64,000 bases of DNA from a virus, in IMG/VR virus record IMGVR_UViG_3300005098_000013, positions 1 through 64,000 of that record; one strand, written 5' to 3'. Below are positions 1 to 64,000 of the stretch, piece after piece (position 1 is the first letter of the stretch; every line of letters begins with the position of its first letter). Made by a program: the position numbers and the translations under genes. The notes below the pieces were generated by a model. The model had not been told where the DNA came from. It was given only the letters and a program-made list of their open reading frames with translations, and made no database searches.

Positions 1-352
1 CTTCTGCTTTCAGCCACTCTAAGCCACAGCCTAGGCCCCCTCTCACACCATTTTCCACTGCTCAAGCCATTGCTTCGGCCACTTCGACTTGGCCCCTAGG
101 CTTCTTTTTTGCTTGCCACCGCGCCTTAGGCCCCCTTCCTCAACCATAAAAGTCACCAAAGCTTGACCCTATGCCCCCTCTCATTTGCAAAAGGCCAGCT
201 TCTTCCAAAAAAATTGGACACTTGCCGCTTAAGAGAAGGCCAAAATTCAAAAAATTGGTTGCCTTTCCGCTAAGAGAAGCACCAGAACTGACTAAGTTGC
301 AAGGTTCACTTAGCCATTCGCCTAAGAGAAGCACCTAATTGGCCTTTCAGTT
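1..352. repeat. Repeat-rich non-coding left part
   Basis: No convincing gene is seen. The stretch holds degenerate copies of a C-rich phrase (GGCCCCCTCTC-like, near 34, 129 and 170) and three copies of CTAAGAGAAG or a one-base variant (227-239, 269-280, 321-332). The same phrases return near 1020-1200, and CTAAGAGAAG also occurs in the duplicated leader at 3448 and 4561. The function is unknown. Confidence 0.5.
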
Positions 353-685
353 TCAGAAAACCTTCCTATACCGAAGAGGAACAGTGTGACTCCTCTTCCT
401 TCTCTTCTGTTTAGGCAGATACAGGTAGTTTGACTTCTGTATTTCATATTCGGATGCTTTGTGCAGCCATTCAATAGCCAAAACCTTTCCCTCTAAGCCG
501 CCACCCATGTCCTGAACAAGCTTTTCCCAAGTTTCTTTCAGAAAAGGATGGTCTTCGAGGAATGCTTCATACACAAAGTCTGGATATACTCCCCAGTCTC
601 CCACCGAAAACGGCCCTGCTTCCTTCTCATACCTCGGATACCACTCTTCAAACTTCCTGACCAACGTGTCGAGTCTATATTTCAT
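353..685 (-). CDS. Hypothetical small protein, start uncertain
   Basis: An open frame of 110 aa from the ATG at 685; a GTG at 754 would add 23 residues and an ATG at 718 would add 11. The protein is rich in aromatic and charged residues (an EEWYPRYEKE stretch, a basic KQKRRKRS stretch near the end), which looks like real coding sequence. No Shine-Dalgarno sequence is obvious at any start. I do not recognise the family. It is isolated between repeat-rich stretches. Confidence 0.45.
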   Translation of the reverse strand: MKYRLDTLVRKFEEWYPRYEKEAGPFSVGDWGVYPDFVYEAFLEDHPFLKETWEKLVQDMGGGLEGKVLAIEWLHKASEYEIQKSNYLYLPKQKRRKRSHTVPLRYRKVF

Positions 686-754
686 TTCTAAATTTAAAAA
701 GGACGTGGTCGATGACATCTGTCTCAAAACTACACAAAAATAACACACCTTCAC

Positions 755-1253
755 TTTTCATATTATTAATACTTAATAATAATTTTTCAGTCATGTCTTT
801 GTCAGTATGTCTCAAAAATATGCAAAAACACTACACCCACGTATCTTCTATTATTATTGCTTAATAATAATTCTTTCTAATCGTGTTTTTAAAGTATTAT
901 TATTCAATAATAATGCAAAAAGGGCGGGTGTGTTGTTTTGCGCTACTTTTAAGACACAAGACATTCACTTCGAGGTCCCTCACACTGCTACCTGAGACAA
1001 AGGCAGAACTCAAATGTCATTAGCCTAGGCCCCCTCTCTCGAAGCTTCAAGGCTCAGTAATCGCTGACTTACAAATCCTTAGGCTCAAGGCTCAGTAATC
1101 AAAAATTCATAAGGCTAAGGTTCACGTGGCCATAGCCTAAGGTTCACGTAGCCTTCAGCTAAGAGAAGGCCTCGAGAAGCATCTAGCCTAAGGCCCCCTC
1201 TCTCAAACTTTCAAACTTCAGTGGTACAAGTGGTACAAGTGGTACAAGTGGTA
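755..1253. repeat. Intergenic region with AT palindromes and short tandem repeats
   Basis: Three AT palindromes lie at 763-779, 851-870 and 896-914, the last with 9-bp arms (ATTATTATT / AATAATAAT). Downstream come repeated short phrases (GGCTCAGTAATC near 1049 and 1087, AAGGTTCACGT near 1111 and 1138, CTAAGAGAAG at 1159, GGCCCCCTCTC near 1027 and 1193) and a tandem of about 10 bp built on AGTGGTACA (1220-1254). A short plus-strand frame of 62 codons over the palindromes has no ribosome site and is not called. Confidence 0.55.
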
Positions 1254-1544
1254 CTAGTCTTTCAATACTTTTTGTTGCTTCAGGACTCTTCGGTACTCTT
1301 TGTCTAAAAGCACTTCAGGGTCCTTCAAGTGCAGAACCTCCAACGCTGCCTTCCGGACATCCTGGTAGGTCCGGTGCAGATGGGCAGCACAGTAGTAAGG
1401 GCCCTCCTGGTACCAATGTTCCTCCAGGAAGGTCAGCTCCTTCTGGTCCCACAATACATTATGGAATGTGCGGGCACCATACACCTTCAGCTTGTCCTTC
1501 TCCTTCTGGAGGTTCTTGAAGTAATGGGATCTCAATACATTCAC
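1254..1544 (-). CDS. Small Myb/SANT-like helix-turn-helix protein (putative)
   Basis: A 96-aa product. Residues about 33-72 follow the pattern of Myb/SANT-like homing or regulator proteins (W-x-x-x-E-L-x-F-L-E-E, then a run resembling A-x-x-L-x-R-T-x-x-x-V-x-x-A-A-x-x-L), suggesting three helices that bind DNA. A GGAGGTG ribosome site sits just upstream of the ATG, with rather short spacing. The family call is inference from pattern only. Confidence 0.55.
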   Translation of the reverse strand: MNVLRSHYFKNLQKEKDKLKVYGARTFHNVLWDQKELTFLEEHWYQEGPYYCAAHLHRTYQDVRKAALEVLHLKDPEVLLDKEYRRVLKQQKVLKD

Positions 1545-1740
1545 CTCCTTCTGTTGCTTCTATACATTACGGTCATCATATAGCTTCTGCTCCTACCAAA
1601 CCTCCTGTTTACAATACACATAAGAGACGCACCAGAAGTGCTTGTATGCGTGATGCTACCATACCTACCAGACTTAAGATAATCAGTAATCCGAATTTTA
1701 ACCGCCCCGTGATTGCTCACATTTCAGATATATCCAGTTT

Positions 1741-1792
1741 CGAATATATCCCTTTTAAGCTACTTCCCGAATATATCCCTTTTAAGCTACTT
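1741..1792. repeat. Two-copy 25-nt tandem repeat
   Basis: The 25-nt unit at 1741-1765 (begins CGAATATATCCC) is repeated exactly at 1768-1792, giving a 27-nt period. A partial echo (AGATATATCC) lies just upstream near 1726. Possible operator or binding-site pair; the function is unknown. Confidence 0.75.
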
Positions 1793-2000
1793 TATGGATA
1801 CGTCACTCCCACAGCTCCATAGAAGCATGAAAAGAAAGCTCTAAGGAATTAAGAAGAAAGCAAGAATATAATTCACCATAGCTTCTAATCTTAGCCTTAC
1901 CTCAATCGAGTCCAATAAGCTATTGCAAACGTTCCTAAGTTCGTGGCTCTGAAGGTTTGAAGGCCAAGCGATACATTCGATTAGGCGAAGTTGCATTAGA

Positions 2001-2008
2001 TTTATATA
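2001..2008 (+). promoter_or_regulatory. Archaeal TATA-box-like promoter element
   Basis: TTTATATA followed by TAATTAAAG, in otherwise mixed sequence. An archaeal TATA box at this place would start transcription about 25 bp downstream, near 2030, so the transcript would begin with the hairpin at 2043-2084 and run into the early gene array. Inferred from sequence alone. Confidence 0.5.
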
Positions 2009-2042
2009 TAATTAAAGTGAAGTTCAGAAGGTTCGGCTTAAT

Positions 2043-2084
2043 CGACTAGCCGGTGCCAATGAGAAAGAACGCTGGCCTTAGTCG
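2043..2084 (+). ncRNA. Structured 5' leader hairpin
   Basis: CGACTAGCCGG (2043-2053) can pair with CTGGC and TAGTCG (2072-2084), closing an 18-nt loop with a 2-nt bulge and one G-U pair. Placed shortly downstream of the TATA-like box, it would sit near the 5' end of the early transcript. Role unknown: a stabilising cap, a regulatory element or a small RNA. Confidence 0.4.
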
Positions 2085-2104
2085 CATTATTCCCCATCAT
2101 TAAG

Positions 2105-2135
2105 TATTTAAATATATAAAATATATATTTAAATA
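2105..2135. promoter_or_regulatory. AT-rich palindrome upstream of the early genes
   Basis: TATTTAAATATAT (2105-2117) and ATATATTTAAATA (2123-2135) are perfect 13-bp inverted arms around a short AT centre. It lies 34 bp before the first small gene and also reads as TATA-like sequence, so it may be a second promoter or an operator. Confidence 0.5.
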
Positions 2136-2168
2136 AAAAAAAAATAAAAATATAGGAGGAATGAAGGA

Positions 2169-2267
2169 ATGAAAGAACAAATAAATTATATAATAAATAA
2201 TAAAAGGTTGCAACATGAAATTATAATGCTGTTCGAAATAATAAAGAACAGGAGGAATGAAAAATGA
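2169..2267 (+). CDS. Small hypothetical protein (32 aa)
   Basis: The ATG follows an AGGAGG site at 2154-2159 with good spacing, and the stop overlaps the next ATG (ATGA at 2264), the usual coupling in this region. The product is a short helix-like peptide rich in Ile, Asn and Lys. Nothing more can be said. Confidence 0.4.
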   Translation: MKEQINYIINNKRLQHEIIMLFEIIKNRRNEK

Positions 2268-2536
2268 AAGAAATGGAAGAATGGAGACAGACAGTTGCAT
2301 ACTATAATGAAATAAGGGTATGCAAGGTGCCTAAAACGCATGAGGAAGTAATAACAGAGGAGGAGTGGAATGACTACGTACCGAAGGAAGCGAAAAAAGT
2401 AGGACACAAGGTATTATGTGGGTTCATAGTAATACCGGATCCTGCAAAAAAGAAGAAAGTAGTAAAGGAGAGAGTGGAGAGAAGCCAGGTAAAAGCTGTA
2501 AGATTGAGTAGAGGAATGAAAATAGCAGGAATGTAG
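2264..2536 (+). CDS. Hypothetical protein (90 aa)
   Basis: Start ATG at 2264 with an AGGAGG site 9 bp upstream. The protein is acidic at the N-terminus and strongly basic in the last third (KKKKVVKERVERS). No family is recognised. It is an early member of the packed plus-strand array. Confidence 0.65.
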   Translation: MKEMEEWRQTVAYYNEIRVCKVPKTHEEVITEEEWNDYVPKEAKKVGHKVLCGFIVIPDPAKKKKVVKERVERSQVKAVRLSRGMKIAGM

Positions 2537-2549
2537 GAGAAGAAGAAAA

Positions 2550-2792
2550 ATGAGTATAGAAACAAAAAAGACTGAATCGATAGTAAAACTGGTACCTGAA
2601 AACGAACGAAATGAAGCAAGAAAGACTTTTGTATATGTTTTTAATGGAGGCGGAGCGATTCAAGTAGGAATCATTGAAGGGAACGAAGAATTTAGTACAG
2701 CTGTAAATAGGGATGGTAGTTTCTATTTCGTAGACAATTATGAAGACTATGAAACAGGAACAATTATGACAGAAGGAGAAGTATGGGCTTAA
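2550..2792 (+). CDS. Hypothetical protein (80 aa)
   Basis: ATG with a GGAGAAG site upstream. It looks like a small mixed alpha/beta protein: a charged N-terminus and then short beta-like segments (TFVYVFNGGG, AIQVGIIEG, SFYFVDNYEDYE). No family is recognised. Confidence 0.65.
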   Translation: MSIETKKTESIVKLVPENERNEARKTFVYVFNGGGAIQVGIIEGNEEFSTAVNRDGSFYFVDNYEDYETGTIMTEGEVWA

Positions 2793-2815
2793 GTAAAAAA
2801 AAAGGAGAAAAAAAA

Positions 2816-3019
2816 ATGGAAGAAAAGAAAGAAAAGCCGGTTGAAGTATGGTATAGTAAGAAAGACATTGAAATATATGTCGACGAGAGAGTGTACGAAC
2901 AAATGAAGGGCTTTGTAGAAGGACTAGAGGAGATAGAAGATGTAAAGGGAGGTTTAAGTAAACATCTTGTAGGAAGGCCAAAAGTAATTATATGGACAAA
3001 CGAATACATAGAAGAATAA
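2816..3019 (+). CDS. Hypothetical protein (67 aa)
   Basis: The ATG at 2816 has AAAGGAG upstream and is preferred over the ATG at 2783, which overlaps the previous gene and would add a Lys-rich tail of 11 residues. Contains PVEVWYSKKDIEIYVD and VIIWTNEYIE, perhaps beta strands flanking a helix. Unknown function. Confidence 0.6.
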   Translation: MEEKKEKPVEVWYSKKDIEIYVDERVYEQMKGFVEGLEEIEDVKGGLSKHLVGRPKVIIWTNEYIEE

Positions 3020-3042
3020 GAAGAAGAGAGGAATAAGAGAAA

Positions 3043-3441
3043 ATGAATGAAACAGAGAAAGTAAAATTGATGTTAAGTATACCGATAGATTACGGAGGAA
3101 GAAAGTGGAAAGAAGTGTATAGAGAAGGAATGAAAGCAGGAGATTTGAAAGGAATGACAGCCAGCACAAAGCCAATAAAGAATGGAAGGAGAGAAAATGT
3201 AGAAGAGGTGTTGTTATGTCAAAAGACGCCGTTTGTGTTATTAGATGATGAAACTGATGAAGTTTTAGAACAGATGATAGTGGAGTTTGAGAAGGATGAA
3301 AAGGAAGTGTATGTAGATTGGGACAGTTCTGATTATGGAATGTATGTAAAGGAAATAAGAAAGAAGGAGATTGTAAAGATACATTATGTAAGAAACGAAG
3401 AAGATATAAGAAAGCTGATGGTTCAAACAAATGAAAAATGA
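3043..3441 (+). CDS. Hypothetical protein, paralogue of the gene at 3550
   Basis: A 132-aa product. It shares with the next gene the order: REGMKAGDLKGMTA, then LLCQKTPFV, then VEFEKDEKEVYVD, then YVKEIRKKEIVKIHYV. The pair therefore looks like a tandem duplication that has diverged. No known family is recognised; the mixture of short beta strands and helices suggests a small soluble domain. Confidence 0.7.
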   Translation: MNETEKVKLMLSIPIDYGGRKWKEVYREGMKAGDLKGMTASTKPIKNGRRENVEEVLLCQKTPFVLLDDETDEVLEQMIVEFEKDEKEVYVDWDSSDYGMYVKEIRKKEIVKIHYVRNEEDIRKLMVQTNEK

Positions 3442-3447
3442 GGAAAG

Positions 3448-3536
3448 GAAGCCTGAACAAATTAGCTAAGAGAAGCGCTACAAAAGGAATTGGCATGAAG
3501 CTACTCGAAAATAATGAGTAGAAGGTTTAGGAGGTG
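3448..3536 (+). repeat. 89-bp leader repeat, copy 1
   Basis: Identical base for base to 4561-4649. It begins GAAGCCTGAACAAATTAG, contains GCTAAGAGAAGC (3465-3476) and a hairpin CTACTC/GAGTAG (3501-3506, 3516-3521), and ends with the ribosome site GGAGGTG. It is the 5' leader of the gene at 3550. Confidence 0.95.
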
Positions 3537-3549
3537 TGAAAAAGAAGGA

Positions 3550-3972
3550 ATGAAAAAACAAACAAATAAAGAAGGAACAAATGTAGTAAAAACGATGTAT
3601 ATAACTTTGAGGAACGATGAGTGGAATGAAGGAATGAGAGAAGGAATAAAAGCAGGGGAAATAGAAATGACGGCAAACGGAGAAAAAGCGCTGCTATGTC
3701 AAACGATGCCGTTTATAATAAATGACGAATTGTTGGATTGTGTAGTAATGGAGTTCAGAAAACGGAAAGACGAAATATATGTAGATTATGACGATTTCGG
3801 AACAATAGAACAAACGGAAACTGGAGTAAAGAAGGAAGAAGTCAAAACGTTTGCTGATCTGAATGTAGAGGAGTTTGAAGCGAAGTACGAATTGTTAGGG
3901 GCGTATGTGAAGGAAATAAAGAAAGGGGAGATAGTAAACGTACGATATATGAAGGAGGAAGATTGGGAATGA
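3550..3972 (+). CDS. Hypothetical protein, paralogue of the gene at 3043
   Basis: A 140-aa product from the ATG at 3550; a start at 3514 lies inside the repeat and its hairpin and is less likely. It keeps the paralogue's landmarks (EGIKAGEIEMTA, LLCQTMPFI, VVMEFRKRKDEIYVDYD, YVKEIKKGEIVNVRYM) and adds about 30 residues before the last one. Its leader is the 89-bp repeat, which ends in GGAGGTG. The stop overlaps the next start. Confidence 0.7.
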   Translation: MKKQTNKEGTNVVKTMYITLRNDEWNEGMREGIKAGEIEMTANGEKALLCQTMPFIINDELLDCVVMEFRKRKDEIYVDYDDFGTIEQTETGVKKEEVKTFADLNVEEFEAKYELLGAYVKEIKKGEIVNVRYMKEEDWE

Positions 3973-4493
3973 ATGAAGACGAAAAGAAAGAAATAATAAG
4001 GAAGTATTTTAGGAAGAACAAAAGGAAGACAAAGCTAGACATAGGATCGGCCGAAGGAGCGTATGATCCGGAAGACGATAGCTGGCTGAAGATAGATATA
4101 AACAAAGCAGAAGAGAGTATGGGAGGCAAAGTAGATTTGATAGTAGACGCGCATAATCTGAGCTGTTTTGAAGACGAAAGTTTCGACGAGATCTGGTCTG
4201 GAGCATGTTTGGTTTGTTATACGAGAGACGAAGCTGTAAAAGAAGCGGCGAGGATATTGAAAGAAGATGGAAAAATGACAATAAGAATACAGATGCCATA
4301 CTTAGGAAGATTGATAAGATGTTTGTATGAGAATAGTATGTTTGTAGAAAGTATTGAGGAATTGAATTATGATCAGGCTAAGGGAAAAGGAGAAGTTTAT
4401 AAAGATGAGCTGAGCGAAGTAATTGTAGCTGCAAAGAAAGGAGAAAGTAGTTGGAAGGGTATGAGTGAAGAACCTCAGCTGTATGATGAGTAA
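3969..4493 (+). CDS. SAM-dependent methyltransferase-like protein
   Basis: A 174-aa product. LDIGSAEGA near residue 25 matches the SAM-binding motif I of class I (methyltransferase type 11) enzymes. A later LKIDINKA, then VDLIVDAHNL and FDEIWSGACL, then EAARILKEDGKMTI fit the usual motifs II-III and the RILK-DG turn. The fold is short for this family and the substrate is unknown. The ATG at 3969 overlaps the previous stop and is preferred to a TTG at 3963. Confidence 0.75.
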   Translation: MNEDEKKEIIRKYFRKNKRKTKLDIGSAEGAYDPEDDSWLKIDINKAEESMGGKVDLIVDAHNLSCFEDESFDEIWSGACLVCYTRDEAVKEAARILKEDGKMTIRIQMPYLGRLIRCLYENSMFVESIEELNYDQAKGKGEVYKDELSEVIVAAKKGESSWKGMSEEPQLYDE

Positions 4494-4560
4494 AGCAAAA
4501 AAAAAAAAAGAAAGATTGAAATAAAGAATGTAGGAGTGAGAGATGAACGAAATAAAGAAA

Positions 4561-4649
4561 GAAGCCTGAACAAATTAGCTAAGAGAAGCGCTACAAAAGG
4601 AATTGGCATGAAGCTACTCGAAAATAATGAGTAGAAGGTTTAGGAGGTG
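4561..4649 (+). repeat. 89-bp leader repeat, copy 2
   Basis: Exact copy of 3448-3536 in the same orientation, 1113 bp away. It forms the leader of the gene at 4663 and supplies its GGAGGTG ribosome site at 4643-4649. The two genes behind the copies are not similar, so the leader itself was duplicated or retained. Confidence 0.95.
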
Positions 4650-4662
4650 AAAAGAAAAAATA

Positions 4663-4845
4663 ATGAATGAAAATAGAACCTTAGTTGAAGTGGAAAACGT
4701 AAGCTCCAGCAGATATAGCTGGAGCTTGACTAATGAAGAAATAGACAGGGAAGTAAAGAAGTGTGAAGGAGAAAGAAGACCTCTTGGTATATATAGAGGA
4801 AAGAAAGAAACCATTGTTGTATGGGAGGAGAGAAGCTTAGACTAA
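4663..4845 (+). CDS. Hypothetical protein (60 aa) with internal hairpin
   Basis: Follows the second 89-bp leader. The gene carries a perfect 10-bp inverted repeat, AAGCTCCAGC (4701-4710) and GCTGGAGCTT (4718-4727), inside its coding sequence, about 40 bp after the start. The protein has no recognised family. Confidence 0.55.
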   Translation: MNENRTLVEVENVSSSRYSWSLTNEEIDREVKKCEGERRPLGIYRGKKETIVVWEERSLD

Positions 4846-4876
4846 AGTAAGAAAGTTTAGGAGAAGATAGGAAAGA

Positions 4877-4999
4877 ATGAATGAAAGGCAAGCAGCAATG
4901 ATGCGAAGAGCAGCAGAGTTGTTAGATAGGATGAGTAAAGTGCGAAGGTTGTTGAAGGCTATAAAGGAGGAGAGAAGAAGGAATGAACAAAACAAATAG
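4877..4999 (+). CDS. Small basic helical protein (40 aa)
   Basis: ATG at 4877 with AGGAGAAG upstream. The product is a single amphipathic, Arg/Lys-rich helix (QAAMMRRAAELLDRM, KVRRLLKAIKEERRR). The end overlaps the next gene. It could bind nucleic acid, but that is a guess. Confidence 0.5.
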   Translation: MNERQAAMMRRAAELLDRMSKVRRLLKAIKEERRRNEQNK

Positions 5000-5438
5000 A
5001 GTGATTAGGGAAGGACAGAAAGGTAGAACAAAATGGAAGCAGTATGAGAACGGGTTTGTAGAGAGAGAGTATATAGAACCTAGTGAGTTCGGAGGAAGGA
5101 AACCAAGCGTGAGTGGCCATTATAGAGTAGGAGTAGAGGAGCTGACCAGACAGTATTTGGAGGAAAGGAAAAATGAGTACTTTAGCTTAGAACAACTATA
5201 CTATGCAATAGGAGCAGCGAAGAAGATGAGCTTCAGGGAGTATAAGAAGAGGATGGATTGGGTAATATGGAAACGTAGAGTATTGAAGGAAAGATATTGG
5301 GAAGAAGGAAGCGGCTTGAGTAGAACAAAGACTAAGACGATACGAGAGACGAGAGGAGTTTTTCAGGTGCTTCAAGATAGCGCAGGTCAAGTGTACTTAG
5401 CAGATAGAAGGTTTGAATTAGAGAAGTTAGAATGTTAG
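4983..5438 (+). CDS. Hypothetical protein, possible helix-turn-helix
   Basis: A 151-aa product, start overlapping the previous gene, with GGAGGAG upstream at 4967-4973. The middle (FSLEQLYYAIGAAKKMSFREYKKRMDWVIWKRRVL) has the helix-turn-helix spacing of a winged-helix domain, and the end (VFQVLQDSAGQVYLADRRFE) could be the wing. No named family. Confidence 0.6.
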   Translation: MNKTNRVIREGQKGRTKWKQYENGFVEREYIEPSEFGGRKPSVSGHYRVGVEELTRQYLEERKNEYFSLEQLYYAIGAAKKMSFREYKKRMDWVIWKRRVLKERYWEEGSGLSRTKTKTIRETRGVFQVLQDSAGQVYLADRRFELEKLEC

Positions 5439-5454
5439 GGGGTGAAAAGGATAA

Positions 5455-5922
5455 ATGAAATATTTGTTAAGACTCGAATCTCAAGGCAGAAGAACTGAAA
5501 AATACAGAAGAGAATCATGTGCATTGCCTAACAGCTGGAGAATGATTGTGGATGCTGCAAATGAAAAAGAAGCGTTGCAAAAAGCATTTAGTAAAGGAGA
5601 ACCCAACCCGTTTGAGTTTAAGAATGATGAGAAGTTTAATATTGAAGTTGCAGAAATGTCAGGCTACGGACACCACGGAGATATAAGAATTTTCGATGTT
5701 TTAGTAGACATTCGGTGGGGTGATCGTTTCTGGATGCACGCGTTTACTGTTGAGATGACAAAAATGGAAAACATACCAGTTGTGGATAGGATAGAAGGAG
5801 GATGCAATGTTGCTGTGTTTAAGGAATATGATAGAGAAGCAGCAAAGAAAGCGGATGAAAGATCCGAAAAGATATTGAAAGAGGCAACAAAAGGAACAGA
5901 TGGTTGGATGATAGTAGAGTAG
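5455..5922 (+). CDS. Hypothetical protein (155 aa)
   Basis: Ribosome site GGGGTG before the ATG. It looks like a folded alpha/beta protein with many aromatic residues (RWGDRFWMHAFTVE) and a helical C-terminus rich in Lys and Ala. No family recognised. Confidence 0.65.
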   Translation: MKYLLRLESQGRRTEKYRRESCALPNSWRMIVDAANEKEALQKAFSKGEPNPFEFKNDEKFNIEVAEMSGYGHHGDIRIFDVLVDIRWGDRFWMHAFTVEMTKMENIPVVDRIEGGCNVAVFKEYDREAAKKADERSEKILKEATKGTDGWMIVE

Positions 5923-5955
5923 ATATGTTCACCTTGCCGCTAGGAGAAGAAAAGG

Positions 5956-6240
5956 ATGTATGAACCGAAGATAAGAAAGGGTGTGAGAGGTAGCGCATTA
6001 GACATGTGCTGCCTAAGTGAAAGTATGGTAGACAGGGCTGTCTTTAATGCATGTACAGAAGTAGTACTAGGAAGAGAAGTGAGAACAGACGAAGAGTTTA
6101 GTAAGGTAGCAGAGTGGAAAACAGAAAGAGAAGATAGGATAGTAGAGGCACTAGAGAAGTTTGGGTTGATTGATGTAAACAAGGAAAAGGAGTTAGTGAA
6201 GCTAGAACGTTTTGTAAAGGGAAAATTAAAGGAGGAGTAA
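5956..6240 (+). CDS. Hypothetical protein (94 aa)
   Basis: ATG preceded by CTAGGAGAAG, a variant of the CTAAGAGAAG phrase seen at the left end. The protein is mostly helical; the C-terminal half is highly charged. Unknown function. Confidence 0.6.
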   Translation: MYEPKIRKGVRGSALDMCCLSESMVDRAVFNACTEVVLGREVRTDEEFSKVAEWKTEREDRIVEALEKFGLIDVNKEKELVKLERFVKGKLKEE

Positions 6241-6243
6241 AGA

Positions 6244-6342
6244 ATGGGATTCGAAGTGACGTGGGGAGGAACTTTTGAAGAATTTGAAAAGAAGTTTGGA
6301 GAAGTTAGAAGGTTAGGAGGTAAAAAAGAATGGAAGAAATGA
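6244..6342 (+). CDS. Small hypothetical protein (32 aa)
   Basis: ATG at 6244 with GGAGG upstream inside the end of the previous gene; the 3' end overlaps the next start. The product has a FEVTWGG start and a FEEFEKKFGEV helix. Short; could be a translation-coupling frame only. Confidence 0.4.
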   Translation: MGFEVTWGGTFEEFEKKFGEVRRLGGKKEWKK

Positions 6343-6770
6343 AAGAAAGATTTGAGAAGGGAGTGTTGAACAGACTAGATGCAGGTCAAATAGAGCAGAT
6401 GTTCGAAGGAGCGGGGCTGAGAGAGAAGCAATGGGAAGATTGTGATGCAAGCGACGTGTACGCGATGCTAAAGTATTTGCGGGGTGTGAAGGAGTTACAA
6501 GGAGAGCCTATATGGGATGAGTTGAAAGCAGCAATAGATGAAGCGGAGAAAGCAGATGCATGCTGGAAAATAAGCGATGAAGAGATAGGGGACTATATGT
6601 GTTGCTTCCCATATGCAGGTTATCCGAAGAAGTTAAGTAAGTTTGTGAAGGAGCATGTGAAGGACGAGTTTGAACAAGACGAAGTGATAAATGAATTGAT
6701 TGCAGAAGTGCTGAGTTGGTGGCAGAAAGATTGGAACGCTGGATACATAAAGATGGGAAGCCTGTGCTAG
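6330..6770 (+). CDS. Hypothetical protein (146 aa)
   Basis: Strong AGGAGG site. The protein is acidic, mostly helical and contains several Cys (ADACWKIS, DYMCCF, GSLC at the end). No family recognised. The first of the four conserved hairpins follows it. Confidence 0.65.
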   Translation: MEEMKERFEKGVLNRLDAGQIEQMFEGAGLREKQWEDCDASDVYAMLKYLRGVKELQGEPIWDELKAAIDEAEKADACWKISDEEIGDYMCCFPYAGYPKKLSKFVKEHVKDEFEQDEVINELIAEVLSWWQKDWNAGYIKMGSLC

Positions 6771-6787
6771 TTGTATAGATGAAGAAC

Positions 6788-6818
6788 ATTAGAAGCACCT
6801 CAGAGTAGGACTTCTAAT
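6788..6818 (+). ncRNA. Anti-SD-loop hairpin, copy 1
   Basis: Stem ATTAGAAG (6788-6795) with CTTCTAAT (6811-6818) around the loop CACCTCAGAGTAGGA. The A and T of the next gene's ATG (6817) form the end of the stem, and the loop's AGGA lies at ribosome-site distance, so folding could control the start directly. One of four copies with the same loop and different stems. Confidence 0.75.
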
Positions 6819-7017
6819 GTATCAGCCAAGAAAAAAGACTGTAGGAGAAGAGAATATGGAAGAAGGTAGTTTTGTATTTTATAAAGAAGTAATGGAAGTA
6901 GTTCGGAAACACAGAGAAGAGATTGGCAAGTCGATGGAAGAACCTTTGGATGATGAAGAGTTAGAGATGGTCTTAGATAAAGGAAAGGAGATAAGAAAGA
7001 GAAATGGAAAAGAATAG
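6817..7017 (+). CDS. Hypothetical protein (66 aa)
   Basis: The start codon is embedded in the 3' arm of the hairpin at 6788-6818. The protein is a charged helical peptide (VFYKEVMEVVRKHREEI). The 3' end overlaps the next gene. Unknown function. Confidence 0.6.
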   Translation: MYQPRKKTVGEENMEEGSFVFYKEVMEVVRKHREEIGKSMEEPLDDEELEMVLDKGKEIRKRNGKE

Positions 7018-7702
7018 GATAAGTATGCAAGTAAGCATACCGGAAGAGTTAATAGAGGAGTTCGGCGGCATATACGAAGTATTGAACAAAGGAGTAGACA
7101 AAAGATACAATGATTTGGATTGCGAGTTTGAAGAATGTGTGTTGTGCAGCTTGTCTCAGTTTGCAGACACAATATACGAAGAAGAAGGGCAAGAAGATAG
7201 ATTGAAGAAAATAGCAAAAGCGTACGGTTGTTCAGAAGACGTAATTCTGAAAGCAGGATATTTGACTGGCATAGGAAACAAGTGGTGGAATGTTGAGTTC
7301 GAATGTGATGTGAGAGATTTGCATATTGACCCGGATCAGTTTGATGATTCGGTAAGTTGCTGTGGTTTTTATGTAAAGAAGGTTAAACCGGAATGGATCA
7401 CAGCTGCTTTCTTAATTGAATGGAACGATGAGGAGAGGCTAGTTTTGCACAACGAAATAATAATTGGTGAAGAAGTAAGAATGAAACGGATGAAGAAAGG
7501 GGTGAAGTCAACAATGAACTGCAAAGGTGTTTGGGATGAAATACGGAGGATAAAAGCAAAAGGGGTTGATACTAGCAAATTGGAAGAAGAGTTCGATCGT
7601 TTTGAACAAGGATGGGTGGAACACGTTGTAGATTGGCACAGCGCAGATACTTTATGGAGAGACGAGGAAAAAGTAGCGGCTGCTACAATAGGAAACAAAT
7701 GA
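7004..7702 (+). CDS. Hypothetical protein (232 aa)
   Basis: One of the longest products in the early region. The start may be the ATG at 7004, overlapping the previous gene, or the one at 7025, which has AGGATA upstream. It has an acidic, Cys-containing N-terminal half (CEFEECVLCSL) and a helical C-terminus. No family recognised. Confidence 0.65.
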   Translation: MEKNRISMQVSIPEELIEEFGGIYEVLNKGVDKRYNDLDCEFEECVLCSLSQFADTIYEEEGQEDRLKKIAKAYGCSEDVILKAGYLTGIGNKWWNVEFECDVRDLHIDPDQFDDSVSCCGFYVKKVKPEWITAAFLIEWNDEERLVLHNEIIIGEEVRMKRMKKGVKSTMNCKGVWDEIRRIKAKGVDTSKLEEEFDRFEQGWVEHVVDWHSADTLWRDEEKVAAATIGNK

Positions 7703-7863
7703 TGATGGACATGTGTGACGTTTGTGGAGAAGTGTTTGATGCGAATAAAGAAGGAGTGGTGCTTGAAAGAGAAGGAAAAAGAGTTGCCTATTGTGAAAAG
7801 CATATGGAAGAAGGCTTTGCAGAAGTGCTTAGAGAAATAGGTTTTGAAGTAAAGAAGCTTTAG
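7699..7863 (+). CDS. Small zinc-finger protein (54 aa)
   Basis: CDVCGE near residue 6 and YCEKHMEEG near residue 36 give a CxxC...CxxH zinc-binding pattern. ATGA overlap with the previous gene at 7699. A longer in-frame start at 7612 would lie within the previous gene and is rejected. One of several small zinc-type proteins in this region. Confidence 0.7.
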   Translation: MMMDMCDVCGEVFDANKEGVVLEREGKRVAYCEKHMEEGFAEVLREIGFEVKKL

Positions 7864-7876
7864 GAGGTGAGAAGAA

Positions 7877-8125
7877 ATGGAAAAGAAAAAAGCAAGTGAA
7901 TTGGAAGATCAAGAAGTCGGAGCAGGTTATGTATACTGGAGTAGTATGTACGAAGACCTACTGGAGATGGTTGTAGAGTACCTTGGTGAAGTTGAACACG
8001 CCGGAATAAAACCTAGCGCTGGTGAAGTATCATCAAGTGTAGTTGAAGACGTAGGAGAGTTTGTAGATACCAGAAAGAGGATGCTCAGAAAGGATTTTTT
8101 AGAGTATTGGAACGAAAACGTTTGA
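7877..8125 (+). CDS. Hypothetical protein (82 aa)
   Basis: Strong GGAGGTGAG site. Acidic, helical protein; no recognised motif. The second conserved hairpin follows its stop. Confidence 0.6.
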   Translation: MEKKKASELEDQEVGAGYVYWSSMYEDLLEMVVEYLGEVEHAGIKPSAGEVSSSVVEDVGEFVDTRKRMLRKDFLEYWNENV

Positions 8126-8145
8126 GGTCTCCGAAAAGCAAGGCG

Positions 8146-8178
8146 CTGCTAAAGCACCTCAGAGTAGGACTTTAGCAG
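8146..8178 (+). ncRNA. Anti-SD-loop hairpin, copy 2
   Basis: Nine-bp stem CTGCTAAAG (8146-8154) and CTTTAGCAG (8170-8178) around the loop CACCTCAGAGTAGGA. The loop's CACCTC is exactly complementary to GAGGTG in the ribosome site of the next gene (8182-8188), only a few bases downstream. Confidence 0.8.
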
Positions 8179-8196
8179 AATGGAGGTGAGAAAAGA

Positions 8197-8454
8197 ATGA
8201 AAGAAGATAAGGAGAGAATGGAAGAAGACAGAAATTTTTTTGAGAGGATAGAGGAATATAGAGAAGACGAAAAGCCAACTGAAGAGGAGATTAGAACAAC
8301 GGAAAAGGTTCTGAAGTATGCAGCGCAATGCAATTACATAGGTTTCAGTACAGAAGATGCGATAGATGTAATGCAAAGAAGCACAAATATTCTCAAGTGG
8401 AATTTTGGATACTGGGGGAAAAAGAAGAATGATAGGGGGAAACAGAGAAGTTGA
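8197..8454 (+). CDS. Hypothetical protein (85 aa)
   Basis: Ribosome site GGAGGTG at 8182-8188, which could pair with the loop of the hairpin just upstream. The protein is charged and helical with a basic tail (KKKNDRGKQRS). Unknown function. Confidence 0.6.
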   Translation: MKEDKERMEEDRNFFERIEEYREDEKPTEEEIRTTEKVLKYAAQCNYIGFSTEDAIDVMQRSTNILKWNFGYWGKKKNDRGKQRS

Positions 8455-8576
8455 TGTATGACTTTCTGAAATGGTTAGCTGAGGAAAGTCACAAAGAACT
8501 TGAAAGAAGGAGCGAAGAATTAGGAGGTGTAATTGGAAGAAATGAAAAACGAAAGAACAATAGAGGTGCCGTATAG
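8454..8576 (+). CDS. Small hypothetical protein (40 aa)
   Basis: ATG overlaps the previous stop by one base (8454). One helix (FLKWLAEESHKELERRSEEL) and a basic tail. It overlaps the next gene in another frame, so one of the two may be less real. Confidence 0.4.
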   Translation: MYDFLKWLAEESHKELERRSEELGGVIGRNEKRKNNRGAV

Positions 8577-8676
8577 TGAAGCAGGCAGTTTGGAAGAGGC
8601 AGTGTGGAGATTAAGAGTACATGATGGAGAAGGTTGGTTCGATGCGGATAAGCAAGTGATGGTATTGGTAGAGTAG
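8542..8676 (+). CDS. Small hypothetical protein (44 aa)
   Basis: Good TTAGGAGGTG site upstream of the ATG at 8542. The sequence (SLEEAVWRLRVHDGEGWFDADKQVMVLVE) looks like a small folded domain. No family recognised. Confidence 0.55.
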   Translation: MKNERTIEVPYSEAGSLEEAVWRLRVHDGEGWFDADKQVMVLVE

Positions 8677-8688
8677 AGGTGAGAAAAT

Positions 8689-8877
8689 ATGAAAGAAGAA
8701 GAGTTAGAGATAGTGTATAAAGCAATAGAGGCACATGGAGACAGCTTTTGGAATGACCCTAGCGAAGGCAATGAGAAGGACGGAAACTGGAATGGATATT
8801 TGTTCGAAGAGATTCTGGATATGTTAGAGAAGGACGGCTATGAACTAAAGTTAGTAAAGAAGCACGAAAGAAAATAG
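8689..8877 (+). CDS. Hypothetical protein (62 aa)
   Basis: GAGGTGAG site. Acidic helical protein with Trp residues (SFWNDPSEGNEKDGNWNGYLFEEIL). Unknown. Confidence 0.6.
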   Translation: MKEEELEIVYKAIEAHGDSFWNDPSEGNEKDGNWNGYLFEEILDMLEKDGYELKLVKKHERK

Positions 8878-8891
8878 AAAAAAAAAAGAAG

Positions 8892-9074
8892 ATGAGGCAC
8901 GAAGAAATAGAATTGAAGGTGCTTGTTAAGGTGCACATAGATGATTCGAACGAAGGTGAATTCGAAGACATAACTGATGAGTTTACCTTTTTTGAAGGGA
9001 TAGCAATAGCTTATCTTGTGCGGCAAGCCTTAACGAGAGATAAAATGGAAAATGAAAGACTATGGGAAACATAA
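8892..9074 (+). CDS. Hypothetical protein (60 aa)
   Basis: A/G-rich leader with a weak ribosome site. A beta-rich start (EIELKVLVKVHIDD) and a helical second half. Unknown. Confidence 0.5.
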   Translation: MRHEEIELKVLVKVHIDDSNEGEFEDITDEFTFFEGIAIAYLVRQALTRDKMENERLWET

Positions 9075-9099
9075 AAAAAAATTAGGAGGAGAACAGATT

Positions 9100-9261
9100 A
9101 TGATAGAAATAATAATAGCGGTTGGGATTCCGCTGTTTCTATTCGGAATGCTAATAGGACTGGCAATTGGACAACATAGTGTATGGAAAGGTTTGAGAAG
9201 GGATAGAGAGGTAGTAATAGACAATTGGAAATATACAGCTGATCTAATAGAGAAGGAGTGA
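9100..9261 (+). CDS. Small membrane protein (53 aa)
   Basis: Start at the ATG preceded by TTAGGAGGAG; an upstream in-frame start at 9052 lies in the preceding gene. Residues 2-24 (IEIIIAVGIPLFLFGMLIGLAIG) form one clear membrane segment, followed by a charged tail expected on the cytoplasmic side. Confidence 0.65.
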   Translation: MIEIIIAVGIPLFLFGMLIGLAIGQHSVWKGLRRDREVVIDNWKYTADLIEKE

Positions 9262-9266
9262 AGACT

Positions 9267-9461
9267 ATGGGAAAAATAAGAGGAAACGGATTGAGCGTTG
9301 CTTTGGAAGCGAAAAGGCTAGGTAAAGTGCTTGAACTGACAGAAGTTGAGACGTTAGGTGAAGGCGTAGTTGATGAGCTAAGAGAGCTGGAAAGCACAAT
9401 TGATGCAGTAGTGCAAAGCTGGTATAGGTTAAGAGAAGAGGAACTTTGCAGGGAAGCATAG
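9267..9461 (+). CDS. Hypothetical protein (64 aa)
   Basis: An ATG at 9267, or a GTG at 9258 overlapping the previous stop; AGAAGGAG lies upstream of both. Helical, leucine-rich, possibly coiled-coil (LRELESTIDAVVQSWYRLREEEL). Unknown. Confidence 0.5.
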   Translation: MGKIRGNGLSVALEAKRLGKVLELTEVETLGEGVVDELRELESTIDAVVQSWYRLREEELCREA

Positions 9462-9473
9462 TGGAGAAGGTAA

Positions 9474-9529
9474 CTGTCAGAACACCTCAGAGAAGGATTC
9501 TGACAGCATTGCTTCCACTTAAAGGAAGC
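9474..9529 (+). ncRNA. Anti-SD-loop hairpin, copy 3, plus second hairpin
   Basis: Stem CTGTCAGAA (9474-9482) and TTCTGACAG (9498-9506) around the loop CACCTCAGAGAAGGA. A second hairpin GCTTCC/GGAAGC (9511-9529) follows, and then the AGGAGG ribosome site (9541) of the gene at 9553. Copy 4 has the same two-hairpin layout. Confidence 0.8.
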
Positions 9530-9552
9530 ATAAAGAAACTAGGAGGAAAGAA

Positions 9553-9738
9553 ATGGAAAAACTAAAGTGTGATAGATGCGGAACAGAATATAGTGACAAG
9601 GAGAGTATAGCAAGTGCAAAGGCACACGAAGAAGAATGGAAAAAGTTGTGCAGAAAAGATGGAGTAGAGCCAAGAGGCTTAGCACCGTGCCCGAACATAA
9701 CGTGCAGAGGAGAATTGCAATTGATAGAAGAGGCTTAG
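9553..9738 (+). CDS. Small zinc-ribbon-like protein (61 aa)
   Basis: CDRCG near residue 6 and the CPNITCRGELQ region near residue 46 give two Cys pairs, a zinc-ribbon pattern. AGGAGG at 9541-9546, downstream of the double hairpin. Unknown role, possibly nucleic-acid binding. Confidence 0.65.
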   Translation: MEKLKCDRCGTEYSDKESIASAKAHEEEWKKLCRKDGVEPRGLAPCPNITCRGELQLIEEA

Positions 9739-9743
9739 GGAAA

Positions 9744-9929
9744 ATGGCAAGAGTTAGAATAGAAAACAAAAAGGAAGCGTACCAGGAAAAAGCAGAAGAG
9801 ATTGCACAGAGAAGGTATAGAAAGCGATTTGGAGAGTTGAGTGGTATACAGAAGGATGTAGTATATATGATGGCAGTAAAGTTGGTAAGAGAAGCAGAAG
9901 CTTTAGGAGGAAAGAAAAAGAATGAGTGA
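9744..9929 (+). CDS. Small basic helical protein (61 aa)
   Basis: The ATG at 9744, six bases after the previous stop, is preferred over an internal overlapping start at 9636. Rich in Arg, Lys and Glu with an AEEIAQRRYRKRFGEL helix. The stop overlaps the next ATG. Confidence 0.5.
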   Translation: MARVRIENKKEAYQEKAEEIAQRRYRKRFGELSGIQKDVVYMMAVKLVREAEALGGKKKNE

Positions 9930-10386
9930 AGAGGAAGAAGTGAAGGTGCCAAGTCTTGATGAGTTGGATGCTTTGGCAACCGAACTACATGAGAAATATA
10001 AGGTGTATGTTCGTTTGGAAAAAGCATTTTATGCATATGATGAACCAAACATGAAATTAGTGGCAATGTTAGAAGGAGATAATAAATCAGGAAAGGAGAT
10101 CAAGGAAAAGGTAGAGAAGTTCTTTGGAGTAAAGCTAAAAGCGAAAAAGGAAGTGCTGGCAGAAGGAATGATAGAATTCAGCTACGAATCACCTAAGCTT
10201 TCGGTGAGACTAGATAAAGCAATGACATGTGAAAAGGTTGGCACAGAGACGAAGGAAGTTGAGTATAAGGTAGAGATAAGCCCCGGTAAGGAGCCAGTAA
10301 TGGAAACAAGAAAGAAAATGGTAGAGGTGCCGGTGTATAAGTGCACAGAAGCTGATATAGAGTTCAGAGGAGAGCCTGAGGAATGA
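9922..10386 (+). CDS. Hypothetical protein (154 aa)
   Basis: Ribosome site TTAGGAGG inside the end of the previous gene. The N-terminal helical part is followed by beta-rich, charged sequence. Its stop overlaps the next start. No family recognised. Confidence 0.65.
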   Translation: MSEEEEVKVPSLDELDALATELHEKYKVYVRLEKAFYAYDEPNMKLVAMLEGDNKSGKEIKEKVEKFFGVKLKAKKEVLAEGMIEFSYESPKLSVRLDKAMTCEKVGTETKEVEYKVEISPGKEPVMETRKKMVEVPVYKCTEADIEFRGEPEE

Positions 10387-10598
10387 GTACAGATTTGTAT
10401 GAAAGGAACGGTGTTTGCCTAACGAGATATTGGGGCGGAGAAGAGAAAGGAGTGTGCTACCAGTTGACTTTGGAAGGAAAGAATGAGATTTTGTTTGAAG
10501 GAGAACAGGTTGTATATAAGCAGTTTACAGCAAAGGAAATTAGGCAACTGGTCAATGGCTTGTCAAATATATTAAAAGAAACTGACAGCTGGGACTAG
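10383..10598 (+). CDS. Hypothetical protein, related to the N-terminus of the 12461 gene
   Basis: A 71-aa product. The order YERNGVCLTRY, then KGVCYQLTLE, then YKQFTAKEIRQLVNGL matches YDKNGIRIDRY, then AGVCYQLNME, then QRSFTTEEMKELVADL in the gene at 12461. The two are therefore paralogues; this one lacks the second domain. Function unknown. Confidence 0.65.
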   Translation: MSTDLYERNGVCLTRYWGGEEKGVCYQLTLEGKNEILFEGEQVVYKQFTAKEIRQLVNGLSNILKETDSWD

Positions 10599-10610
10599 AG
10601 GTGATGAAGT

Positions 10611-10832
10611 ATGTGTATAGATGTAGAGTTTGTAAAAGGTTTGTTGAAGCATATGATCGACAAGCTGGACGATGCAAAGTTGACGGTTGCTGAAGGAGAG
10701 TCATTGATGATCATAGAACAACAGCTAGGTGAAGCAGTGAAAACGTATGAGTTACTAAGAGAACATATGAAAGGTGCGTATACTAGCGAAGGAGAAGTTG
10801 ATTGGGATGCGTTAGTGCATAGTTTGCTTTAG
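10611..10832 (+). CDS. Hypothetical protein (73 aa)
   Basis: AGAGGTG site. A two-helix acidic protein (KGLLKHMIDKLDDAKLTV, MIIEQQLGEAVKTYELLREHM). Unknown. Confidence 0.6.
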   Translation: MCIDVEFVKGLLKHMIDKLDDAKLTVAEGESLMIIEQQLGEAVKTYELLREHMKGAYTSEGEVDWDALVHSLL

Positions 10833-10847
10833 GGGGTGAGGAAAGAA

Positions 10848-10997
10848 ATGGGCTTAGGAGCAGAAAGGTATCTGAGATATGCAGACGCAATAGCAGAAAT
10901 GGTGATAGAGAACGGAGTGAACGAAGACAATGAAATAGTAGTAGAATTGATGAATGCAATAGACGTGCTAAGAAAAGAGACGAAGGTACCTGTATAG
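10848..10997 (+). CDS. Small hypothetical protein (49 aa)
   Basis: AGGGGGTGAGG site just before the ATG at 10848. A helical acidic peptide. It precedes the fourth conserved hairpin. Confidence 0.55.
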   Translation: MGLGAERYLRYADAIAEMVIENGVNEDNEIVVELMNAIDVLRKETKVPV

Positions 10998-11007
10998 TAT
11001 AGAAGTG

Positions 11008-11059
11008 TGCAGAGAACACCTCGGAGAAGGATTCTCTGCATATGCCTCAAAAGCTGAGG
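11008..11059 (+). ncRNA. Anti-SD-loop hairpin, copy 4, plus second hairpin
   Basis: Stem TGCAGAGAA (11008-11016) and TTCTCTGCA (11032-11040) around the loop CACCTCGGAGAAGGA, one base different from copy 3. A second hairpin CCTCA/TGAGG (11045-11059) follows, and then the AGGAGG site (11063) of the gene at 11074. Confidence 0.8.
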
Positions 11060-11073
11060 TTTAGGAGGGAAAA

Positions 11074-11298
11074 ATGGAAGAAGAAATGAATGAGTTGGAT
11101 GTGGAAGCAAAGGAACAGATCAGTAACCTCATGGAAGCTATTGAACATGTAGAAAGCAAAGAAGAGCAGACGCGGACTGCACTGACAGTTAGTACAGTGC
11201 TTGTAGCAAGATTTGCTGGCAGTTTGTATGCAGCTATAGGAGCATGCGAAGCTATAAAGAAAGCACTAATGGAACTTGGAAAAGAATTATATAAGTAA
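11074..11298 (+). CDS. Hypothetical helical protein (74 aa)
   Basis: The leader has the double hairpin and an AGGAGG site. All-helical, with an alanine-rich hydrophobic middle (TVLVARFAGSLYAAIGACEAI) that could be a membrane segment or a buried helix. Unknown. Confidence 0.6.
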   Translation: MEEEMNELDVEAKEQISNLMEAIEHVESKEEQTRTALTVSTVLVARFAGSLYAAIGACEAIKKALMELGKELYK

Positions 11299-11319
11299 AG
11301 AAAAGGGAGCCAAGGAAAA

Positions 11320-11499
11320 ATGACTAAGCTGAAAGTATGCTTTGAAATAGAAGGCGACGGAATAAGTGACGATGTACTATTGGACAGAGAATCGCTGGAA
11401 CAAACTATCATGTTTGAATTGGACAAAGAATCAGGAAACAACTACTATCATCGAGTGTATACGACTGTAACAAACTTGAAAGTAGAAGAGATAAACTAG
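11320..11499 (+). CDS. Small hypothetical protein (59 aa)
   Basis: ATG with GGGAG and AAGGA upstream. Contains the beta-like KLKVCFEIEGDG and a later EQTIMFEL helix. Unknown. Confidence 0.55.
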   Translation: MTKLKVCFEIEGDGISDDVLLDRESLEQTIMFELDKESGNNYYHRVYTTVTNLKVEEIN

Positions 11500-11508
11500 G
11501 ATGGAAAA

Positions 11509-11706
11509 ATGAATAAAGAAGGGACTGAAGTTGAGATGGATGAATTGCCGCGCTGCAATTTTTGCAACAAAGCGGCAATGTATGATGGAAAGACGAAAAG
11601 TGGAAGCTGGGCATACATGTGCGAAGAACACTTTAAAATGAGAGGAGTTGGGCTTGGAATTGGCAGAGGCCAGAGACTGGTATTGAGGAGAGAGAAGACA
11701 CAATGA
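11509..11706 (+). CDS. Small zinc-finger protein (65 aa)
   Basis: CNFCNKAAMYDG near residue 16 and YMCEEHF near residue 36 form a CxxC...CxxH zinc pattern, as in the small gene at 7699. ATGA overlap with the next gene at 11703. Confidence 0.65.
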   Translation: MNKEGTEVEMDELPRCNFCNKAAMYDGKTKSGSWAYMCEEHFKMRGVGLGIGRGQRLVLRREKTQ

Positions 11707-11870
11707 TAAAGAGGTGCATACATTGTGGTGCAGAGTTGAAGACTACAAAAGAAAAGCAAGACAATGTTTGTACAGCATGCGCAACTGCACTGCTAGACGA
11801 TGACTGCTTCGAACAGATAATGGATGAGGCGATGGTTGAATTAGGAAAGGAAGACCAAAATGAAGCATGA
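11703..11870 (+). CDS. Small zinc-ribbon-like protein (55 aa)
   Basis: CIHCGAEL near residue 5 and CTACATAL near residue 23 give two CxxC pairs. The gene overlaps its neighbours at both ends, so the three are translationally coupled. Confidence 0.6.
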   Translation: MIKRCIHCGAELKTTKEKQDNVCTACATALLDDDCFEQIMDEAMVELGKEDQNEA

Positions 11871-12156
11871 GAAGGTAAGGTATGACAAAATAGGAGAGCC
11901 TAGAGGTAATAAGAGAGTGAAGGCGCATGTAGGCGATGTGATAGAGATAGTCGGAACACATGTTATAGGACGAGTGATAAGAATAACGAATTCGAAGAAG
12001 ACAGAAAAGGATATGTGGAGTTCTTGGAGAAGAACGTATAGTGATTGGTTCTATAAGATACGATTTGAGAACGGTAAAGAACAGTGGTTAATGCCAACGC
12101 AAAAGTGGAGGGTTGTGATAGATGCCAATAAAAATATCAAGCAGCGGAAAGGTTGA
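11860..12156 (+). CDS. Hypothetical basic protein (98 aa)
   Basis: The stretch VGDVIEIVGTHVIGRVIRITN suggests a small beta-barrel-like domain (SH3- or KOW-like shape), followed by FYKIRFENGKEQWLMP. The protein is basic, consistent with nucleic-acid binding, but no family can be named. Confidence 0.6.
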   Translation: MKHEKVRYDKIGEPRGNKRVKAHVGDVIEIVGTHVIGRVIRITNSKKTEKDMWSSWRRTYSDWFYKIRFENGKEQWLMPTQKWRVVIDANKNIKQRKG

Positions 12157-12448
12157 GTCGAAAGGCATTAGGCTCAAGGAAAATCAACCTAAGCAAAGAA
12201 AGGCTAAGGCTAAGGCCAAGAAAAAAAGCAAAGCAAGTAGAGGCCCTAATGGTTGCCCTTATGCAACTGTTTTAGAAGAAGACAGCGATGGGAGGAAGTT
12301 GTATGAGTGCAACATGTGGCTGTATCACTCTGGCCCGAACTGTATAATAGATGGTGTAGCGGAAAAGGAGTGGTCGCCGATGAGACTAAGAGAAGGTGCT
12401 GAGTTGTGTGTAGGTTGTGATAGAAGGCCACATGTGATAGAAAAGTAG
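12122..12448 (+). CDS. Cys-containing protein with GCPY motif
   Basis: A 108-aa product. A Lys-rich linker (residues 20-40) leads to GCPYATV, then a spaced Cys (LYECNMW) and CVGCDRRPH at the end. The order GCPY...C...CxxC also occurs in the gene at 14957, so the two share a metal-binding module, perhaps zinc or Fe-S. Confidence 0.6.
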   Translation: MPIKISSSGKVESKGIRLKENQPKQRKAKAKAKKKSKASRGPNGCPYATVLEEDSDGRKLYECNMWLYHSGPNCIIDGVAEKEWSPMRLREGAELCVGCDRRPHVIEK

Positions 12449-12460
12449 GAGAGAGAAAAA

Positions 12461-12910
12461 ATGGTCTTGAAAAAAGTGGTGTATGATAAGAATGGAATTA
12501 GAATAGATAGATATGATTGTGGAACAGCTGGTGTTTGCTACCAGCTAAACATGGAATCAGATGCGAGCATGCTAGGGGTAATAAACAAAACAATAATACA
12601 AAGAAGCTTTACAACCGAGGAAATGAAGGAGCTAGTAGCAGATCTGGTAGAGCTGAGAATTGGCAGGGAAAAGAGTGACGATAAGGTTAAGTTGATTCGA
12701 AGAAGGAAGAGTTACAAAATGTTTGCGAGCTATGCAGAAAAACTGAAAACTGAGGTTGGGTTAACGAGTGAACAGATTGAAAAATTGCTTGACATCTACT
12801 ATGCCAACATGAACGAAGCATATGCATATGGTTCAGAGAGAAACGCAAATTTAGCATATGAGAGTTTACAGCAATTGAAAGAAGACCTTAGAAGAGGTGA
12901 GAAGCAATGA
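12461..12910 (+). CDS. Hypothetical two-part protein (149 aa)
   Basis: The first 70 residues match the gene at 10383 (GVCYQLNME, then FTTEEMKELVADL). The second half is helical (GLTSEQIEKLLDIYYANMNEA). Ribosome site AGGAGAGAG. The stop overlaps the next start. Unknown. Confidence 0.65.
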   Translation: MVLKKVVYDKNGIRIDRYDCGTAGVCYQLNMESDASMLGVINKTIIQRSFTTEEMKELVADLVELRIGREKSDDKVKLIRRRKSYKMFASYAEKLKTEVGLTSEQIEKLLDIYYANMNEAYAYGSERNANLAYESLQQLKEDLRRGEKQ

Positions 12911-13128
12911 ACTTGGAAAAGATAGTGGATGATGAGTTAGAGTATGCAATGAATGCGCTGATAGAAAAGTTTAGGTCAGAACCAGAAATGCATGTGAGAG
13001 AAGCGATTGCGTCACTTTTGATTTATAAAATTGTAACGGAAGCATTTCCGACAAAGGTAGAAAGCGCAGGTGTATTAGAAGCAGCGAAGCAACTTGTATG
13101 GAACGAAGGTGAGTTGAGAGAGAGGTAA
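12907..13128 (+). CDS. Hypothetical helical protein (73 aa)
   Basis: An all-helical small protein coupled by ATGA to the previous gene and followed two bases later by the next. Unknown. Confidence 0.6.
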   Translation: MNLEKIVDDELEYAMNALIEKFRSEPEMHVREAIASLLIYKIVTEAFPTKVESAGVLEAAKQLVWNEGELRER

Positions 13129-13130
13129 AG

Positions 13131-13403
13131 ATGAGAGTGACAATAAACGGGCTTAGGAAGCAGTACAAAGAAGCACTCCAGAATGAAGCATATGAATATA
13201 TTGATATGGAAATATCAGAAGCTTTCTGGAGTCTAAAGAAAGTAAGAGTTGCATTTGAGAGGTATATAGGAAAGAACGGTGAGAAGAGAATCAATCCTAA
13301 TCCATACGATACGTGCTGTTATAAGTGGATGAAGCCTTCAGAACAAAGCAATGTAGAAGGCATGTTTGTGGATGATGTTCTGAGTGGTAGAAAAGATGTG
13401 TAA
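13131..13403 (+). CDS. Hypothetical protein (90 aa)
   Basis: Helical N-terminus and a Cys-Cys pair (YDTCCYKWMK) in the last third. GAGAGAGG overlaps the previous stop. Unknown. Confidence 0.6.
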   Translation: MRVTINGLRKQYKEALQNEAYEYIDMEISEAFWSLKKVRVAFERYIGKNGEKRINPNPYDTCCYKWMKPSEQSNVEGMFVDDVLSGRKDV

Positions 13404-13423
13404 AAACGGAGAAGGTAGAGCAA

Positions 13424-13831
13424 ATGAAAAAAGAAATGGGGCTAGGGGCGATTGAAAAGGCAAGTGAAGCAGAGAAGAGGTACCTAGAGGAATGGAAGAG
13501 GTTTCATTTGAAGAAGTTAGAGTTGGATTGGCAGAAGGCCATCCAAGCAGTAGTGATTGAAACCGCTATAGATAAGGAGACAGGAAAGAAGAAGTACCCG
13601 AATGCTGATGCTAGGAAAGCAGCGTTAGTATACCAATTCAAGGAAAAAGATGAAGAAATGCTAGAGGTGGAGTTCCAGATGAGGCTGAGGTTGGCTGAGT
13701 GGAACGCAGAAAAGAAGCGCTGCGATTTATGCATCGGTTTGTTAACACAAAGCAACAGTGAAGTTCAGATAAAAGAACTAAAGCAGCTATGGGAAAGGGG
13801 GTATGTGAGTAAAGAAGAGGTGAAGGAGTAG
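13424..13831 (+). CDS. Hypothetical helical protein (135 aa)
   Basis: Long helices rich in Lys and Glu; the middle has a KKKYPNADARKAALVYQF stretch, a style seen in small phage recombination or replication accessory proteins. No firm family. Possibly a coiled-coil. Confidence 0.6.
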   Translation: MKKEMGLGAIEKASEAEKRYLEEWKRFHLKKLELDWQKAIQAVVIETAIDKETGKKKYPNADARKAALVYQFKEKDEEMLEVEFQMRLRLAEWNAEKKRCDLCIGLLTQSNSEVQIKELKQLWERGYVSKEEVKE

Positions 13832-13832
13832 A

Positions 13833-14087
13833 ATGGATAAGGAAACGAAAAAGAAGTTGAGAGAAGCAGGATGGACTGAAGAAGAGATAGTAGAGTTGGA
13901 GGCGAAAGAAAAGAGGAAGAGAAGAGCAGAATATGATTACTATGTAGTAGATGAGAATGTGGTAAAACTTTTCAAAGAAGAAGATTCGGAACCGTTTCGG
14001 AGTGTTATAATAGATGCACTCTTGGCAGAGATAGGCTACTATTATAGTTGCAAAACAAAAAAAGGAGGAAGAAAGGAATGCCGATAG
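13833..14087 (+). CDS. Hypothetical protein (84 aa)
   Basis: Starts one base after the previous stop, with AGAGGTGAAGG upstream. Begins with a helix (LREAGWTEEEIVELEAKEKRKRR), then a FRSVIIDALLAEIGYYYSC region. It overlaps the next gene by 10 bp. Confidence 0.6.
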   Translation: MDKETKKKLREAGWTEEEIVELEAKEKRKRRAEYDYYVVDENVVKLFKEEDSEPFRSVIIDALLAEIGYYYSCKTKKGGRKECR

Positions 14088-14398
14088 AGGTTGGTAAAAT
14101 AAAGGCAATGCCTTATAAGAAGGAAGATAGGAGTAAGAACCAAGCAAAGGTTGTTGCTGTGTTGAAGAAAGATCCACTTCTAGCTTGGACAATAAAGGAA
14201 CTACAGGAAGAAGCAGGCATAAAATATCCTGCTGCCACATTGGTAGCTGTGAATGCGTTAGAAAAGAAAGGATTAGTGGAAAAGTTTCAGAACGAAGAAG
14301 ACAAGACAACTTATGTGCATTGGATTGGTGATAGTGATAGTCGAGTGTTAGTGACGTCTACTAAACAATATATAGCAGAAGAAGATGAACTTGAATAG
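14078..14398 (+). CDS. Winged-helix DNA-binding protein
   Basis: A 106-aa product from the ATG at 14078 with AGGAGGAAG upstream. Residues about 20-75 (AKVVAVLKKDPLLAWTIKEL, then ALEKKGLVEKFQNEEDKTTYVHWI) are a typical winged helix: helix, turn, recognition helix, beta wing. Expected to regulate transcription. It is followed by a second winged-helix gene. Confidence 0.7.
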   Translation: MPIEVGKIKAMPYKKEDRSKNQAKVVAVLKKDPLLAWTIKELQEEAGIKYPAATLVAVNALEKKGLVEKFQNEEDKTTYVHWIGDSDSRVLVTSTKQYIAEEDELE

Positions 14399-14819
14399 CA
14401 AAGACACACAATGGAAAGGTACGCCTACAGAATGGCTCGAAAAGTGGGTTAGAGAGCGTGAAGAAGCTCGAACATCGCGGGCCACAGTGAAGTTTGTAAC
14501 AAAGCTTGAAAAGACCTACGTATATCTTGCCACTCACAAGAACTGGGCATATTCAGTAGATGAGTTGAGCGACATAATGGAGATGGATAGGAAAACTGTG
14601 AAGCACGTGCTTAAGCTATTGGAGAAGATAGATGCTGCTGAAATGAAGATGGCAGTTGGCGAAAAGTATTACATATTCAAGCAAGAGATGGACGTGCTTG
14701 AGGCCTACAAGAAGTTTCTAGTGAAGAAATACAGAAGCTGGAGAATGAGTTCAGAGGAGATTGCTGAAGACATAGTAAGAAAAGGACTGGAAAATGTTGG
14801 TGAAAATAGTGCTTCTTGA
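14385..14819 (+). CDS. Winged-helix DNA-binding protein
   Basis: A 144-aa product overlapping the previous gene. Residues about 28-86 (KLEKTYVYLATHKNWAYSVDEL, then DRKTVKHVLKLLEKIDAAEMKMAVGEKYYIF) form a winged helix; the C-terminal part is helical. Probably a transcription factor working with its neighbour. Confidence 0.7.
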   Translation: MNLNSKDTQWKGTPTEWLEKWVREREEARTSRATVKFVTKLEKTYVYLATHKNWAYSVDELSDIMEMDRKTVKHVLKLLEKIDAAEMKMAVGEKYYIFKQEMDVLEAYKKFLVKKYRSWRMSSEEIAEDIVRKGLENVGENSAS

Positions 14820-14964
14820 TGAAAAAGGGAAGGTGGCTAAGATGGAGAGCAGCAAGCCAAGAGAAGAGTTTGAGGCAATAATGCTATTCGAAGATTTGCA
14901 ACACAAGATGTATGCTTCAGAGGTAGGAATGGATAAGAACGCAATGTGCAATCCCAATGCCTAA
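14794..14964 (+). CDS. Small hypothetical protein (56 aa)
   Basis: An overlapping frame from the ATG at 14794 to 14964; both ends overlap neighbours. A short beta-like start (MLVKIVLLDEKGKV) and a helix. Unknown. Confidence 0.45.
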   Translation: MLVKIVLLDEKGKVAKMESSKPREEFEAIMLFEDLQHKMYASEVGMDKNAMCNPNA

Positions 14965-15253
14965 GCCCAAGCAAATCAGGGAGATGGAGAAGATGCCATT
15001 GAAACTGGTTAGAGTGGGCGATGCTATTGCAAGGATTGATGCGAATAAAAAGTTGAAAGAAACGAAGGATGTTCGGAAAGTATTCGTTTGGGGCGGCTGT
15101 CCTTATCTAAAGGATACTGGAAAGGAGTCAAGAAGCGGAAAGATCTGGTATTGTAGTTTTGAGGACAAGTTCTCAAACGATGCAGTGCCGTTTGTTTGTC
15201 AAACTTGTGACAAGTATAAGTTGCATAAAAGTTTGACAACACCACAATGGTAA
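14957..15253 (+). CDS. GCPY-motif Cys-containing protein
   Basis: A 98-aa product with GCPYLKDT near residue 47, WYCSF, and CQTCDKYKLH near the end, the same Cys layout as the gene at 12122. A basic N-terminus. Probably a small metal-binding protein. Confidence 0.6.
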   Translation: MPKPKQIREMEKMPLKLVRVGDAIARIDANKKLKETKDVRKVFVWGGCPYLKDTGKESRSGKIWYCSFEDKFSNDAVPFVCQTCDKYKLHKSLTTPQW

Positions 15254-15272
15254 GTTTAGGAGAAGATGTAAA

Positions 15273-15413
15273 ATGGCAAAGGTGACAATGGAAGATGTGA
15301 AGGAAGTTCTTATTGCAGACCTTGAAAGAATAAGAGAAGAAGATATAGAAGTAACAGACGCTAATATAGATGAGGCACAAAAAAATGATAAAGGAAGCAA
15401 CAACGATTTATGA
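15273..15413 (+). CDS. Small hypothetical protein (46 aa)
   Basis: ATG at 15273 with TTAGGAGAAG upstream. An acidic helical peptide; it overlaps the following small gene. Unknown. Confidence 0.45.
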   Translation: MAKVTMEDVKEVLIADLERIREEDIEVTDANIDEAQKNDKGSNNDL

Positions 15414-15522
15414 TGTGGAACGCGCATGCATGTTGCATCGATTTGCTGAAAACGAAGAAGAAGTTGGTTCGTGGATACTCAGTTTATTGATGCAAGGAGG
15501 AGAACACAAAGCAATGGAATGA
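15385..15522 (+). CDS. Small hypothetical protein (45 aa)
   Basis: Open from the ATG at 15385 to 15522 within the end of the previous frame. A helical product with Cys and His (DVERACMLHRFAENEEE). A/G-rich leader only; moderate doubt. Confidence 0.4.
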   Translation: MIKEATTIYDVERACMLHRFAENEEEVGSWILSLLMQGGEHKAME

Positions 15523-15588
15523 TGCTCACCACAATTAATCATGAGGTGAGAAGGTATGTGTTAAAAGAAATAGGAGGTGAAAAAAAGA

Positions 15589-15855
15589 ATGCCAATAGAA
15601 AGAGATGTGCTAGAAGGTTTGCCTGCTCCTAGTGGAAGAGGGCCAAGTGTATCGAACACAATACTCGAGTTCTTGGAAAGAAGCCCGGATCAAGGCTTCT
15701 CTTACAAAGAGCTGAGGGAAGCTCTGAAACTGAACTCGCAGAGTGTAAGTTCGGCTTGCAAAAGGCTTGCTGAAGCAGAGCCTCCAAAAATTATACGCGG
15801 GCAAGATGCAACTGGCACAGTCTACGTTGCAGTAGCAACTGCGGAAGAGGACTAG
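15589..15855 (+). CDS. Winged-helix DNA-binding protein
   Basis: An 88-aa product; the ATG at 15589 sits after TAGGAGGTG. Residues 20-75 (SNTILEFLERSPDQGFSYKEL, then LNSQSVSSACKRLAEAEPPKIIRG) are a winged helix like that in archaeal regulators. It ends just before a strong terminator hairpin, so it closes a transcription unit. Confidence 0.7.
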   Translation: MPIERDVLEGLPAPSGRGPSVSNTILEFLERSPDQGFSYKELREALKLNSQSVSSACKRLAEAEPPKIIRGQDATGTVYVAVATAEED

Positions 15856-15877
15856 ATTAGATTTGAAAGCAGAATGT

Positions 15878-15915
15878 GGGCTTGCGTTTTTAAGCAAGCC
15901 CAATGTTTTTTTTTT
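15878..15915 (+). terminator. Hairpin plus T-tract terminator
   Basis: GGGCTTGC (15878-15885) and GCAAGCCC (15894-15901) form an 8-bp stem with a T-rich loop, followed four bases later by ten T (15906-15915). It has the shape of a bacterial intrinsic terminator; the T-tract alone would suit archaeal termination. Confidence 0.75.
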
Positions 15916-15932
15916 GGAAGGAGGTGTTTAAG

Positions 15933-16454
15933 GTGAAAAGGTTAGTTTTAAAGAAAAAAGAAGCGGAGAAGGTTGAGATTGAAGAGATACCAGAAGAGAG
16001 GCTAGTAAATGTTAGTGGATATTCAGCATTTGTAACTGGGGATGCTGGCAACAGTGTTGTCGTACGAACATTTGGTAGTTTCGAATACAGAGCGTTTAGT
16101 CTTGATGATGCATTTGACTGGGAAATCGGAATAGATGAGCATGGTGACAAGATTTTAGTGCCGCTAAAGAAGAGACAAGGTAGAATGGAATTAAAGAAAT
16201 TAGTCATAAAGAAAAAAGAAGAAGGAGAAGTTGAAGAGATACCGGAAGATAGGCTGTGCTGGGTTAAGCTGAAAGATCATTATAGAGTTCTTGAAATAAA
16301 CAATGAGGGAGTATATATGGCTGAAAGGGCGGACGGTGACTTCAAAGACAGGGCAATATATCTTCACTATAACTATGATTGGGTACTAGGAAAAGATAAT
16401 ATGGGAAATATATGTTTAGTACCATTGAAGAAAGGAGAAGAAGGAGATGTATGA
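15933..16454 (+). CDS. Hypothetical protein with internal duplication
   Basis: A 173-aa product from the GTG at 15933, using the GGAGGTG site; upstream frames start inside the T-tract. Two repeats of about 80 residues follow each other: each begins with a LVLKKK or LVIKKK run, then EEIPEERL or EEIPEDRL, then FDW or YDW and LVPLKK. The fold is probably beta-rich. Unknown function. Confidence 0.65.
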   Translation: MKRLVLKKKEAEKVEIEEIPEERLVNVSGYSAFVTGDAGNSVVVRTFGSFEYRAFSLDDAFDWEIGIDEHGDKILVPLKKRQGRMELKKLVIKKKEEGEVEEIPEDRLCWVKLKDHYRVLEINNEGVYMAERADGDFKDRAIYLHYNYDWVLGKDNMGNICLVPLKKGEEGDV

Positions 16455-16596
16455 AGTATTTGCAACGTTGGCCTTTTGGATTTGCATACTGCTAACTGTG
16501 CTAGCGATTATAATTTCAGGCATATACATTGCAGCATGGTTAGTTGACAAGATATGCATTTCGATTGACAAAATGCTTAGCGAGGAGAAGAAGTGA
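16447..16596 (+). CDS. Small membrane protein (49 aa)
   Basis: Residues 5-33 (FATLAFWICILLTVLAIIISGIYIAAW) form one membrane segment, followed by a short charged tail. It overlaps the previous gene and is coupled to the next by a TGA/GTG overlap. Confidence 0.6.
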   Translation: MYEVFATLAFWICILLTVLAIIISGIYIAAWLVDKICISIDKMLSEEKK

Positions 16597-16895
16597 ATGA
16601 TGTGCTGCTGCTTTGCATAGGTATCTTTGGTTGCGGAGCCTTCCTTATAACTATAGGGCCTTGGCTAGTCTACACAATCTTAACTGCAATAGAGGCTCTG
16701 ATTGCTACGGAAGGCGATTTTAAAGTTAGTGAGCCTACGGATAATGTAGATGGGTTGGAAGAGGTTCTGGTTGGCTCAGGTGACAAGGAAGCAATGAGGC
16801 CTACTAGGAGAGCAATTAGGAGAGGCATTGTGAGTGGAGGTGAAAAGATGAGACCAATGAAGCGTGTAACAAATGTAAAAGAGAAGAGGAAGTAA
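16593..16895 (+). CDS. Membrane protein with basic tail (100 aa)
   Basis: GTG start at 16593 overlapping the previous stop. The first 35 residues are hydrophobic (VLLLCIGIFGCGAFLITIGP and onwards), one or two membrane segments; the tail is basic (RPTRRAIRRG). Together with the gene at 16447 it may form a small membrane pair such as a holin-like unit, which is a guess. Confidence 0.55.
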   Translation: MNDVLLLCIGIFGCGAFLITIGPWLVYTILTAIEALIATEGDFKVSEPTDNVDGLEEVLVGSGDKEAMRPTRRAIRRGIVSGGEKMRPMKRVTNVKEKRK

Positions 16896-17093
16896 ATGAA
16901 AAAAAGAGAGTATGATGTTGTAGCAAAGGCAGTAGAGCCGCCGATTAGAGTGTATTGGAGAGCTAAAGAAGGAGATGAGCTTTCTTATGACGACGCTTAT
17001 ACTATGGAAGATGCAGAACGTATGAGAGATGAGCTTATTGGAGCAGACTTCATAGATGTAGAAATTGTTGTCAAAGGAAAAGATAAGGTGTAG
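16896..17093 (+). CDS. Hypothetical protein (65 aa)
   Basis: Begins directly after the previous stop. The order IRVYWRAKEGD, then DAERMRDELIGADFIDVEIVV, looks like a small alpha/beta domain of the kind found in short phage proteins. A hairpin with terminator-like features follows. Confidence 0.6.
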   Translation: MKKREYDVVAKAVEPPIRVYWRAKEGDELSYDDAYTMEDAERMRDELIGADFIDVEIVVKGKDKV

Positions 17094-17105
17094 GTGTTGT
17101 AAAAG

Positions 17106-17140
17106 TTGGCAAGCTTGTAATTAGCTTGCCAATTTAATTT
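17106..17140 (+). terminator. Terminator-like hairpin
   Basis: TTGGCAAGCT (17106-17115) and AGCTTGCCAA (17123-17132) form a perfect 10-bp stem, followed by TTTAATTT. It stands between the gene at 16896 and the tRNA-like element at 17141. Confidence 0.65.
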
Positions 17141-17207
17141 GAGGCAATATGGTAACAAAATAGTAGCCTGTGCTGCTTGAGTGGGAGTTCGACTCTTCCT
17201 TGCCTCA
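17141..17207 (+). tRNA. tRNA-like element, D-arm reduced
   Basis: GAGGCAA (17141-17147) pairs with TTGCCTC (17200-17206), and GGGAG/CTTCC with loop TTCGACT forms a correct T-arm. The remaining 35 nt are too short for normal D and anticodon arms. AGC-CTGTGCT-GCT could form a weak anticodon arm reading GTG (His), but residue 37 would be C. It is a degenerate tRNA, a D-armless tRNA or a tRNA mimic. Confidence 0.5.
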
Positions 17208-17225
17208 ATGAGGTGAGAAAAAGAA

Positions 17226-17324
17226 ATGGATGAAGAAGACGAAATAGCAAAGATAGAAGAGGTACACGAGAGAGCTACATGGAGGCAACAACTCTATGAC
17301 CTGGAAGGTGAGGAGAGATGTTGA
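17226..17324 (+). CDS. Small hypothetical protein (32 aa)
   Basis: Follows a GAGGTGAG site and overlaps the next start. Acidic and helical with a Trp. Unknown. Confidence 0.45.
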   Translation: MDEEDEIAKIEEVHERATWRQQLYDLEGEERC

Positions 17325-17578
17325 AGGAAATACACATAGTGGTAAGGACAGATAATGTGAAGGAAATCAAGTATGTGTTTCAGAAAGTCGACGAGGCTGC
17401 TGAGCTTGTTGGAGTAGACAAGATGCAACTATCGATGGTAGACAAAGAAAAGAAGTTGTGGTGGAAAGGAGGTGTGAAAGAAATGAGCGAGAGAACAAGG
17501 AACTGGGTTGGCATAGCAATTGTTGCAAGCATTACGTTTGCAATTAGTTGCACCATAACGGTTCTGTCATTAACCTGA
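17318..17578 (+). CDS. C-terminal tail-anchored protein (86 aa)
   Basis: A soluble N-terminal part (an EIHIVVRTDNVKEIKYVFQK pattern) and one C-terminal membrane segment (WVGIAIVASITFAISCTITV). Overlaps the previous gene; ribosome site GGTGAGGAG. Unknown. Confidence 0.6.
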   Translation: MLKEIHIVVRTDNVKEIKYVFQKVDEAAELVGVDKMQLSMVDKEKKLWWKGGVKEMSERTRNWVGIAIVASITFAISCTITVLSLT

Positions 17579-17632
17579 GAAAAGGTTAGGGTCTGCTTCA
17601 GGAGAAGAGAGTGTTAGGAGGTAAAGAAAAGA

Positions 17633-17770
17633 ATGAAAGCAAAGTATGTGAAAGTCTTGAAAGAAGAGTTAGAGGAGCATATAGAGGAGGCAAGTAGGCG
17701 AATAGAGTATTGGAAAGGTAGGAAGGCAGCATTCGAGCAGCTTTTGAAACAAAAGGAGGGAGAGATGTGA
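17633..17770 (+). CDS. Small coiled-coil protein (45 aa)
   Basis: A TTAGGAGG site precedes the ATG. Entirely helical, charged, heptad-like (VLKEELEEHIEEASRRIEYW). TGA/GTG overlap with the next gene. Confidence 0.5.
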   Translation: MKAKYVKVLKEELEEHIEEASRRIEYWKGRKAAFEQLLKQKEGEM

Positions 17771-18036
17771 CGTATGAGTATGAGATCCTAGCTTGCGTAG
17801 TGCCAAATTATTTGGCGTCACTTAGCGCGGAGCTGAGTAAGATAGAAGTGGTGAAAGCGAATCCGCTAGGAACGTGGGTAAGGATTGGTTATGTTAGAAC
17901 CAGCAGAAAGTTGGACGATGAAAACATGGAGAAGATTAGGAAAACGTTTAGAGGAAAGTTGAAACATTTGCAACAGTGGGCACATGGATCGATTAGAAAG
18001 TTTGAAATAAGACAATTGGTACCTAAGGAAGGTTAG
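17767..18036 (+). CDS. Hypothetical protein (89 aa)
   Basis: GTG start at 17767 overlapping the previous stop. Two beta-like segments (YEILACVVPNYL, WVRIGYVRT) around helices, and a basic C-terminus. Unknown. Confidence 0.55.
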   Translation: MTYEYEILACVVPNYLASLSAELSKIEVVKANPLGTWVRIGYVRTSRKLDDENMEKIRKTFRGKLKHLQQWAHGSIRKFEIRQLVPKEG

Positions 18037-18045
18037 GCGAGGAAG

Positions 18046-18111
18046 ATGAGTGAAGAGGGCTATAATAAGTTAGTAGACAATAGAGGAGGTGAAGAAGATG
18101 AATGGAAATAG
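18046..18111 (+). CDS. Very short frame (21 aa), doubtful
   Basis: An ATG with a purine-rich leader and a 21-residue acidic product that overlaps the ribosome site and start of the next gene. It could be a translation-coupling frame and nothing more. Confidence 0.2.
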   Translation: MSEEGYNKLVDNRGGEEDEWK

Positions 18112-18325
18112 TGGCCTTAGGAGATTTCAATTAAACCCAACAGGTGTACAAGCAACTGAGGTAGTGAAGAGAAAGAAGCCAGAGATGCAGAAAGTGAAGA
18201 TAAAGATTGTTGTGGAAAGTGAAAAAGAAATTAGAGATGGCGTAATAGAAGAAGAATGGTTAGCAAACATGACAATGACTGAAGTAATGGAACAGATTAT
18301 AGAGGCAATAAAGGAGATAGAATAA
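18098..18325 (+). CDS. Hypothetical protein (75 aa)
   Basis: AGGAGGTG site; the ATG at 18098 is chosen over the GTG at 18089. A basic N-terminus and a beta strand (KVKIKIVVESE), then an acidic helix. Unknown. Confidence 0.6.
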   Translation: MNGNSGLRRFQLNPTGVQATEVVKRKKPEMQKVKIKIVVESEKEIRDGVIEEEWLANMTMTEVMEQIIEAIKEIE

Positions 18326-18375
18326 GAAGAGGAGGCTGCCATGAAGGAACTGCATCGCTAAGCCCAGCACTGGGC

Positions 18376-18777
18376 ATGGGAGAGAAGATGAAGGAAATAA
18401 AACGCATCTTGAGTGTAGAGGAGGCAGAAGAGTTAAGGCAATGTTTACGAAAGAAGAAGTTCGCATTTCGCAACCGTTTCAGTGGCTACGAGGAGGTAAT
18501 TCATTACACTACAAGTACACGGCTAAAGGTCCACTTTATCTTTTCTCCGTGTCTTGGTTCAGATGGTGAAGATATGATAAAGGTGAAGTTTCATATTGAT
18601 AATGTGTACGAGAAACATCACAGACTATCAACTAAGCTAAAGGATTATGAACGTATTCTTAAATGGTTGGCTTTGCCATCTGAATTAGCATTTGGTTTGA
18701 CAGGTGCATTTACAAAAAAGAAGTGGGTTGCAAAGAGGTTCAGGAGAAGAGCATTAGGGTCAAAAAACAAAAAATGA
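18376..18777 (+). CDS. Hypothetical basic protein (133 aa)
   Basis: Either the ATG at 18376 or the one at 18388 (with GGGAGAG upstream). Contains helical and beta segments and ends in a strongly basic stretch (KKKWVAKRFRRRALGSKNKK). The stop overlaps the next start. No family recognised. Confidence 0.6.
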   Translation: MGEKMKEIKRILSVEEAEELRQCLRKKKFAFRNRFSGYEEVIHYTTSTRLKVHFIFSPCLGSDGEDMIKVKFHIDNVYEKHHRLSTKLKDYERILKWLALPSELAFGLTGAFTKKKWVAKRFRRRALGSKNKK

Positions 18778-18899
18778 ATAAAAGCTATGCTGGTAATTGG
18801 AGACCGCACTGTTCAAAGTGTGGTAGGTTCGTGGGCAAAGATGGACTCTTTGATGTATCCTATGATGATTACACGGGAGGTTATGAGTATGAAAGGTAA
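18774..18899 (+). CDS. Small CxxC protein (41 aa)
   Basis: The product NWRPHCSKCGRFVGKDG, followed by DVSYDDYTGGYEYE, resembles small zinc-binding proteins of tailed phages. It overlaps the previous stop. Its reading frame differs from a longer overlapping frame at 18787, whose upstream part is therefore judged spurious. Confidence 0.55.
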   Translation: MNKSYAGNWRPHCSKCGRFVGKDGLFDVSYDDYTGGYEYER

Positions 18900-18912
18900 A
18901 GAAGAAGGAATG

Positions 18913-19266
18913 GCCAAAAATAAGAAAAGCAAAGTGGAAGAAAAGAATATAGAATTAATTAAGGAATGCATTTTTGATTGCATTCAAAAGTGGTTAGCAG
19001 ACAAGAGACGAGGCCCATTTTCATGGGTAGATGATGGGCTAGCATCCTATGATGGAATAGGACGAGATGCTGCATATAAGTTGCATTGGGGATGGGTTGG
19101 TGCATGGAATGAAAGTGGCAGAGAGAAAACAATGCATGTATTTTTGCGCGAATGGGCAACAGATAGCAATATACGTGCTGCTATAGAAAGGGAGGATTTT
19201 TCGTTGATGCCTGGCACTTATGTTCCAGATAAAGTTGGTACATTCAAAAGGTTAGAGGGTGAATAG
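18913..19266 (+). CDS. Hypothetical protein (117 aa)
   Basis: The ATG at 18913 has AGAAGGA upstream; earlier in-frame starts lie within the small gene at 18774. Many Trp and aromatic residues (KLHWGWVGAWNESG, VFLREWATD). No family recognised. Confidence 0.6.
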   Translation, partial: AKNKKSKVEEKNIELIKECIFDCIQKWLADKRRGPFSWVDDGLASYDGIGRDAAYKLHWGWVGAWNESGREKTMHVFLREWATDSNIRAAIEREDFSLMPGTYVPDKVGTFKRLEGE

Positions 19267-19267
19267 T

Positions 19268-19429
19268 ATGATGAAAGAGCCAATGGTTCAAATAGCTTGC
19301 TTGATGGATGTTGATTTGGTCGCAAAACTAGAGGTAGTTAAGAAGGAGAAAGGGAAGAGAACAGGGTGGATAGTTAGGGAAGCTGTTAAGAGATATTTGG
19401 ATGATGAAATCAAAAGGACAGGGGGGTGA
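19268..19429 (+). CDS. Ribbon-helix-helix regulator (53 aa)
   Basis: MVQIACLMDVDLVAKLEVVK, then GWIVREAVKRYLDDEI, fits the beta strand, helix A, helix B order of CopG/Arc-type DNA-binding proteins. These bind operators as dimers of dimers. Likely a viral transcription repressor. Confidence 0.65.
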   Translation: MMKEPMVQIACLMDVDLVAKLEVVKKEKGKRTGWIVREAVKRYLDDEIKRTGG

Positions 19430-19439
19430 ATAAGAAAAG

Positions 19440-19688
19440 ATGGAAGAAGGAGAAGAAGGTGGTTTGATGGGGTGGTACAATGATGAGGATGTAAAGCCAA
19501 TAGTTGAAGTAGAGTTGGCAGGACCAAGCGGAAATGTGTTTGCAATAATGGGAAACGCAAGTGCTAAGTTAAGGAGAGCAAACCGCAGTGAAGAGGCAAA
19601 AGAAATGGTTAGCAGAGTAGTAAAGGCAAAGAGTTATGAAGAGGCACTGGAAATTATTGAAGAGTATGTAAGACTCATAAAGTGGTGA
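19440..19688 (+). CDS. Hypothetical protein (82 aa)
   Basis: Acidic with Gly-rich stretches (EEGEEGGLMG), then a helical C-terminal half (SEEAKEMVSRVVKAKSYEEAL). It overlaps the next gene region. Unknown. Confidence 0.6.
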   Translation: MEEGEEGGLMGWYNDEDVKPIVEVELAGPSGNVFAIMGNASAKLRRANRSEEAKEMVSRVVKAKSYEEALEIIEEYVRLIKW

Positions 19689-19690
19689 AG

Positions 19691-20308
19691 ATGGAAAAGA
19701 TAGAACAAATCTTTAGGCATTCTGCCCATCTCAAAATACTGCTTCTGTACCATAAGAATAATGAACTTATAACAACAATTGGCAAACTCGCAGAAAAAAT
19801 TGGAATGAGTCAAGTGTCTGTAAGGAATGCAGTCAACGATCTTGCGGAGGCAAGAGTGCTAGATGCGTTATATACAGGAAGAAGGCGTGTTATAAGAATT
19901 GCCAATACAACGCAAGCACAGTTAGTTTTTAGTTTTATCGAGGAAATAAATAATGCCGAAGAAAAGCAGCGTTTTGTTTTGAGCTCGGACTGGTTGAACG
20001 AAGCTATAGGTAGGCCAAAGCCAAGAAAATTAAAAGATGTGCTTTCTTTGTGTCACAAGACGCCACACTATAAGTATATTTGCGATGCACTGCAAACTAG
20101 CAATGGTGAGGTAGAAGAGTTGTACCAGGAATATTGTGCGTTATGCAAGTCGAAAAATGTTAAGCCCCTAAAAGAGGTTACAATATCAGGGTATTTAAGG
20201 GGGCTTGTTAGAGAAGGCAAGGTAATACAAGATAAAAGAAAGCATGTAGATAAAGGAAGGTATAGAGTCAAAGAGAAGGTAGGAGTTGAAGATAGAAGCA
20301 GAAGGTGA
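19691..20308 (+). CDS. Protein with two winged helices, Orc1/Cdc6-like C-terminus (putative)
   Basis: A 205-aa product from the ATG at 19691. The N-terminal domain (residues 8-65: HLKILLLYHKNNELITTIGKL, then SQVSVRNAVNDLAEARVLDALYTGRR) is a winged helix. The C-terminal part (ELYQEYCALCKSKNVKPLKE, then ISGYLRGLVREGKVIQDK, then GRYRVKEK) resembles the winged helix of archaeal Orc1/Cdc6 initiators, but there is no AAA+ domain. It lies beside the AT palindromes at 20.35 kb, so it may bind them. Confidence 0.6.
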   Translation: MEKIEQIFRHSAHLKILLLYHKNNELITTIGKLAEKIGMSQVSVRNAVNDLAEARVLDALYTGRRRVIRIANTTQAQLVFSFIEEINNAEEKQRFVLSSDWLNEAIGRPKPRKLKDVLSLCHKTPHYKYICDALQTSNGEVEELYQEYCALCKSKNVKPLKEVTISGYLRGLVREGKVIQDKRKHVDKGRYRVKEKVGVEDRSRR

Positions 20309-20470
20309 TGAGGTTTTACGAGAAACGGCAAATCAACGATTTAAATGAATAATAATAAGTCTTTATTATTATCGAGAAATGAAGTATTAAAAAATTGAAG
20401 GCTTAAAAAGAAATAATAATATTGAATTATTATTACTACTAATGAATCAAAAAAAAAGGAACGAGGCTTC
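20309..20470. repeat. Convergent intergenic region with AT palindromes
   Basis: Two palindromes stand between converging transcription units: ATAATAATAA/TTATTATTAT (20349-20372, 4-nt centre) and AATAATAAT/ATTATTATT (20412-20434, 5-nt centre). They are of the same type as those at 763-914 and 46970-47155. They may act as terminators in both directions or as binding sites. Confidence 0.7.
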
Positions 20471-21214
20471 TCATTCCTGTTTCTTATTAGCCTCGTACCA
20501 TTCTTTTGCTCTTTTCCATTCCTCTGCAGTCAAGGCTGGATCCGGGAAACCTGTTTCGCAGAAGCCTTTCACTCGATTCCAACAGCTATCGCACCTTAGA
20601 CATGGCCGTTCAGCACCCTCGTAGCAACTCCAGCTCAGCTCAAAAGGTGCATTGGCTTTCCAACCTAACAATATTATATCTGCCTTGCTTAAGTTTCCCA
20701 GATGATGTATTCTTAGGTCATGTTTGCCTCTTGCCCATCTTTCACCGCCCATTGTTATAGCTTGTTGCATCTTCACTAAATATTCCGGTCTGCAATCGCA
20801 ATAATTTGAGTAGTCCACCACGTTGGTCGCGATGAAGACGTTATCGGCTCCAATCGACTCGGCTAAGCCTGCAGCTATACTCAAGAACATAGTATTCCTC
20901 AGTGGCACATATGTAACTGCTGCTTCATCGTCTCCTAACTCCTTATGTTCCGGAATCTCATCGGTTAAGAGAGCACTCTTAAAGAGTTGCTTCACGAACT
21001 TTAGCTCTGCAAATCTCCACTTGATTCCTAACTTGAATGCTATCTTCCTTGCTGCCTCTACTTCCTTCACATGCTTTTGTCCGTACCCAAATGTCAAAGC
21101 TGTTACCTCATATCCTTTCTTTACTGCAGTTGCTGTAAGTGCACAAGAATCCAAGCCACCGCTTAACAAGCACACAGCTTTCTTATTTGGCATATGTCTT
21201 ACATTCTTTTTCAT
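20471..21214 (-). CDS. queC: 7-cyano-7-deazaguanine (preQ0) synthase QueC
   Basis: A 247-aa product, normal family length. SGGLDS at residues 18-23 is the PP-loop ATP-binding motif; the later FGYGQKH and VPLRNTMFLSIAAG are QueC signatures; the C-terminal Cys cluster CYEGAERPCLRCDSC binds zinc. The enzyme converts 7-carboxy-7-deazaguanine to preQ0 using ATP and ammonia. Strong TTAGGAGGTGAG site. It lies 20 bp downstream of the MptA/FolE2 homologue on the same strand and completes the preQ0 route with queD and queE. Confidence 0.93.
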   Translation of the reverse strand: MKKNVRHMPNKKAVCLLSGGLDSCALTATAVKKGYEVTALTFGYGQKHVKEVEAARKIAFKLGIKWRFAELKFVKQLFKSALLTDEIPEHKELGDDEAAVTYVPLRNTMFLSIAAGLAESIGADNVFIATNVVDYSNYCDCRPEYLVKMQQAITMGGERWARGKHDLRIHHLGNLSKADIILLGWKANAPFELSWSCYEGAERPCLRCDSCWNRVKGFCETGFPDPALTAEEWKRAKEWYEANKKQE

Positions 21215-21234
21215 TCTTTTCTCACCTCCTAAAC

Positions 21235-22026
21235 TTATAGTTTTCCTTCGAACATACTATAAGCATCAAATGGGTGTATGCTTTCTTGCGAATCACATTC
21301 CACCTTGCACCAATGAACGTCTAACTCCTTTAATTGTTCAACAGCATCTCTCACTACATCTTCTACAAACTTGGTGTTTTCATGCATATACTCCACCGCC
21401 CTCTTTTCGTCTGGCCTTTTCAATATGTTATAGACAGGCGAAGAGAATGACTTATGCGCAATTTCCACCAACTCTTCTGCGCTAACTTCTACCAACTCAG
21501 TTAGAACCTCTACTTCAATCCTTAATGTGCAGCGTTGATTATGAGCAACTCCATTTTTGCACATTTCCCTGGCACAAGGGCAGCAGGTTGCTCCAATCAC
21601 TTCTACACCTAAAGTTGGCTTCTCTCCTGACTTTGCATAACCTAGAAGCTTGTATACCTCACCTTTTGCCTCTCTTTCTGCCCACAATTCCACTTCAGCA
21701 AACTCACAATACTCACTTCTTCTCTTAATATCATCAGCAATGCTCCTTGCTAACCATTCAATGCCTCTCGTTTCCTTTGGAAACACCAAATTCTCTTCCA
21801 TTGCCTGTACCAAACGAGATAAGTGAGCGCCTCTTTGATCTTTCGGCAAACTCAGATACAAATTTGCATTGATTATCACTTCCCTGTCTGATTCTGGCCG
21901 ATGTATGATTATCGGCATCCTTACCCCTTTCAAACCCACTCTATTCAATGCTACACTCTCTACTACTTCATTCTGGACATCTCGTTTTCCTACCATACTG
22001 CTTTGGTCTTCACCTCTCTTATACAT
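21235..22026 (-). CDS. GTP cyclohydrolase, MptA/FolE2 family
   Basis: A 263-aa product. DVQN, then VALNRVGLKGVRMPI, KDQRGAHLSRLVQAMEE, the CPCAREMCKNGVAHNQRC metal/substrate region and SSPVYNILKRPDEKRAVEYMHEN match the COG1469 family (archaeal MptA, bacterial FolE2). These enzymes open GTP as the first step to pterins and to preQ0. The start at 22026 is chosen for its GGAAGGAGGAG site; a start at 22062 would add 12 residues. Whether it makes the open or the cyclic-phosphate product cannot be told from sequence. Confidence 0.88.
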   Translation of the reverse strand: MYKRGEDQSSMVGKRDVQNEVVESVALNRVGLKGVRMPIIIHRPESDREVIINANLYLSLPKDQRGAHLSRLVQAMEENLVFPKETRGIEWLARSIADDIKRRSEYCEFAEVELWAEREAKGEVYKLLGYAKSGEKPTLGVEVIGATCCPCAREMCKNGVAHNQRCTLRIEVEVLTELVEVSAEELVEIAHKSFSSPVYNILKRPDEKRAVEYMHENTKFVEDVVRDAVEQLKELDVHWCKVECDSQESIHPFDAYSMFEGKL

Positions 22027-22075
22027 TCTTATTTCTCCTCCTTCCATCTGCTTCTTTTTCATGCCAAACTTTTCC

Positions 22076-23623
22076 TTATCCTATTAAACAAACCTTACCT
22101 TCTTCCCTCTTGATTCTCTTCTGCTTCACTAGCCTCCCTATAAGCTCCTCAGACTTTCCATATTGCAAACCAAAGTCAAGCAGCTCATCTTTCAATTCAA
22201 TCTCTCCCATTTCACCTGCTTCCAAAATTCTGACCACCTGCTGCTCTTCTGCACCTCTCGAAATCTGAGTTCTCCATTCCTTTGCAACATTCATAAGCTT
22301 CTGGAGTTCAGGTGTAATGTCTACCTTCAAAACCGAACCAAAATTAGTTGTTGCAATGGTATAGCCAATCCCAAGCCTCTCAAACAACGGCTCAATATAA
22401 TGCGGCACTTTCAGCGTATCAATGCTTTTCATAAACTCATCAGTAAACTTTACACTTCTTAGTTCATCGATTCTTTTCATGACATCTGTTACATCCCAGC
22501 CTATCTTCTTTAGCATTCCTATATCCCCTCTTACTCCTTTGCTGTTCCTCCTACACCACTTTAACTTTTCCTTTTCTGCAACTGACGGAATAAAGTTCAC
22601 AAAGAAAAACCTACGTCCTAATCCAGAGGACAAGTCAAACCTTGTTGGTTGGCTTGCTGCAAACAATGTGATATCAGTGTCGTAGCGTATCTCTCCCGCA
22701 GCTAGCCTCTTTACCAAATGCCCCGAATCCAAAGCTGTAAGCAATGCATTGTCCAGATTGGAGGAATGTTCTTGCTTCATTGCCGTTGTCAACGCCGAAA
22801 ACTCCTCTATCCCCACGATGTAATCTGCATAATCATGCGCGGCTCCGTACGTAATTATTGGCTCGCCGCTATCATCTGTAGCCCTAATTGTCCCGGTAAA
22901 GCCTGCCTCAGTTAAGTTGCCGCTATAGGTTGTCTTTAACTCCGTGCCTCCTAGCGCGCTTGTTGGCCCACTTAGCAACACTTTCAAGATGAATGATTTG
23001 GAATTATGCACTACCAGATTGTTTGCAATGTAGTGTTCCTGAGAAGTTGTGAAGTCAACAGCAGGTCCTTGGCGATACATCTTTGTTCTTTTCGTAACAT
23101 GTGCTGTTGTATAGCCGAGATACATTGGTTTTTTCTTCCATGTCTGAGATTCATGAACCTTCAGTTCATTAGGTGTAAAGGCAGTCACTATCTGGTCCTT
23201 TAGCGTAAGATCTTTAGCATGTTTCCATCCATTTTTGGTTAAAACCCGATGTTGTCCCGAACATTTTAGGCCATGCGGCAGTTCATAATAGTCTACATTA
23301 CTGCGCGTCTTATTCAGAACTATATTTGGCTTGCCATTGATTGATGCTAACCTGTCTCCTACTCGAACGTCTACTGCAGCTTTGTGAATTCCACTTTCCA
23401 TAAGAACAGTTGTAGTTGGAGCAACGCAAAAACCTGGTGGCGCAATGAAGAACATATGTATTCTTAAGTCTGGCACAGCTCCTGCTTCCATGTAAAACTG
23501 ATTCTTCTTGTTTGCCAAATTTGCCAAGTGACAACACACAGCAGTAACATAGTACGGAACGAACGTTTTGACAAAACAAATTTTCCGTGACTCGAGAAAC
23601 TCAAGTACGCTCTGCATTAACAT
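22076..23623 (-). CDS. AAA+ ATPase with mini-intein in its P-loop, possible replicative helicase
   Basis: A 515-aa precursor; after intein removal 373 aa. The host protein's Walker A is split: IAPPGF before and SKSFIL after the intein join as PPGFSKS. Walker B-like GIEEFSAL, sensor 1 (ITLFAASQP) and the arginine-finger region (SSGLGRRFFFVNF) follow, and the C-terminus (EELIGRLVKQKRIKREEGKV) looks like a winged helix. The layout resembles MCM-type or other AAA+ replication ATPases, but the exact family is not certain. The neighbouring ERCC4 nuclease on the same strand supports a role in DNA metabolism. Confidence 0.75.
   Translation of the reverse strand: MLMQSVLEFLESRKICFVKTFVPYYVTAVCCHLANLANKKNQFYMEAGAVPDLRIHMFFIAPPGFCVAPTTTVLMESGIHKAAVDVRVGDRLASINGKPNIVLNKTRSNVDYYELPHGLKCSGQHRVLTKNGWKHAKDLTLKDQIVTAFTPNELKVHESQTWKKKPMYLGYTTAHVTKRTKMYRQGPAVDFTTSQEHYIANNLVVHNSKSFILKVLLSGPTSALGGTELKTTYSGNLTEAGFTGTIRATDDSGEPIITYGAAHDYADYIVGIEEFSALTTAMKQEHSSNLDNALLTALDSGHLVKRLAAGEIRYDTDITLFAASQPTRFDLSSGLGRRFFFVNFIPSVAEKEKLKWCRRNSKGVRGDIGMLKKIGWDVTDVMKRIDELRSVKFTDEFMKSIDTLKVPHYIEPLFERLGIGYTIATTNFGSVLKVDITPELQKLMNVAKEWRTQISRGAEEQQVVRILEAGEMGEIELKDELLDFGLQYGKSEELIGRLVKQKRIKREEGKVCLIG
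23003..23428 (-). mobile_element. Mini-intein (142 aa) in the AAA+ P-loop
   Basis: Residues 66-207 of the ATPase. It starts with Cys (CVAPTTTVL, block A), has a block B-like GLKCSGQHRVLT, and ends with the block F/G sequence FTTSQEHYIANNLVVHN, followed by Ser as the +1 extein residue. There is no LAGLIDADG or other endonuclease domain, so it can splice but not home by itself. The insertion site is the ATP-binding loop. Confidence 0.9.
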
Positions 23624-23650
23624 ATTCCACCTTCTTGTTTACATAGGTGT

Positions 23651-24292
23651 CTAAGCTCTTCTAAAAAACTCATATACCTTCTTTGCAGCTTGCCTTGTTG
23701 CAACCTTCTTCAGATCTGTCTCATTGAGATTCGCTATGGTCAAAAGTGTCTCATACTTGCCCACTATTCTTGAGGCATTCTTCTCGCCTACTCCAATATC
23801 CATAAGCACTCGCATTGCATCGTAACCTTCTCGTTTCTTGCGCATCGGCAATCTCCATTTACCTTCATCCACTTTTCTAAGGAAGGTATATGCGAACTTG
23901 AGAAACCTTTCGTTTGTTGAAACCCAAAACATAAAGTCAAGTGTCCTGACACATTCGGAAGCTAAACTTCCATAGAAAAGATTCTCGTCCTCTTTCTTCA
24001 CAATGCCTACAATCCCCATAGCCTTTACCTTACACGGGAAAGCATGCATTGCGTTTAACTGCGAAGTAAACCTATGATAATCATCTTTAGTTTTTCGCTT
24101 TTGTTTCGATAATACTGCATTCAATAAATCTGCTACTGTCTTCCTTTCAATTACACATATCCATTCTGCACCGTTGCGGAGGCCATAGTCGCCTACTTTC
24201 ATTGCTTCTACAGTATGCGGAATTTTGAATTTCTTAGCTAAAGTCAACATTCCTTGTTCCCTGGAATCTATAATAATTGTGGTTTTGGACAT
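23651..24292 (-). CDS. ERCC4/XPF-type structure-specific nuclease
   Basis: A 213-aa product. The ERCC4 nuclease motif is clear: D9-S-R-E-Q, GDY at 34-36, and VIERKTVADLL with the E49-R50-K51-x-x-x-D55 catalytic set. The last third (MDIGVGEKNASRIVGKYETL, then LNETDLKKV) is a helix-hairpin-helix tandem. This is the nuclease plus HhH half of archaeal XPF/Hef without the helicase. It should cut branched DNA during viral replication or recombination. Confidence 0.9.
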   Translation of the reverse strand: MSKTTIIIDSREQGMLTLAKKFKIPHTVEAMKVGDYGLRNGAEWICVIERKTVADLLNAVLSKQKRKTKDDYHRFTSQLNAMHAFPCKVKAMGIVGIVKKEDENLFYGSLASECVRTLDFMFWVSTNERFLKFAYTFLRKVDEGKWRLPMRKKREGYDAMRVLMDIGVGEKNASRIVGKYETLLTIANLNETDLKKVATRQAAKKVYEFFRRA

Positions 24293-24301
24293 AATGGTCT
24301 C

Positions 24302-24336
24302 ATGCTTTGGTTACCGTATGAAAGCATTTTATAAAG
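24302..24336. promoter_or_regulatory. Divergent promoter with operator-like inverted repeat
   Basis: ATGCTTT (24302-24308) and AAAGCAT (24321-24327) are 7-bp inverted arms with a 12-bp spacer, in the 74-bp gap between the ERCC4 nuclease gene (minus) and the gene at 24367 (plus). TTTTATAAAG directly follows and could be the TATA box of the plus-strand unit about 30 bp before its ATG. Good operator geometry; the binder is unknown. Confidence 0.55.
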
Positions 24337-24366
24337 TATAGATTTTATAGATAATATAGAACGAAG

Positions 24367-24678
24367 ATGAAAGACAATAACAAATTCACAGGCATTTCAT
24401 GCAAACCTGAGACAAAGGAAAGGCTTGCATCTCTTAGATTAGGCATGGAAACCTGGGATGAATTGCTTGAATTTCTATATTTAAAAGCAACAAGCAATGT
24501 TCGAATAATAAGCGTAGAATTATACGATGATCAGATAGAATGGATAAGGAAGCATAATGTGAACTTATCGAAGTTTGTCCAGGATTCTTTAGATGACTGG
24601 ATGTATAAAGATGAAGAGGCAAGAACAAAGATAGATGAGAGAAGGTTACAAAGTATGAAAGCATTTAGTGAAGAGTGA
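24367..24678 (+). CDS. Hypothetical protein, possible ribbon-helix-helix
   Basis: A 103-aa product. RIISVELYDDQIEWIRKHN, then LSKFVQDSLDDWM, resembles a strand-helix-helix DNA-binding unit; the N-terminal half has a similar helical layout (KPETKERLASLRLGMETW). It faces the operator-like repeat at 24302, so it may be autoregulated. Start ATG close to the putative TATA box suggests a short or absent leader. Confidence 0.55.
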   Translation: MKDNNKFTGISCKPETKERLASLRLGMETWDELLEFLYLKATSNVRIISVELYDDQIEWIRKHNVNLSKFVQDSLDDWMYKDEEARTKIDERRLQSMKAFSEE

Positions 24679-24685
24679 ATTTAAA

Positions 24686-24775
24686 ATGGAAAGAGATGAG
24701 GCAGATCAGCAATCGGCTGAGAGGGTCAAACCTAATCTGCCAGTCAGGAAAAATGAAGCAAAAATACCTGAATAA
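24686..24775 (+). CDS. Short frame or structured leader (29 aa)
   Basis: A 29-codon frame with no ribosome site. The same DNA can fold into a small three-way junction: GGCAGAT (24700-24706) with ATCTGCC (24735-24741) closing two inner hairpins (CAGC/GCTG and AGG/CCT). It is either a tiny gene or an RNA leader before the gene at 24800. Confidence 0.3.
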   Translation: MERDEADQQSAERVKPNLPVRKNEAKIPE

Positions 24776-24799
24776 AAAAATAGGAGGTATGGTAGAAAG

Positions 24800-25825
24800 A
24801 TGGCAGAGCAAAGTAAAATGAAAATAGAATCGCTAAGGCGTAGTGTAGAGAAGAAGTTAGGCGTTACAAGAGAAGCGTTCGATAAGGTAGTAGAGGCAAA
24901 GAGGGGTCTAGTGAAGAAAAACAGCCCAGATCTGTCTGAGGCTGATGTAGAGAAGAGAGTGTTCTTGCTAGTAAAAAGCGAGTACAAGAAGCAACTGATG
25001 TCGCCAGCAATAAATTTTGAAGGTGTAGTGTTGAGCTGGGGAAGAACATTTGATTCAGTAGCACAGATGAGAGCAGATGCGATGGAAGCAATGAAAAGAG
25101 ATGAGGAGCAGGCAATAGCAGAAGGGTATGTAGATGTAGATGGATACCCGTTGGATACAAGAGAAGTGTACAAGTCAGGACAACCAAACAGGCAATATGG
25201 AAAGAGATTGCCAAAGCACAACTACATACGCAACCTGATAGGTGTGTGCATATATGAAGAGGTACCAAGGCTGTTCAGACTTGTGTTGAGCGATGTAGTG
25301 CCTGTAGACAAGCCAGTTGATCCGGCTACATTGAAAACAAACTTAGAGGTGCCAATGTTTGTGCCTGTAGAGTTCAGGGCTAACGTGGCAAAAACGCAAA
25401 GAGACGATAGGTTTTTGCAGCTGAATCAATCGAAAAGTACTGACTTCAGGTTAAGTGATGCAGAAATAGACATTGCAAACGTAATGAACTCGGAATTGCT
25501 GGATCCCTTCAGAGTAACGCCAGAAGAAGTTGGCGACTACTACGATGCACATGCAACACAACCTGAAAGACTAGTGATAATGGAAGGATCTGTGATGATG
25601 ATAGGTGAAGAGGGCAGCGCTTCAGGTGATGTGTTAGTGATGGTCGATAGTGAAGAGAGCGGCTTTGATTTCATGGGAGTCAGGTGTTGGGTGCCAAGCA
25701 ATCTGTTGGAGAAGGCTGATATAGAAGAAGGAGATGTGGTAACTATAATTGGGCAGGCAAACCGTGGAACCTTTGGAGATGAATCCGTGGATATGGTCAA
25801 TGTGACCGGTATCTATACGAAATGA
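24800..25825 (+). CDS. Putative OB-fold single-strand DNA-binding protein
   Basis: A 341-aa product with a TAGGAGG site. The helical first 70 residues are followed by a beta-rich core (INFEGVVLSWGRTFDSVAQM, then NYIRNLIGVCIYEEV) and a C-terminal segment (LVIMEGSVMMIGEEG, EEGDVVTIIGQANRGTFG, DMVNVTGIYTK) with the strand pattern of an OB fold. Its position at the head of the replication region and abundant charged residues support an RPA/SSB-like role. This is inference, not a family match. Confidence 0.5.
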   Translation: MAEQSKMKIESLRRSVEKKLGVTREAFDKVVEAKRGLVKKNSPDLSEADVEKRVFLLVKSEYKKQLMSPAINFEGVVLSWGRTFDSVAQMRADAMEAMKRDEEQAIAEGYVDVDGYPLDTREVYKSGQPNRQYGKRLPKHNYIRNLIGVCIYEEVPRLFRLVLSDVVPVDKPVDPATLKTNLEVPMFVPVEFRANVAKTQRDDRFLQLNQSKSTDFRLSDAEIDIANVMNSELLDPFRVTPEEVGDYYDAHATQPERLVIMEGSVMMIGEEGSASGDVLVMVDSEESGFDFMGVRCWVPSNLLEKADIEEGDVVTIIGQANRGTFGDESVDMVNVTGIYTK

Positions 25826-26112
25826 GAGCTTATGACGAGTCTGATGTGAAGCTAGGACGACAAGCAGCAGACATTTTGGAGCAACTTGAGAAGCTTGAAC
25901 CGTTTAGTGAAGAAGTAAAAGCAAAATTGAACCGTTTTAGTGAAGAGCTGTTCGGCTTCATTCATGGTAAGAAGGAAGCAGATCAAATGGCTGAAAGAAG
26001 CATTTGCGAAAAGATCTTATGCCGAATATCGAGCGTTAGCACTGCATTGGAAGATATGTCTGTCGAACTGGATTCGATGCTGAACGAGTTGCCACAGAAA
26101 ATGAAGCAGTAA
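25822..26112 (+). CDS. Hypothetical helical protein (96 aa)
   Basis: ATGA overlap with the previous stop. All helical, with two similar segments (LEKLEPFSEEVKAKLNRFSEELFG). Possibly a partner of the upstream protein. Unknown. Confidence 0.6.
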   Translation: MRAYDESDVKLGRQAADILEQLEKLEPFSEEVKAKLNRFSEELFGFIHGKKEADQMAERSICEKILCRISSVSTALEDMSVELDSMLNELPQKMKQ

Positions 26113-26129
26113 GACAAAAGTGTTGGGGT

Positions 26130-26260
26130 GTGTTGGATGCATAAACCTAGGCAGATTGCCGCAATAGCAAGTAGGTGCATGAAAGCTTTTGGGCAAAAAG
26201 CTGTGATTAAGACTGCAGTGGTGCTGCCAGGATGCACAACCCAACACGTCTCATTTTTTT
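26130..26260 (+). ncRNA. Candidate structured small RNA before tRNA-like genes
   Basis: GTGTTGG (26130-26136) plus TGCA (26138-26141) can pair with TGCA and CCAACAC (26233-26247), closing a loop of about 90 nt that has its own hairpin (AGCTTTT/AAAAGCT near 26182-26202). A run of nine T follows at 26254. No credible protein frame covers it. It may be a small RNA of unknown type. Confidence 0.4.
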
Positions 26261-26262
26261 TT

Positions 26263-26345
26263 GGCGCGGTGGTTCATAGAGGAAGTAACAGCCGCCTAGT
26301 TCGATACTAGGATGGAAAAATTAGGTTCGAATCCTAACTGCGCCG
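26263..26345 (+). tRNA. tRNA-like gene, possible Ser (CGA)
   Basis: GGCGCGG pairs with CTGCGCC (acceptor, one G-U), TTAGG/CCTAA with loop TTCGAAT is a perfect T-arm, and CCTAG/CTAGG with loop TTCGATA is a perfect 5-bp anticodon arm reading CGA. The D-arm is odd: the loop is long (about 15 nt), and residue 37 is T. No CCA is encoded. It could be functional but is non-standard. Confidence 0.6.
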
Positions 26346-26376
26346 TTCTATGGATAAAGGTTGGAATAACAAAGGA

Positions 26377-26447
26377 GGGCGAAAAGCATACGGAGTTGCC
26401 TAGTTCCAACGTACGTGGAAATGCCGGTTCGACTCCGGCTTCGCCCA
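26377..26447 (+). tRNA. tRNA-like gene, unusual anticodon arm
   Basis: GGGCGAA pairs with TTCGCCC (7 bp), GCCGG/CCGGC with loop TTCGACT is a perfect T-arm, and GCA/TGC with loop TACGGAGT forms a D-arm. The best anticodon arm is TTCCA/TGGAA with loop ACGTACG, which would read GTA (Tyr) but has C instead of T at position 33 and shifted spacing. Either an atypical tRNA or a tRNA mimic. Confidence 0.55.
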
Positions 26448-26477
26448 GTTAAGGCAAGTTTAGGTAAGGTAAAGAGA

Positions 26478-26624
26478 ATGAAATCAATTAGATGCATGTT
26501 AGGATTGCATAAGTGGTATTTTCCTATAATAGATGACCGAAGAGTAAGAAGGTGCAGAAGATGTGGGTTGAAACAGCGTGTATCTTATAGTGGATCATAT
26601 AATGATATTTGGAGAAATGAATGA
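26478..26624 (+). CDS. Small Cys-containing protein (48 aa)
   Basis: The ATG at 26478 avoids the tRNA-like gene. MKSIRCMLGLHKWYFP, then VRRCRRCGLKQ, resembles small phage proteins with a CxxC knuckle (DUF1660-like layout). Function unknown; probably zinc binding. Confidence 0.6.
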   Translation: MKSIRCMLGLHKWYFPIIDDRRVRRCRRCGLKQRVSYSGSYNDIWRNE

Positions 26625-26640
26625 AAGGAGTTGAAATACT

Positions 26641-28527
26641 ATGGGTTGGGATAAGATAAGCGGAAAAAAGGACCAGAAGAGCCCAGAAGAGAAGGATAAG
26701 GAAATAGGAAGTTGGATTACTGCACAACAGAAGATTGAGGTGTCGCCGATTAACTTGGTGGTGTACGGTTTAGATGGTACTTGTAAGAGCAGCGCTTGTA
26801 TAGATATCAGAGAAGCCAACGAGATGGATAAGAAGGTGTTTGTAATTGACATAGACGGATCTGCAGCTCCTATTAAGGAAGCATATTGGAATAATGATGG
26901 GAATATAATGATAGTGGATCCAGTGGAGATAACGGTAGAAGGTGACATTGATTGGATTGCTTCATATAATAGAATTTTAGATACTTGCAAGTGGCTACGC
27001 AAGCATGAGGTTGAGTTGAATCTAAAAGGTGTGGTATTAGATGGCCTAGACACTCTGCTTAAAATATGTGTGGCAGGAGACACTACTATTTATCCGATGG
27101 GTTTGCCGCCAATGAAAATTTCGGAATATGTTGAAACTGGAATGACTGTTCCAATTATGACAAGAAGCGGATATGAAACACCTTTGCGAACTTTTAAGTT
27201 GAAATCCCAATTAATAAAAATAGGCTATGCTTCAGGAGATGAGATTTGTGTAACACCGGACCATCCGTTGCTTGGTACTAGGGAATATTGGAGCAAACTT
27301 GAATTTATACCAGCTTCTGAATTGCAAATCGGTATGAGGTTAGCGGAAATCATGTATGGCCCACAATTTCCATGCTATGGTTATTCTGCAGCAAAGGCAA
27401 AATTTATAGGTATGATGGTTGCGGAAGGGTCAATGACACGCCACTATTCGCCCAAAATTTCAAATAATAAAATTGAACCTGTAGAATTAGCGCTTAAAGA
27501 AGCTTTCCCAGAATGTTATCTTAAACGAGATAGCAAAAATCAATATTCAATTAACTATAGAAAAAACAAAGATGACAAACATAGAAAAAACCCGATGAGA
27601 ACAGAATTGGAACAATTGAAACTTTGGAATTCATATAGCCATACTAAATTTATCCCTGATGTTATAAAATACGGTCCAATTGAGACAATATCTGCTTTTT
27701 TTGACGGATATATTTTTGGTGACGGGTGGCAAACCAAAACAAAAACCGGAAAAAGAATAGGTATGTATACAGTTTCAAAGCAGCTTGCAGAAGACTTAAG
27801 GTTTATTTTATGGAGGCTTGGCAAAAGAACAACTTTATATGTAAACAGATATCACAATGAAGTGGGAAGCAATAAGATGTTTAGCGATTATCAAGCGAGA
27901 ATTGGATACGGTATTAGTGTTGATGAACCGGAAATTGCAAATGTCAAAGGTGACGTACGTCTTAAACCCATAAAAACAATTGAAAGGCTGTCTGGTCTAC
28001 ATGATGTATATGACCTTCAAATGCCATCTGGTAATTTCATAGCAAACAGAATTGTAAATCACAATTGCGAGTACAAAATGAAGGTAGAAGATCTCAAGGT
28101 TAACCCTGCAGCAAGAGTGACCGATTTGTGGTCGTGGCAATTTCGCAACTCTGCTTTCCTTTTGGTAGTGAAGCTCATTAAAGGTCTTAAGTGTGATAGG
28201 CTTTATACGACGCACTTAAAGGAATTGAAAGGATGGGTACAAGAGTCAAAAGGCAAAACTCTAGCCACTACTGGATATGTGCCAGAATATGAAAAATCAA
28301 CGCCAAACTTAATGTTCCAAAAATTAAGTGCAACAAGAAATGATAAGGGAAAAGTTGTGGAGTGGAAGGTAAAGGTTGAAAAGAGCAAGACTAACAGTGC
28401 GCTTGAAGGCAAAGAGTATGAAGTGCTTAGGGTGGATCATGCTAAGGATGAGGTTAGTTGGCATGGCATTAAGGAATTTTTGAGGGAATGCAGACATAAA
28501 GAGGCAGGAAGAAATGAGAGGGTGTAA
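26641..28527 (+). CDS. RecA-superfamily (Sak4-like) ATPase with LAGLIDADG intein
   Basis: A 628-aa precursor; 295 aa after splicing. Walker A is VYGLDGTCKSS (residues 42-51, G-L-D-G-T-C-K-S), and Walker B is VVLDGLDTL just before the intein. Small RecA-like ATPases of this kind in tailed phages (Sak4, AAA_24) help single-strand annealing and recombination. The C-terminal extein (TDLWSWQFRN, then RLYTTHLKELKGWV) fits. The DNA polymerase lies 2 kb downstream. Confidence 0.8.
   Translation: MGWDKISGKKDQKSPEEKDKEIGSWITAQQKIEVSPINLVVYGLDGTCKSSACIDIREANEMDKKVFVIDIDGSAAPIKEAYWNNDGNIMIVDPVEITVEGDIDWIASYNRILDTCKWLRKHEVELNLKGVVLDGLDTLLKICVAGDTTIYPMGLPPMKISEYVETGMTVPIMTRSGYETPLRTFKLKSQLIKIGYASGDEICVTPDHPLLGTREYWSKLEFIPASELQIGMRLAEIMYGPQFPCYGYSAAKAKFIGMMVAEGSMTRHYSPKISNNKIEPVELALKEAFPECYLKRDSKNQYSINYRKNKDDKHRKNPMRTELEQLKLWNSYSHTKFIPDVIKYGPIETISAFFDGYIFGDGWQTKTKTGKRIGMYTVSKQLAEDLRFILWRLGKRTTLYVNRYHNEVGSNKMFSDYQARIGYGISVDEPEIANVKGDVRLKPIKTIERLSGLHDVYDLQMPSGNFIANRIVNHNCEYKMKVEDLKVNPAARVTDLWSWQFRNSAFLLVVKLIKGLKCDRLYTTHLKELKGWVQESKGKTLATTGYVPEYEKSTPNLMFQKLSATRNDKGKVVEWKVKVEKSKTNSALEGKEYEVLRVDHAKDEVSWHGIKEFLRECRHKEAGRNERV
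27067..28065 (+). mobile_element. Intein (333 aa) with LAGLIDADG homing endonuclease
   Basis: Starts with Cys (CVAGDTTIYP) and ends NFIANRIVNHN, followed by Cys as the +1 extein residue. The two endonuclease helices are visible as FIGMMVAEGSM and FFDGYIFGDGW, each with the acidic residue needed for DNA cleavage; block B is EICVTPDHPLL. It sits directly after Walker B, a common intein site. Expected to splice itself out and to home into uninfected alleles. Confidence 0.92.
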
Positions 28528-28660
28528 GAGTGATAGAATAGAATTGAAGCTGTGTGCTGATTGCAAGTACAAATACAATTCGGAGGAATGTAAAAGGTCA
28601 AGAAAGATTTTGGGTTTGAAGGTTGTGAATGGTGTAGCAAATGAGAAGCAGGAAGATTAA
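28514..28660 (+). CDS. Small Cys-rich protein (48 aa)
   Basis: CADCKYKYNSEECKRSRK gives a CxxC...C zinc-type cluster. Overlaps the end of the ATPase gene in another frame, with AGGAAG upstream. Unknown. Confidence 0.5.
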   Translation: MRGCKSDRIELKLCADCKYKYNSEECKRSRKILGLKVVNGVANEKQED

Positions 28661-28730
28661 GAAATGGAAAAAGAAAGAGTGTGCAGGGTTCAAGATAAAC
28701 ATATGAAAGTGTAAAGGGGGAGCAGAGTAG

Positions 28731-29222
28731 ATGGAGATAAAGTCTAGAATGTGGGATATTTTAAAGAAAGAGATGAGATATGAGCCTTTTTTGAAGACAG
28801 GAGATGCAAGTGGCGATTGGGTAGTCTTTTTGAATGATCAAGTTCAAACGGAAAGGCATGAAGATTGTCTAGTTTTCAAAGCGCCTTATCCAAGAGAAAG
28901 GTTTATTGAAACGAGATATACAAACATAAGAGATAAGAGTGGCAAAGAAGTGTATGAGGGAGACATAATGAAAATCAAACTTCCACAGATATATTCAATA
29001 CCTGGAGATCTTGAATTGGTGGGAAGACATGTGCTTAAACCGAAAACGGTTATTGGTGATGTTAGAATTAGACCAGTTAGCGGCACAGGAATTATAGTTA
29101 GAAAGATAGAAGGCAGTGATGACGGTATCAAAGTTGGTAAATTTTTGAAACTCAGACGTGGCAAAGATGAAGTTATCGGCAATGTCTTTGAAAATTTTGA
29201 AATCATTAGGAAGGTGAAGTAA
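28731..29222 (+). CDS. YopX-family protein
   Basis: A 163-aa product. RYTNIRDKSGKEVYEGDIMKI in the middle and VIGNVFENFEII at the end are the hallmark of the YopX family of tailed phages. Residues between form a beta-rich domain. The family's role is not established. It is one base upstream of the DpdA-like gene. Confidence 0.8.
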   Translation: MEIKSRMWDILKKEMRYEPFLKTGDASGDWVVFLNDQVQTERHEDCLVFKAPYPRERFIETRYTNIRDKSGKEVYEGDIMKIKLPQIYSIPGDLELVGRHVLKPKTVIGDVRIRPVSGTGIIVRKIEGSDDGIKVGKFLKLRRGKDEVIGNVFENFEIIRKVK

Positions 29223-29223
29223 G

Positions 29224-29937
29224 ATGGAGCTTGCAGCAATAGTGCCATTGAGTTGCTTAGATATGGTGAAGGGGTTCAAGTACCATCTTGTAGAAGCGTA
29301 TTGGTTACAAGAATATCCGAAGTACTATGAATTCTTCGAGGAGATGAGCAAGATAGGTGATAAATACCTGATGCTGGACAATTCAGAAGGCATCAAACAT
29401 AGAGTTAGCGATGAAGTGCTTCTGGAATATGCAGATAAGTTAGCAGTGCAGGAAGTGATAATTCCAGATGTGAGTCCGATTAAGAGTAGAGACAGGAACG
29501 GTGCAGCAAAGACACTCGAATTAGCAAGATCTTTCAAAGAGAAGGCGAAAGGAAGTAAGTTTAAACTTATGGGGGTTGCGCACGGCTGCAACATAGAAGA
29601 GGTGGCTAGGTTGTTGAAGTTTTTTAAGGACGATACAGTGGGCTTTCCGAATAAGGCAGCTATTCCAAGAGAATTTTTGATGCGATACTGTAGTATACCA
29701 AAAGAGAGAAGGCATATGTTAGGTGCAAGTTCATATATGGAGATAGTAAGATGTAAGGAATTGGCAAGAAGCGTTGACACAAACTTAGCTGTGAGAGCAG
29801 CAGCCTCGAGTTCGTTTATCTTTACATTTAATGACAGGCACACAAGAATACCGTTCGATATGAATATGCAAATCGTGCCTATAGGTAGGGTAGAAGCGTA
29901 CATAAGGTATCTTCAAAAGGCAATAGCAGAAGATTAG
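29224..29937 (+). CDS. dpdA: DpdA/TGT-like 7-deazaguanine DNA transglycosylase (putative)
   Basis: A 237-aa product. The order of conserved pieces follows tRNA-guanine transglycosylase: YLMLDNSEG (D52, like LDSGG), VIIPDVSP (D82), KLMGVAHGCNIEE (like GIVQGG), VGFPNKAAIP and HMLGAS. Phage DpdA proteins of this TGT-like type exchange guanine in DNA for preQ0 or a derivative. With MptA/FolE2, QueD, QueE and QueC in the same window, this is the expected inserting enzyme. No zinc-Cys cluster is visible, as in short viral DpdA forms. The family call rests on motif order. Confidence 0.75.
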   Translation: MELAAIVPLSCLDMVKGFKYHLVEAYWLQEYPKYYEFFEEMSKIGDKYLMLDNSEGIKHRVSDEVLLEYADKLAVQEVIIPDVSPIKSRDRNGAAKTLELARSFKEKAKGSKFKLMGVAHGCNIEEVARLLKFFKDDTVGFPNKAAIPREFLMRYCSIPKERRHMLGASSYMEIVRCKELARSVDTNLAVRAAASSSFIFTFNDRHTRIPFDMNMQIVPIGRVEAYIRYLQKAIAED

Positions 29938-29948
29938 AAGGCTGTAAA

Positions 29949-30275
29949 ATGGAAAAACTAAAAGACGTAACAGTTGCGTATTTAGGTATAAAGAACAGCA
30001 ATGGTTTTGAACTCCCGGAAGACACTCAAATCCTGAATGCTGGCGAAACAGTTCCGGTTACGATTGGATATACTAAAGATAAGATTGGAGTAGCAAATAA
30101 CTTTAGGAAAACAGGCAATAAGATCATTGCAAATGTTGAAGTTGACCACACTGAAAAGGATTCAGTTTTCAGGCCTTGCTTTGAGTATCATGACGATAAG
30201 CCTGAAGAAATCAGAATTCTTACAGTGGGGATGTTGCCTAAATCAAGAGACTCTTGGAAAGATCTTGCAGAATAG
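29949..30275 (+). CDS. Hypothetical protein (108 aa)
   Basis: Begins 12 bp after the transglycosylase-like gene, a weak ribosome site. Beta-rich (VAYLGIKNSNGFEL, IIANVEVDHT, EIRILTVGML). Unknown; could be a small virion or DNA-associated protein. Confidence 0.6.
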   Translation: MEKLKDVTVAYLGIKNSNGFELPEDTQILNAGETVPVTIGYTKDKIGVANNFRKTGNKIIANVEVDHTEKDSVFRPCFEYHDDKPEEIRILTVGMLPKSRDSWKDLAE

Positions 30276-30286
30276 AGTATTAAGAG

Positions 30287-30410
30287 ATGAAAAGCAAAGA
30301 ACTCAAAGATGTGAAAATGGTTGTATTGGCTGTGCAAACGGCTTGACAATGAATTTGGTACTTTCCGTGATTGGGAAGCATATAAGAGGGGAAAAGAGCC
30401 AGAAGAATGA
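30287..30410 (+). pseudogene. Possible frameshifted small gene
   Basis: The frame starting at 30287 (MKSKELKDV) stops early, but dropping one A in the AAAA run near 30312 joins it to a natural-looking WLYWLCKRLDNEFGTFRDWE stretch that ends exactly at the overlap with the next gene (30408-30410). This suggests a one-base indel, real or from sequencing. Confidence 0.35.
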
Positions 30411-30607
30411 TGAATGCAATCTATTACTGCCCGAAATGTGGTTCTGAAGATATAGAAGTAGTTTGTTTGAACCCGCCTAAACCAGATAGAATTTCAATAG
30501 ATGATTTAGCAAATGGTTTAACTACTTCAATACCAGCAGTTGCCAAACGTTATGTATATAGAGCAAGGTGTAAAAAATGCGGATATGAAAGGGAGTTTGT
30601 ACAATGA
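30407..30607 (+). CDS. Small zinc-ribbon protein (66 aa)
   Basis: CPKCGSEDIEVV near the start and CKKCGYEREF at the end form two CxxC knuckles, a zinc ribbon. The stop overlaps the DNA polymerase start. Such proteins often accompany replication genes; its role is not known. Confidence 0.7.
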   Translation: MMNAIYYCPKCGSEDIEVVCLNPPKPDRISIDDLANGLTTSIPAVAKRYVYRARCKKCGYEREFVQ

Positions 30608-32997
30608 GTGAAGTATATAATCTTTTTTCGAGTTACTATTATGTGGCTCATGGAAAGCCAGTTATAGTCTTGAAAGCGAGAGATAGGTTTGGTAGAAGGA
30701 AGGTATTCTACGTTCGTAACTTTGTTCCATATTTTTATGGAGTGACAGCTGATGGTAACTTCCGCATGTTCGATGGGGAATCCGCAAAGAAGATCGAGGT
30801 TAATTTACCAGGTGACGTGAAGTGGCAAAGAGGGTTGTTTGCAAAAACTGGCGAAGCAGATGTGCCATTTTCGCAACGTTACCTTATAGATGCTGGGATA
30901 ACGTGTGGCTTTAAGCAGGAAGGCGATAGATTTGTGCCTGCCGAAGAATTAGATGTTAAACCCAGGACTCTGTTTATTGATATAGAAGTGGAAGCGTTCG
31001 AAGGTGTACCGGATTCCAAGATTGCAGCAGAACCTGTGTATACAATAGGCTGCTGGGATTCTTATAAGGAAGATTTTGTCCAGTTTGTGGCAAAAGGTCT
31101 TGACGAAGCATCTCAAAGAGAGTTACTATTAGAATTTTTTGATTATTTTAAAGAAAGAGATTTCGACTTAATAAGTGGTTGGAACGTTTTCTTTGATGTA
31201 GATTATCTCATATCGAAGGCAGAGGCTGTACATGCAAGGTATGATAATAAACTTGGGAGAGTTAATAGAGGCGAAAGGTGGATTGATATAGCAGGTTGTG
31301 AAGTTTTCGACTTGCTACCTGCTTACAAAAAGTTTTTCCAGCAAACAAAATTCGATTCATATGCATTAGATTTCATCTATCATAAGGATTTCGATAAGGA
31401 ACTACTAAAATATGATTACAGCACAACTGGCTTCGATCAAATAGATTGGATCTGTGAATGCAACAAAACTCACGTAATGGCATGTGCAGAATTAGACAAG
31501 CGTTGGAACTTGATAGGTTTGTTCGACCAGATAAGGAGGTTGAATGGCTGCACATATAGGCAATCTCTCACAGCATCTTCTTATGTAGATGTATCGCTGC
31601 TCCGAAGAGCCCATGAAAAGGGTTTTGTGTTGCCAACTAATGTAGGCAGAGACGAAAAGAAACCTGATTTTGGCGGGGGCTTTGTATTAGAACCACCCAA
31701 AGGTGTACACAAGAACGTAGTGGTTTTAGATTTCAAGAAGATGTATCCTTCTATTATAATTGGACATAATATGAGCTGCGAAACTATCAGTAAGGTTCCG
31801 ATAGAGGATGCGTATGAGGTTGACGGCGTCTGGTTTAAGAAAGAACCGGTTGGTATAATGCCTGAGATGATGGTTGAATTCATTGAAAGAAGGAATGCCG
31901 TAAAGAAAGAAATGAAGAAGTATGAACACGGAACGCCGGAATTTGAGAGGCTTCACGCAGTTCAGTACGCTTTGAAGCAAAACGTCGATAGCGTCTTCGG
32001 GATTAATGCTTTGCCTGCTTTTAGAATGTATGAACCTCTTATATCAAAGTCTACAACGTTTGTAGGCAGAAAGTTCATTAAGAAGGCAATAGAAACTGTT
32101 GAAAGGAACGGATACCAAGCCATTTACACAGACACCGACAGTGTAATGTTCTCTGTAGGAAACACAGACAGTGACAAGGAAGCGAGGAAGCTGTTGATGA
32201 AAGTCGGAACGGAGATGGAAGGGGTTGTGAATAAAGGGCTTGAAGAAATGAGAGTAGAGCTCGGACTAGCATATCCGATTGAAGTAGATTTCGAGATGGG
32301 CTATGGTACAATTTTGTTTAAGCAAGCTTCAAGTAGCTTTAAGCAATCAAAAAAGTTTAGAACTGGCAGGAAGAAAAAGGAGAAGGTGGCTAAGAAGCGG
32401 TATGCTGGGAGAGTGTTAATAGAAGATAAAAAAGAGGTTGACTTTATTAAGATCAGAGGCATGGAGACTAGGAGGAGTGATTCGTCAATTGTGACGAGAG
32501 AGATACAGAAGGAGTTGTTCAGGCTTATTTTGTATGGGGCTAGTAGAGGTGAGATAAAGGAGTTTCTGAGGGGCCAGGCTAAGAGGTTCAAGGAGTTGCC
32601 TTTGGAAGAGTTTGGTATACCTAGAAGGCTGGGTATGCCTATTGAAGCGTATAGTAATCCTGCAACTGTAAGAAGCGTTACATATGCTAATAAGTATCTG
32701 GGAGAAGATATAAAAGAAGGCCAACGTTGTTATGATGTACTCGTAAAGCGAATTACTAAACCAGAGTGGCCACAAAAAATAGAGATTAGAACTAAGAGTA
32801 GTAAGATGAAGATGTATCCTGTAGATCGGGTTTCACTAACCAAAGCAGTGCCGGAAGGAATTGTGATAGATTGGGATAAGCAAATTAGGAAAATTTTCAG
32901 AGACAAAATGGAGCCTATACTCGATAGTGCAGGAATTAGTTGGACAGAAGTCTTTGAATATCACAAAGCAACAACATTAAAGGAATGGGGCGCCTAA
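30604..32997 (+). CDS. polB: DNA polymerase B family
   Basis: A 797-aa product, the normal length for archaeal PolB. Proofreading: DIE at residues 126-128 (Exo I), SGWNVFFDVDYL (Exo II). Polymerase: LDFKKMYPSIIIGHN near 376 (motif A), LKQNVDSVFGINA near 458 (motif B), IYTDTDSVMFS near 506 (motif C, DTDS). Motif B has Asp where Asn is usual (VDS against NS), and motif A has Lys-Met-Tyr for the usual Ser-Leu-Tyr. This should replicate the viral genome. ATGA overlap with the zinc-ribbon gene. Confidence 0.95.
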   Translation: MSEVYNLFSSYYYVAHGKPVIVLKARDRFGRRKVFYVRNFVPYFYGVTADGNFRMFDGESAKKIEVNLPGDVKWQRGLFAKTGEADVPFSQRYLIDAGITCGFKQEGDRFVPAEELDVKPRTLFIDIEVEAFEGVPDSKIAAEPVYTIGCWDSYKEDFVQFVAKGLDEASQRELLLEFFDYFKERDFDLISGWNVFFDVDYLISKAEAVHARYDNKLGRVNRGERWIDIAGCEVFDLLPAYKKFFQQTKFDSYALDFIYHKDFDKELLKYDYSTTGFDQIDWICECNKTHVMACAELDKRWNLIGLFDQIRRLNGCTYRQSLTASSYVDVSLLRRAHEKGFVLPTNVGRDEKKPDFGGGFVLEPPKGVHKNVVVLDFKKMYPSIIIGHNMSCETISKVPIEDAYEVDGVWFKKEPVGIMPEMMVEFIERRNAVKKEMKKYEHGTPEFERLHAVQYALKQNVDSVFGINALPAFRMYEPLISKSTTFVGRKFIKKAIETVERNGYQAIYTDTDSVMFSVGNTDSDKEARKLLMKVGTEMEGVVNKGLEEMRVELGLAYPIEVDFEMGYGTILFKQASSSFKQSKKFRTGRKKKEKVAKKRYAGRVLIEDKKEVDFIKIRGMETRRSDSSIVTREIQKELFRLILYGASRGEIKEFLRGQAKRFKELPLEEFGIPRRLGMPIEAYSNPATVRSVTYANKYLGEDIKEGQRCYDVLVKRITKPEWPQKIEIRTKSSKMKMYPVDRVSLTKAVPEGIVIDWDKQIRKIFRDKMEPILDSAGISWTEVFEYHKATTLKEWGA

Positions 32998-32999
32998 AG

Positions 33000-33419
33000 A
33001 TGGATGAGAATGAATATCTAGAACAAGGATTGAACTTTCCTTTACACAGAATAGATAAGTATTCTTATGAGGGAAAGTTGGTGAAGGGAACACCAGGAGC
33101 TGCAGGTTACGACATTGTACTGCAAAAGACACAAAAAGTAGGACCGAAGATGTTCAGTAGGATAGATTTGGGTTTGAGGTTTGTAAAAGGCTTGCCAGCG
33201 CCTGCATTCCTAATATTAAGAAGTGCATATCATTATGCTGGGCTAATTCAAACATCACCTGGTCTTATTGACAAAGATTTCACAGGTAAACTTTTCCTAG
33301 TAGTGTATTCGGTAAAGCAAACTGACTTAATACTAGAAGCAGGTAATAGGTTAGCACAGCTGGTATTCTTTGATGAGCTGAAGCCGTACGAGGTTGAGAT
33401 ATTAAGGAGCGAAAGATGA
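33000..33419 (+). CDS. dut: dUTPase
   Basis: A 139-aa product from the ATG at 33000 (or 144 from 32985, overlapping the polymerase). AGYDI (motif 1), LRSAYHYAGL (motif 2), GLIDKDFTG (motif 3) and GNRLAQLVFF (motif 4) match trimeric dUTPase; the Gly-rich C-terminal motif 5 is missing. The enzyme hydrolyses dUTP to dUMP, keeping uracil out of DNA and supplying dUMP to the thymidylate synthase-like gene at 40298. Confidence 0.85.
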   Translation: MDENEYLEQGLNFPLHRIDKYSYEGKLVKGTPGAAGYDIVLQKTQKVGPKMFSRIDLGLRFVKGLPAPAFLILRSAYHYAGLIQTSPGLIDKDFTGKLFLVVYSVKQTDLILEAGNRLAQLVFFDELKPYEVEILRSER

Positions 33420-33607
33420 CGAAAGACAGATTTTTATTGCTTAATTTTAAACGCCGAACGAGAAGAAGTGTTTGGGAAGTCGATGAATCAGATTTACCAA
33501 TGATGGCTAAGTGGTTGATTGAAATAGAAGAAGAGTTAAAGGAGCTGAAAAGAGATGAGAAATTGTCAAAAAAGCATGATGTTAAGGTATTAAGAGAAGA
33601 GAGGTAA
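33416..33607 (+). CDS. Hypothetical protein (63 aa)
   Basis: Overlaps the dUTPase stop. A basic N-terminus (KRRTRRSVW), then a helical acidic segment (WLIEIEEELKELKRDEKL). Unknown. Confidence 0.55.
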   Translation: MTKDRFLLLNFKRRTRRSVWEVDESDLPMMAKWLIEIEEELKELKRDEKLSKKHDVKVLREER

Positions 33608-33609
33608 AG

Positions 33610-34323
33610 ATGGCTAAGAAGATAAGCAAGTCGATGCTGATGGCATATGATGAGCAAAGCCGCTTTGGTTGTGGATACAAATATTACCTAACTTATGTAA
33701 AAGGTATCAGGACGAAGCCATCTGGAGTAATGTATGACGGCATAAGGTTTCACAATGCGGCGGCTAAGTTCTATGATAAGCTAGACTTAAGTAAAATAGG
33801 AGAAGCAAGCTTCTGGAACGTTTACGAGTATTTCAGAACTCTTTATCCAAGAGGCAGACAGTATGATTATCTCGCAGAATTTGAAGCAGATAGGTATCTT
33901 ATATCAGCAGAACATTTCATACCAGTGCTGATAGAAGAAACGATCGAGGACGATGAGAGGAAGGGAATTGTAGACAGAGTAGAGGAACTAAGCGAAGGCG
34001 AGTTAATGGTTACGGAGTTGAAGCTTTCGTTTAAGAAAAAAGAAAGTTTAGATGATGTAAGGTTTGAGTTAGTATTCTATGCAGATCTTTTAAGAAAGCA
34101 CGGTTACAACGTAGCCTATACAAGTGTCTTCTTCGGAAGAGATGGGATGTACGAAATGTGGAAACTGAGAGATTATGATTTCGAACTAATGGAGGAAAGG
34201 GTAGAGAGAATTCTGGGGGGTATTGAAAGAGGAGAGTTTGAGAAGGTGCTCGATGAGCGATGCTTGAATTGTCCATTCCAGGCACATTGTCTTGAGGGGA
34301 AAAGGTTAGAGGAGGTTAGGTAG
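33610..34323 (+). CDS. Cas4/RecB-like PD-(D/E)XK nuclease with Fe-S cluster
   Basis: A 237-aa product. The nuclease core shows H48, GIVDRVEE (D122) and VTELKLS (E136-x-K138). C21 near the N-terminus and CLNCPFQAHC at the end give the four cysteines that hold a [4Fe-4S] cluster in Cas4 and AddB-type enzymes. In viruses such stand-alone Cas4-like exonucleases act in replication or recombination, and some block host CRISPR adaptation. AGAGGTAAAG site. Confidence 0.88.
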   Translation: MAKKISKSMLMAYDEQSRFGCGYKYYLTYVKGIRTKPSGVMYDGIRFHNAAAKFYDKLDLSKIGEASFWNVYEYFRTLYPRGRQYDYLAEFEADRYLISAEHFIPVLIEETIEDDERKGIVDRVEELSEGELMVTELKLSFKKKESLDDVRFELVFYADLLRKHGYNVAYTSVFFGRDGMYEMWKLRDYDFELMEERVERILGGIERGEFEKVLDERCLNCPFQAHCLEGKRLEEVR

Positions 34324-34324
34324 A

Positions 34325-34705
34325 ATGGGAAAGGATAGGTTTTCTATAAGAAGGGAATTAGGGATTGCAATAGCACACAAATTACCTTGGCACTCAGGTA
34401 GATGTTCGAATATGCACGGTCACGGTCTAAAAATTGCAGTAACACTAAGCAGAAAAGATGGTGGCTTAGATGAGAATGATATTGTATATGATCTAGGCTA
34501 TCTAAAGGAAGCGTTAGATGAAATTGACGAAAGGTTAGATCACACATATCTGAACGATACTTTAGAGAATCCGACATCGGAGAATGTAGCAAAATATGTT
34601 AGAGATAAGGTAATGCAATATCTTGAAAAGAGAAAAGCCGGTGTAAAGGTGACAAAAGTAGAAGTGGAAGAGAGTCCAGGTTCAGGAGTGATACTAGAAT
34701 GCTAA
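34325..34705 (+). CDS. queD: 6-carboxy-5,6,7,8-tetrahydropterin synthase QueD
   Basis: A 126-aa product. Zinc ligands H18 (AHKL), H31 and H33 (MHGHG), catalytic C27 in GRCSNMHGH, DLGYLKEAL, LDHTYLN, PTSENVAKYV and VEESPGSGVI are the family signature. Converts dihydroneopterin triphosphate to 6-carboxytetrahydropterin, the second step of preQ0 synthesis. Two bases after the Cas4-like gene and 180 bp from queE. Confidence 0.92.
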   Translation: MGKDRFSIRRELGIAIAHKLPWHSGRCSNMHGHGLKIAVTLSRKDGGLDENDIVYDLGYLKEALDEIDERLDHTYLNDTLENPTSENVAKYVRDKVMQYLEKRKAGVKVTKVEVEESPGSGVILEC

Positions 34706-34848
34706 GCAAAGAAGAATTAGATAAAATACAGAAAGTTATGGAAGAAGTTGAAAGCGATCCAGAAGTGGCAAGAAAAGCAGAAGAAGACCAAAGGAGATAT
34801 GGTACATTATCTGCGGAAGATTTAATGATAGTTTTAGCGTATAGATAA
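34699..34848 (+). CDS. Small hypothetical protein (49 aa)
   Basis: Overlaps the queD stop. An acidic helical peptide (DKIQKVMEEVESDPEVARKA). Unknown. Confidence 0.5.
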   Translation: MLSKEELDKIQKVMEEVESDPEVARKAEEDQRRYGTLSAEDLMIVLAYR

Positions 34849-34886
34849 AATTAATGATAAAGCTTTAGTGTGGGTAGGTAAACAAA

Positions 34887-35525
34887 ATGTTGGAAATTAA
34901 TGAAATCTTCGAATCGATACAAGGAGAAGGTCTTTTAACAGGAAAGCCATTTACGTTTATAAGATTGCAAGGTTGCAACCTGAGATGTAGTCACTGTGAT
35001 ACGAAGAAGGCATGGAAGAAAGGAGAAGGTGTAATGATGAGTGAAGAAGAGATAGCGGCAAAAGTAGAGGAGTTTGGACATCAGTGGGTTGAAATTACTG
35101 GAGGCAATCCATTGCTGCAAAACTTACAACCATTACTAGTGAAGCTTCGCTATACTAAAGAAGGCAAATTGAACAACCGAAGAATAGAATTACAAGCAGA
35201 CTGTAGCCTGAATCCTATGCAATACGCCCTAATTTCAAGAGTTTCGCTGAGCCCTAAGTTAAGTTCAAGCGGCATGACTAAATACATGCACTATGAGTAC
35301 ATGTACTGGTTGAATCCTGGTGATGAGGTTAAGTTTGTCGTAAGCAATGCGGATGATTTTAACGAAGCAATTAGGTTGCTTCAGGAATACCCGACCAAGG
35401 CACAAGTGGTGATGCAGCCAGTTCATGGCAAAAACGGCAAGTGGATTGTAGAAAAGGTTTTAGATGAACATATAGAAAACGTTAGAGTATTGCCACAAGT
35501 TCATAAGGTGTTCGGACTAAGATGA
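34887..35525 (+). CDS. queE: 7-carboxy-7-deazaguanine synthase QueE
   Basis: A 212-aa product. FESIQGEG, then GCNLRCSHCDT with the radical-SAM cysteines C30, C34 and C37, and EITGGNPLL (the GGE-like motif) are typical of QueE. It rearranges 6-carboxytetrahydropterin to 7-carboxy-7-deazaguanine, the substrate of QueC. It depends on an Fe-S cluster and SAM. Start ATG after a purine-poor leader; the stop overlaps the next gene. Confidence 0.92.
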   Translation: MLEINEIFESIQGEGLLTGKPFTFIRLQGCNLRCSHCDTKKAWKKGEGVMMSEEEIAAKVEEFGHQWVEITGGNPLLQNLQPLLVKLRYTKEGKLNNRRIELQADCSLNPMQYALISRVSLSPKLSSSGMTKYMHYEYMYWLNPGDEVKFVVSNADDFNEAIRLLQEYPTKAQVVMQPVHGKNGKWIVEKVLDEHIENVRVLPQVHKVFGLR

Positions 35526-35710
35526 TCAGAGACAAAGTGTTCTATGAGGAGTTGAGCCCAGAAGCTTATCAGAAGCTGATAAGAGTGGAGGGGGAGCTTA
35601 GGGAAGAAGGTGTAGAGACGTTTATTGAACAACTGGTAGCAGTGGCAGTAGATATGGTAGAGGAGGAAGAATGGAAAAGGAAGATAATAGAAGCAGAGAA
35701 AGAATTCTAA
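35522..35710 (+). CDS. Hypothetical helical protein (62 aa)
   Basis: TGATCA overlap with queE. Two helices (SPEAYQKLIRVEGELREEG, FIEQLVAVAVDMV). The 3' part overlaps the first glycosyltransferase gene. Unknown. Confidence 0.5.
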   Translation: MIRDKVFYEELSPEAYQKLIRVEGELREEGVETFIEQLVAVAVDMVEEEEWKRKIIEAEKEF

Positions 35711-36813
35711 CTTTTAGTGATAGCGTGATGTCGAATACAGGCTTTGGAACTGTGATGAAAGAGCTATTGACAAGGTTAACAGCAGATTACGAAATCTATA
35801 GTGTTGGTATACAGCACTACACTTCGCCGCTTAAATTTAAAGGTGTTATGTGTTTGCCTACTGGAACTAATCCAAACATCGGCGGTGCAGATATCATACC
35901 GGAATATATGAGTTTGCTTAAGCCAAAGTATTTCATTACATGCACAGATCTGCATCAGTTGGGCTTCTTTAATGTTAAGGAAGGCTGGATTAAGTATATT
36001 ACAATAGATGCCGCGCCGATTCATAGAAGTTTCCATGAAGTCTTAAGAAGAGGTTATCTAAACATAGTGCCGAATAAGTTTGCTTATGATGCGTTGAGAA
36101 AGTTGGATGTAGCAGTAAAGTATATACCGTTTGGCGTAGATACAGGAGTGTATAGGCCAGGAAAAGAAAAGGAATTTGCAGGACTGAGAGGTAAGTTTAT
36201 CTTTGGAGCAGTTGCAAGGAATACGGAACGGAAAAGATGGGATAGGCTACTGAGAGCCTTTTCTTTAATCACAAGGGAATGCAAAGATGCTGTTTTGGTG
36301 TGTATAACTGATCCGAGAGAACAGCTTGACTTTGCATTCGATGCACAAGCATTGGCAAAAGATTTAGGGACCGGTTCGAAGGTGTTCTTCCCAACACATG
36401 CTTCAATGCAAAGAGGTTTGACTAATGAAAACATGGCAGGGATTTATAATGCATTTGATATACATATCAATGTAGCAGACAGAGAAGCGTTCGGCTTACC
36501 AATTTTAGAAAGCATGAGCTGTGGTGTACCAAACATTGTGAATGACTATTCAGCGCCACCAGAAATTGTAAGTGATGCTGGTATTGTAGTAGAACCAAGT
36601 GACTGGACTTATCATAGCCCGTTTAATTACCGCGGTGGCTTAGTTGATATAAAGAAGCTGGCCAAGGCTATGAGGCTGCTTTATGATGACGGAAAAATGA
36701 GGAAAGAGTTAGGGAAAAAGAGCAGAGAAAGGGCTTTGAAGTATGATTGGAACGCAGTAGTGGTGCCACAGTGGCTGAAGTTGTTAGAAGGAGAGTTTTT
36801 GCAAGAATTATGA
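35671..36813 (+). CDS. Glycosyltransferase family 4 type (GT-B)
   Basis: A 380-aa product. IPFGVDTGVYRPG, then FGAVARNTERKRWDRLLRAF and INVADREAFGLPILESMSCG, then VVEPSDW are the donor-binding signatures of GT4 enzymes (E-x7-E in the last). The N-terminal half with FSDSVMSNTGFGTVM binds the acceptor. Transfers a sugar from a nucleotide donor; the sugar is not predictable. First gene of the glycan cluster. Confidence 0.88.
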   Translation: MEKEDNRSRERILTFSDSVMSNTGFGTVMKELLTRLTADYEIYSVGIQHYTSPLKFKGVMCLPTGTNPNIGGADIIPEYMSLLKPKYFITCTDLHQLGFFNVKEGWIKYITIDAAPIHRSFHEVLRRGYLNIVPNKFAYDALRKLDVAVKYIPFGVDTGVYRPGKEKEFAGLRGKFIFGAVARNTERKRWDRLLRAFSLITRECKDAVLVCITDPREQLDFAFDAQALAKDLGTGSKVFFPTHASMQRGLTNENMAGIYNAFDIHINVADREAFGLPILESMSCGVPNIVNDYSAPPEIVSDAGIVVEPSDWTYHSPFNYRGGLVDIKKLAKAMRLLYDDGKMRKELGKKSRERALKYDWNAVVVPQWLKLLEGEFLQEL

Positions 36814-36833
36814 CAGTCAGAAGAGTTGGAAAA

Positions 36834-37958
36834 ATGAAGGTGAATTGGTACAGCCCAATTTCGGACCCAAGCGGCTATAGCTACGTGGCTCGTTGGCTGT
36901 TGCGTGAGTTGTTGAAGGCAAATGTAGAAATTGCATTTAAAGAGATGTATCAGTGGAACCCAGGCTTATCGTCTGAAAAGTATGGAACTAATGATATTAT
37001 AAGAAAGCTAAAGAGGAAGGCATTTGAAAGCGCACCTAAGATTAGTTTAGTGTTACCAGACCAGTTTTCAAGAGAAGAAGGCATGTATAATATAGGTTAC
37101 AGCATGTTTGAGACAGACAGAATCTCAGATGTATGGGCTTTTATGTGCAATAGGATGGATGAGTGTTGGGTTCCTACAGTTTTCAACTATAATACATTCA
37201 GAAAGAGCGGAGTAGAGAAGAGTAAGCTGAGGGTAATGCCGTTTGGTGTAGATGTAGACTTGTTTAGTCCAAAAGTAGAGCCATTGAAGTTGTTGGAAAC
37301 GGAAGACAGGTTTGTGTTCTTCTCTGACTTCCAGTGGTCAATAAGGAAAGGTTGGGACGTGTTGCTGAAGGCATATTACGAGGAGTTCAGCAGAGATGAG
37401 GATGTATGTCTAGTGTTGAAAGTGTATGAGGCAATACCTGGAGACCCGAGAAGTGAAGCTGTGATACTTAGGGATGTGAAGAGCATTAAAAGAAGGTTTA
37501 ATAAAGCATTGCCAAAGGTATTGTGGTTTAGGCATATGCTTAGTGATGCTATGATGCCTAGTTTGTATAAGGCAGCAGATTGTTTTGTATCGACTACGCG
37601 TGGTGAAGGTTGGGGCCTTGGATTAATTCAAGCGATGAGTATGGAATTGCCGAGTATAGTGACAGGCTGGAGTGCACATACAGATTATGCAAATGAAAGC
37701 AATGCTTATATGATTGACTATGAGATGATTGAGACTCATGCATCAATGCTTTGGCACCCCAGTTACAAAAATGCTTTTTATGCTGACCCTTCAATCGAAC
37801 ATACAAGAAGTTTAATGAGGCAAGTATACGAGAATTACGAAGAGGCCAAAGCAAAAGGTATTCAAGCAAGGAAAGATATTAAGAAAAACTATACCTGGGA
37901 AATTGCGGCTGGTAGAATTATCAAAAGGTTGCAGGAAATAGAAGGAGAGGCAGAATGA
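36834..37958 (+). CDS. Glycosyltransferase family 4 type (GT-B)
   Basis: A 374-aa product from the ATG at 36834; an in-frame ATG at 36810 that overlaps the previous stop is also possible, while the far upstream start lies within the other gene. MPFGVDVDLFSP, FFSDFQWSIRKGWDVLLKAY, FVSTTRGEGWGLGLIQAMSMELPSIVT mark the GT4 donor site. Differs from the preceding gene in the N-terminus, so the two probably add different sugars. Confidence 0.88.
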   Translation: MKVNWYSPISDPSGYSYVARWLLRELLKANVEIAFKEMYQWNPGLSSEKYGTNDIIRKLKRKAFESAPKISLVLPDQFSREEGMYNIGYSMFETDRISDVWAFMCNRMDECWVPTVFNYNTFRKSGVEKSKLRVMPFGVDVDLFSPKVEPLKLLETEDRFVFFSDFQWSIRKGWDVLLKAYYEEFSRDEDVCLVLKVYEAIPGDPRSEAVILRDVKSIKRRFNKALPKVLWFRHMLSDAMMPSLYKAADCFVSTTRGEGWGLGLIQAMSMELPSIVTGWSAHTDYANESNAYMIDYEMIETHASMLWHPSYKNAFYADPSIEHTRSLMRQVYENYEEAKAKGIQARKDIKKNYTWEIAAGRIIKRLQEIEGEAE

Positions 37959-38974
37959 AAATAGCTCTGAATACGCCAATGTATAATAAAGAGATTGAAG
38001 AAGCTGCATTAGGAGCGTTGCGGAACGAGAGGTATGTGCTAGGCGAAAGCGTCTGGAAGTTTGAAGAGGCTTTTGCTAAGTACATTGGAGTGGACTATGC
38101 AATATCTTGTTCTAGTGGAACAATGGCCTTTTGGCTAATACTTAATAGTCTCAAGGCAAAGAAAGTATTAGTGCCAAGCTTAACGTTTCATACAGTAGCT
38201 TCTGTAGTAAAGCTTTTAAGGAGAGAGCTGGTCTTTGGCGATGTAAATTTAGGAGATGCTTGCTTGTATAAAAGCATTCCTGATGGTTTAAGTGTAGCTA
38301 CACATCTATATGGCAACTTTTGCAATGTTGCACATTTAAAAGAGGGTGTAGTAGAAGACTGTTCTCAAGCAGCAGGCCTAGAGTGGAGAGGTAAGAAAGC
38401 CGGAAGCTTTGGCAATGCTGGATTCTTCTCGTTGTATACTACGAAGAACTTATCATGTCTCGGAGACGGAGGGGTTATCACTACTGATGATGAAAAGCTA
38501 GCTAAAGAAGCGAGGATGATAGGTGATTGCGGAAGGAACAGTGAAGGTGAGCATGTTAGAGTGGGCATTACGTCGCGGCTGAATACGGTAAATGCAGCTA
38601 TTGCCTTGGTACAGTTGAAGCACTTAGATGAGTGGAACCAGAAAAGGATGGCTTTAAGAGACAGATATATGGAGAAGTTGCCTCCGGAAGTGAAAGTGTT
38701 GTCAAACGGAGTAGTGCATCAAATGGTTGCTAGAGTTAAAGGGAGAGATAAGTTGGCGAAGTATTTGAGACAGAATGGCATAGAAACAGGTATACACTAT
38801 AAGGTGCCATTGCATATGCAGAAGCCGCTTTATAGGAAAGGCTTAACGTTGCCTAACGCTGAAGTGCTTTGTGGTGAAGTGCTATCGTTGCCTATATCGC
38901 CAAGTTTGACGTTTAGAGAAGTAGATTATGTGTGTGAAAAGGTAAATGAATGGTATGGAAGTGAGAGGAGATGA
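37955..38974 (+). CDS. DegT/DnrJ/EryC1/StrS-type sugar aminotransferase
   Basis: A 339-aa product. ISCSSGTMAFWLIL, VPSLTFHTVASVV, VEDCSQAAGLEW and FSLYTTKNLSCLGDGGVITT (with the PLP-binding Lys) match this PLP enzyme family. It puts an amino group on a keto sugar nucleotide. ATGA overlap with the preceding glycosyltransferase. It may act after GDP-mannose 4,6-dehydratase, as in perosamine synthesis, but the substrate cannot be read from sequence. Confidence 0.88.
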   Translation: MKIALNTPMYNKEIEEAALGALRNERYVLGESVWKFEEAFAKYIGVDYAISCSSGTMAFWLILNSLKAKKVLVPSLTFHTVASVVKLLRRELVFGDVNLGDACLYKSIPDGLSVATHLYGNFCNVAHLKEGVVEDCSQAAGLEWRGKKAGSFGNAGFFSLYTTKNLSCLGDGGVITTDDEKLAKEARMIGDCGRNSEGEHVRVGITSRLNTVNAAIALVQLKHLDEWNQKRMALRDRYMEKLPPEVKVLSNGVVHQMVARVKGRDKLAKYLRQNGIETGIHYKVPLHMQKPLYRKGLTLPNAEVLCGEVLSLPISPSLTFREVDYVCEKVNEWYGSERR

Positions 38975-39841
38975 ACAAGATAAGCATAGTAATGAGTTGT
39001 AAGGAACATTTGCCGTATACACTACTGGCAGTAAAGAGACTGGTGAAATGCACAGTGAATGAGTTCGAATTGATAATCGCAAATGATTCGAGGGTATCTG
39101 TAGAGGAGACAATCAGAAAAGCCGAGCCAGGTTTAGAATTAAAAGTGTTACATGGAGGTGGCAAGAGGAATGGAGTAGCAAGAGCAAGAAACGATTGCTT
39201 CAAACAAGCGAGTTGCAATGTTTGCATTAATGTAGATAATGATGTGATAGTCACCCCAGGCTGGGATGTGCCTTTGGTAAAAATTATAGAAGAAAATCGA
39301 AAAGTTGGCTTGTTGTTGCCAATGACGAATGATATGTATTTTTTTTGAGCAGCCAGAAGTTGGTTTATTGGAACGTTGCAATAAGTTTAAAAGGTTAAGA
39401 GCCAAGTACAAGGAAGAAGAAGGCCCAGAAAGGCTAATGGAAATAATAAACGAAACATTTGATGGGTCTCTTGATAAGTTTGCAGAAGCATATGTGAATA
39501 AAGTGAAAGGACGAGAGTTGAAGGATTATATGAATACTTGGGTGTCATATGCGGTCAGATTAGATGTGTTCAAGTATGTGGGAGGATATGATGAGAATTA
39601 CAAGAAGGCAGGATATGAAGATTGGGATTTGGCAAGAAGGTTGAATATGCTTGGTTTTAGAACTGCAGTAACGTATAGTTCGTTTGTGTGGCACTGTGTG
39701 GGTACGACACGGCCGCATATAGGAGGTGCAGTAGAAGCAGAAACATCAAATGGAATATACTATAGAAAGAAGTTTAGTAGGCCAAATGTTGAGTTGAGAG
39801 GGAGTTGGGGTGGTGTAAATGAAAGAACCAACTATGTTTAA
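38971..39841 (+). pseudogene. Glycosyltransferase family 2 type, split by a T8 tract
   Basis: Two frames make one GT2 protein of about 290 aa: the first (38971-39348) has ISIVMSCKEHLPYT, FELIIANDSR, and the VDNDV DxD-type motif; the second carries the acceptor part (YVGGYDENYKKAGYEDWDLARRL, the ED motif region). The break is a run of eight T at 39339-39346; losing one T restores the frame (TNDMYFF joins EQPEVGLL). It is either a real phase-variable or slippage-dependent gene, or a sequencing indel. Confidence 0.75.
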
Positions 39842-40301
39842 CGGAAAAGTAGTTGCGGGCGGAATAGAAGAGCCAAAGAGGAATTTGTTTTATTTATTGA
39901 GTATAGTGACGTATGAAATCAGTGACGTACAGAGAGATATTATTTTGGGAAGCAGTAATTTAAAACTGAGTTTGGCAGATGCTTTTACACAAGTATCGAC
40001 GTTGCACAAAGAATTAAATATCAAAGAAAAACCAGGAAAGAATTCAAAAGCTAAATCGCCTGCAAACTTATTAGTATTGCTCGGTAATCTTCATAGAAGC
40101 ATTGTCTACATGAAGCGCTTTCCGAGCAAAAAGGAATATCGGAAGGGTGTAAAAACACATCTTTCAAATCTTGCTGTAAGATTGAAGGAAATATGTAAAG
40201 AACAAGGTTTCGATGAAGAAGAGGTAAGAGAATTAGGCTGGGAACATTTGAGAGAAAGGTTTAAGGAATTTGAAGAAGACGGGTGGGTAGAAATAAAATG
40301 A
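39819..40301 (+). CDS. Hypothetical helical protein (160 aa)
   Basis: Overlaps the glycosyltransferase end; ribosome site GGTGGTG. Mostly helical; LFYLLSIVTYEISDVQRDIIL, then LSLADAFTQVSTLHKEL has a shape seen in MazG-like all-alpha nucleotide pyrophosphohydrolases, but the E-E-x-x-E-D metal motif is not clear. The thymidylate synthase-like gene follows, which would fit nucleotide metabolism. Confidence 0.5.
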   Translation: MKEPTMFNGKVVAGGIEEPKRNLFYLLSIVTYEISDVQRDIILGSSNLKLSLADAFTQVSTLHKELNIKEKPGKNSKAKSPANLLVLLGNLHRSIVYMKRFPSKKEYRKGVKTHLSNLAVRLKEICKEQGFDEEEVRELGWEHLRERFKEFEEDGWVEIK

Positions 40302-41020
40302 GCTTATATGTAGATGTTGTGGAAGAAACAGATTTCCATAGGGCTTGGGTTTCTGCTGTGCAGATGGTATTGATGAGCGGTGCTGATTTAGTGATTGGCG
40401 GCGCAGAGGAGAGGAAGCCAATTAAGGATTCGTGTATGTTAATTACACTTGAAGGAAAGGCGATTAAGCAAGTTGAACGAAGAGAGTTGCACCCCCAATT
40501 TCCTACCAAGAAGAAGCATCTCGATAAATATTGTGAAGAGTATACAAGAAATTTTGTAGACGTCTATAGAAAAGATGAGAGCAAAGAAAAGTTTGCTTAT
40601 TTATATGGAGATAGGTTGATGTATTATAAGCATCCAGTTTATATCAGTATTGACCAATTAAAGATGATGATGAACGGTTTGTATAGTCAAATGAGAAGAA
40701 ACATAACTTCAAATAGGATGCAAGCAATAACGTGGTATGTACATGATGACAATGAAGGATCATCCCCTCCTTGCCTGCAACGGATACAGATGCGCTACAT
40801 TCCAGAAGGAAAAGTGGACGTGCATTTGACGTGGAGAAGCAGAGATTTGTATGCAGCTTGGCAAAGCAATGTTGTTTGCTTAATAGATATGCTGAATAGG
40901 GAAGTGATTAGGCCAAATGAATGCGAGATAATCAGAATAGTAGACTTTAGTGATTCGCTGCACATATACAGGACTGATATTGTTGAGGCAAAGAAAGTAA
41001 GGTTTATGGAGGCGTTGTAA
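40298..41020 (+). CDS. Thymidylate synthase-family protein
   Basis: A 240-aa product. The catalytic Cys is at 159 in SSPPCLQRIQM; RSRD at 180-183, N191, and SLHIYRTD near 223 match the archaeal ThyA family. It may make dTMP from dUMP and a folate, or be a dCMP/dUMP hydroxymethylase as in some phages. The residues that distinguish these could not be decided by eye. Works downstream of dUTPase in pyrimidine supply. Confidence 0.75.
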   Translation: MSLYVDVVEETDFHRAWVSAVQMVLMSGADLVIGGAEERKPIKDSCMLITLEGKAIKQVERRELHPQFPTKKKHLDKYCEEYTRNFVDVYRKDESKEKFAYLYGDRLMYYKHPVYISIDQLKMMMNGLYSQMRRNITSNRMQAITWYVHDDNEGSSPPCLQRIQMRYIPEGKVDVHLTWRSRDLYAAWQSNVVCLIDMLNREVIRPNECEIIRIVDFSDSLHIYRTDIVEAKKVRFMEAL

Positions 41021-41433
41021 TGACAACAGAAATAGGAGATGTAGATTATCAACTTGAGTTGCTTAGAAGAGACTTAGTGGAAGAATTTGGAGAGTTTGCA
41101 AAAGGAATTGGCATCGAATGGGAAAGAGACCCGACACTTGATGGGTTGGTCATAAATGCAACGTTTACAATTGGTGCAAGAAGAACGGTATCTAATGTGG
41201 TGCTTCATTTAGAACCAACTATTTTAAAACCAATAGTAACGGAATTGGTTCATAATATTGAAAGAGCATTGTATGATATGTTACCTGTATATGGAACTGA
41301 ACCACAAGTAGCAGGAGTAAGGATTAGAATTGATAGTCATTTACCAAAAGGGGTCATATGGATGCATCCGGAAGTGTATGCAAATATAATGCAGAATCCT
41401 GAACTAAGAAGGATGCTTGTGTATCAGCCATGA
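41020..41433 (+). CDS. Hypothetical protein (137 aa)
   Basis: Overlaps the previous stop by one base. Acidic helical start, then beta strands (GLVINATFTIG, TVSNVVLHLE). The last third (HLPKGVIWMHPEVYANI) is reminiscent of small virion proteins. Unknown. Confidence 0.6.
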   Translation: MTTEIGDVDYQLELLRRDLVEEFGEFAKGIGIEWERDPTLDGLVINATFTIGARRTVSNVVLHLEPTILKPIVTELVHNIERALYDMLPVYGTEPQVAGVRIRIDSHLPKGVIWMHPEVYANIMQNPELRRMLVYQP

Positions 41434-41436
41434 GAA

Positions 41437-41730
41437 ATGCCACGCAAGATAAAAAGAATAGGAAAGAACCAAACGCTGCTGTTTGTAGAGGAATCGAGTA
41501 AACCGGTGGCTGACGATACAATATTACCAGAAGCTTGGCAAACACCAGTGCCAAAGAAAAAGTATAGAGAAGGTTCGTTGGCAGATAAGATGAGGAAGGG
41601 CCTTTGGTTTGCTTGCCCAAATTGTGGAACGGAAAATATTGAGTTTGTAAGTGATGCAGCGTGGGCTTGGTTATGTAATAAAAACCAGTTTAAATGCCCG
41701 CTTTGTAACAAAATGGTAGGCTTAGAATAA
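41437..41730 (+). CDS. Zinc-ribbon protein (97 aa)
   Basis: CPNCGTEN near residue 56 and CPLCNKMV near residue 88 form a zinc ribbon at the C-terminal end; the N-terminus is basic. Possibly a DNA- or RNA-binding accessory protein. Confidence 0.6.
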   Translation: MPRKIKRIGKNQTLLFVEESSKPVADDTILPEAWQTPVPKKKYREGSLADKMRKGLWFACPNCGTENIEFVSDAAWAWLCNKNQFKCPLCNKMVGLE

Positions 41731-41731
41731 G

Positions 41732-42664
41732 ATGCCAATTAAAAAGGAAGAATTAGGAAAATTGAATGTAGAGTATGCAGGCTATGCAGGTTCAGTTGTA
41801 GCTCTGATTGTGCCGCTTATAAAGGAAATAGGCGGTAAATTTATTCCGTTTCCGGGAGAAGAGGCAGAAATTTTAAAAAAATGGGATTTAGGAAGCGAAG
41901 AGTCTGCCAAGGCTAATATAACTATACAATCAGGAATAATACCGCCTGCTCAAACGATTCTGCTGCCGTATCATGGCATTCAGAAAATCTTTCCTATAGA
42001 AAAGTTTAGTTTTGTAGTTAGTCGGTGGAGTAGCTTTCCTGAAGAAGTACCGCACGTTCAAGCAGGTGTGTTAGCTTTGGATCGGTTCTTCAATGGGAAT
42101 GTACCTAGCAAAAAGGAGTTGCTTGAACCTTTGGGGCTAGAGTCTTCTGAGTTTACAATAGTTTACGCACTGGCTTGGAAAGAACGAAAAGATGCAAGCT
42201 CGAGCGCAAGAAAGATGGAATCATGGATAAGCCACCTGCCTCCGGAAGTTAATTTAATCATCATAAACCACCCCCTTTACAAATATAACCCGGGGTTCAG
42301 AGAAGAGCTCATGTCAATTAAGCAAGGAAAAAACATGAGAGTGATATATGATCAAAAAGACACTTTTGAATGGTTAAACATTGCAGATTTAATTGTTTGT
42401 GATTCAGGTTCAGCCATTGTATTGAACACTCCTTGTTTCAAGGCACCAGTCTTACAGATTAGGTATCCGTATCATTATCACCTTGGTTATGACTATTCCT
42501 GGGCTGTTGAAGTAGGGCCGGAAGAGATTCCGGATCGCATCTTTACAGATTTTATGGGAAATAGGAAGGTTGCGATTGAAGAGTATTTGTATAAGTTTGA
42601 TGGAAAGGCAACTGAAAGGGCTGTAAAAGGGATAAGAGAGTTTTTGGAGGAGTTGGAAAAATGA
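41732..42664 (+). CDS. GT-B type transferase, CDP-glycerol glycerophosphotransferase-like (putative)
   Basis: A 310-aa product. VNLIIINHPLYKYN, MRVIYDQKDTFEWLNIADLIVCDSGSAIVLNTPC and LQIRYPYHYHL follow the C-terminal half of TagB/TagF-like polyol-phosphate transferases and related GT-B proteins. The N-terminal half is less typical. Fits the glycan cluster. Confidence 0.6.
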   Translation: MPIKKEELGKLNVEYAGYAGSVVALIVPLIKEIGGKFIPFPGEEAEILKKWDLGSEESAKANITIQSGIIPPAQTILLPYHGIQKIFPIEKFSFVVSRWSSFPEEVPHVQAGVLALDRFFNGNVPSKKELLEPLGLESSEFTIVYALAWKERKDASSSARKMESWISHLPPEVNLIIINHPLYKYNPGFREELMSIKQGKNMRVIYDQKDTFEWLNIADLIVCDSGSAIVLNTPCFKAPVLQIRYPYHYHLGYDYSWAVEVGPEEIPDRIFTDFMGNRKVAIEEYLYKFDGKATERAVKGIREFLEELEK

Positions 42665-43206
42665 TTTCGTGGTTGTTGTTAACTTGGAATTCTGCAAACT
42701 CTATAAGGACTGCATTAGAGTCAGCCAAGGATTTAGTAGATGAAATAGTTGTGGTAGATTCAAACTCAACTGACGAAACTTTAGATATCTTAGACGAGTA
42801 TGACGCGAAGGTGTATACAAAGGCATTAGAAAAGTCATGGAGCGAACTGAGAAACTTTGGAATTAGCAAAGCCAGTTATGAGTGGATACTTGTGTTGGAT
42901 TCAGATGAGTATTTGACGAAGGAGACATTATTGATGATTCCAAAATTAGTGGAAAGCGATGAGGTAGATGCTTTTATATTCAGGAGGCTAAATTATTTGG
43001 ACGGTGTGCTTCAAGAAGCAAAAGATTATCATTATAGGCTGTTTAAGAGACACTGTAGATATGCAGGGCGAATACATGAGCAGTTAGTTGGATTTAAGAA
43101 GTCTAAAGTAATAGAAGATGCAATCGTAATGCATAAGAAAACTTGGAAGAAACAGAAGGAGCAGGATGAGAGATATTTGGAGTTCACAAAAGAGAGAAAG
43201 AAATGA
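42661..43206 (+). CDS. Glycosyltransferase family 2 type, short
   Basis: A 181-aa product. ISWLLLTWNSANSIRTAL, VDEIVVVDSNSTDETLDIL and ILVLDSDEYLTKETL (DxD) are clear GT2 (GT-A) signatures, and YHYRLFKRHCRYAGRIHEQL is the WaaE/KdtX-type ending. Short for the family, which is about 240 residues. ATGA overlap with the next gene. Confidence 0.85.
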   Translation: MISWLLLTWNSANSIRTALESAKDLVDEIVVVDSNSTDETLDILDEYDAKVYTKALEKSWSELRNFGISKASYEWILVLDSDEYLTKETLLMIPKLVESDEVDAFIFRRLNYLDGVLQEAKDYHYRLFKRHCRYAGRIHEQLVGFKKSKVIEDAIVMHKKTWKKQKEQDERYLEFTKERKK

Positions 43207-44078
43207 AAATAGGAGTTGTGGGGGCGTTAGGATACCAAGGCAGAAAGCATGCAGTGGAATTGCTTGGCTTAGGTGTAAGAGTGGAAACGTGTGATGTGCG
43301 AGGCAATGTGAGATATAGAGACTATGTGGAGATAGGAAACTTAGATGGTGTAGTAATAGCAGTGCCTAATGGAAAGCACCTTGAAATCGGAGAATGGTTT
43401 ATAAGGAAAGGTGTACCAGTGTTAATGGAAAAGCCTTTGACAAAGAGATATGATTCGGCCGAAGCGTTGTTGAACTTAGCTAAACTGAATAGGTGTGTTC
43501 TGGCAACAGGCTCGGTGTTTTCTTTTAATAATAGCGTAAAGGTAGTTGGTGAGATAGTCAAGGGAGGGCTTTTGGGAAGGCTAGAGTTTGTAAAGTGTAA
43601 TTGGTGTAGTCAAATGGTGCCTTGGGCAGAAAAGAATATACTTTTGGATCTCGGCCCACACCCTTATGATATTCTTTGTGGCTGGAATTTGGAACCAGAA
43701 GAGTATGATTCTTATGCAATCAACAACAAGCATATGCTGATTTTCACAGGATCTAAAAGCGTGGAGATTGAAATAAAATTGTCTTGGGTAGAAGGACCTA
43801 AGGAGAGAAGTTTAAAGGTTGTTGGGGAGAAGTATGTGCTTGTATTAGATGCATTAAATCAGAATGTGTTTGTATATGAAGGGAATGAACTAGTTGCACA
43901 AAAAACACATGATGAAGGTTTGTATAAGAAAGGTTTCGAAGATTATCTTCAGTTTAACAGGAATAATACGTTGAAGGATGAGTTGAAAGATTTTCTAAGG
44001 CAAATAGAAGAAGGTGCTGACTATAGGTTGGCAGAGCAAGCAGTAAGGTTTTTAAAGTGGAAGGGAAGCGAAAGATGA
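43203..44078 (+). CDS. Gfo/Idh/MocA-type sugar oxidoreductase
   Basis: A 291-aa product. KIGVVGALGYQGRKHAVELL is the NAD(P)-binding start, VVIAVPNGKHLEIG and VPVLMEKPLTKRYDSAEAL (EKP motif) follow, and NILLDLGPHPYDILCGW contains the catalytic-type His. Oxidises or reduces a sugar nucleotide. Overlaps its neighbours, which suggests an operon with the glycosyltransferases. Confidence 0.88.
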   Translation: MKIGVVGALGYQGRKHAVELLGLGVRVETCDVRGNVRYRDYVEIGNLDGVVIAVPNGKHLEIGEWFIRKGVPVLMEKPLTKRYDSAEALLNLAKLNRCVLATGSVFSFNNSVKVVGEIVKGGLLGRLEFVKCNWCSQMVPWAEKNILLDLGPHPYDILCGWNLEPEEYDSYAINNKHMLIFTGSKSVEIEIKLSWVEGPKERSLKVVGEKYVLVLDALNQNVFVYEGNELVAQKTHDEGLYKKGFEDYLQFNRNNTLKDELKDFLRQIEEGADYRLAEQAVRFLKWKGSER

Positions 44079-44254
44079 AGAAAAGAAAGATAAGAAGCGT
44101 TATTGATGTAGAAAAGGCATTAGAAGAGAAGAGAGCAATGCAAAAGCAATATGTACGAGAGCACGGTTACCGCTCTTATATATTAGATTTGCTGATTGAA
44201 CATTTCGAAGAGATGCAAAAAAGGAGCAAAGAAAATGAAAATAGAGGAGATTGA
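44075..44254 (+). CDS. Small basic protein (59 aa)
   Basis: ATGA overlap with the oxidoreductase. A Lys/Arg-rich start, then a helical stretch (ILDLLIEHFEEMQKRS). It is followed by the glycyl-radical-type gene in another frame. Unknown. Confidence 0.5.
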   Translation: MKKRKIRSVIDVEKALEEKRAMQKQYVREHGYRSYILDLLIEHFEEMQKRSKENENRGD

Positions 44255-44585
44255 AAAGCAACTTGAGACAAAAGAAAGAATAGAGTATAAGGGCAAGTGT
44301 CATGAATGTGGCAAAGATGTTACAGTGTGTATTTTCAGGAATGAAGAAACTGGAACGATAACAATAGAAGGTGGAGCGGTGTATGATCCAATGGTTGGCT
44401 CGCCTCCTGAAAAGCAGATATTCCTTAAATGCGACGATTGTTTCGGAGATGATCCGGTGTTACGAAATTATCGGCCCTGCGAAGTTTATTCGCGTTCTGT
44501 TGGCTACCTTAGGCCAGTTCAACAGTGGAACGCAGGGAAGCAAGAAGAATTTAGGCAGCGAAAGGAGTTTGTAGTAAAGGAGTAG
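44235..44585 (+). CDS. Stand-alone NrdD C-terminal (glycyl-radical-type) domain protein
   Basis: A 116-aa product. CHECGK at residues 22-25 and CDDC later are zinc-type pairs. The last 50 residues ([20 protein letters not shown], then [12 protein letters not shown]) match the end of anaerobic ribonucleotide reductase NrdD, where the RxxGY Gly carries the radical. No catalytic barrel is present in the window. It may serve as a replacement radical subunit (as YfiD does for pyruvate formate-lyase) or regulate the host enzyme. The start at 44235 avoids an overlapping upstream start. Confidence 0.7.
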
Positions 44586-44592
44586 AAGAAAA

Positions 44593-45588
44593 ATGGGAAG
44601 GAGAAGTTTGATAACTGGCATTTCGGGTCAGGACGGGAGCTACTTAGCAGAGTTTTTGTTGGAAAAAGGATATGAAGTATACGGCTTGGTAAGAAGATCG
44701 TCAAACAGACCTGCAAACTTGAGTAGAATAGAACATATTCTTGATAAGGTAACATTGCTGGAAGGTGACTTGTCTGATCAAGCTTCATTAAATGACGCTG
44801 TAAAAAAAGCAGAGCCAGATGAAGTGTATAACTTAGGCGCGCAAAGTTTTGTAGCACATTCATGGAAGGCACCTGTGTATACAGCAGATGTAACTGGGCT
44901 TGGCACAATAAGGATGTTGGAAGCTATACGCAATTGTGATGCCGGATCGATTAAATTCTACCAAGCGTCGAGTAGTGAGATGTACGGAAACAACAATGAA
45001 TTGCCATTAAATGAAGGATCTAGATTCTATCCAAGAAGTCCGTATGCATGTGCAAAGGTGTATGCTCATTATTCTACGATTAATTATAGAGAGTCATATA
45101 ACATGTTTGCATGTTGCGGGATTTGTTTTAATCATGAATCGGATCGAAGAGGTGAAGAGTTTGTAACGAGGAAGATAAGTCAAGGCGTTGCTAGGATAAG
45201 TTTAGGATTGGAAAAGTATATTGCGTTAGGGAATTTGAAGGCTAAGCGAGACTGGGGTTTTGCTGGAGATTATGTAGAGGCAATGTGGCTAATGTTACAA
45301 CAAAGCAAGCCTGAAGATTTTGTAATAGCGACAGGAAAAGGTTATGGTGTAGAAGATTTTGTAAAGGTTGCATTTAGAACAATAGGCATTGAAGATTGGA
45401 AAACTTATGTAAGACAGGATCCTAAATTCATGAGGCCAGCTGATGTGCCAAGTTTGATTGGAAATTATAGCAAGGCAAAGAAGAAGTTAGGGTGGAAGCC
45501 AAAAGTAAAATTCGAAGAGTTGGTAAGGATGATGGTAGAAAGTGATGTTGAAAAATTAAGACAAAATGAAGCGCCTGTTTTAAAATAA
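44593..45588 (+). CDS. gmd: GDP-mannose 4,6-dehydratase
   Basis: A 331-aa product, near the family length. [17 protein letters not shown] is the NADP-binding Rossmann start, [58 protein letters not shown] (Y-x-x-x-K) and [17 protein letters not shown] are Gmd signatures. The last usually reads NHESPRRG; here Asp replaces Pro. Makes GDP-4-keto-6-deoxymannose, precursor of fucose, rhamnose and perosamine. Stop lies in the long inverted repeat. Confidence 0.92.
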
Positions 45589-45777
45589 ACGAAGAAAGGA
45601 CCAGCAAACTTGTCACTGGTCTTTGTTCTCCGTTTTGTCTTCGGGCAAGTAATATAAATGCTTACGACGAAGCCTAAGGCAGAAGGCAAATGTTTATGAC
45701 ACAGATGCACTGCTGGCCCGAAGACAAAACGGAGAACAAAGAACCAATGACAAATTTACCAGCGCCTTCTTCGTTTA
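45586..45777. repeat. Long inverted repeat (about 61-bp arms)
   Basis: The left arm 45586-45646 (TAAACGAAGAAAGG... to ...TTGTCTTCGGGC) and the right arm 45716-45777 are inverted copies with a 69-nt spacer. The inner 28 bp or so match perfectly; the outer half has scattered mismatches, mainly transitions. It lies between gmd and the acyltransferase gene. It could be a small insertion-type element, a strong RNA hairpin or a two-way terminator. Confidence 0.9.
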
Positions 45778-45806
45778 TTTAGAAGAACAGGTGCGAAACC
45801 AAGCGT

Positions 45807-46259
45807 ATGGAAGAATATTTCATGAGGTACAGGAAAATAATAGATTGTGAAGTAGGATGGAACACTAAGATAGGTGACTTTGTAGATCTCTATAGATGCA
45901 AAATAGGCAACTACTGCAAAATTCATAGCTTTGTGTTCATAGAAGAAGGCGTCGTAATAGGTGATAGGTGTATAGTGAAGCCACATGTGTTCATTCCTAC
46001 TGGCGTTGTCATTGAAGATGATGTGTTTATAGCACCCGGAGTAGTTTTTGTAAATGACAGACATCCGAAAGCGAATAATGATAAGTGGAGGCTTGAGAAG
46101 ACGGTAATAAAGAAAGGCGCTTCTATAGGAGCTAATGCAACGATTATGTGTGGCCTTAGTATCAATGAAGAGGCAATGATAGGTGCAGGTGCTGTTGTGA
46201 CTAAGGATGTTGAGGCTAAGGCTGTAGTAGTAGGCAACCCTGCAAAGAAAGTTAGGTAA
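45807..46259 (+). CDS. Left-handed beta-helix acyltransferase (WbbJ/LbH type)
   Basis: A 150-aa product. Repeated hexapeptide units (IGDFVDLYRCKIGNYCKIHS, VVIGDRCIVKPH, VVIEDDVFIAPGV) and GASIGANATIM and GAGAVVTKDV are classic for trimeric sugar O- or N-acetyltransferases. NDRHPKA carries the catalytic His. It may acetylate the amino sugar made by the aminotransferase at 37955. Confidence 0.9.
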   Translation: MEEYFMRYRKIIDCEVGWNTKIGDFVDLYRCKIGNYCKIHSFVFIEEGVVIGDRCIVKPHVFIPTGVVIEDDVFIAPGVVFVNDRHPKANNDKWRLEKTVIKKGASIGANATIMCGLSINEEAMIGAGAVVTKDVEAKAVVVGNPAKKVR

Positions 46260-46274
46260 AGGAGAAAAAAGAAA

Positions 46275-46727
46275 ATGGAAGAAGTTGAAGATTGGCATAA
46301 GAACGTGTATGGTAAGAAGGAAACCGCAAAATTTACTTCATTATATTACCGTAATAGAAGCAAAGTTATAAGAAGGGATAATCACGAGTGTCAGTCTTGT
46401 TTCAAAAAATTAGGGAAGTCAGAGAATAGCGTACACCATATTGAGCCGAGAGAAGATGGAACAGATGAAATGTCAAACTTAATACTTTTATGTAAAAAGT
46501 GCCATGACGAAATTGAAGGGTTATCAAGGTTGCAAATCATTGGATATTTTTATCAATCAACCGGTAATTATACTAAACCATGTTGGCCAGCAGATTGGCA
46601 TAAGTGGGTTTACGGTGCTGAAGAAAATCCGTACAATGACCCGCTTTTCATAAAGCTTCGAATGAACGGCGAACTGGTTAGAATAGGAGAGTTGTGGTGG
46701 CACAAAAAATTTAAATTTTGCCAATGA
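46275..46727 (+). CDS. HNH homing endonuclease
   Basis: A 150-aa product. CQSCFKKLG, then SVHHIEPREDGTDEMSNLIL and CKKCHDEIE is the HNH beta-beta-alpha-metal fold with its zinc cysteines. The rest (WPADWHKWVYG) occurs twice in related wording (DWHKNVYGKK near the start), likely DNA-contact parts. Free-standing; lies at the end of the glycan cluster beside the AT-palindrome region, so it may be a mobile intruder. Confidence 0.85.
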   Translation: MEEVEDWHKNVYGKKETAKFTSLYYRNRSKVIRRDNHECQSCFKKLGKSENSVHHIEPREDGTDEMSNLILLCKKCHDEIEGLSRLQIIGYFYQSTGNYTKPCWPADWHKWVYGAEENPYNDPLFIKLRMNGELVRIGELWWHKKFKFCQ

Positions 46728-47180
46728 AGCGATTAGTCAAAATTAGAGCCTTACCCTTTTGTTCACCCTGAAATGCCATATAGATTTTGCATATGAAGCT
46801 CTCTGTGCGTTTAATGTGCTTTAAAGAAGCAAGCTTTGCTTTTTATTGACTAAACCAAAGTGAACTGTCAAAAGCACCTGAAGTACCAGAAGCACTCGAA
46901 GCACCTAAAATACTTGAAGCACCAAAAGGTATTGAAATACCAAACAGTATTAAAATTGTTTTGATAAAATTATTAAATTTTTATTATTGATAATAAATCA
47001 GTATTATTATTCCTAAAAAGCCTTCACTCTTGATGAAATTATTAAAAATTTATTATTGATAATAAATCAGTATTATTATTCCTTAAAAAGCCGGTTTTTG
47101 CATTAGTAAAAAGACAGTGTTATTAATAATAACGCTTTATTATCAATAATAAGAAAAGTAATTTTCTTTAGGAAAGACAA
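46728..47180. repeat. Intergenic repeat and AT-palindrome region
   Basis: No gene. Near 46871-46950 lie degenerate tandem phrases (AGCACCTGAAG, GAAGCACT, GAAGCACC, GAAATACC). A unit of about 50 bp with TTATTATTGATAATAAATCA then GTATTATTATTCC occurs twice (about 46970-47020 and 47040-47092). A third palindromic stretch is at 47120-47152. It carries the same palindrome type as the other strand-switch regions and precedes the gene at 47181. Confidence 0.7.
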
Positions 47181-47759
47181 ATGACATTAGAAATAGGAAA
47201 TGTAGGAAAAGAAATAGAGGAAACAGGAATTACAACGATTACCATAAACCGAAAGAAGTTAGAAGCGGCAAGAAGGAGGATGGGAGCTACAACGGCTTCA
47301 GCAATGGTTAGAAGGTTGGTAGATGTATATCTCGGATCTGAAGGAGAAGAGATAGAAGATGAGAAGCTAAGAGAATTGATGAAGAAGAAAAGGGAAGCAG
47401 AGGAGAAGGTAGCAAAGATAAAGAAGGAGTTAGTAGAAGCAGAAGCAGAAGTGGAGAGGCTCCAATTGGAAATATTCGGGAAAATACCAAGGCAGACAGA
47501 GAAGGTAACAGAGTTGAAAGTAAGTGAAAGGCCAGAGGTACAAGAGAAGTATGTGAAGAAGGTAAATGAATTCCTGAAAACGGATCCGGAGTATAAGGAC
47601 GTATGGGAGTTTCAAGTGTTTGTGCCAGAAGAGATTATGGAGAAGTATGTAGGGTTGCATAAGGAGGAGATAGCAGAGCTTGGTCTAAAGAACGAGAAGG
47701 CTATGGTTAGCTGGCTGATAAAGATAACGGAAGGCAAGCTTGTTGTGAAAACCAAATAA
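47181..47759 (+). CDS. Ribbon-helix-helix plus coiled-coil protein
   Basis: A 192-aa product. Residues about 17-52 (TTITINRKKLEAARRRMG, then ASAMVRRLVDVYLG) fit a ribbon-helix-helix DNA-binding unit; residues 60-105 are a charged coiled coil (LRELMKKKREAEEKVAKIKK). The C-terminal domain is alpha/beta. Directly behind the AT palindromes, which makes it a good candidate for their binding protein, perhaps for partition or repression. Confidence 0.6.
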   Translation: MTLEIGNVGKEIEETGITTITINRKKLEAARRRMGATTASAMVRRLVDVYLGSEGEEIEDEKLRELMKKKREAEEKVAKIKKELVEAEAEVERLQLEIFGKIPRQTEKVTELKVSERPEVQEKYVKKVNEFLKTDPEYKDVWEFQVFVPEEIMEKYVGLHKEEIAELGLKNEKAMVSWLIKITEGKLVVKTK

Positions 47760-47804
47760 TCAGCTGCTAGGAAACTAGAATGATGGGGAAAAGGTTAGAT
47801 TAAC

Positions 47805-47872
47805 AATTCCTTCTCCACACCACTTCTTCTACTTCTTCGATTGCTTCTGTCTTCGATGCCACCTTGCCTCTT
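47805..47872 (-). pseudogene. Remnant of a fibre 3' end
   Basis: Just past the stop of the fibre gene at 47876, the minus strand encodes VASKTEAIEEVEEVVWRRNC and a stop. This closely resembles the C-terminus of the other fibre gene at 51373 (VASKVEAIEEVEEEIEEVV). It is not in frame with the fibre, so it looks like a leftover from exchange of fibre ends. Confidence 0.6.
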
Positions 47873-47875
47873 TTT

Positions 47876-48889
47876 TTACATGTCGGCAGTATATTCAAAA
47901 ACGAAGCCAATAAAGTAGACTGTGTCATTGACCGTATCATTTGCATGTCCGCCGTCTCGGTGAAAACGTAAGCCCATCAATAAATCAGAGGTACAATCAC
48001 TAATCGTGAGAGTATTCGGAAGTACAATTTCTTGACCAGCAGTGATTGCACTTTCCCCTAAAGTTGTATCTTGATATGCCCCGCCAAAATGAACCCCTAC
48101 TCGATATCGTATATCCCCACCTGCAAGCGATATAACTGCGCCTTTCAATATACCATCGGAAACATAGTCCTTTGGTACCCTAAAAGTTGAATAGCCATAA
48201 TTACTACTACCATCTGGTAATGCAGCAGAACCAAAATATCCGTGGTTACCCATTCCACCTGAACCGTAATTAGGTGGGATCCATACACTTCTTGTTCGAT
48301 TAGTATGTTTATCGTGGCTATGCGAACTTGGAGGATATGTACTCGGTTTTCCGCTGATACTGTCCCAAGCCCAGGTTCCTGAAGTACATTGACGTGAAGA
48401 TGGGTGCGAATAGTTATTATATAACGTATCAAAATACGTCTTCAGAGTAGCTTTTAGATTTGTCCACGTAAGCTTTTTAAGAGCGTTAGCTGCTGCGCTG
48501 TCTATCAATCCCATTTCGTCATCATTAACAGGAGTTGCCTTAGACGCGACGCTATGAATGCTGGAAGCCACGTTTACTGCATCGGTTACATCTGCTCCAT
48601 CTTCAACATTTATTAGCGTTCTCACCTGCGCTGCCGTAAGTCCCGTTATGCTTCCACCTGTAATCCTACCGAGTATTCGCTGTTCGTTAAGCGTCAAAGC
48701 TACAGGTGAATCATCCACATCAGCCTTCAATATAGTATTCGCATCAAAGAGTGCTTTCTTTACTGATAGACTATCTCGAGTGTCTAAATCATTGAGATCG
48801 TCCACTACATCACTAAACTCAGAATTCATTTCACTGGCATAGATATACGTATTTGCCTGAAAGTTTGGTTTAGTTGATTTTATTCCCAT
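47876..48889 (-). CDS. Tail fibre protein
   Basis: A 337-aa product. The N-terminal part is helical (FQANTYIYASEMNSEFSDVV). The middle has TWAWDSISGKPSTYPPSSHS, then DKHTN, a repeat motif found at the ends of phage tail fibres; the C-terminal part is beta-rich and probably the receptor-binding domain. Last virion gene at this end of the cluster, so it is likely the host-recognition fibre. Confidence 0.75.
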   Translation of the reverse strand: MGIKSTKPNFQANTYIYASEMNSEFSDVVDDLNDLDTRDSLSVKKALFDANTILKADVDDSPVALTLNEQRILGRITGGSITGLTAAQVRTLINVEDGADVTDAVNVASSIHSVASKATPVNDDEMGLIDSAAANALKKLTWTNLKATLKTYFDTLYNNYSHPSSRQCTSGTWAWDSISGKPSTYPPSSHSHDKHTNRTRSVWIPPNYGSGGMGNHGYFGSAALPDGSSNYGYSTFRVPKDYVSDGILKGAVISLAGGDIRYRVGVHFGGAYQDTTLGESAITAGQEIVLPNTLTISDCTSDLLMGLRFHRDGGHANDTVNDTVYFIGFVFEYTADM

Positions 48890-48918
48890 CTTTCATCATC
48901 CTCCTTTCTTCTCGAACC

Positions 48919-49200
48919 TTAGCCCTTTGTCTTTATTCCGTCGTATGCGGCGTGCATCGAAGAGCCCAGCTTATTCCGTACCTTCAGATATTGTGCTGGA
49001 GTTACATGGAAGAATTGTGCATTCCACCCACCAGCTTCCGTTACATCGTCAAACTCAAAACTCACACTACCATCCGTTCGTTCTAGTCCTGCCTTGTCAC
49101 TTACCAAAATATTATGAATTACCCACTCCTCTGTACTCGGCGGCTTTATTTCCAATACTTGCCCTGAGGCAAGCGTTGTTAAATCAGCTACTACATCCAT
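48919..49200 (-). CDS. Small virion protein (93 aa)
   Basis: AGGAGGAAAAGAAAA ribosome site. A beta-rich protein (VLEIKPPSTEEWVIHNILVSD, GSVSFEFDDVT). Lies between fibre and baseplate genes, so likely a fibre attachment or baseplate accessory protein. No family recognised. Confidence 0.6.
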   Translation of the reverse strand: MDVVADLTTLASGQVLEIKPPSTEEWVIHNILVSDKAGLERTDGSVSFEFDDVTEAGGWNAQFFHVTPAQYLKVRNKLGSSMHAAYDGIKTKG

Positions 49201-49236
49201 TTTCTTTTCCTCCTTTCATTTTTCCTTTACTTAACC

Positions 49237-49908
49237 TTAAACCCACACACATTCATCCCACTTGCCTGTATCCCATTCACCAGCTTCGCCAAATAAAATT
49301 GGCTCAAAAGAAATGCCAGCTGGCTTGTACTTTGAAATTACAGTAGTCAATTCCGGCTTTGCGTTCTCATATTTGCGAGGTATTTCAATTATAATCCTGC
49401 CTGCTTCCAGAGAACTATCTGTGATTTTGACATTGGCTTCAGGAATGCCAATTGTAAGAGAAAGCGCTTTCTTTAAGTTAGAAGAAGTGCCACCTCCAAT
49501 GAGTCCAGTAACTGCTGACTTTATAAACCCCCGAAACTCATCATCGTTCCAGTCGCCTCTTGATAAGTCAAAGATTTTAGCCAACCTATCCAAACTGATA
49601 CTCTTTGCCTCATCTATCTGATGTGCCTCCTTTACTTCCGAAATAATATTGTCTATGTTCTTTTCTTCCTGTACCAGAATAGCTCCTAGTTTGTAGTTGG
49701 TATAACCTGTGACAAGCAAATCAACTTCCAAATGCTGACCTCTAGTACTGATTTCAAGATCTGGATAAGTAAAGCAACCGCTTTCATCTATATTATCATA
49801 GAACAAGCGGCCTATTTCGGTGAAGCCTTCTAGATTATAGGTACCTTCCTGCTTATAAAATTCCGGTAACCTACCTAAGAACCTTTTCAATACACTTGGT
49901 GCTATCAT
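49237..49908 (-). CDS. Baseplate protein, gpI/DUF2313-like
   Basis: A 223-aa product. IDEAKSISLDRLAKIFDLSR, then DDEFRGFIKSAVTGLIGGGT matches the pattern of gpI/YmfQ-type proteins that bind the baseplate wedge. It follows the J-like gene as in P2- and Mu-type tails. Confidence 0.7.
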   Translation of the reverse strand: MIAPSVLKRFLGRLPEFYKQEGTYNLEGFTEIGRLFYDNIDESGCFTYPDLEISTRGQHLEVDLLVTGYTNYKLGAILVQEEKNIDNIISEVKEAHQIDEAKSISLDRLAKIFDLSRGDWNDDEFRGFIKSAVTGLIGGGTSSNLKKALSLTIGIPEANVKITDSSLEAGRIIIEIPRKYENAKPELTTVISKYKPAGISFEPILFGEAGEWDTGKWDECVWV

Positions 49909-49918
49909 CTTTGCGTTC

Positions 49919-50974
49919 CTAAGATATTGTTATATTAGCCGTACTAATAGTTGCAACTTCATTGTCTGCTATGGATATGTTCACCTTGCCACTTGGAGCT
50001 GGTGTTGTACCTATAGTCAGTTCCACATCTATCATACCTTCAAGTGTCATTATGGTAACTAAGAGATCTGCATACTTTACATCTTCACCTACACCCAAGT
50101 CATTGATGAATGAGGCAATAGTGTTGACAATAGTAACCTCAGCAATGCTTCCGTCTTGTGTCACATCTGCCGTTACATATATGTCAATTGAAGCAGGCCT
50201 ACTCCAAGAGACTGGAATTCCAGCAGGCTTTACTGCTGCTATTGTAGCATCAATATCTGCATCTTTGCCACCATACACTACTAACTCAGCAGAATGGGCT
50301 GTTAAATCTTCTGAACCAGTTACGCTTTCGACACCGTCTACTTCTTCCACGTTTGCAACTAAAGCTTCAAGAGTAGATACTGAAGCCCTTGTCAAGCTGC
50401 CTTTAATCCTTACCCTAAGAGAAGCATCAGTTTCAAGATCGGCACCACCTACAGTTGCGTTTGGGTTGGTTAAGCTAGTGACACCAGCAATTGCTTCTAC
50501 TAATTCTGTAATGGTGCCAGCTGCAACATTTCCTTCATCACCCGGTTCAGTTGCATAGGCTAAAATAGAAGCAACACTGTCAGAAATCCAGCCTGCAATG
50601 TTCGTTTTGAACCCTATTCCTGCAGCTGTACGTACTTCTGTAAACAATGGAATATAGGTGCCTGAAACACCTGAGAATTCAACTAAGCCAGATGCGTATG
50701 TCGCAGCATTGCGCGTAACTCCTACTAGCGCCGCTATCTGATCAAGTGAATCACCTGTTGCTGAATCCACAAAGCATGAATAGTATGCATCTTCGAGCTT
50801 TTCCCAAAGATTGGCCTCTTCTACTGCTACTGCTTCTAAAAATAATTCCAAAGGAGAAGATTCCGTAAGGTCCACATCAGCGCCGAATACTTCTTGTGCC
50901 TTCTCCTGTTTCTCTTTGATTATATCACTGAGAGTTTTTCTTACAAATCCGTCAGAAGTAACTCCAAAACTCAT
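49919..50974 (-). CDS. Baseplate wedge protein, J-like
   Basis: A 351-aa product. The N-terminal helix (SFGVTSDGFVRKTLSDIIKE) and SSPLELFLEAVAVEEANLWEK, then SATGDSLDQIAALVGVTR, are the standard start of baseplate J/gp47 proteins, followed by GGADLETDASLRVRIKGSLT. Forms the arms of the baseplate that start sheath contraction. Ribosome site AGGAGG-like. Confidence 0.88.
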   Translation of the reverse strand: MSFGVTSDGFVRKTLSDIIKEKQEKAQEVFGADVDLTESSPLELFLEAVAVEEANLWEKLEDAYYSCFVDSATGDSLDQIAALVGVTRNAATYASGLVEFSGVSGTYIPLFTEVRTAAGIGFKTNIAGWISDSVASILAYATEPGDEGNVAAGTITELVEAIAGVTSLTNPNATVGGADLETDASLRVRIKGSLTRASVSTLEALVANVEEVDGVESVTGSEDLTAHSAELVVYGGKDADIDATIAAVKPAGIPVSWSRPASIDIYVTADVTQDGSIAEVTIVNTIASFINDLGVGEDVKYADLLVTIMTLEGMIDVELTIGTTPAPSGKVNISIADNEVATISTANITIS

Positions 50975-50994
50975 TCTGCTTTACCTCCTAAAGG

Positions 50995-51318
50995 CTAACC
51001 TGTCTTCTTCAGCTGTGCTGAGATTGATGCCTCACGACCGTCTCTTGAAACTTCATATGAGAAAGTTTCAAAGCCGAGCTTGTCCTTTAAAGCCTTGATC
51101 TCGGCAACCATCAGTTCATGAGCAAAACCTGATCTCATTATACCCAAGATGTCAATGCCAAATGCTGGGTGATACGCCAATTCACCGATCTGTATTTTAA
51201 GGAAATGATCTATAGTTTGACCTATACTATCATCTCCTTCTACTGTATCTAGCTTATGTGTGCCTGTGTTGTATACTATATCTCCATTTACTAATTTAAA
51301 ACTCAAACCAAACCTCAT
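50995..51318 (-). CDS. Baseplate wedge protein, gp25/W-like
   Basis: A 107-aa product. DSIGQTIDHFLKIQIGELAYHPAFGIDI is the core of the gpW/gp25 family, which seeds sheath assembly. It lies next to the J-like gene as usual. Confidence 0.85.
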   Translation of the reverse strand: MRFGLSFKLVNGDIVYNTGTHKLDTVEGDDSIGQTIDHFLKIQIGELAYHPAFGIDILGIMRSGFAHELMVAEIKALKDKLGFETFSYEVSRDGREASISAQLKKTG

Positions 51319-51372
51319 TTCCTTTCTCCTGCTTCTACATTGCTCTTGACTTCTTCAAAAGAAAGCACAGCA

Positions 51373-52443
51373 TCATATCTCAAATTCCTTCTCCTCATAC
51401 ACCACTTCTTCTATTTCTTCTTCTACTTCTTCGATTGCTTCTACTTTTGATGCCACTTTGCTTCTTATCATTTTCTCTGCTTGCTTCTTCAGCTTCCAGA
51501 ATTTCTTGGTTTTTGCATCCAGCTCATATCCTGATTTAATCTTCTTCTTGATAACGGTTTTCTTAGCTGTTTTGTTTCTTGTTTTTTTCACAATGTCGCC
51601 TTTTTCTTCATCCCAAACATAATAGTCCTCTTTGACTACACATTTCCTTTTAATAATTTTAGAAGGCAACTTAGCACATTCCAAGTGTATGGGAACTGTC
51701 ATGATACCACCATCTTCTTCATCAAATCGAATTATTTTCAGGATTATGTTGTCACCAAGTTTAAATTTCTTATTACACTTTGGACATGTTGTTTCTGTGA
51801 AACCGAGGTCGCCCCAGTGTGTATTGACTGCATAGATGTCTGACCATCTCTTTGTAGAGACACCGTTTTTAAGTGTGTTATCTGCAGAAGGTATGAAGTT
51901 TATAACCGTTTCGACTGCACCTGTAGCTATACCAAATTTATAAGATCCACTAGTATAAATTTTTATGAAATCATCATCAGAAGAACTTATTTTTGAATCT
52001 CCATCTGCATCGAGAATAATACTCTTGCCATCCATATCCAAATCACCAGTCATCGCCACTGATCCGTCCTTCTTGAATATCTCTGACCCTTCTATACCAT
52101 CTACAGTATCTGCATCTTTGCCTGTCAATGTAGCTGGAATTTGTGCCAAAGGCAAAAGAGCGCTAGCATCTAATACTGGCACATTGTTTGCTGAATTAGC
52201 AAGAAACTTTCCACTATCCTTTATAAGCTTCCCCGACGTTCCATCAAAAATGGCAACCCTTTCATCTACAGCACTTGCAGGACCACTAACATCTCCATTT
52301 CCAATATGAATTCCTCCTGCAGTTGAACCATCTCCTATATACAATTCCTTCTCATCTGTTGTCCATAGTGGCTCACCCTCATCTGGTGTAACACCACTTC
52401 TATTCGCTTCCAACCCTCTCTTTATTCTTATTTTATTTACCAT
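51373..52443 (-). CDS. Tail fibre with phage-type N-terminus and unusual Cys/Lys C-terminus
   Basis: A 356-aa product. The start (KIRIKRGLEANRSGVTPDEG, then ELYIGDGSTAGG) matches the attachment domain of many phage fibres. About residues 195-215 (GVSTKRWSDIYAVNTHWGDLG) repeat a second fibre motif. The remaining part changes character: CPKCNKKF and a later HLECAKL form a zinc knuckle, then a Lys-rich run and a Glu-rich coiled tail. The tail is partly duplicated at 47805. Confidence 0.7.
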   Translation of the reverse strand: MVNKIRIKRGLEANRSGVTPDEGEPLWTTDEKELYIGDGSTAGGIHIGNGDVSGPASAVDERVAIFDGTSGKLIKDSGKFLANSANNVPVLDASALLPLAQIPATLTGKDADTVDGIEGSEIFKKDGSVAMTGDLDMDGKSIILDADGDSKISSSDDDFIKIYTSGSYKFGIATGAVETVINFIPSADNTLKNGVSTKRWSDIYAVNTHWGDLGFTETTCPKCNKKFKLGDNIILKIIRFDEEDGGIMTVPIHLECAKLPSKIIKRKCVVKEDYYVWDEEKGDIVKKTRNKTAKKTVIKKKIKSGYELDAKTKKFWKLKKQAEKMIRSKVASKVEAIEEVEEEIEEVVYEEKEFEI

Positions 52444-52474
52444 CTTTTCTTTCCTCCTCCTTTATTTACGGTCA

Positions 52475-52891
52475 TCAAAACGCGCCACCATCTACTTCTT
52501 CTGCTTTATCAACAATGCCATTATCATTTGGATCATAGGTTGCCTTAAACATATCGCCCCCGCCACCAGCAGAAGCCCAAATAGGATTAGCCCCGGGACC
52601 TTGAGTTTGCAAAAAATGACCGGTTGTTCCTGCTGCAAGCTTAACAATATGCCCGTTTGCATCTACGTAGAATATATCACCTTGTGCTGCATCATTAATC
52701 ATAAGATTCCCTGAGCAATCTATTTTAAAGAAAGATTTATCTTTCACACCTATAGTTATGCCATCATCTTCTTTAATCAGCCAAAACGGTTGGCCGCTAT
52801 CTATTTCATCATCCTCATTTAAATCTATGAACAACTTTACCCATGATGGATGCGAATCATATACCGATTTTCCTTTGACATATTGTGACAT
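52475..52891 (-). CDS. Fibre-related virion protein (138 aa)
   Basis: The stretch GNLMINDAAQGDIFYVDANG, then GHFLQTQGPGANPIWASAGG and the DMFKATYDPNDNG ending are sequence types found in tail fibres and spikes. It sits one base from the spike gene. Probably a fibre adaptor. Confidence 0.6.
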   Translation of the reverse strand: MSQYVKGKSVYDSHPSWVKLFIDLNEDDEIDSGQPFWLIKEDDGITIGVKDKSFFKIDCSGNLMINDAAQGDIFYVDANGHIVKLAAGTTGHFLQTQGPGANPIWASAGGGGDMFKATYDPNDNGIVDKAEEVDGGAF

Positions 52892-52892
52892 T

Positions 52893-53492
52893 TCAACCTA
52901 TTTTTGTTTTCGAGCTTCCAGATACAATAGTGCCTGGAACTGGTATGCCAAGATTTCCAATGCCCAAAATAGCATCACCGTTTCGTGCAGCCCCTTTTGT
53001 GCCTTCTTGAATGTTTACTTCAGTAGCAGATTTTATGCTAATCTTGCCATTTGCCTCAAATTTCACGAAACAACCACTCTTGTGTTTTACAATACCTTCG
53101 CCTTCACCTACTTCAGGTAACTCATCAGAACTTAAGAAGAAGCCAGGTATACATATGCAATCGTTTAAACTAAACTGCCTTGAATCTTTTGCTAAGAGAA
53201 CGGTACTTGAATCTAAAAGCCCTTTTGAATTGTATTTTGTGAAGATGAGCAATACCACATCGTTTATTGAGAGTGGCGATACTACTGAAAGACTGCTTGT
53301 GCGTGGAAAGAGAACTGGCACGTCTCTGATAATAGGAAACGCCTCCTCCTTTCCATCTACAAGTATCTTATTCTTAACTCGCACATCAACTACTCTAGTG
53401 CCTGCTTTGGTTACAACCCCAATAGCTGCTGTCCACAAGCCATTAGTTTGTGCTTCTATAATTTCCTGAATCTTTCTTTTCAAGTCACGCAT
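52893..53492 (-). CDS. Baseplate central spike, Gp138/gpV-like
   Basis: A 199-aa product. IIRDVPVLFPRTSSLSVVSP, then INDVVLLIFTKYN is the OB-like N-terminal part of Gp138/gpV spikes; the C-terminal half (SGCFVKFEANGKISIKSATE) is a beta-helix-like tip. It forms the needle under the tail hub. Overlaps the hub gene by 8 bp. Confidence 0.78.
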   Translation of the reverse strand: MRDLKRKIQEIIEAQTNGLWTAAIGVVTKAGTRVVDVRVKNKILVDGKEEAFPIIRDVPVLFPRTSSLSVVSPLSINDVVLLIFTKYNSKGLLDSSTVLLAKDSRQFSLNDCICIPGFFLSSDELPEVGEGEGIVKHKSGCFVKFEANGKISIKSATEVNIQEGTKGAARNGDAILGIGNLGIPVPGTIVSGSSKTKIG

Positions 53493-54345
53493 CCTTAGCC
53501 TTCTCCACTACAAACTGTACCTTGTGTGTTTCTTTATTTGAAGTATACTTATACTCCCTCACTACGAACACCCCGTCGACCTCTCTTGGAAACTTTGCCT
53601 CTAAATGTACTTCTAATTCGTTAAAAATGCCTGGAATCAGAAAACATTCTACATTCCAACCACTCAACCCATCTTCTTTATGTTCTACCAAATTTAGGAG
53701 GCCAGTGGTTGAATTAATATCGATGGCTGCTGTTTGCTTTAGCCCATAGCCTTTCGGTATAAAGTTAAGCATGCCAAACTTTTTGATATAGTGACATTCT
53801 TCATCTGTATCTTTGGTCATCCTTTCGACTTCGTGTATCCAGCTTGCAATTGTCCTGGTCCGATCTATTATGAAATCGTCCTTAAAAACAAAAGCAGACC
53901 TTATCTCTCCTAACGGATAGCCAGTCAAGGCTGAGATGTCGTTAAAGAATTCTTTTACAGGTGTGTTTTGCTTATAAACCTTAGCCATTGTTGTCTCATT
54001 CAAAATTTCATTGATGCTCTTTACCTGAATCACAGTCTTCACATCTCCAGTTTTTTCTAAATGATTTTCTACTTTTTTTACTTTGCCCCAGCCAATTTTA
54101 CCATAATTTGTTTCATATCCGCTTGATACACGTATAAGGTTATCTTCTGCTTCAGATAGCTTTGATCTATTAGCATCGTTTATATTATACAATGTGACCT
54201 CGTCGTATGATTCATCATCCCTGTTAGAACCTATTTCAAAGTATATGTCTAAATCATTTTGCACACCGTCAAACTTACCGCTTCTGAAAATACCTATGTC
54301 TTCAATCTCTACTTCTGTTTTCCTAATAAAGAAATCCAGTGTCAT
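53485..54345 (-). CDS. Baseplate hub protein, gp27/gpD-like
   Basis: A 286-aa product. The order of beta-rich segments (DVKTVIQVKSINEIL, then TPVKEFFNDISALTGYPLGE and AIDINSTTGLLNLVEHKEDG) is that of hub proteins that hold the spike. The neighbour order (tape measure, Dit, small plug, hub, spike, fibre) supports it. Confidence 0.65.
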   Translation of the reverse strand: MTLDFFIRKTEVEIEDIGIFRSGKFDGVQNDLDIYFEIGSNRDDESYDEVTLYNINDANRSKLSEAEDNLIRVSSGYETNYGKIGWGKVKKVENHLEKTGDVKTVIQVKSINEILNETTMAKVYKQNTPVKEFFNDISALTGYPLGEIRSAFVFKDDFIIDRTRTIASWIHEVERMTKDTDEECHYIKKFGMLNFIPKGYGLKQTAAIDINSTTGLLNLVEHKEDGLSGWNVECFLIPGIFNELEVHLEAKFPREVDGVFVVREYKYTSNKETHKVQFVVEKAKDA

Positions 54346-54351
54346 TTTTCT

Positions 54352-54645
54352 TTATGCTACTGAACCCCAGTGCATCAGTCTTAAATCTAACGTATCCACT
54401 TCAATGCTAAACGGCAATACTAAGAACTCCGGTATATAAGTGTCTGGATCCTTCCCCATGATAGCCACATCTGTAAGCTTTTGATTCAAATATACCTTCT
54501 CACCAATTGCAACGTTCAGAGTAAAATAGCCTCGGGCATTCCAGCGAAGTGTAAAGTGAAAGCTTTTGCTGTTGAAGGTGGTATCTAGACTCTGGGAAGC
54601 CTTAGTTCCTTTTTCAAATGGCAACTTTGCTATTAGTTCAGTCAT
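54352..54645 (-). CDS. Small baseplate protein, plug-like (putative)
   Basis: A 97-aa product from the ATG at 54645; a TTG at 54666 is also in frame. FHFTLRWNARGYFTLNVAIG and VYLNQKLTDVAIMG resemble small plug-type baseplate proteins of simple contractile tails. The assignment relies on position between Dit-like and hub genes. Confidence 0.5.
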   Translation of the reverse strand: MTELIAKLPFEKGTKASQSLDTTFNSKSFHFTLRWNARGYFTLNVAIGEKVYLNQKLTDVAIMGKDPDTYIPEFLVLPFSIEVDTLDLRLMHWGSVA

Positions 54646-54680
54646 AATTATATTATACAGGGACAAGCCAAACTTGAAGG

Positions 54681-55382
54681 TTATACGCCAAACATCCTAA
54701 AAGGTAATTCTGCAGTGAAAAATAAAAAGCCATCGACTACAGTGCCCCAATAGCTTTCCTTTTCTTCAGGAACAACTGTTGACTTCAATGTAAGCGTAAC
54801 GCTGCCTAAATTTTTAGTATCATTACCATGCTCTTCACCATCATCAGTATAGGTAGTAATCTGAGGAGAGATGAGCTCAACTCTGCGCACTTCTTGAAAC
54901 GTGATGCTTACGTCAAATGCATTAGCAGAACCTGAATGCATTGCTGGTTTGATATCTGAGATGATGTAATTCTTATACACGTCCATATCACAAACCAGCG
55001 TTAAGAGAGTTTTGCTAGTTCTAAGTTCATTCAGTTTCTTAAGCCTTTCTACACGACCCTCGTAGAGCGTTGCCTCTATTTCAATTGCATTAAGCTTTGC
55101 ATAGACATGGTCTAAAAGGAAGCCTTCTTGTGTAGGGTGTTCAAGTACTTCATTTGAAAGGCTTGGTGATACTCTGCTGGTAAGTTGTGGTTTCAATGGT
55201 TTCAAATCAAAGTCAGCTATAGGATGAAATTCCAAATATTTTGCTCTGCCACCTTCGAGTACAGGAGCAAGATCTAAAGTTCCAGGTATTCGTACAAGAA
55301 TTCTAGACATGTCTTCCGCATCAAAAAGTGTGAAGAACTGAGATGCTGCATTTGGATCTGGCAACGGTACTTGATAAGTCAT
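54681..55382 (-). CDS. Distal tail/baseplate protein, Dit-like
   Basis: A 233-aa product. EHPTQEGFLLDHVYAKLNAI, then LRTSKTLLTLVCDMDVYKNY and ISDIKPAMHSGSANAFDVSI is the Dit-like N-terminal pattern of phages with contractile tails. It connects the tube with the hub. Downstream of the tape measure gene. Confidence 0.7.
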   Translation of the reverse strand: MTYQVPLPDPNAASQFFTLFDAEDMSRILVRIPGTLDLAPVLEGGRAKYLEFHPIADFDLKPLKPQLTSRVSPSLSNEVLEHPTQEGFLLDHVYAKLNAIEIEATLYEGRVERLKKLNELRTSKTLLTLVCDMDVYKNYIISDIKPAMHSGSANAFDVSITFQEVRRVELISPQITTYTDDGEEHGNDTKNLGSVTLTLKSTVVPEEKESYWGTVVDGFLFFTAELPFRMFGV

Positions 55383-55402
55383 TTTTTTATACCCCCTCTT
55401 AC

Positions 55403-58180
55403 TTAAAGCATCCTCTCTAGTTTGTGTAAGGTGGCGTCTACGGCCTCATCAATTATGGATCTGAATCCAGGCAGTGTTTCCTTGGTAAGACTAATACGCG
55501 CACCACTAAACATGCTTACTTGTACACCTCGGCTAACATTGCTTGAAACTTCAGCCATCCCAATTTTCATAGCCTTAAGCTTGTCTGCAACCGAAACTTC
55601 AACGCCTATACTTGGCGCTTCAACCATTAATTTTGGTATCTTTGGAGCTTCTATTCTCGGAACCTCAACTCTTTCTACAGTCTCTAGCATCACCGAAGGC
55701 TTTGCTACTTCTGGGAATTCTGCAATGCCAATAGTCTCAGGTGCTCTAATCTTATTTGCAACCTTTGACCATCGTTCAAAATTCTTAACATTCTCACCTG
55801 AATACTTCGCGCTTAATTGCAAAGCTTCCCAAAACGCAGGACTATGACGCTTGATGAATACAGCATTGAAAATTTTGCCTAACTTCCTCGTTATAGTTTC
55901 CCATTTCAAGAAAAGAGCTACTATAATTGTCACTGCTGCTGCGATTCCTAGAAGCACTGCCCAAACTGGAAAGGTAACACCCATAAATGTAAATGCTGCT
56001 GCTGTTAGTACGACATAAGCTTCAGTAGCAGCGAAAAGAGAAGCGACTAGAAGCCACATTGCTGCAGCTTGAAGCTTAGTTACAATCGTAGCGCCTATGG
56101 TTGCTATCTTATTCCAGACCTGTGCTGCCGTCAATTTTATTGTAGCAGCTGATAGCGCAGAAGCAGAAATTGCAGCCTCTCCTGTTGTTGATGCCAAAAA
56201 AAGGTTTGCTATTGCAACAAGTTTAGAGGCAACATAATTCCACACCATTACTGCTCTATTCTTTACTAATGATACAGTAAGCTTATCAAACGAAAAAGTA
56301 AGGAATTGAATTGCTGGTGTCACTAAAAACATCAGAGTAAGACCGTACTTGTTCATCCATTCGTTTCCTTTCTTTGTGCCTTCTGAAAGAATAAGCATGG
56401 AGAAAAGCATGGGGCCTGCCATGAGCGCCCATTGCCTAGCCATCGCAATTGAATGTTGCCTTGCTCTCAAAGTTGCTAATTGTATCTCGCCCCCGAGAAA
56501 CCTGAAACCGTTAGTAACAAGTTGTTGTGTGCCAAAAAGCCTATTATATACGTCTATAACCTCTTCCGTTGTATATTTCAGTTTTAGTTCATGATTTATT
56601 TCCCATTGCAAAGCCAAAACATCTGCTTCGCGTTGCTGAGCTAAAATTACCAAAGCCGCAACAAGCATGAATATACCACCAACGGACATTGCAATCACTC
56701 CGCCGAAGTGTGCTATTGTGCCGATAACCAACATAAAAATTGAAAAGACTCCAAGCAATGCAGGATGCACTTCAGCTAATGCATCTACTATTAATTTCAA
56801 TCCGCTATACCATGCCTTATACAGTCTAGCTGTAGGACCTGCCATCATTACTCTAAGCTTATCTAAAGATGACTCATATTGAATGATAACACCATGAAGA
56901 TCTTCAAGACGTTTCTTAGCTAGCGCATGTGCCATGGTAACGTCATTAATTGCTGCCTCCATCCTTTCCATTGTATCAATGCCCTTTATAGTATCCTTAA
57001 TCCATTCCTTCTGTGTATATGAAAAATTATCAAAGGTTTTGTCTAACTTTATTATTCCTTTGTTGCTTGCTGCATATTGTTCCATCAGACTCTTAAGTGC
57101 TTTTTTGCCATCTAAATGAGTAGCCTCTTCAATTGCCCATGCTGCTTGTGCTGCATTGAGCGTATCTATAGTTGGTTGAATTCCTTCCTCTCTTGCTTTT
57201 TTCATGATTTTAGCCCAGGAAGACCAATTTCTTGCACCAAAAAGGGCAGACAGATAAACTGCTCTAATACTAGGATCAAGACCACCGTAAGCCTCGTTCA
57301 GTATTTTTATCATGTTAGCAAGCCCATTGAACTTACCATTCAGGTCATAAATTCCCTTTTCAGCGTTCTCATTTGCTTTCCTTAACAGTTCAGAGGCCTC
57401 AGTATACTTAACTGTACCTTTGCCAGCAACACCTAATGCCTTTGAAACTCTCGTAATTCCTTCTCTCCAATATCTTCCTGCCCTTCCACCCCTGATACCT
57501 GCATCAGCAGAAATCATCATGTATGCAGTTGTATCTGCTAATGAGATTCCAAACTCTTCTGAAGCAGCTCCTGCATAAGACATACTGGTAGCTAATTCTT
57601 GTACCGTTAGGTTTGAATTAGTAATAGCCGTGGCTACAAGATTTACTACACCACCTAACTCATCTTGTGCGATCCCAAATTGATTAGTAACATCGATTGC
57701 GAACCTAGTAGCTTCAGTGTGACTAACCATACCAATAGTTGCCAACTCCAAGGTTGCGCCTACGGCTTTGATCACTTCATTTTCATCTTCAAACTTTTTC
57801 CCTGCTAAGGCAAAGATGCGGCCAACTTCTGCAGCTTGAACAGAGGTCCATTCTGTGGTCTTTCCGAGTTCTAAGAATCCTTTTCTAAGATCAGCAGTTT
57901 GATCCTCGGTTGCCTTCATTATGCTGCTTGTAATGGTAACTTGATGGTCAAACGTTCTGAACGCTTCTATGTTCGCAGTTGTTACAGAAAGCAGCGCATT
58001 GCCAAGGCGAGTGGCCATTGCGCCTGCTGCTAAGAGTCCAAAGCTCAAATACAGATAGGCAGTCCTAAGAGTTTGAGTAGCTGAAACTAAATCGAGCTGC
58101 TTCGCTCTAAGGTCTATTATCTTGTTCCTTAAACGCGTAGCTCCTGTCTCTCCGAAAAACGCGTGTAATTCAAATGGCAT
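55403..58180 (-). CDS. Tail tape measure protein
   Basis: A 925-aa product. The N-terminal half has the TP901-type core (TANIEAFRTFDHQVTITSSI, then SVQAAEVGRIFALAGKKF and TVQELATSMSYAGAASEEFG). Several hydrophobic membrane-like segments lie near residues 455-520 and 700-760 (MLVIGTIAHFGGVIAMSVGG, VWAVLLGIAAAVTIIVALFL). It sets the tail length and probably opens the host envelope. By rough comparison with other viruses, the tail would be of the order of 120-140 nm. Confidence 0.9.
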   Translation of the reverse strand: MPFELHAFFGETGATRLRNKIIDLRAKQLDLVSATQTLRTAYLYLSFGLLAAGAMATRLGNALLSVTTANIEAFRTFDHQVTITSSIMKATEDQTADLRKGFLELGKTTEWTSVQAAEVGRIFALAGKKFEDENEVIKAVGATLELATIGMVSHTEATRFAIDVTNQFGIAQDELGGVVNLVATAITNSNLTVQELATSMSYAGAASEEFGISLADTTAYMMISADAGIRGGRAGRYWREGITRVSKALGVAGKGTVKYTEASELLRKANENAEKGIYDLNGKFNGLANMIKILNEAYGGLDPSIRAVYLSALFGARNWSSWAKIMKKAREEGIQPTIDTLNAAQAAWAIEEATHLDGKKALKSLMEQYAASNKGIIKLDKTFDNFSYTQKEWIKDTIKGIDTMERMEAAINDVTMAHALAKKRLEDLHGVIIQYESSLDKLRVMMAGPTARLYKAWYSGLKLIVDALAEVHPALLGVFSIFMLVIGTIAHFGGVIAMSVGGIFMLVAALVILAQQREADVLALQWEINHELKLKYTTEEVIDVYNRLFGTQQLVTNGFRFLGGEIQLATLRARQHSIAMARQWALMAGPMLFSMLILSEGTKKGNEWMNKYGLTLMFLVTPAIQFLTFSFDKLTVSLVKNRAVMVWNYVASKLVAIANLFLASTTGEAAISASALSAATIKLTAAQVWNKIATIGATIVTKLQAAAMWLLVASLFAATEAYVVLTAAAFTFMGVTFPVWAVLLGIAAAVTIIVALFLKWETITRKLGKIFNAVFIKRHSPAFWEALQLSAKYSGENVKNFERWSKVANKIRAPETIGIAEFPEVAKPSVMLETVERVEVPRIEAPKIPKLMVEAPSIGVEVSVADKLKAMKIGMAEVSSNVSRGVQVSMFSGARISLTKETLPGFRSIIDEAVDATLHKLERML

Positions 58181-58198
58181 CCTTTATTCCTAAAGCAC

Positions 58199-58680
58199 TT
58201 ACCTAAACTGATACAGATGATCTTTGGACGTGTCTCTTGGCGTCATCAATTCGTAAAACTTACTGAGAAATGTTTTGAATGTTAAAAGCCTCTCTAGCGA
58301 CCACTGCCTAATCTCCTCTACACTATATTGCGGAAACTCTTTAGCGATGAGGAAAGCATCGAAATGCTTATCCACATCGCATTCTACTTTTTTATTAAAT
58401 TGCCTAGTTTCATTGCACCATGCAATTCTTCAAGCTTACCTAGAAGCAGAACTAAAGGCATAGCATCAAGCTTTGCAACATCGACTTTGGGTTCAATTAC
58501 ACACTTTTCAATGAGAAGTTTTGCATACTCGGTACGATTGGGCTTGCCTTGCTCATCTGTTGTATCACTTACCACATCTAAATACTCTAAACCTGGCAGT
58601 ATTCTAACTTTGAACTTAACGCCCATCACCTCTATTTCTGCTTCTTCTTTTTTCCTATATAAGCCTTCTACTTCTGCCAT
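58199..58680 (-). CDS. Tail assembly chaperone, G and -1 frameshift GT form
   Basis: The short form ends at 58384 (98 aa: VMGVKFKVRILPGLEYLDVV). Its last sense codons form the slippery heptamer A-AAA-AAG (58393-58387 on the minus strand), directly before TAG. A -1 shift there opens 62 further codons (VECDVDKHFDAFLIAKEF to the TAA at 58199), giving a fusion of about 160 aa. This is the known G/GT layout of tail assembly chaperones, located, as usual, between tube and tape measure. Confidence 0.88.
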
Positions 58681-58690
58681 TCCTTATCTC

Positions 58691-59104
58691 CTATTCTAAC
58701 GGATCGATGTCAAAACCATAGCCTGCGATGCTAAAAGTTACATCTGGTGCTTCTTTACCATTGGTCTTCCATTCTGGTGCCTTTGCAATTATAGCATGCT
58801 CCATCTTGACTTCCTTAAAGCCTACTGATGTCTCGCTGCCTTTTATAGCCTTGATGCTAAACTTGAAATCCTCTTTGTTCTTCCAGAGATCGTACAGGTC
58901 TTTAAATGAAGAAGAGATCGACTTTATCGAAATCGATCCTTCTGCCGCTGTGCTCGGGTCTATGTTAAATCCAAGCTCACCCATCAGCCCTTCTATGTTC
59001 GTATGTTCCGCTCCAGGCGTGATTCCAAAACCATCTGGTCCAAAGCCTGTAACTTTTGTGTTGCCAACAAAACATTCCACTTTGCTTATATCAAACTGCG
59101 TCAT
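58691..59104 (-). CDS. Tail tube protein
   Basis: A 137-aa product from the ATG at 59104, next to AGGAGGTGAG; a GTG at 59113 would add three residues. A beta-barrel-like order (VECFVGNTKVTGFGPDGFGI, then AAEGSISIKSISSSFKDLYD and FSIKAIKGSETSVGFKEVKM) typical of contractile tail tubes. It directly follows the sheath gene. Confidence 0.8.
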   Translation of the reverse strand: MTQFDISKVECFVGNTKVTGFGPDGFGITPGAEHTNIEGLMGELGFNIDPSTAAEGSISIKSISSSFKDLYDLWKNKEDFKFSIKAIKGSETSVGFKEVKMEHAIIAKAPEWKTNGKEAPDVTFSIAGYGFDIDPLE

Positions 59105-59117
59105 TTTTCTCACCTCC

Positions 59118-60137
59118 TTATATTACCAGATTCAATGAAATGCTAATCGATTGCACATGACCGGCCAAGGTTACTGTTACCTTCACGTCATTCAAAACTC
59201 TGTTTGCCTTGTCTGCAGCTGAAATAGATGAAAGCAACGGCATATCTATTACATAATTTGTAATGCCACCATCCTCCAAGAGTGAGTTGCAAGCTTCTGC
59301 AATCTTCGATTCTATCTGCGATAAACCCGACTCATCAAAAGGCACCTCTGAAGCCATAAGCAACCCTTCTAATCTGTCCTCGATAAGTTCTTCTAACCAA
59401 TAACGCGTTCTGGTGATGTCTACATACTTATAGTCTCCGCCTTTTGTCGTAAGCCCATCGCTCACCACATCAGTCCCTCTTTTGGCAATTACTACATTAA
59501 TTGGCGGATCTCCTGCCTCTAACGAATCTACATCTGACGGGCTATAGTAGTCCGAAAGTGTAACGCCTGACACTTCCATCCACATCATCTTTTCCCACGG
59601 TTTCTTCAATGAATATTCAGCTGCTACTGCTGCTGCTATATCATCGTTTGTCTTTGCTGCAACACCTACCACATTCTGCGAGTCTGTGAGATTACCAAAG
59701 TCAGTTTGCATGGTTGCTACAGTTCCCGAAGCACCGATTACATGCAACCAATTGTTGGTGTCACATCTTCCAATGATCGCATCAAATTGTGATGTGGTAC
59801 TTGATTCCAAAAAAACGTTTGCATAGATTAGGAAATCTATGTCCTCGTCCTCCATCTCATCAATTGCCGCTTCCAAATCAACATCACTAGTGCTTGCTGC
59901 CCTTGTACATCTTATCTGCCTCACTCCTCTTCCAAAAATTATTGCCGCTGCTTCTGCTATGTCCGAACCCGCACCGAAGTACGTTTCCACCTCATCTATA
60001 TCTACACACAATCTGTTAGTTGCATCAGGCTGAGATCCACCACCTCCGGTACCAATAAGTGCTATTTCACCATATGTTGGCGGCCTGCCTGCTGCACTAA
60101 CCGTTGTTGTAGTTATGCTTATTGCATCTCTTACCAT
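59118..60137 (-). CDS. Tail sheath protein
   Basis: A 339-aa product. YGEIALIGTGGGG at the start, INVVIAKRGTDVVSDGLTTK, DYKYVDITRTRYWLEELIED and VPFDESGLSQIESKIAEACN are sheath signatures. It shows that the virus has a contractile tail. Strong AGGAGG site. Confidence 0.93.
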   Translation of the reverse strand: MVRDAISITTTTVSAAGRPPTYGEIALIGTGGGGSQPDATNRLCVDIDEVETYFGAGSDIAEAAAIIFGRGVRQIRCTRAASTSDVDLEAAIDEMEDEDIDFLIYANVFLESSTTSQFDAIIGRCDTNNWLHVIGASGTVATMQTDFGNLTDSQNVVGVAAKTNDDIAAAVAAEYSLKKPWEKMMWMEVSGVTLSDYYSPSDVDSLEAGDPPINVVIAKRGTDVVSDGLTTKGGDYKYVDITRTRYWLEELIEDRLEGLLMASEVPFDESGLSQIESKIAEACNSLLEDGGITNYVIDMPLLSSISAADKANRVLNDVKVTVTLAGHVQSISISLNLVI

Positions 60138-60165
60138 TTTCCTTCCTCCTTTTTTTTTTGCCTTC

Positions 60166-60915
60166 TTAAGGCTCTACCAGTTCTACGTTTGCATGATGAA
60201 CTGGTGCTATTTCTTCGACGTAAGCCTCTTCATGCCTTAGGCCAACATCGAATTGTCTTCTATATCTGAAATCCGATTCTACAAATGCATCAAGATTTCG
60301 AATGTCACTTATAACCCAGCTTAGAATTCCGCTAACGCTAAATTGGTAATCGAAGAATTCCTTCAGGCCTTGTGCGATAGCCTCTGCTATCTTAGCACCC
60401 GCAATCTGTGAAGTCCCACTTCTATGATTTTGTGCATATATATTAACTGATAAAATGTCTGAGTAAATGCCCCCGCGTGTCTTCTTAACCATGCTGTGCT
60501 TGAACTCAACTGTGAAATCAGTACCAGAATCTGGTCGCTCCGTAGCATCGAACGTAATAGTTTGAGCATCGTTGCCTATGGTAATTTTACTAATATCAAA
60601 ATCAAATGGGCTATCGTCCTTGGTGCCTAAAACCTTAGTCAAAGAAGTGACGTAGCCAACGCTAAGAGAATAAGTCAAACTTGAAGTTGCAGCTATTGTG
60701 TCTGACTTATCTTTGCTTAAAACAGACCAGCCCCGTAGCTGGTTAAATGGCACATCAATTGGCTTAGTCCATAAATAGTTGAGCACAATAGCTGGAAAAA
60801 CATCTTCCAGGTACTGATTGCTATAAACCACAGTAGGAGTGAATTCAGTACCTTCTACAGTAAAAGATTTAGGTATACTTTTGTATACCTCTGCTTTCTG
60901 TGCTATGTTCAGCAT
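60166..60915 (-). CDS. Virion protein, neck/tail region (249 aa)
   Basis: A beta-rich protein with FTVEFKHSMVKKTRGGIYSD, then NIYAQNHRSGTSQIAGAKIA. Its position between the tail-completion genes and the sheath gene suggests a tail terminator or neck protein. No family recognised. Confidence 0.6.
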   Translation of the reverse strand: MLNIAQKAEVYKSIPKSFTVEGTEFTPTVVYSNQYLEDVFPAIVLNYLWTKPIDVPFNQLRGWSVLSKDKSDTIAATSSLTYSLSVGYVTSLTKVLGTKDDSPFDFDISKITIGNDAQTITFDATERPDSGTDFTVEFKHSMVKKTRGGIYSDILSVNIYAQNHRSGTSQIAGAKIAEAIAQGLKEFFDYQFSVSGILSWVISDIRNLDAFVESDFRYRRQFDVGLRHEEAYVEEIAPVHHANVELVEP

Positions 60916-60961
60916 TGGAGTTCTTCCTTATGCCTAAACGTTTTAAGTTGAGTTCTTCAAC

Positions 60962-61276
60962 TTATACTTCCTTCTTCAGTGAATAAATATTAATTCCTAT
61001 TAGATCAACCACCTCTACTTCTTCAGTTACCTTCCATATATCATCCAACACATCATTGACGCTGAGGGTTTCCTTAGTTATAAAGATACTGTCTGCTTTA
61101 CTGAACCATCCTACCTCTGATACATCAAATGCATCTGTGGTATAAGGTGTTATGAAACCTTGAACTGTGCCGCTTGTATAGACAGTTTCTATGTAGCCGT
61201 CTACTACCGCACCTGACGGTCTTAAGTAAGAATGCACTGACGACCATTTTAGCAACCCCAAGAAATTGATTTTCAT
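60962..61276 (-). CDS. Head-closure or neck protein (104 aa, putative)
   Basis: A small beta-rich protein; VVDGYIETVYTSGTVQGFIT, then FDVSEVGWFSKADSIFITKE has the look of head-closure (SPP1 gp16/HK97 gp7-like) proteins. The location between tail-completion and neck genes agrees. Confidence 0.5.
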   Translation of the reverse strand: MKINFLGLLKWSSVHSYLRPSGAVVDGYIETVYTSGTVQGFITPYTTDAFDVSEVGWFSKADSIFITKETLSVNDVLDDIWKVTEEVEVVDLIGINIYSLKKEV

Positions 61277-61290
61277 TTGCTTTCATCTTA

Positions 61291-61773
61291 CTACAATAAC
61301 CCTTCGGCCTTCACAAACTGACGATAACGGTATTCTATTAAATCGAACGCTGGCCTAAAAAAAGGACGTTCCGGAACCTTAATCATGTTCGTACCTTTTA
61401 GCTTCTCTGCACTAAACATGTCCTTTGGGATAATGTAGCCGAAGAGCTTGCGTCTTTGAGCAGGCGTCATTCTCATAATGACACCATATTCCATCCATGC
61501 TGCTGCCTTGTGTGTAGAGAGAACTTCATACTCACTTGGGCCAATCGGAATCTTTACAAACGAATCCCTAAGGCTACCCGTATCGACCAACGGCATGCCT
61601 TTTCTTAAGGCTGGCAGAGGCCAAACTTTGCCTGCTGCTTGCCCCGTATCGAAAAAGTTATGGATTGTCTCGATGAAATCGTCGGCAGCACGTTCTGCAA
61701 AGCTTTTAGCCTTATCAAGTTTGTCCAAAATCTCGGGGCTTTTGTCCTTAAAGCTAAAACCGAAAGGCTCCAT
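61291..61773 (-). CDS. Tail completion/virion morphogenesis protein (gpG/gp10-like)
   Basis: A 160-aa product. LRKGMPLVDTGSLRDSFVKI, then THKAAAWMEYGVIMRMTPAQ and IKVPERPFFRPAFDLI are the pattern of Mu gpG-like/HK97 gp10-like proteins, which finish the tail end near the head. Confidence 0.78.
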   Translation of the reverse strand: MEPFGFSFKDKSPEILDKLDKAKSFAERAADDFIETIHNFFDTGQAAGKVWPLPALRKGMPLVDTGSLRDSFVKIPIGPSEYEVLSTHKAAAWMEYGVIMRMTPAQRRKLFGYIIPKDMFSAEKLKGTNMIKVPERPFFRPAFDLIEYRYRQFVKAEGLL

Positions 61774-61824
61774 TTTCCATCATCTCGGCAACGGCGTCAG
61801 TTCTCCAATATCTATCTGACATAT

Positions 61825-62205
61825 TTACAACACTGCTTTCGTTGGAATCTCTAAACTTCTGTCTGCAAACATATATCCTATTTTCAACTTCATACTAGAC
61901 GGCGATGCATCCTCTGCCGCTTCTTCAGCTTGCGCCTTGAGCGAACCTGCAATAGCTTGGACGTCTCGTTTTATACTAAGCGGCCCAAACTTTGCATCTC
62001 GAAACACATTAGATACTATAAACGCCTTATATGCCGCTAGATACTTCACTGCAATATCAAAAAGCCCTGTGCTTACCGGAGATGTAATCTTTGCAGCCAG
62101 TATAACTTCTGCATCTTCTATGGCTTGCTGTATAGTAAGGTCAGCAAGCTCGTCTTTAGTGATATCATTGAGTGCAGTTCGCACATCAGATATTGTAACG
62201 GCCAT
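61825..62205 (-). CDS. Head-tail connector protein (gp6/gp15-like)
   Basis: A 126-aa product. The helical start (ISDVRTALNDITKDELADLT, then QQAIEDAEVILAAK) and IAVKYLAAYKAFIVSNV match small adaptor proteins that ring the portal. Directly downstream of the capsid gene. Confidence 0.72.
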   Translation of the reverse strand: MAVTISDVRTALNDITKDELADLTIQQAIEDAEVILAAKITSPVSTGLFDIAVKYLAAYKAFIVSNVFRDAKFGPLSIKRDVQAIAGSLKAQAEEAAEDASPSSMKLKIGYMFADRSLEIPTKAVL

Positions 62206-62250
62206 TTTTAAGCTTTATGAGAATAAAAAAAAAGCCAGGGTACATGCAAC

Positions 62251-63087
62251 TTAAGCATGTACACCTGTGATTTCGATTCCTGCGTCTGCCTGCACTACTT
62301 TAGGCTCTGCAAACTTTGCGATTGCGTAGCCAGTGTAGAACGCAGCATTGCCTGAATACTTCTGAACCATGCTTGGACCGTCTCCGAGAACAAGAGCTGG
62401 CGCCTCTGTGGCAAGTACAAAGCAGCTGGTATTTGGTGTAATGGCTACATCCGTAAGCACCTTAAGTCCGCAATAAGTAGGAACCTCGCCCTTGACCATC
62501 ATATTGCGTTCCATTTGCTTTCTTACATAGTCGTTACTCACCAAATCTGCCCACACTAATGGATTCATTGCCAGGTAAGTAGGCTCGTAACCCTTATCCA
62601 GGTTGATCATAGTAGCAATCGCTTCCATTACATCGTCTGAAGGGTCGTTATCTCCGCCCCAATCAGAACCTGTTTGGTTTGCAAAGCCAGTTGGAAGCAC
62701 ACTTGCAATGTCTTCGTTTTCCATCTGCGCGATTGCACCGGCCGCGTCCTTGACGTTCGAGGCTAAGATGTCACCTACGAGATTCTTTTTCTTTCCTGCC
62801 TCATAGCTGATTGCTATGTGTACAACGTTCTTGCCGTACGCTTCAAGATCGAAATGAACCCATGTATATGCCTCCTTGCTCAGCTCTGCTTCTTTGAGTG
62901 GCGGTACATGCTTGATACCAGCCAATCTAGTCGCAACTGGCATGTCACCTAAAAGGTCTGGCATTTTTATGACTCTGCAAAGCTCGCGTAGTTTATACTT
63001 GTTTCTCGCTAGCCCAAGAACTTCAGACACCACTACTTTGGCCTCTATGTCTTCTATATCCGCTACATCTATAAATCCTGTTGGCAT
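62251..63087 (-). CDS. Major capsid protein, HK97 fold
   Basis: A 278-aa product. The N-terminal helix and strand region (LRELCRVIKMPDLLGDMPVA), the long axial region (YEPTYLAMNPLVWADLVSND) and PTYCGLKVLTDVAITPNTSC and TGYAIAKFAEPKVVQADAGI follow small HK97-type capsid proteins. No long leader is present; the scaffold is encoded upstream. AGGAGG site. Confidence 0.88.
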   Translation of the reverse strand: MPTGFIDVADIEDIEAKVVVSEVLGLARNKYKLRELCRVIKMPDLLGDMPVATRLAGIKHVPPLKEAELSKEAYTWVHFDLEAYGKNVVHIAISYEAGKKKNLVGDILASNVKDAAGAIAQMENEDIASVLPTGFANQTGSDWGGDNDPSDDVMEAIATMINLDKGYEPTYLAMNPLVWADLVSNDYVRKQMERNMMVKGEVPTYCGLKVLTDVAITPNTSCFVLATEAPALVLGDGPSMVQKYSGNAAFYTGYAIAKFAEPKVVQADAGIEITGVHA

Positions 63088-63100
63088 TTCTTTTTTCCTC

Positions 63101-63499
63101 CTACTTTAACAACAGTGGCACAGTTCCACTTGCAACCAATGAAGTTGTGTTCATTGCATAACCCACGACAGATCTTGTTAGCGCTACTGAATTGATAGTG
63201 ACTTTCTTGACCTTTCCAGCTGCTGCACAAACTAGTTCGTCCATAAAGTTGACCGGAAAACCTGACTCAACCGTTACTTCAGCGACTCCTTTGATAAGCC
63301 CGCGCATATCCCGATTTGTTGCAGCTGCAGTAACTGTGTCCATTGCAATGGCAAACTTGCCCTCATCAGCATCATCGACTGGTTCAAAGCCGTTACCTTC
63401 TTCCTTTATGACTTGACCTTTAGTCACTAGCGTTGCGATTTTTGCATCTTCGTTCTTTACTAATATATCATATTCCTGATACGGATCTCCTACTGCCAT
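63101..63499 (-). CDS. Capsid decoration/stabilising protein (putative)
   Basis: A 132-aa product. DILVKNEDAKIATLVTKGQV, VAEVTVESGFPVNFMDELVC and VALTRSVVGYAMNTTSLVAS have the layout of DUF2190-like head decoration proteins. It lies between scaffold-like and capsid genes, as is usual. Confidence 0.68.
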   Translation of the reverse strand: MAVGDPYQEYDILVKNEDAKIATLVTKGQVIKEEGNGFEPVDDADEGKFAIAMDTVTAAATNRDMRGLIKGVAEVTVESGFPVNFMDELVCAAAGKVKKVTINSVALTRSVVGYAMNTTSLVASGTVPLLLK

Positions 63500-63501
63500 T
63501 T

Positions 63502-64000
63502 TTACTCATCTCCTAGAGGATCTTTATGCCCAAACCACTCTTGCCTCAACTTCTGCTCTTCCGTGAGTTCGCTGCTTCCAGAAGCTGACAACTTAACCTT
63601 TGCTTCTGCTTTCACTTCTGCATCTACTTTCTCGAGACGTTCAGCATCAGAAAGCAAGATCTTCAACTGTGTCTCGTCAAGTTTCTTAAAGTCTTCGACT
63701 GCTATGCTTTTGTCCTTTTCTTCTATGAGACCTTTCTTTGCTCTTAGCTCAACTATCTGTGTTGCTAAGTCCTCTCGTCTGCTTAACATCATTTGGTTTA
63801 CTTTTTCCCGCAATGACCGATTCTCAGCAGAAAGCGTTTCCATCTTCTTATTTACATCTTCTTTCGGCTTATCCATATCCTCCTCCTTCTTTTCGCCCTT
63901 GTTTTCGGTGTCGCCCTTGTTTTCAGCACTTGCCGGTGCACCTTCCTTATAACCTTTTGGCGCCAACACAATATACTCAATCTCAGAACCATCGATTTTG
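63502..64000 (-). CDS. Scaffold or prohead protease C-terminal part (cut by window edge)
   Basis: The reading frame stays open to the right edge (…KIDGSEIEYIVLAP), so the gene starts outside the window and only its 3' part is seen. It is acidic and highly charged with a coiled coil (LSAENRSLREKVNQMMLSRR), which fits a capsid scaffold, possibly fused to a protease lying beyond the edge. Confidence 0.65.
   Translation of the reverse strand, partial: KIDGSEIEYIVLAPKGYKEGAPASAENKGDTENKGEKKEEDMDKPKEDVNKKMETLSAENRSLREKVNQMMLSRREDLATQIVELRAKKGLIEEKDKSIAVEDFKKLDETQLKILLSDAERLEKVDAEVKAEAKVKLSASGSSELTEEQKLRQEWFGHKDPLGDE

Follow-up and report, generated by a model that had tools for sequence, protein, structure and literature searches.

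A hairpin with an invariant apical motif recurs at about 140 distinct viral sites, and four copies of it lie within the window, i.e., the 64,000-nucleotide stretch of viral DNA that was analysed here. The hairpin is a structured cis RNA, with a covarying helix and a consistent position 5' of a gene and co-oriented with it, and it is apparently an undescribed, portable viral RNA signal. Tentatively, and with somewhat less than even confidence, we read it as a transferable cis-acting mRNA leader element of tailed viruses that affects the message of the downstream gene.

Structure and covariation of the hairpin

A stem of 9-10 bp, free in its sequence, carries the cap CACCTC-NNN-G-N-(A/C)-GGA. 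This amounts to about 12 conserved loop bases in one hairpin, and GNMGGA, which makes up the 3' half, is no less invariant than CACCTC. Folded as RNA, the apex has a CA/A internal loop, CC(U)/(A)GG pairs and a hexaloop of the form CNNNG-N, in which C and G are constant but the intervening three bases are not. The initial annotation of this DNA had described one loop kept on differing, perfectly paired stems, which we confirmed for all four copies (Table 1; in copy 4, the 9 perfect pairs become 12 if wobbles are allowed), and it had proposed that CCT and AGG pair within the loop, as RNAfold predicts in each copy. The window has four occurrences of the pattern CACCTCNNNGHMGGA, where shuffles predict 0.01, and a 15-nt loop closed by at least nine Watson-Crick pairs is found at 4 of 63,964 window positions, these being the four copies only. 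A covariance-model search of the entire 78,081-base record likewise returned just these four. The second hairpin that had been noted in copies 3 and 4 is real, as judged by RNAfold for copy 3 (leader folding z = -3.9) and by direct reading for copy 4, where RNAfold favours a related, slightly different pairing over CCTCA/TGAGG.

Table 1. Copies of the hairpin in the window, second hairpins and the genes that follow
Feature	Position	Strand	Details
Copy 1, P1 hairpin, 10 bp	6786..6820	+	loop 6796-6810 CACCTCAGAGTAGGA; covariance model 47.5 bits
Gene 3' of copy 1, 53 aa from ATG 6856	6856..7017	+	longer ORF from 6817; AGGAG 6843-6847
Copy 2, P1 hairpin, 9 bp	8146..8178	+	loop 8155-8169 CACCTCAGAGTAGGA; covariance model 43.9 bits
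Gene 3' of copy 2, 85 aa	8197..8454	+	ribosome site GGAGGTGA at 8182
Copy 3, P1 hairpin, 9 bp	9474..9506	+	loop 9483-9497 CACCTCAGAGAAGGA; covariance model 43.1 bits
Copy 3, hairpin II TGCTTCC / GGAAGCA	9510..9530	+	after CAT linker; RNAfold MFE and centroid
Gene 3' of copy 3, 61 aa	9553..9738	+	ribosome site AGGAGG at 9541
Copy 4, P1 hairpin, 9 bp	11008..11040	+	loop 11017-11031 CACCTCGGAGAAGGA; covariance model 41.9 bits
Copy 4, possible hairpin II CCTCA-AAAGC-TGAGG	11045..11059	+	read directly from sequence
Gene 3' of copy 4, 74 aa	11074..11298	+	ribosome site AGGAGG at 11063

Across 66 copies, double-sided changes are seen at all ten stem pairs, with 93.3% paired against 63.6% in shuffled controls and a covariation of 0.942 against 0.320. 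The 16 copies from non-capsid contexts behave in the same way, all ten pairs covarying (95.0% paired versus 48.1% shuffled; covariation 1.267 versus 0.278), and this covariation bears out the earlier view of an element that functions at the RNA level. Pairing still stands at 84% for pair 10 and drops to 8% for pair 11, where the stem has ended. A 3-nt linker with a nearly invariant U comes next; in the actinobacterial-type copies, the linker is not invariant. The structure 3' of the hairpin differs among virus groups; a second hairpin is present in copies 3 and 4 and in capsid leaders, and by eye it is absent from copy 2 and from loci L446 and L462. Two further candidates were rejected, an intrinsic terminator on the grounds that most stems have no following T run and a transcription-factor operator on the grounds that conservation lies in the loop and not in the arms.

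A search with Rfam 15 gave no family above the gathering threshold over the element and no matches in the scan of the window; at 16 loci its sole matches were glutamine-II riboswitches and a tRNA, all located elsewhere than the element, and relaxing the threshold for the capsid leader yielded nothing beyond antisense matches at chance level. No literature on the loop sequence or on a cyanophage capsid-leader RNA was found in the open library.

Distribution and gene context

In most cases, the site is in a leader that precedes the major capsid gene of a T7-like cyanophage; these phages include seven named GenBank isolates (SS120-1, 7B11-B, NATL2A-133, DSL-LC07, P-SSP10, S-RIP2, and S-CBP4). When 80 capsid loci were fetched by protein alone, about 41 of the 76 with sufficient upstream sequence carried the hairpin. 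No copy was seen in T7, in a Pelagibacter phage, in a P-SSP7-like cyanophage or in the haloviral relative that was tested, thus the hairpin is not generally required for capsid expression. The remaining sites belong to unrelated viruses in which the hairpin precedes non-capsid genes, and a comparison of carriers G000, G002, G004, G005, and G006/G007 revealed no common protein families at the BLAST level, which very small or highly diverged proteins could escape. Further copies do exist in other viruses, so the view in the initial annotation passed the refutation test that it had set itself, and its claim that the hairpin is shared and located in leaders holds well beyond the window. An archaeal host of the window virus is plausible. 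No related loci were found among viral contigs searched via DNA polymerase B, and BLAST returned no named relatives for either the actinobacterial-type or the tandem-copy viruses. The sampled cellular genomes contained no convincing copies of their own (the scan of the genome collection used the A12 loop variant); weak covariance-model matches in two actinobacterial genomes, one of them inside a reading frame, were both judged to be chance, as were short loop matches inside reading frames, whose flanks pair at about 3-4 of ten positions.

The hairpin sits in an intercistronic leader and often begins less than 20 nt after the upstream stop codon, a closeness that may merely reflect genome compactness. 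The next start codon follows after 17-70 nt in front of other genes and usually after 108-175 nt in front of T7-like capsid genes. In the phage capsid leaders, the upstream gene is variable (scaffold, endolysin, the psbA region, or small ORFs), whereas the downstream gene in T7-like phages is always the capsid gene, so the hairpin belongs to the downstream message. A programmed frameshift or readthrough stimulator was rejected in view of the inconstant upstream gene and a spacing from the upstream stop of 1 to 19 nt and beyond. A repeated phage promoter in the capsid leader was also discarded, since no genome has more than one copy of the conserved GACGGTGGGANAGACCAC block. In the window, Pfam gave no matches for the gene after copy 1 and no significant ones for the genes after copies 2, 3 and 4. 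The start codon of copy 1 had been placed in its stem; an ATG does lie there, at 6817, but the in-frame ATG at 6856, with AGGAG 8 nt 5' of it, is the better start.

The same context could suit an RNA cleavage or processing site, at which a host endonuclease would read the apical motif, or the RNA would cleave itself, giving downstream messages a defined end. The intercistronic position next to stop codons, the fixed stem length with its linker, and the four near-tandem copies within one virus agree with such a role, which we nevertheless consider unlikely given the varying linker of the actinobacterial-type copies, the lack of Rfam matches to known ribozyme families, and a downstream structure that varies by virus group with no common catalytic core seen beyond the hairpin. 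A small-molecule aptamer would fit an internal loop that is conserved in leaders while its stems vary, yet a riboswitch is very improbable for a single hairpin with so few conserved nucleotides, no common expression platform, and downstream genes that have nothing metabolic in common.

Possible modes of action

The initial annotation interpreted the hairpin as a shared translational switch, in which CACCTC pairs with the downstream ribosome site until a viral ligand releases it. Its notion of a shared cis-acting leader RNA stands, while ribosome-site sequestration by this route has very little probability. CACCTC is complementary to GAGGTG, which copy 2 carries 13 nt after the loop, and copies 3 and 4 have GGAGG; however, the pairing is not conserved, as GAGGTG occurs within 250 nt downstream in just 1 of 91 other leaders and, in the window, after copy 2 only. 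Ribosome sites rich in GAGGTG or AGGAGG are widespread in the window (28 and 39 copies), and the 3' half of the loop is conserved equally well. The identity of CACCTC with the 3' end of 16S rRNA is correct, but it concerns just a 6-mer. A viral protein as ligand is unlikely because the unrelated carriers share no protein.

A different rRNA likeness emerged when the loop profile was scanned against E. coli rRNAs and the two tRNAs of the same operon. The best match was 23S rRNA nucleotides 2497-2511 (annotated rrlA numbering; CACCUC-GAU-GUCGGC), with 8.9 bits versus -0.9 for the next, at a site of the peptidyl transferase centre that is nearly universal in bacteria and archaea. The loop would then mimic this site and engage a factor normally binding there, which is the least probable of the alternatives weighed here: the match is a post hoc observation, its score is attained in 3.9% of simulated rRNA sets, and the segment forms no local hairpin in 23S rRNA.

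Turning to the transferable leader element that we prefer, the stem presents the invariant apical motif, and we infer its effect and partner as follows. Once transcribed, the motif would be recognised by a factor common to very different hosts, or alternatively the hairpin could act via its own compact fold, and it would set the protein output of the downstream gene. The likeliest route would be stabilising or punctuating the polycistronic message or helping ribosome loading, and we slightly prefer the version based on message stability. About 12 invariant loop bases are more than plain stabilisation by a hairpin would call for, and a specific partner must therefore be assumed. It is conceivable, though we think it rather doubtful, that the hairpin represents a new RNA class, a portable viral expression module that works in bacterial and archaeal hosts. 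Such a module would pass among unrelated viruses with no partner protein, and would therefore act through a universal cell component (the ribosome, or the machinery of decay or transcription) or wholly by its own fold.

A defined, testable RNA signal is present on the capsid message of cyanophages that are abundant in marine and fresh water, and unrelated viruses, probably with an archaeal one among them, have it too. Should these hosts share a factor that reads the hairpin, this factor would be a general handle with which viruses increase or time the expression of single genes; should the hairpin act by its own fold instead, it would be a new minimal functional RNA. The seven sequenced cyanophage isolates make direct experiments possible.

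A polymerase-bound antiterminator RNA of the HK022 put type, acting on its own elongation complex, could be proposed from copies 3 and 4 and many phage copies, in which a second hairpin follows after a short linker. This role seems quite improbable, as many copies have no obvious second hairpin and the copies lie deep in operons beside the capsid gene, not near early promoters. Moreover, transcription of the capsid gene in T7-like phages is attributed mainly to the phage's own single-subunit polymerase.

Comparison with known systems

The manA, wcaG and PhotoRC motifs are structured leader RNAs of cyanophages and marine metagenomes (PMC2864571), like the element described here, which in contrast to them matches none of the Rfam 15 families. 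The put RNAs are ~70-nt two-hairpin elements that work without a dedicated protein (PMC9378689). As in HK022 put, we are dealing with hairpins in a phage cis-acting leader RNA for which a dedicated viral protein is unnecessary; the two differ in genomic position, in the second hairpin, which is not obvious in many of our copies, and in sequence, our model finding nothing in the HK022 genome beyond an 11-nt minus-strand fragment within the head gene.

The MS2-type coat-protein operators are also short viral hairpins with few invariant unpaired bases on a free stem. The unrelated carriers of our element have the hairpin in common but no common protein, and the partner is therefore unlikely to be a viral coat protein. 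Control by iron-regulatory proteins is a eukaryotic system, and we do not suggest common descent with the iron-responsive element, whose bulge is a single C five pairs below the loop, compared with CA/A 3 bp below it here. Both are nevertheless hairpins of mRNA leaders with a free stem and an unpaired bulge below an apical CNNNGN hexaloop, in which a probable cross-loop C-G pair is combined with an unpaired base.

Structure, covariation and spread of the hairpin

The four hairpins reported by the initial annotation are present in the window, with exact or near-exact loop matches at 6796, 8155, 9483 and 11017, and among all positions of the 64 kb only these have a 15-nt loop closed by at least nine Watson-Crick pairs. 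The relaxed loop pattern was found four times in the window vs. 0.01 expected, and the whole 78,081-base viral contig holds no further copy. RNA folding predicts for all four a stem of 9-12 bp, a CA/A internal loop, the CCU/AGG pairs already supposed within the loop, and a hexaloop. The second hairpin described for copies 3 and 4 is present there and absent from copy 2, while in copy 1, whose start codon had been placed in the stem, the ATG at 6856 with AGGAG upstream of it is more likely to be the start.

Scanning viral contigs with CACCTCAGAGWAGGA gave at least 120 matches, and those listed split into sites with near-perfectly pairing flanks and chance matches that are almost unpaired. Control words paired on average at 3.7 of 10 flank positions, with 1 of 138 reaching 8. 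A further scan, which admitted the C variant and closing pairs other than G, gave 94 stretches, 88 of which paired at 7-10 of 10 positions. Among the matches listed, about 140 distinct sites were left after removal of near-duplicates (142 entries, a few, e.g., contig L225, probably due to chance), bearing out the expectation of copies elsewhere. Of 80 loci gathered via the capsid protein alone, without use of the motif, 76 had sufficient upstream sequence and about 41 of these carry the hairpin. The natural loop consensus in this set is CACCTC, three variable bases, G, a base that is mostly T, either A or C, and finally GGA, the most frequent form being CACCTCAGAGTCGGA. Exceptional loops have 16 nt in one contig pair and 14 nt in one copy (locus L377).

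Compensatory changes occur at all ten stem pairs in 66 non-identical copies, in agreement with the covariation previously taken as a sign of an RNA element. Paired cells reach 93.3% in these copies vs. 63.6% after shuffling and no more than 60.5% with the partner slid, and 95.0% vs. 48.1% in 16 copies from non-capsid contexts (covariation score 1.267 vs. 0.278), percentages inflated by the admission only of copies pairing at 8 or more of 10 positions. The bimodal split in pairing precedes any filter, and neither it nor the protein-selected set depends on that choice. The stem ends sharply, pairing falling from 84% at pair 10 to 8% at pair 11. Ten loop positions are invariant across the 66 copies, partly owing to the pattern chosen, and the U two bases 3' of the stem is nearly so.

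Genomic position and carriers

The majority of copies lie in the major capsid gene leader of T7-like cyanophages, 108-175 nt 5' of the start codon; SS120-1, 7B11-B, NATL2A-133, DSL-LC07, P-SSP10, S-RIP2 and S-CBP4 have one true copy each, always before the capsid gene. The hairpin is absent from T7, Pelagibacter phage HTVC201P, the P-SSP7-like P-SCSP1h, HK022, HRTV-27, S-CBS4 and two large cyanophages. It often starts 1-19 nt 3' of the upstream stop codon, and in 56 of 132 cases no more than 15 nt from an upstream frame of at least 60 aa. Because the upstream gene varies in the capsid group while the downstream gene is constant, we assign the hairpin to the downstream leader.

In capsid leaders of T7-like cyanophages, a second, larger covarying domain follows 3' of the hairpin (GGCW...GCCC-UACG-GGAYACC...WGCC, then GUGG-GAUAGA-CCAC); it is absent from the window copies, and a similar stretch also occurs in capsid leaders without the hairpin, e.g., loci L329 and L299. 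Between hairpin and capsid gene, several T7-like contigs hold a short reading frame whose start (AGLFEGEG) is LAGLIDADG-like; the weak Pfam match for L389 raises the possibility that a homing endonuclease gene has moved into the leader. Several marine phage contigs have a glutamine-II riboswitch close to the hairpin. In L024, low-complexity runs of repeated GGCANGGC-like words separate the tandem hairpins, and the gene just before them presumably resembles an ASCH-domain protein.

Features of hairpin carriers and of the window virus (L numbers denote viral loci or contigs)
Feature	Location	Strand	Remark
Second covarying domain	L118 395-445; equivalent part of ~35 capsid leaders		Alignment A4
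LAGLIDADG-like frame	L389 ~5551-5856	minus	Weak Pfam LAGLIDADG_1 match, E 0.0025
LAGLIDADG-like frame	L438, L439, L450, L471		Directly 3' of hairpin
Glutamine-II riboswitches	L026 634-690; L013 2317-2371; L063 3777-3831; L096 2522-2576
Unrelated carrier	L024/L365		Virus with four near-tandem copies
Low-complexity runs	L024 1240-1660
Unrelated carrier	L030		Contig, hairpin before small genes
Unrelated carrier	L119/L339		T7-like phage, two copies before non-capsid genes
Unrelated carriers	L340, L364		High-GC viruses with DUF2637 gene
Unrelated carriers	L416, L446, L426		Probable cyanobacterial viruses, stems made of HIP1 word GCGATCGC
FolE2, QueC, PTPS, radical SAM protein genes	Window 20471-22062; 34325-35525	minus; plus
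Intein-bearing frames	Window 26641-28527; 22076-23623	plus; minus	One full splicing and LAGLIDADG match, other below curated cut-off

The window virus and cellular genomes

Polymerase B of the window virus is nearest to that of haloviruses (~24% identity) and its terminase to a cyanophage terminase (28%). The virus also has a weak Orc1/Cdc6 winged-helix match, an ERCC4 nuclease, an ATP-dependent ligase domain and a 7-deazaguanine pathway, whose genes suggest that it makes this base, perhaps for its own DNA. The latter features are compatible with an archaeal tailed virus but are no proof of one.

No Rfam family matches the hairpin. The genome-collection scan with GCACCTCAGAGWAGGAC gave 17 matches, of which one was properly paired; it lies in a marine contig that had been assigned to a Dehalococcoidia bin and is probably phage DNA, as it carries a phage-type leader. 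A covariance search of 295 genomes of one archaeal phylum and 396 of one actinobacterial phylum, run with no positive control and hence weak as an empty answer, returned no convincing hairpin.

Possible modes of action

Motif, structure, position and spread of the hairpin are established by these data; that it acts on the downstream message is our inference. The initial annotation proposed a translational switch in which CACCTC could pair with the ribosome site, perhaps with a viral protein as ligand. The conserved complementarity predicted by such sequestration is not borne out, as 1 of 91 leaders has GAGGTG within 250 nt, and a viral ligand would need a common protein, whereas BLAST comparison found none among the proteins of the five unrelated carrier groups. 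We therefore favour a leader element that would be recognised by some host factor shared among very different hosts, or would act via its own fold; it could raise stability, set a processing boundary or help ribosome loading.

The loop might instead imitate 23S rRNA, whose CACCUCGAUGUCGGC matches it best among the rRNAs; an equally good match arises in 3.9% of simulations, and the likeness was spotted afterwards, which makes it a lead only. Lower weight is given to cleavage and aptamer models and to antitermination of the kind mediated by put RNA (PMC9378689), with which the hairpin was compared. As to the fold of the hairpin, the invariant C6 and G10 flanking the three variable bases suggest, on structural grounds, a cross-loop pair, as is likewise found in the hexaloop of the iron-responsive element.
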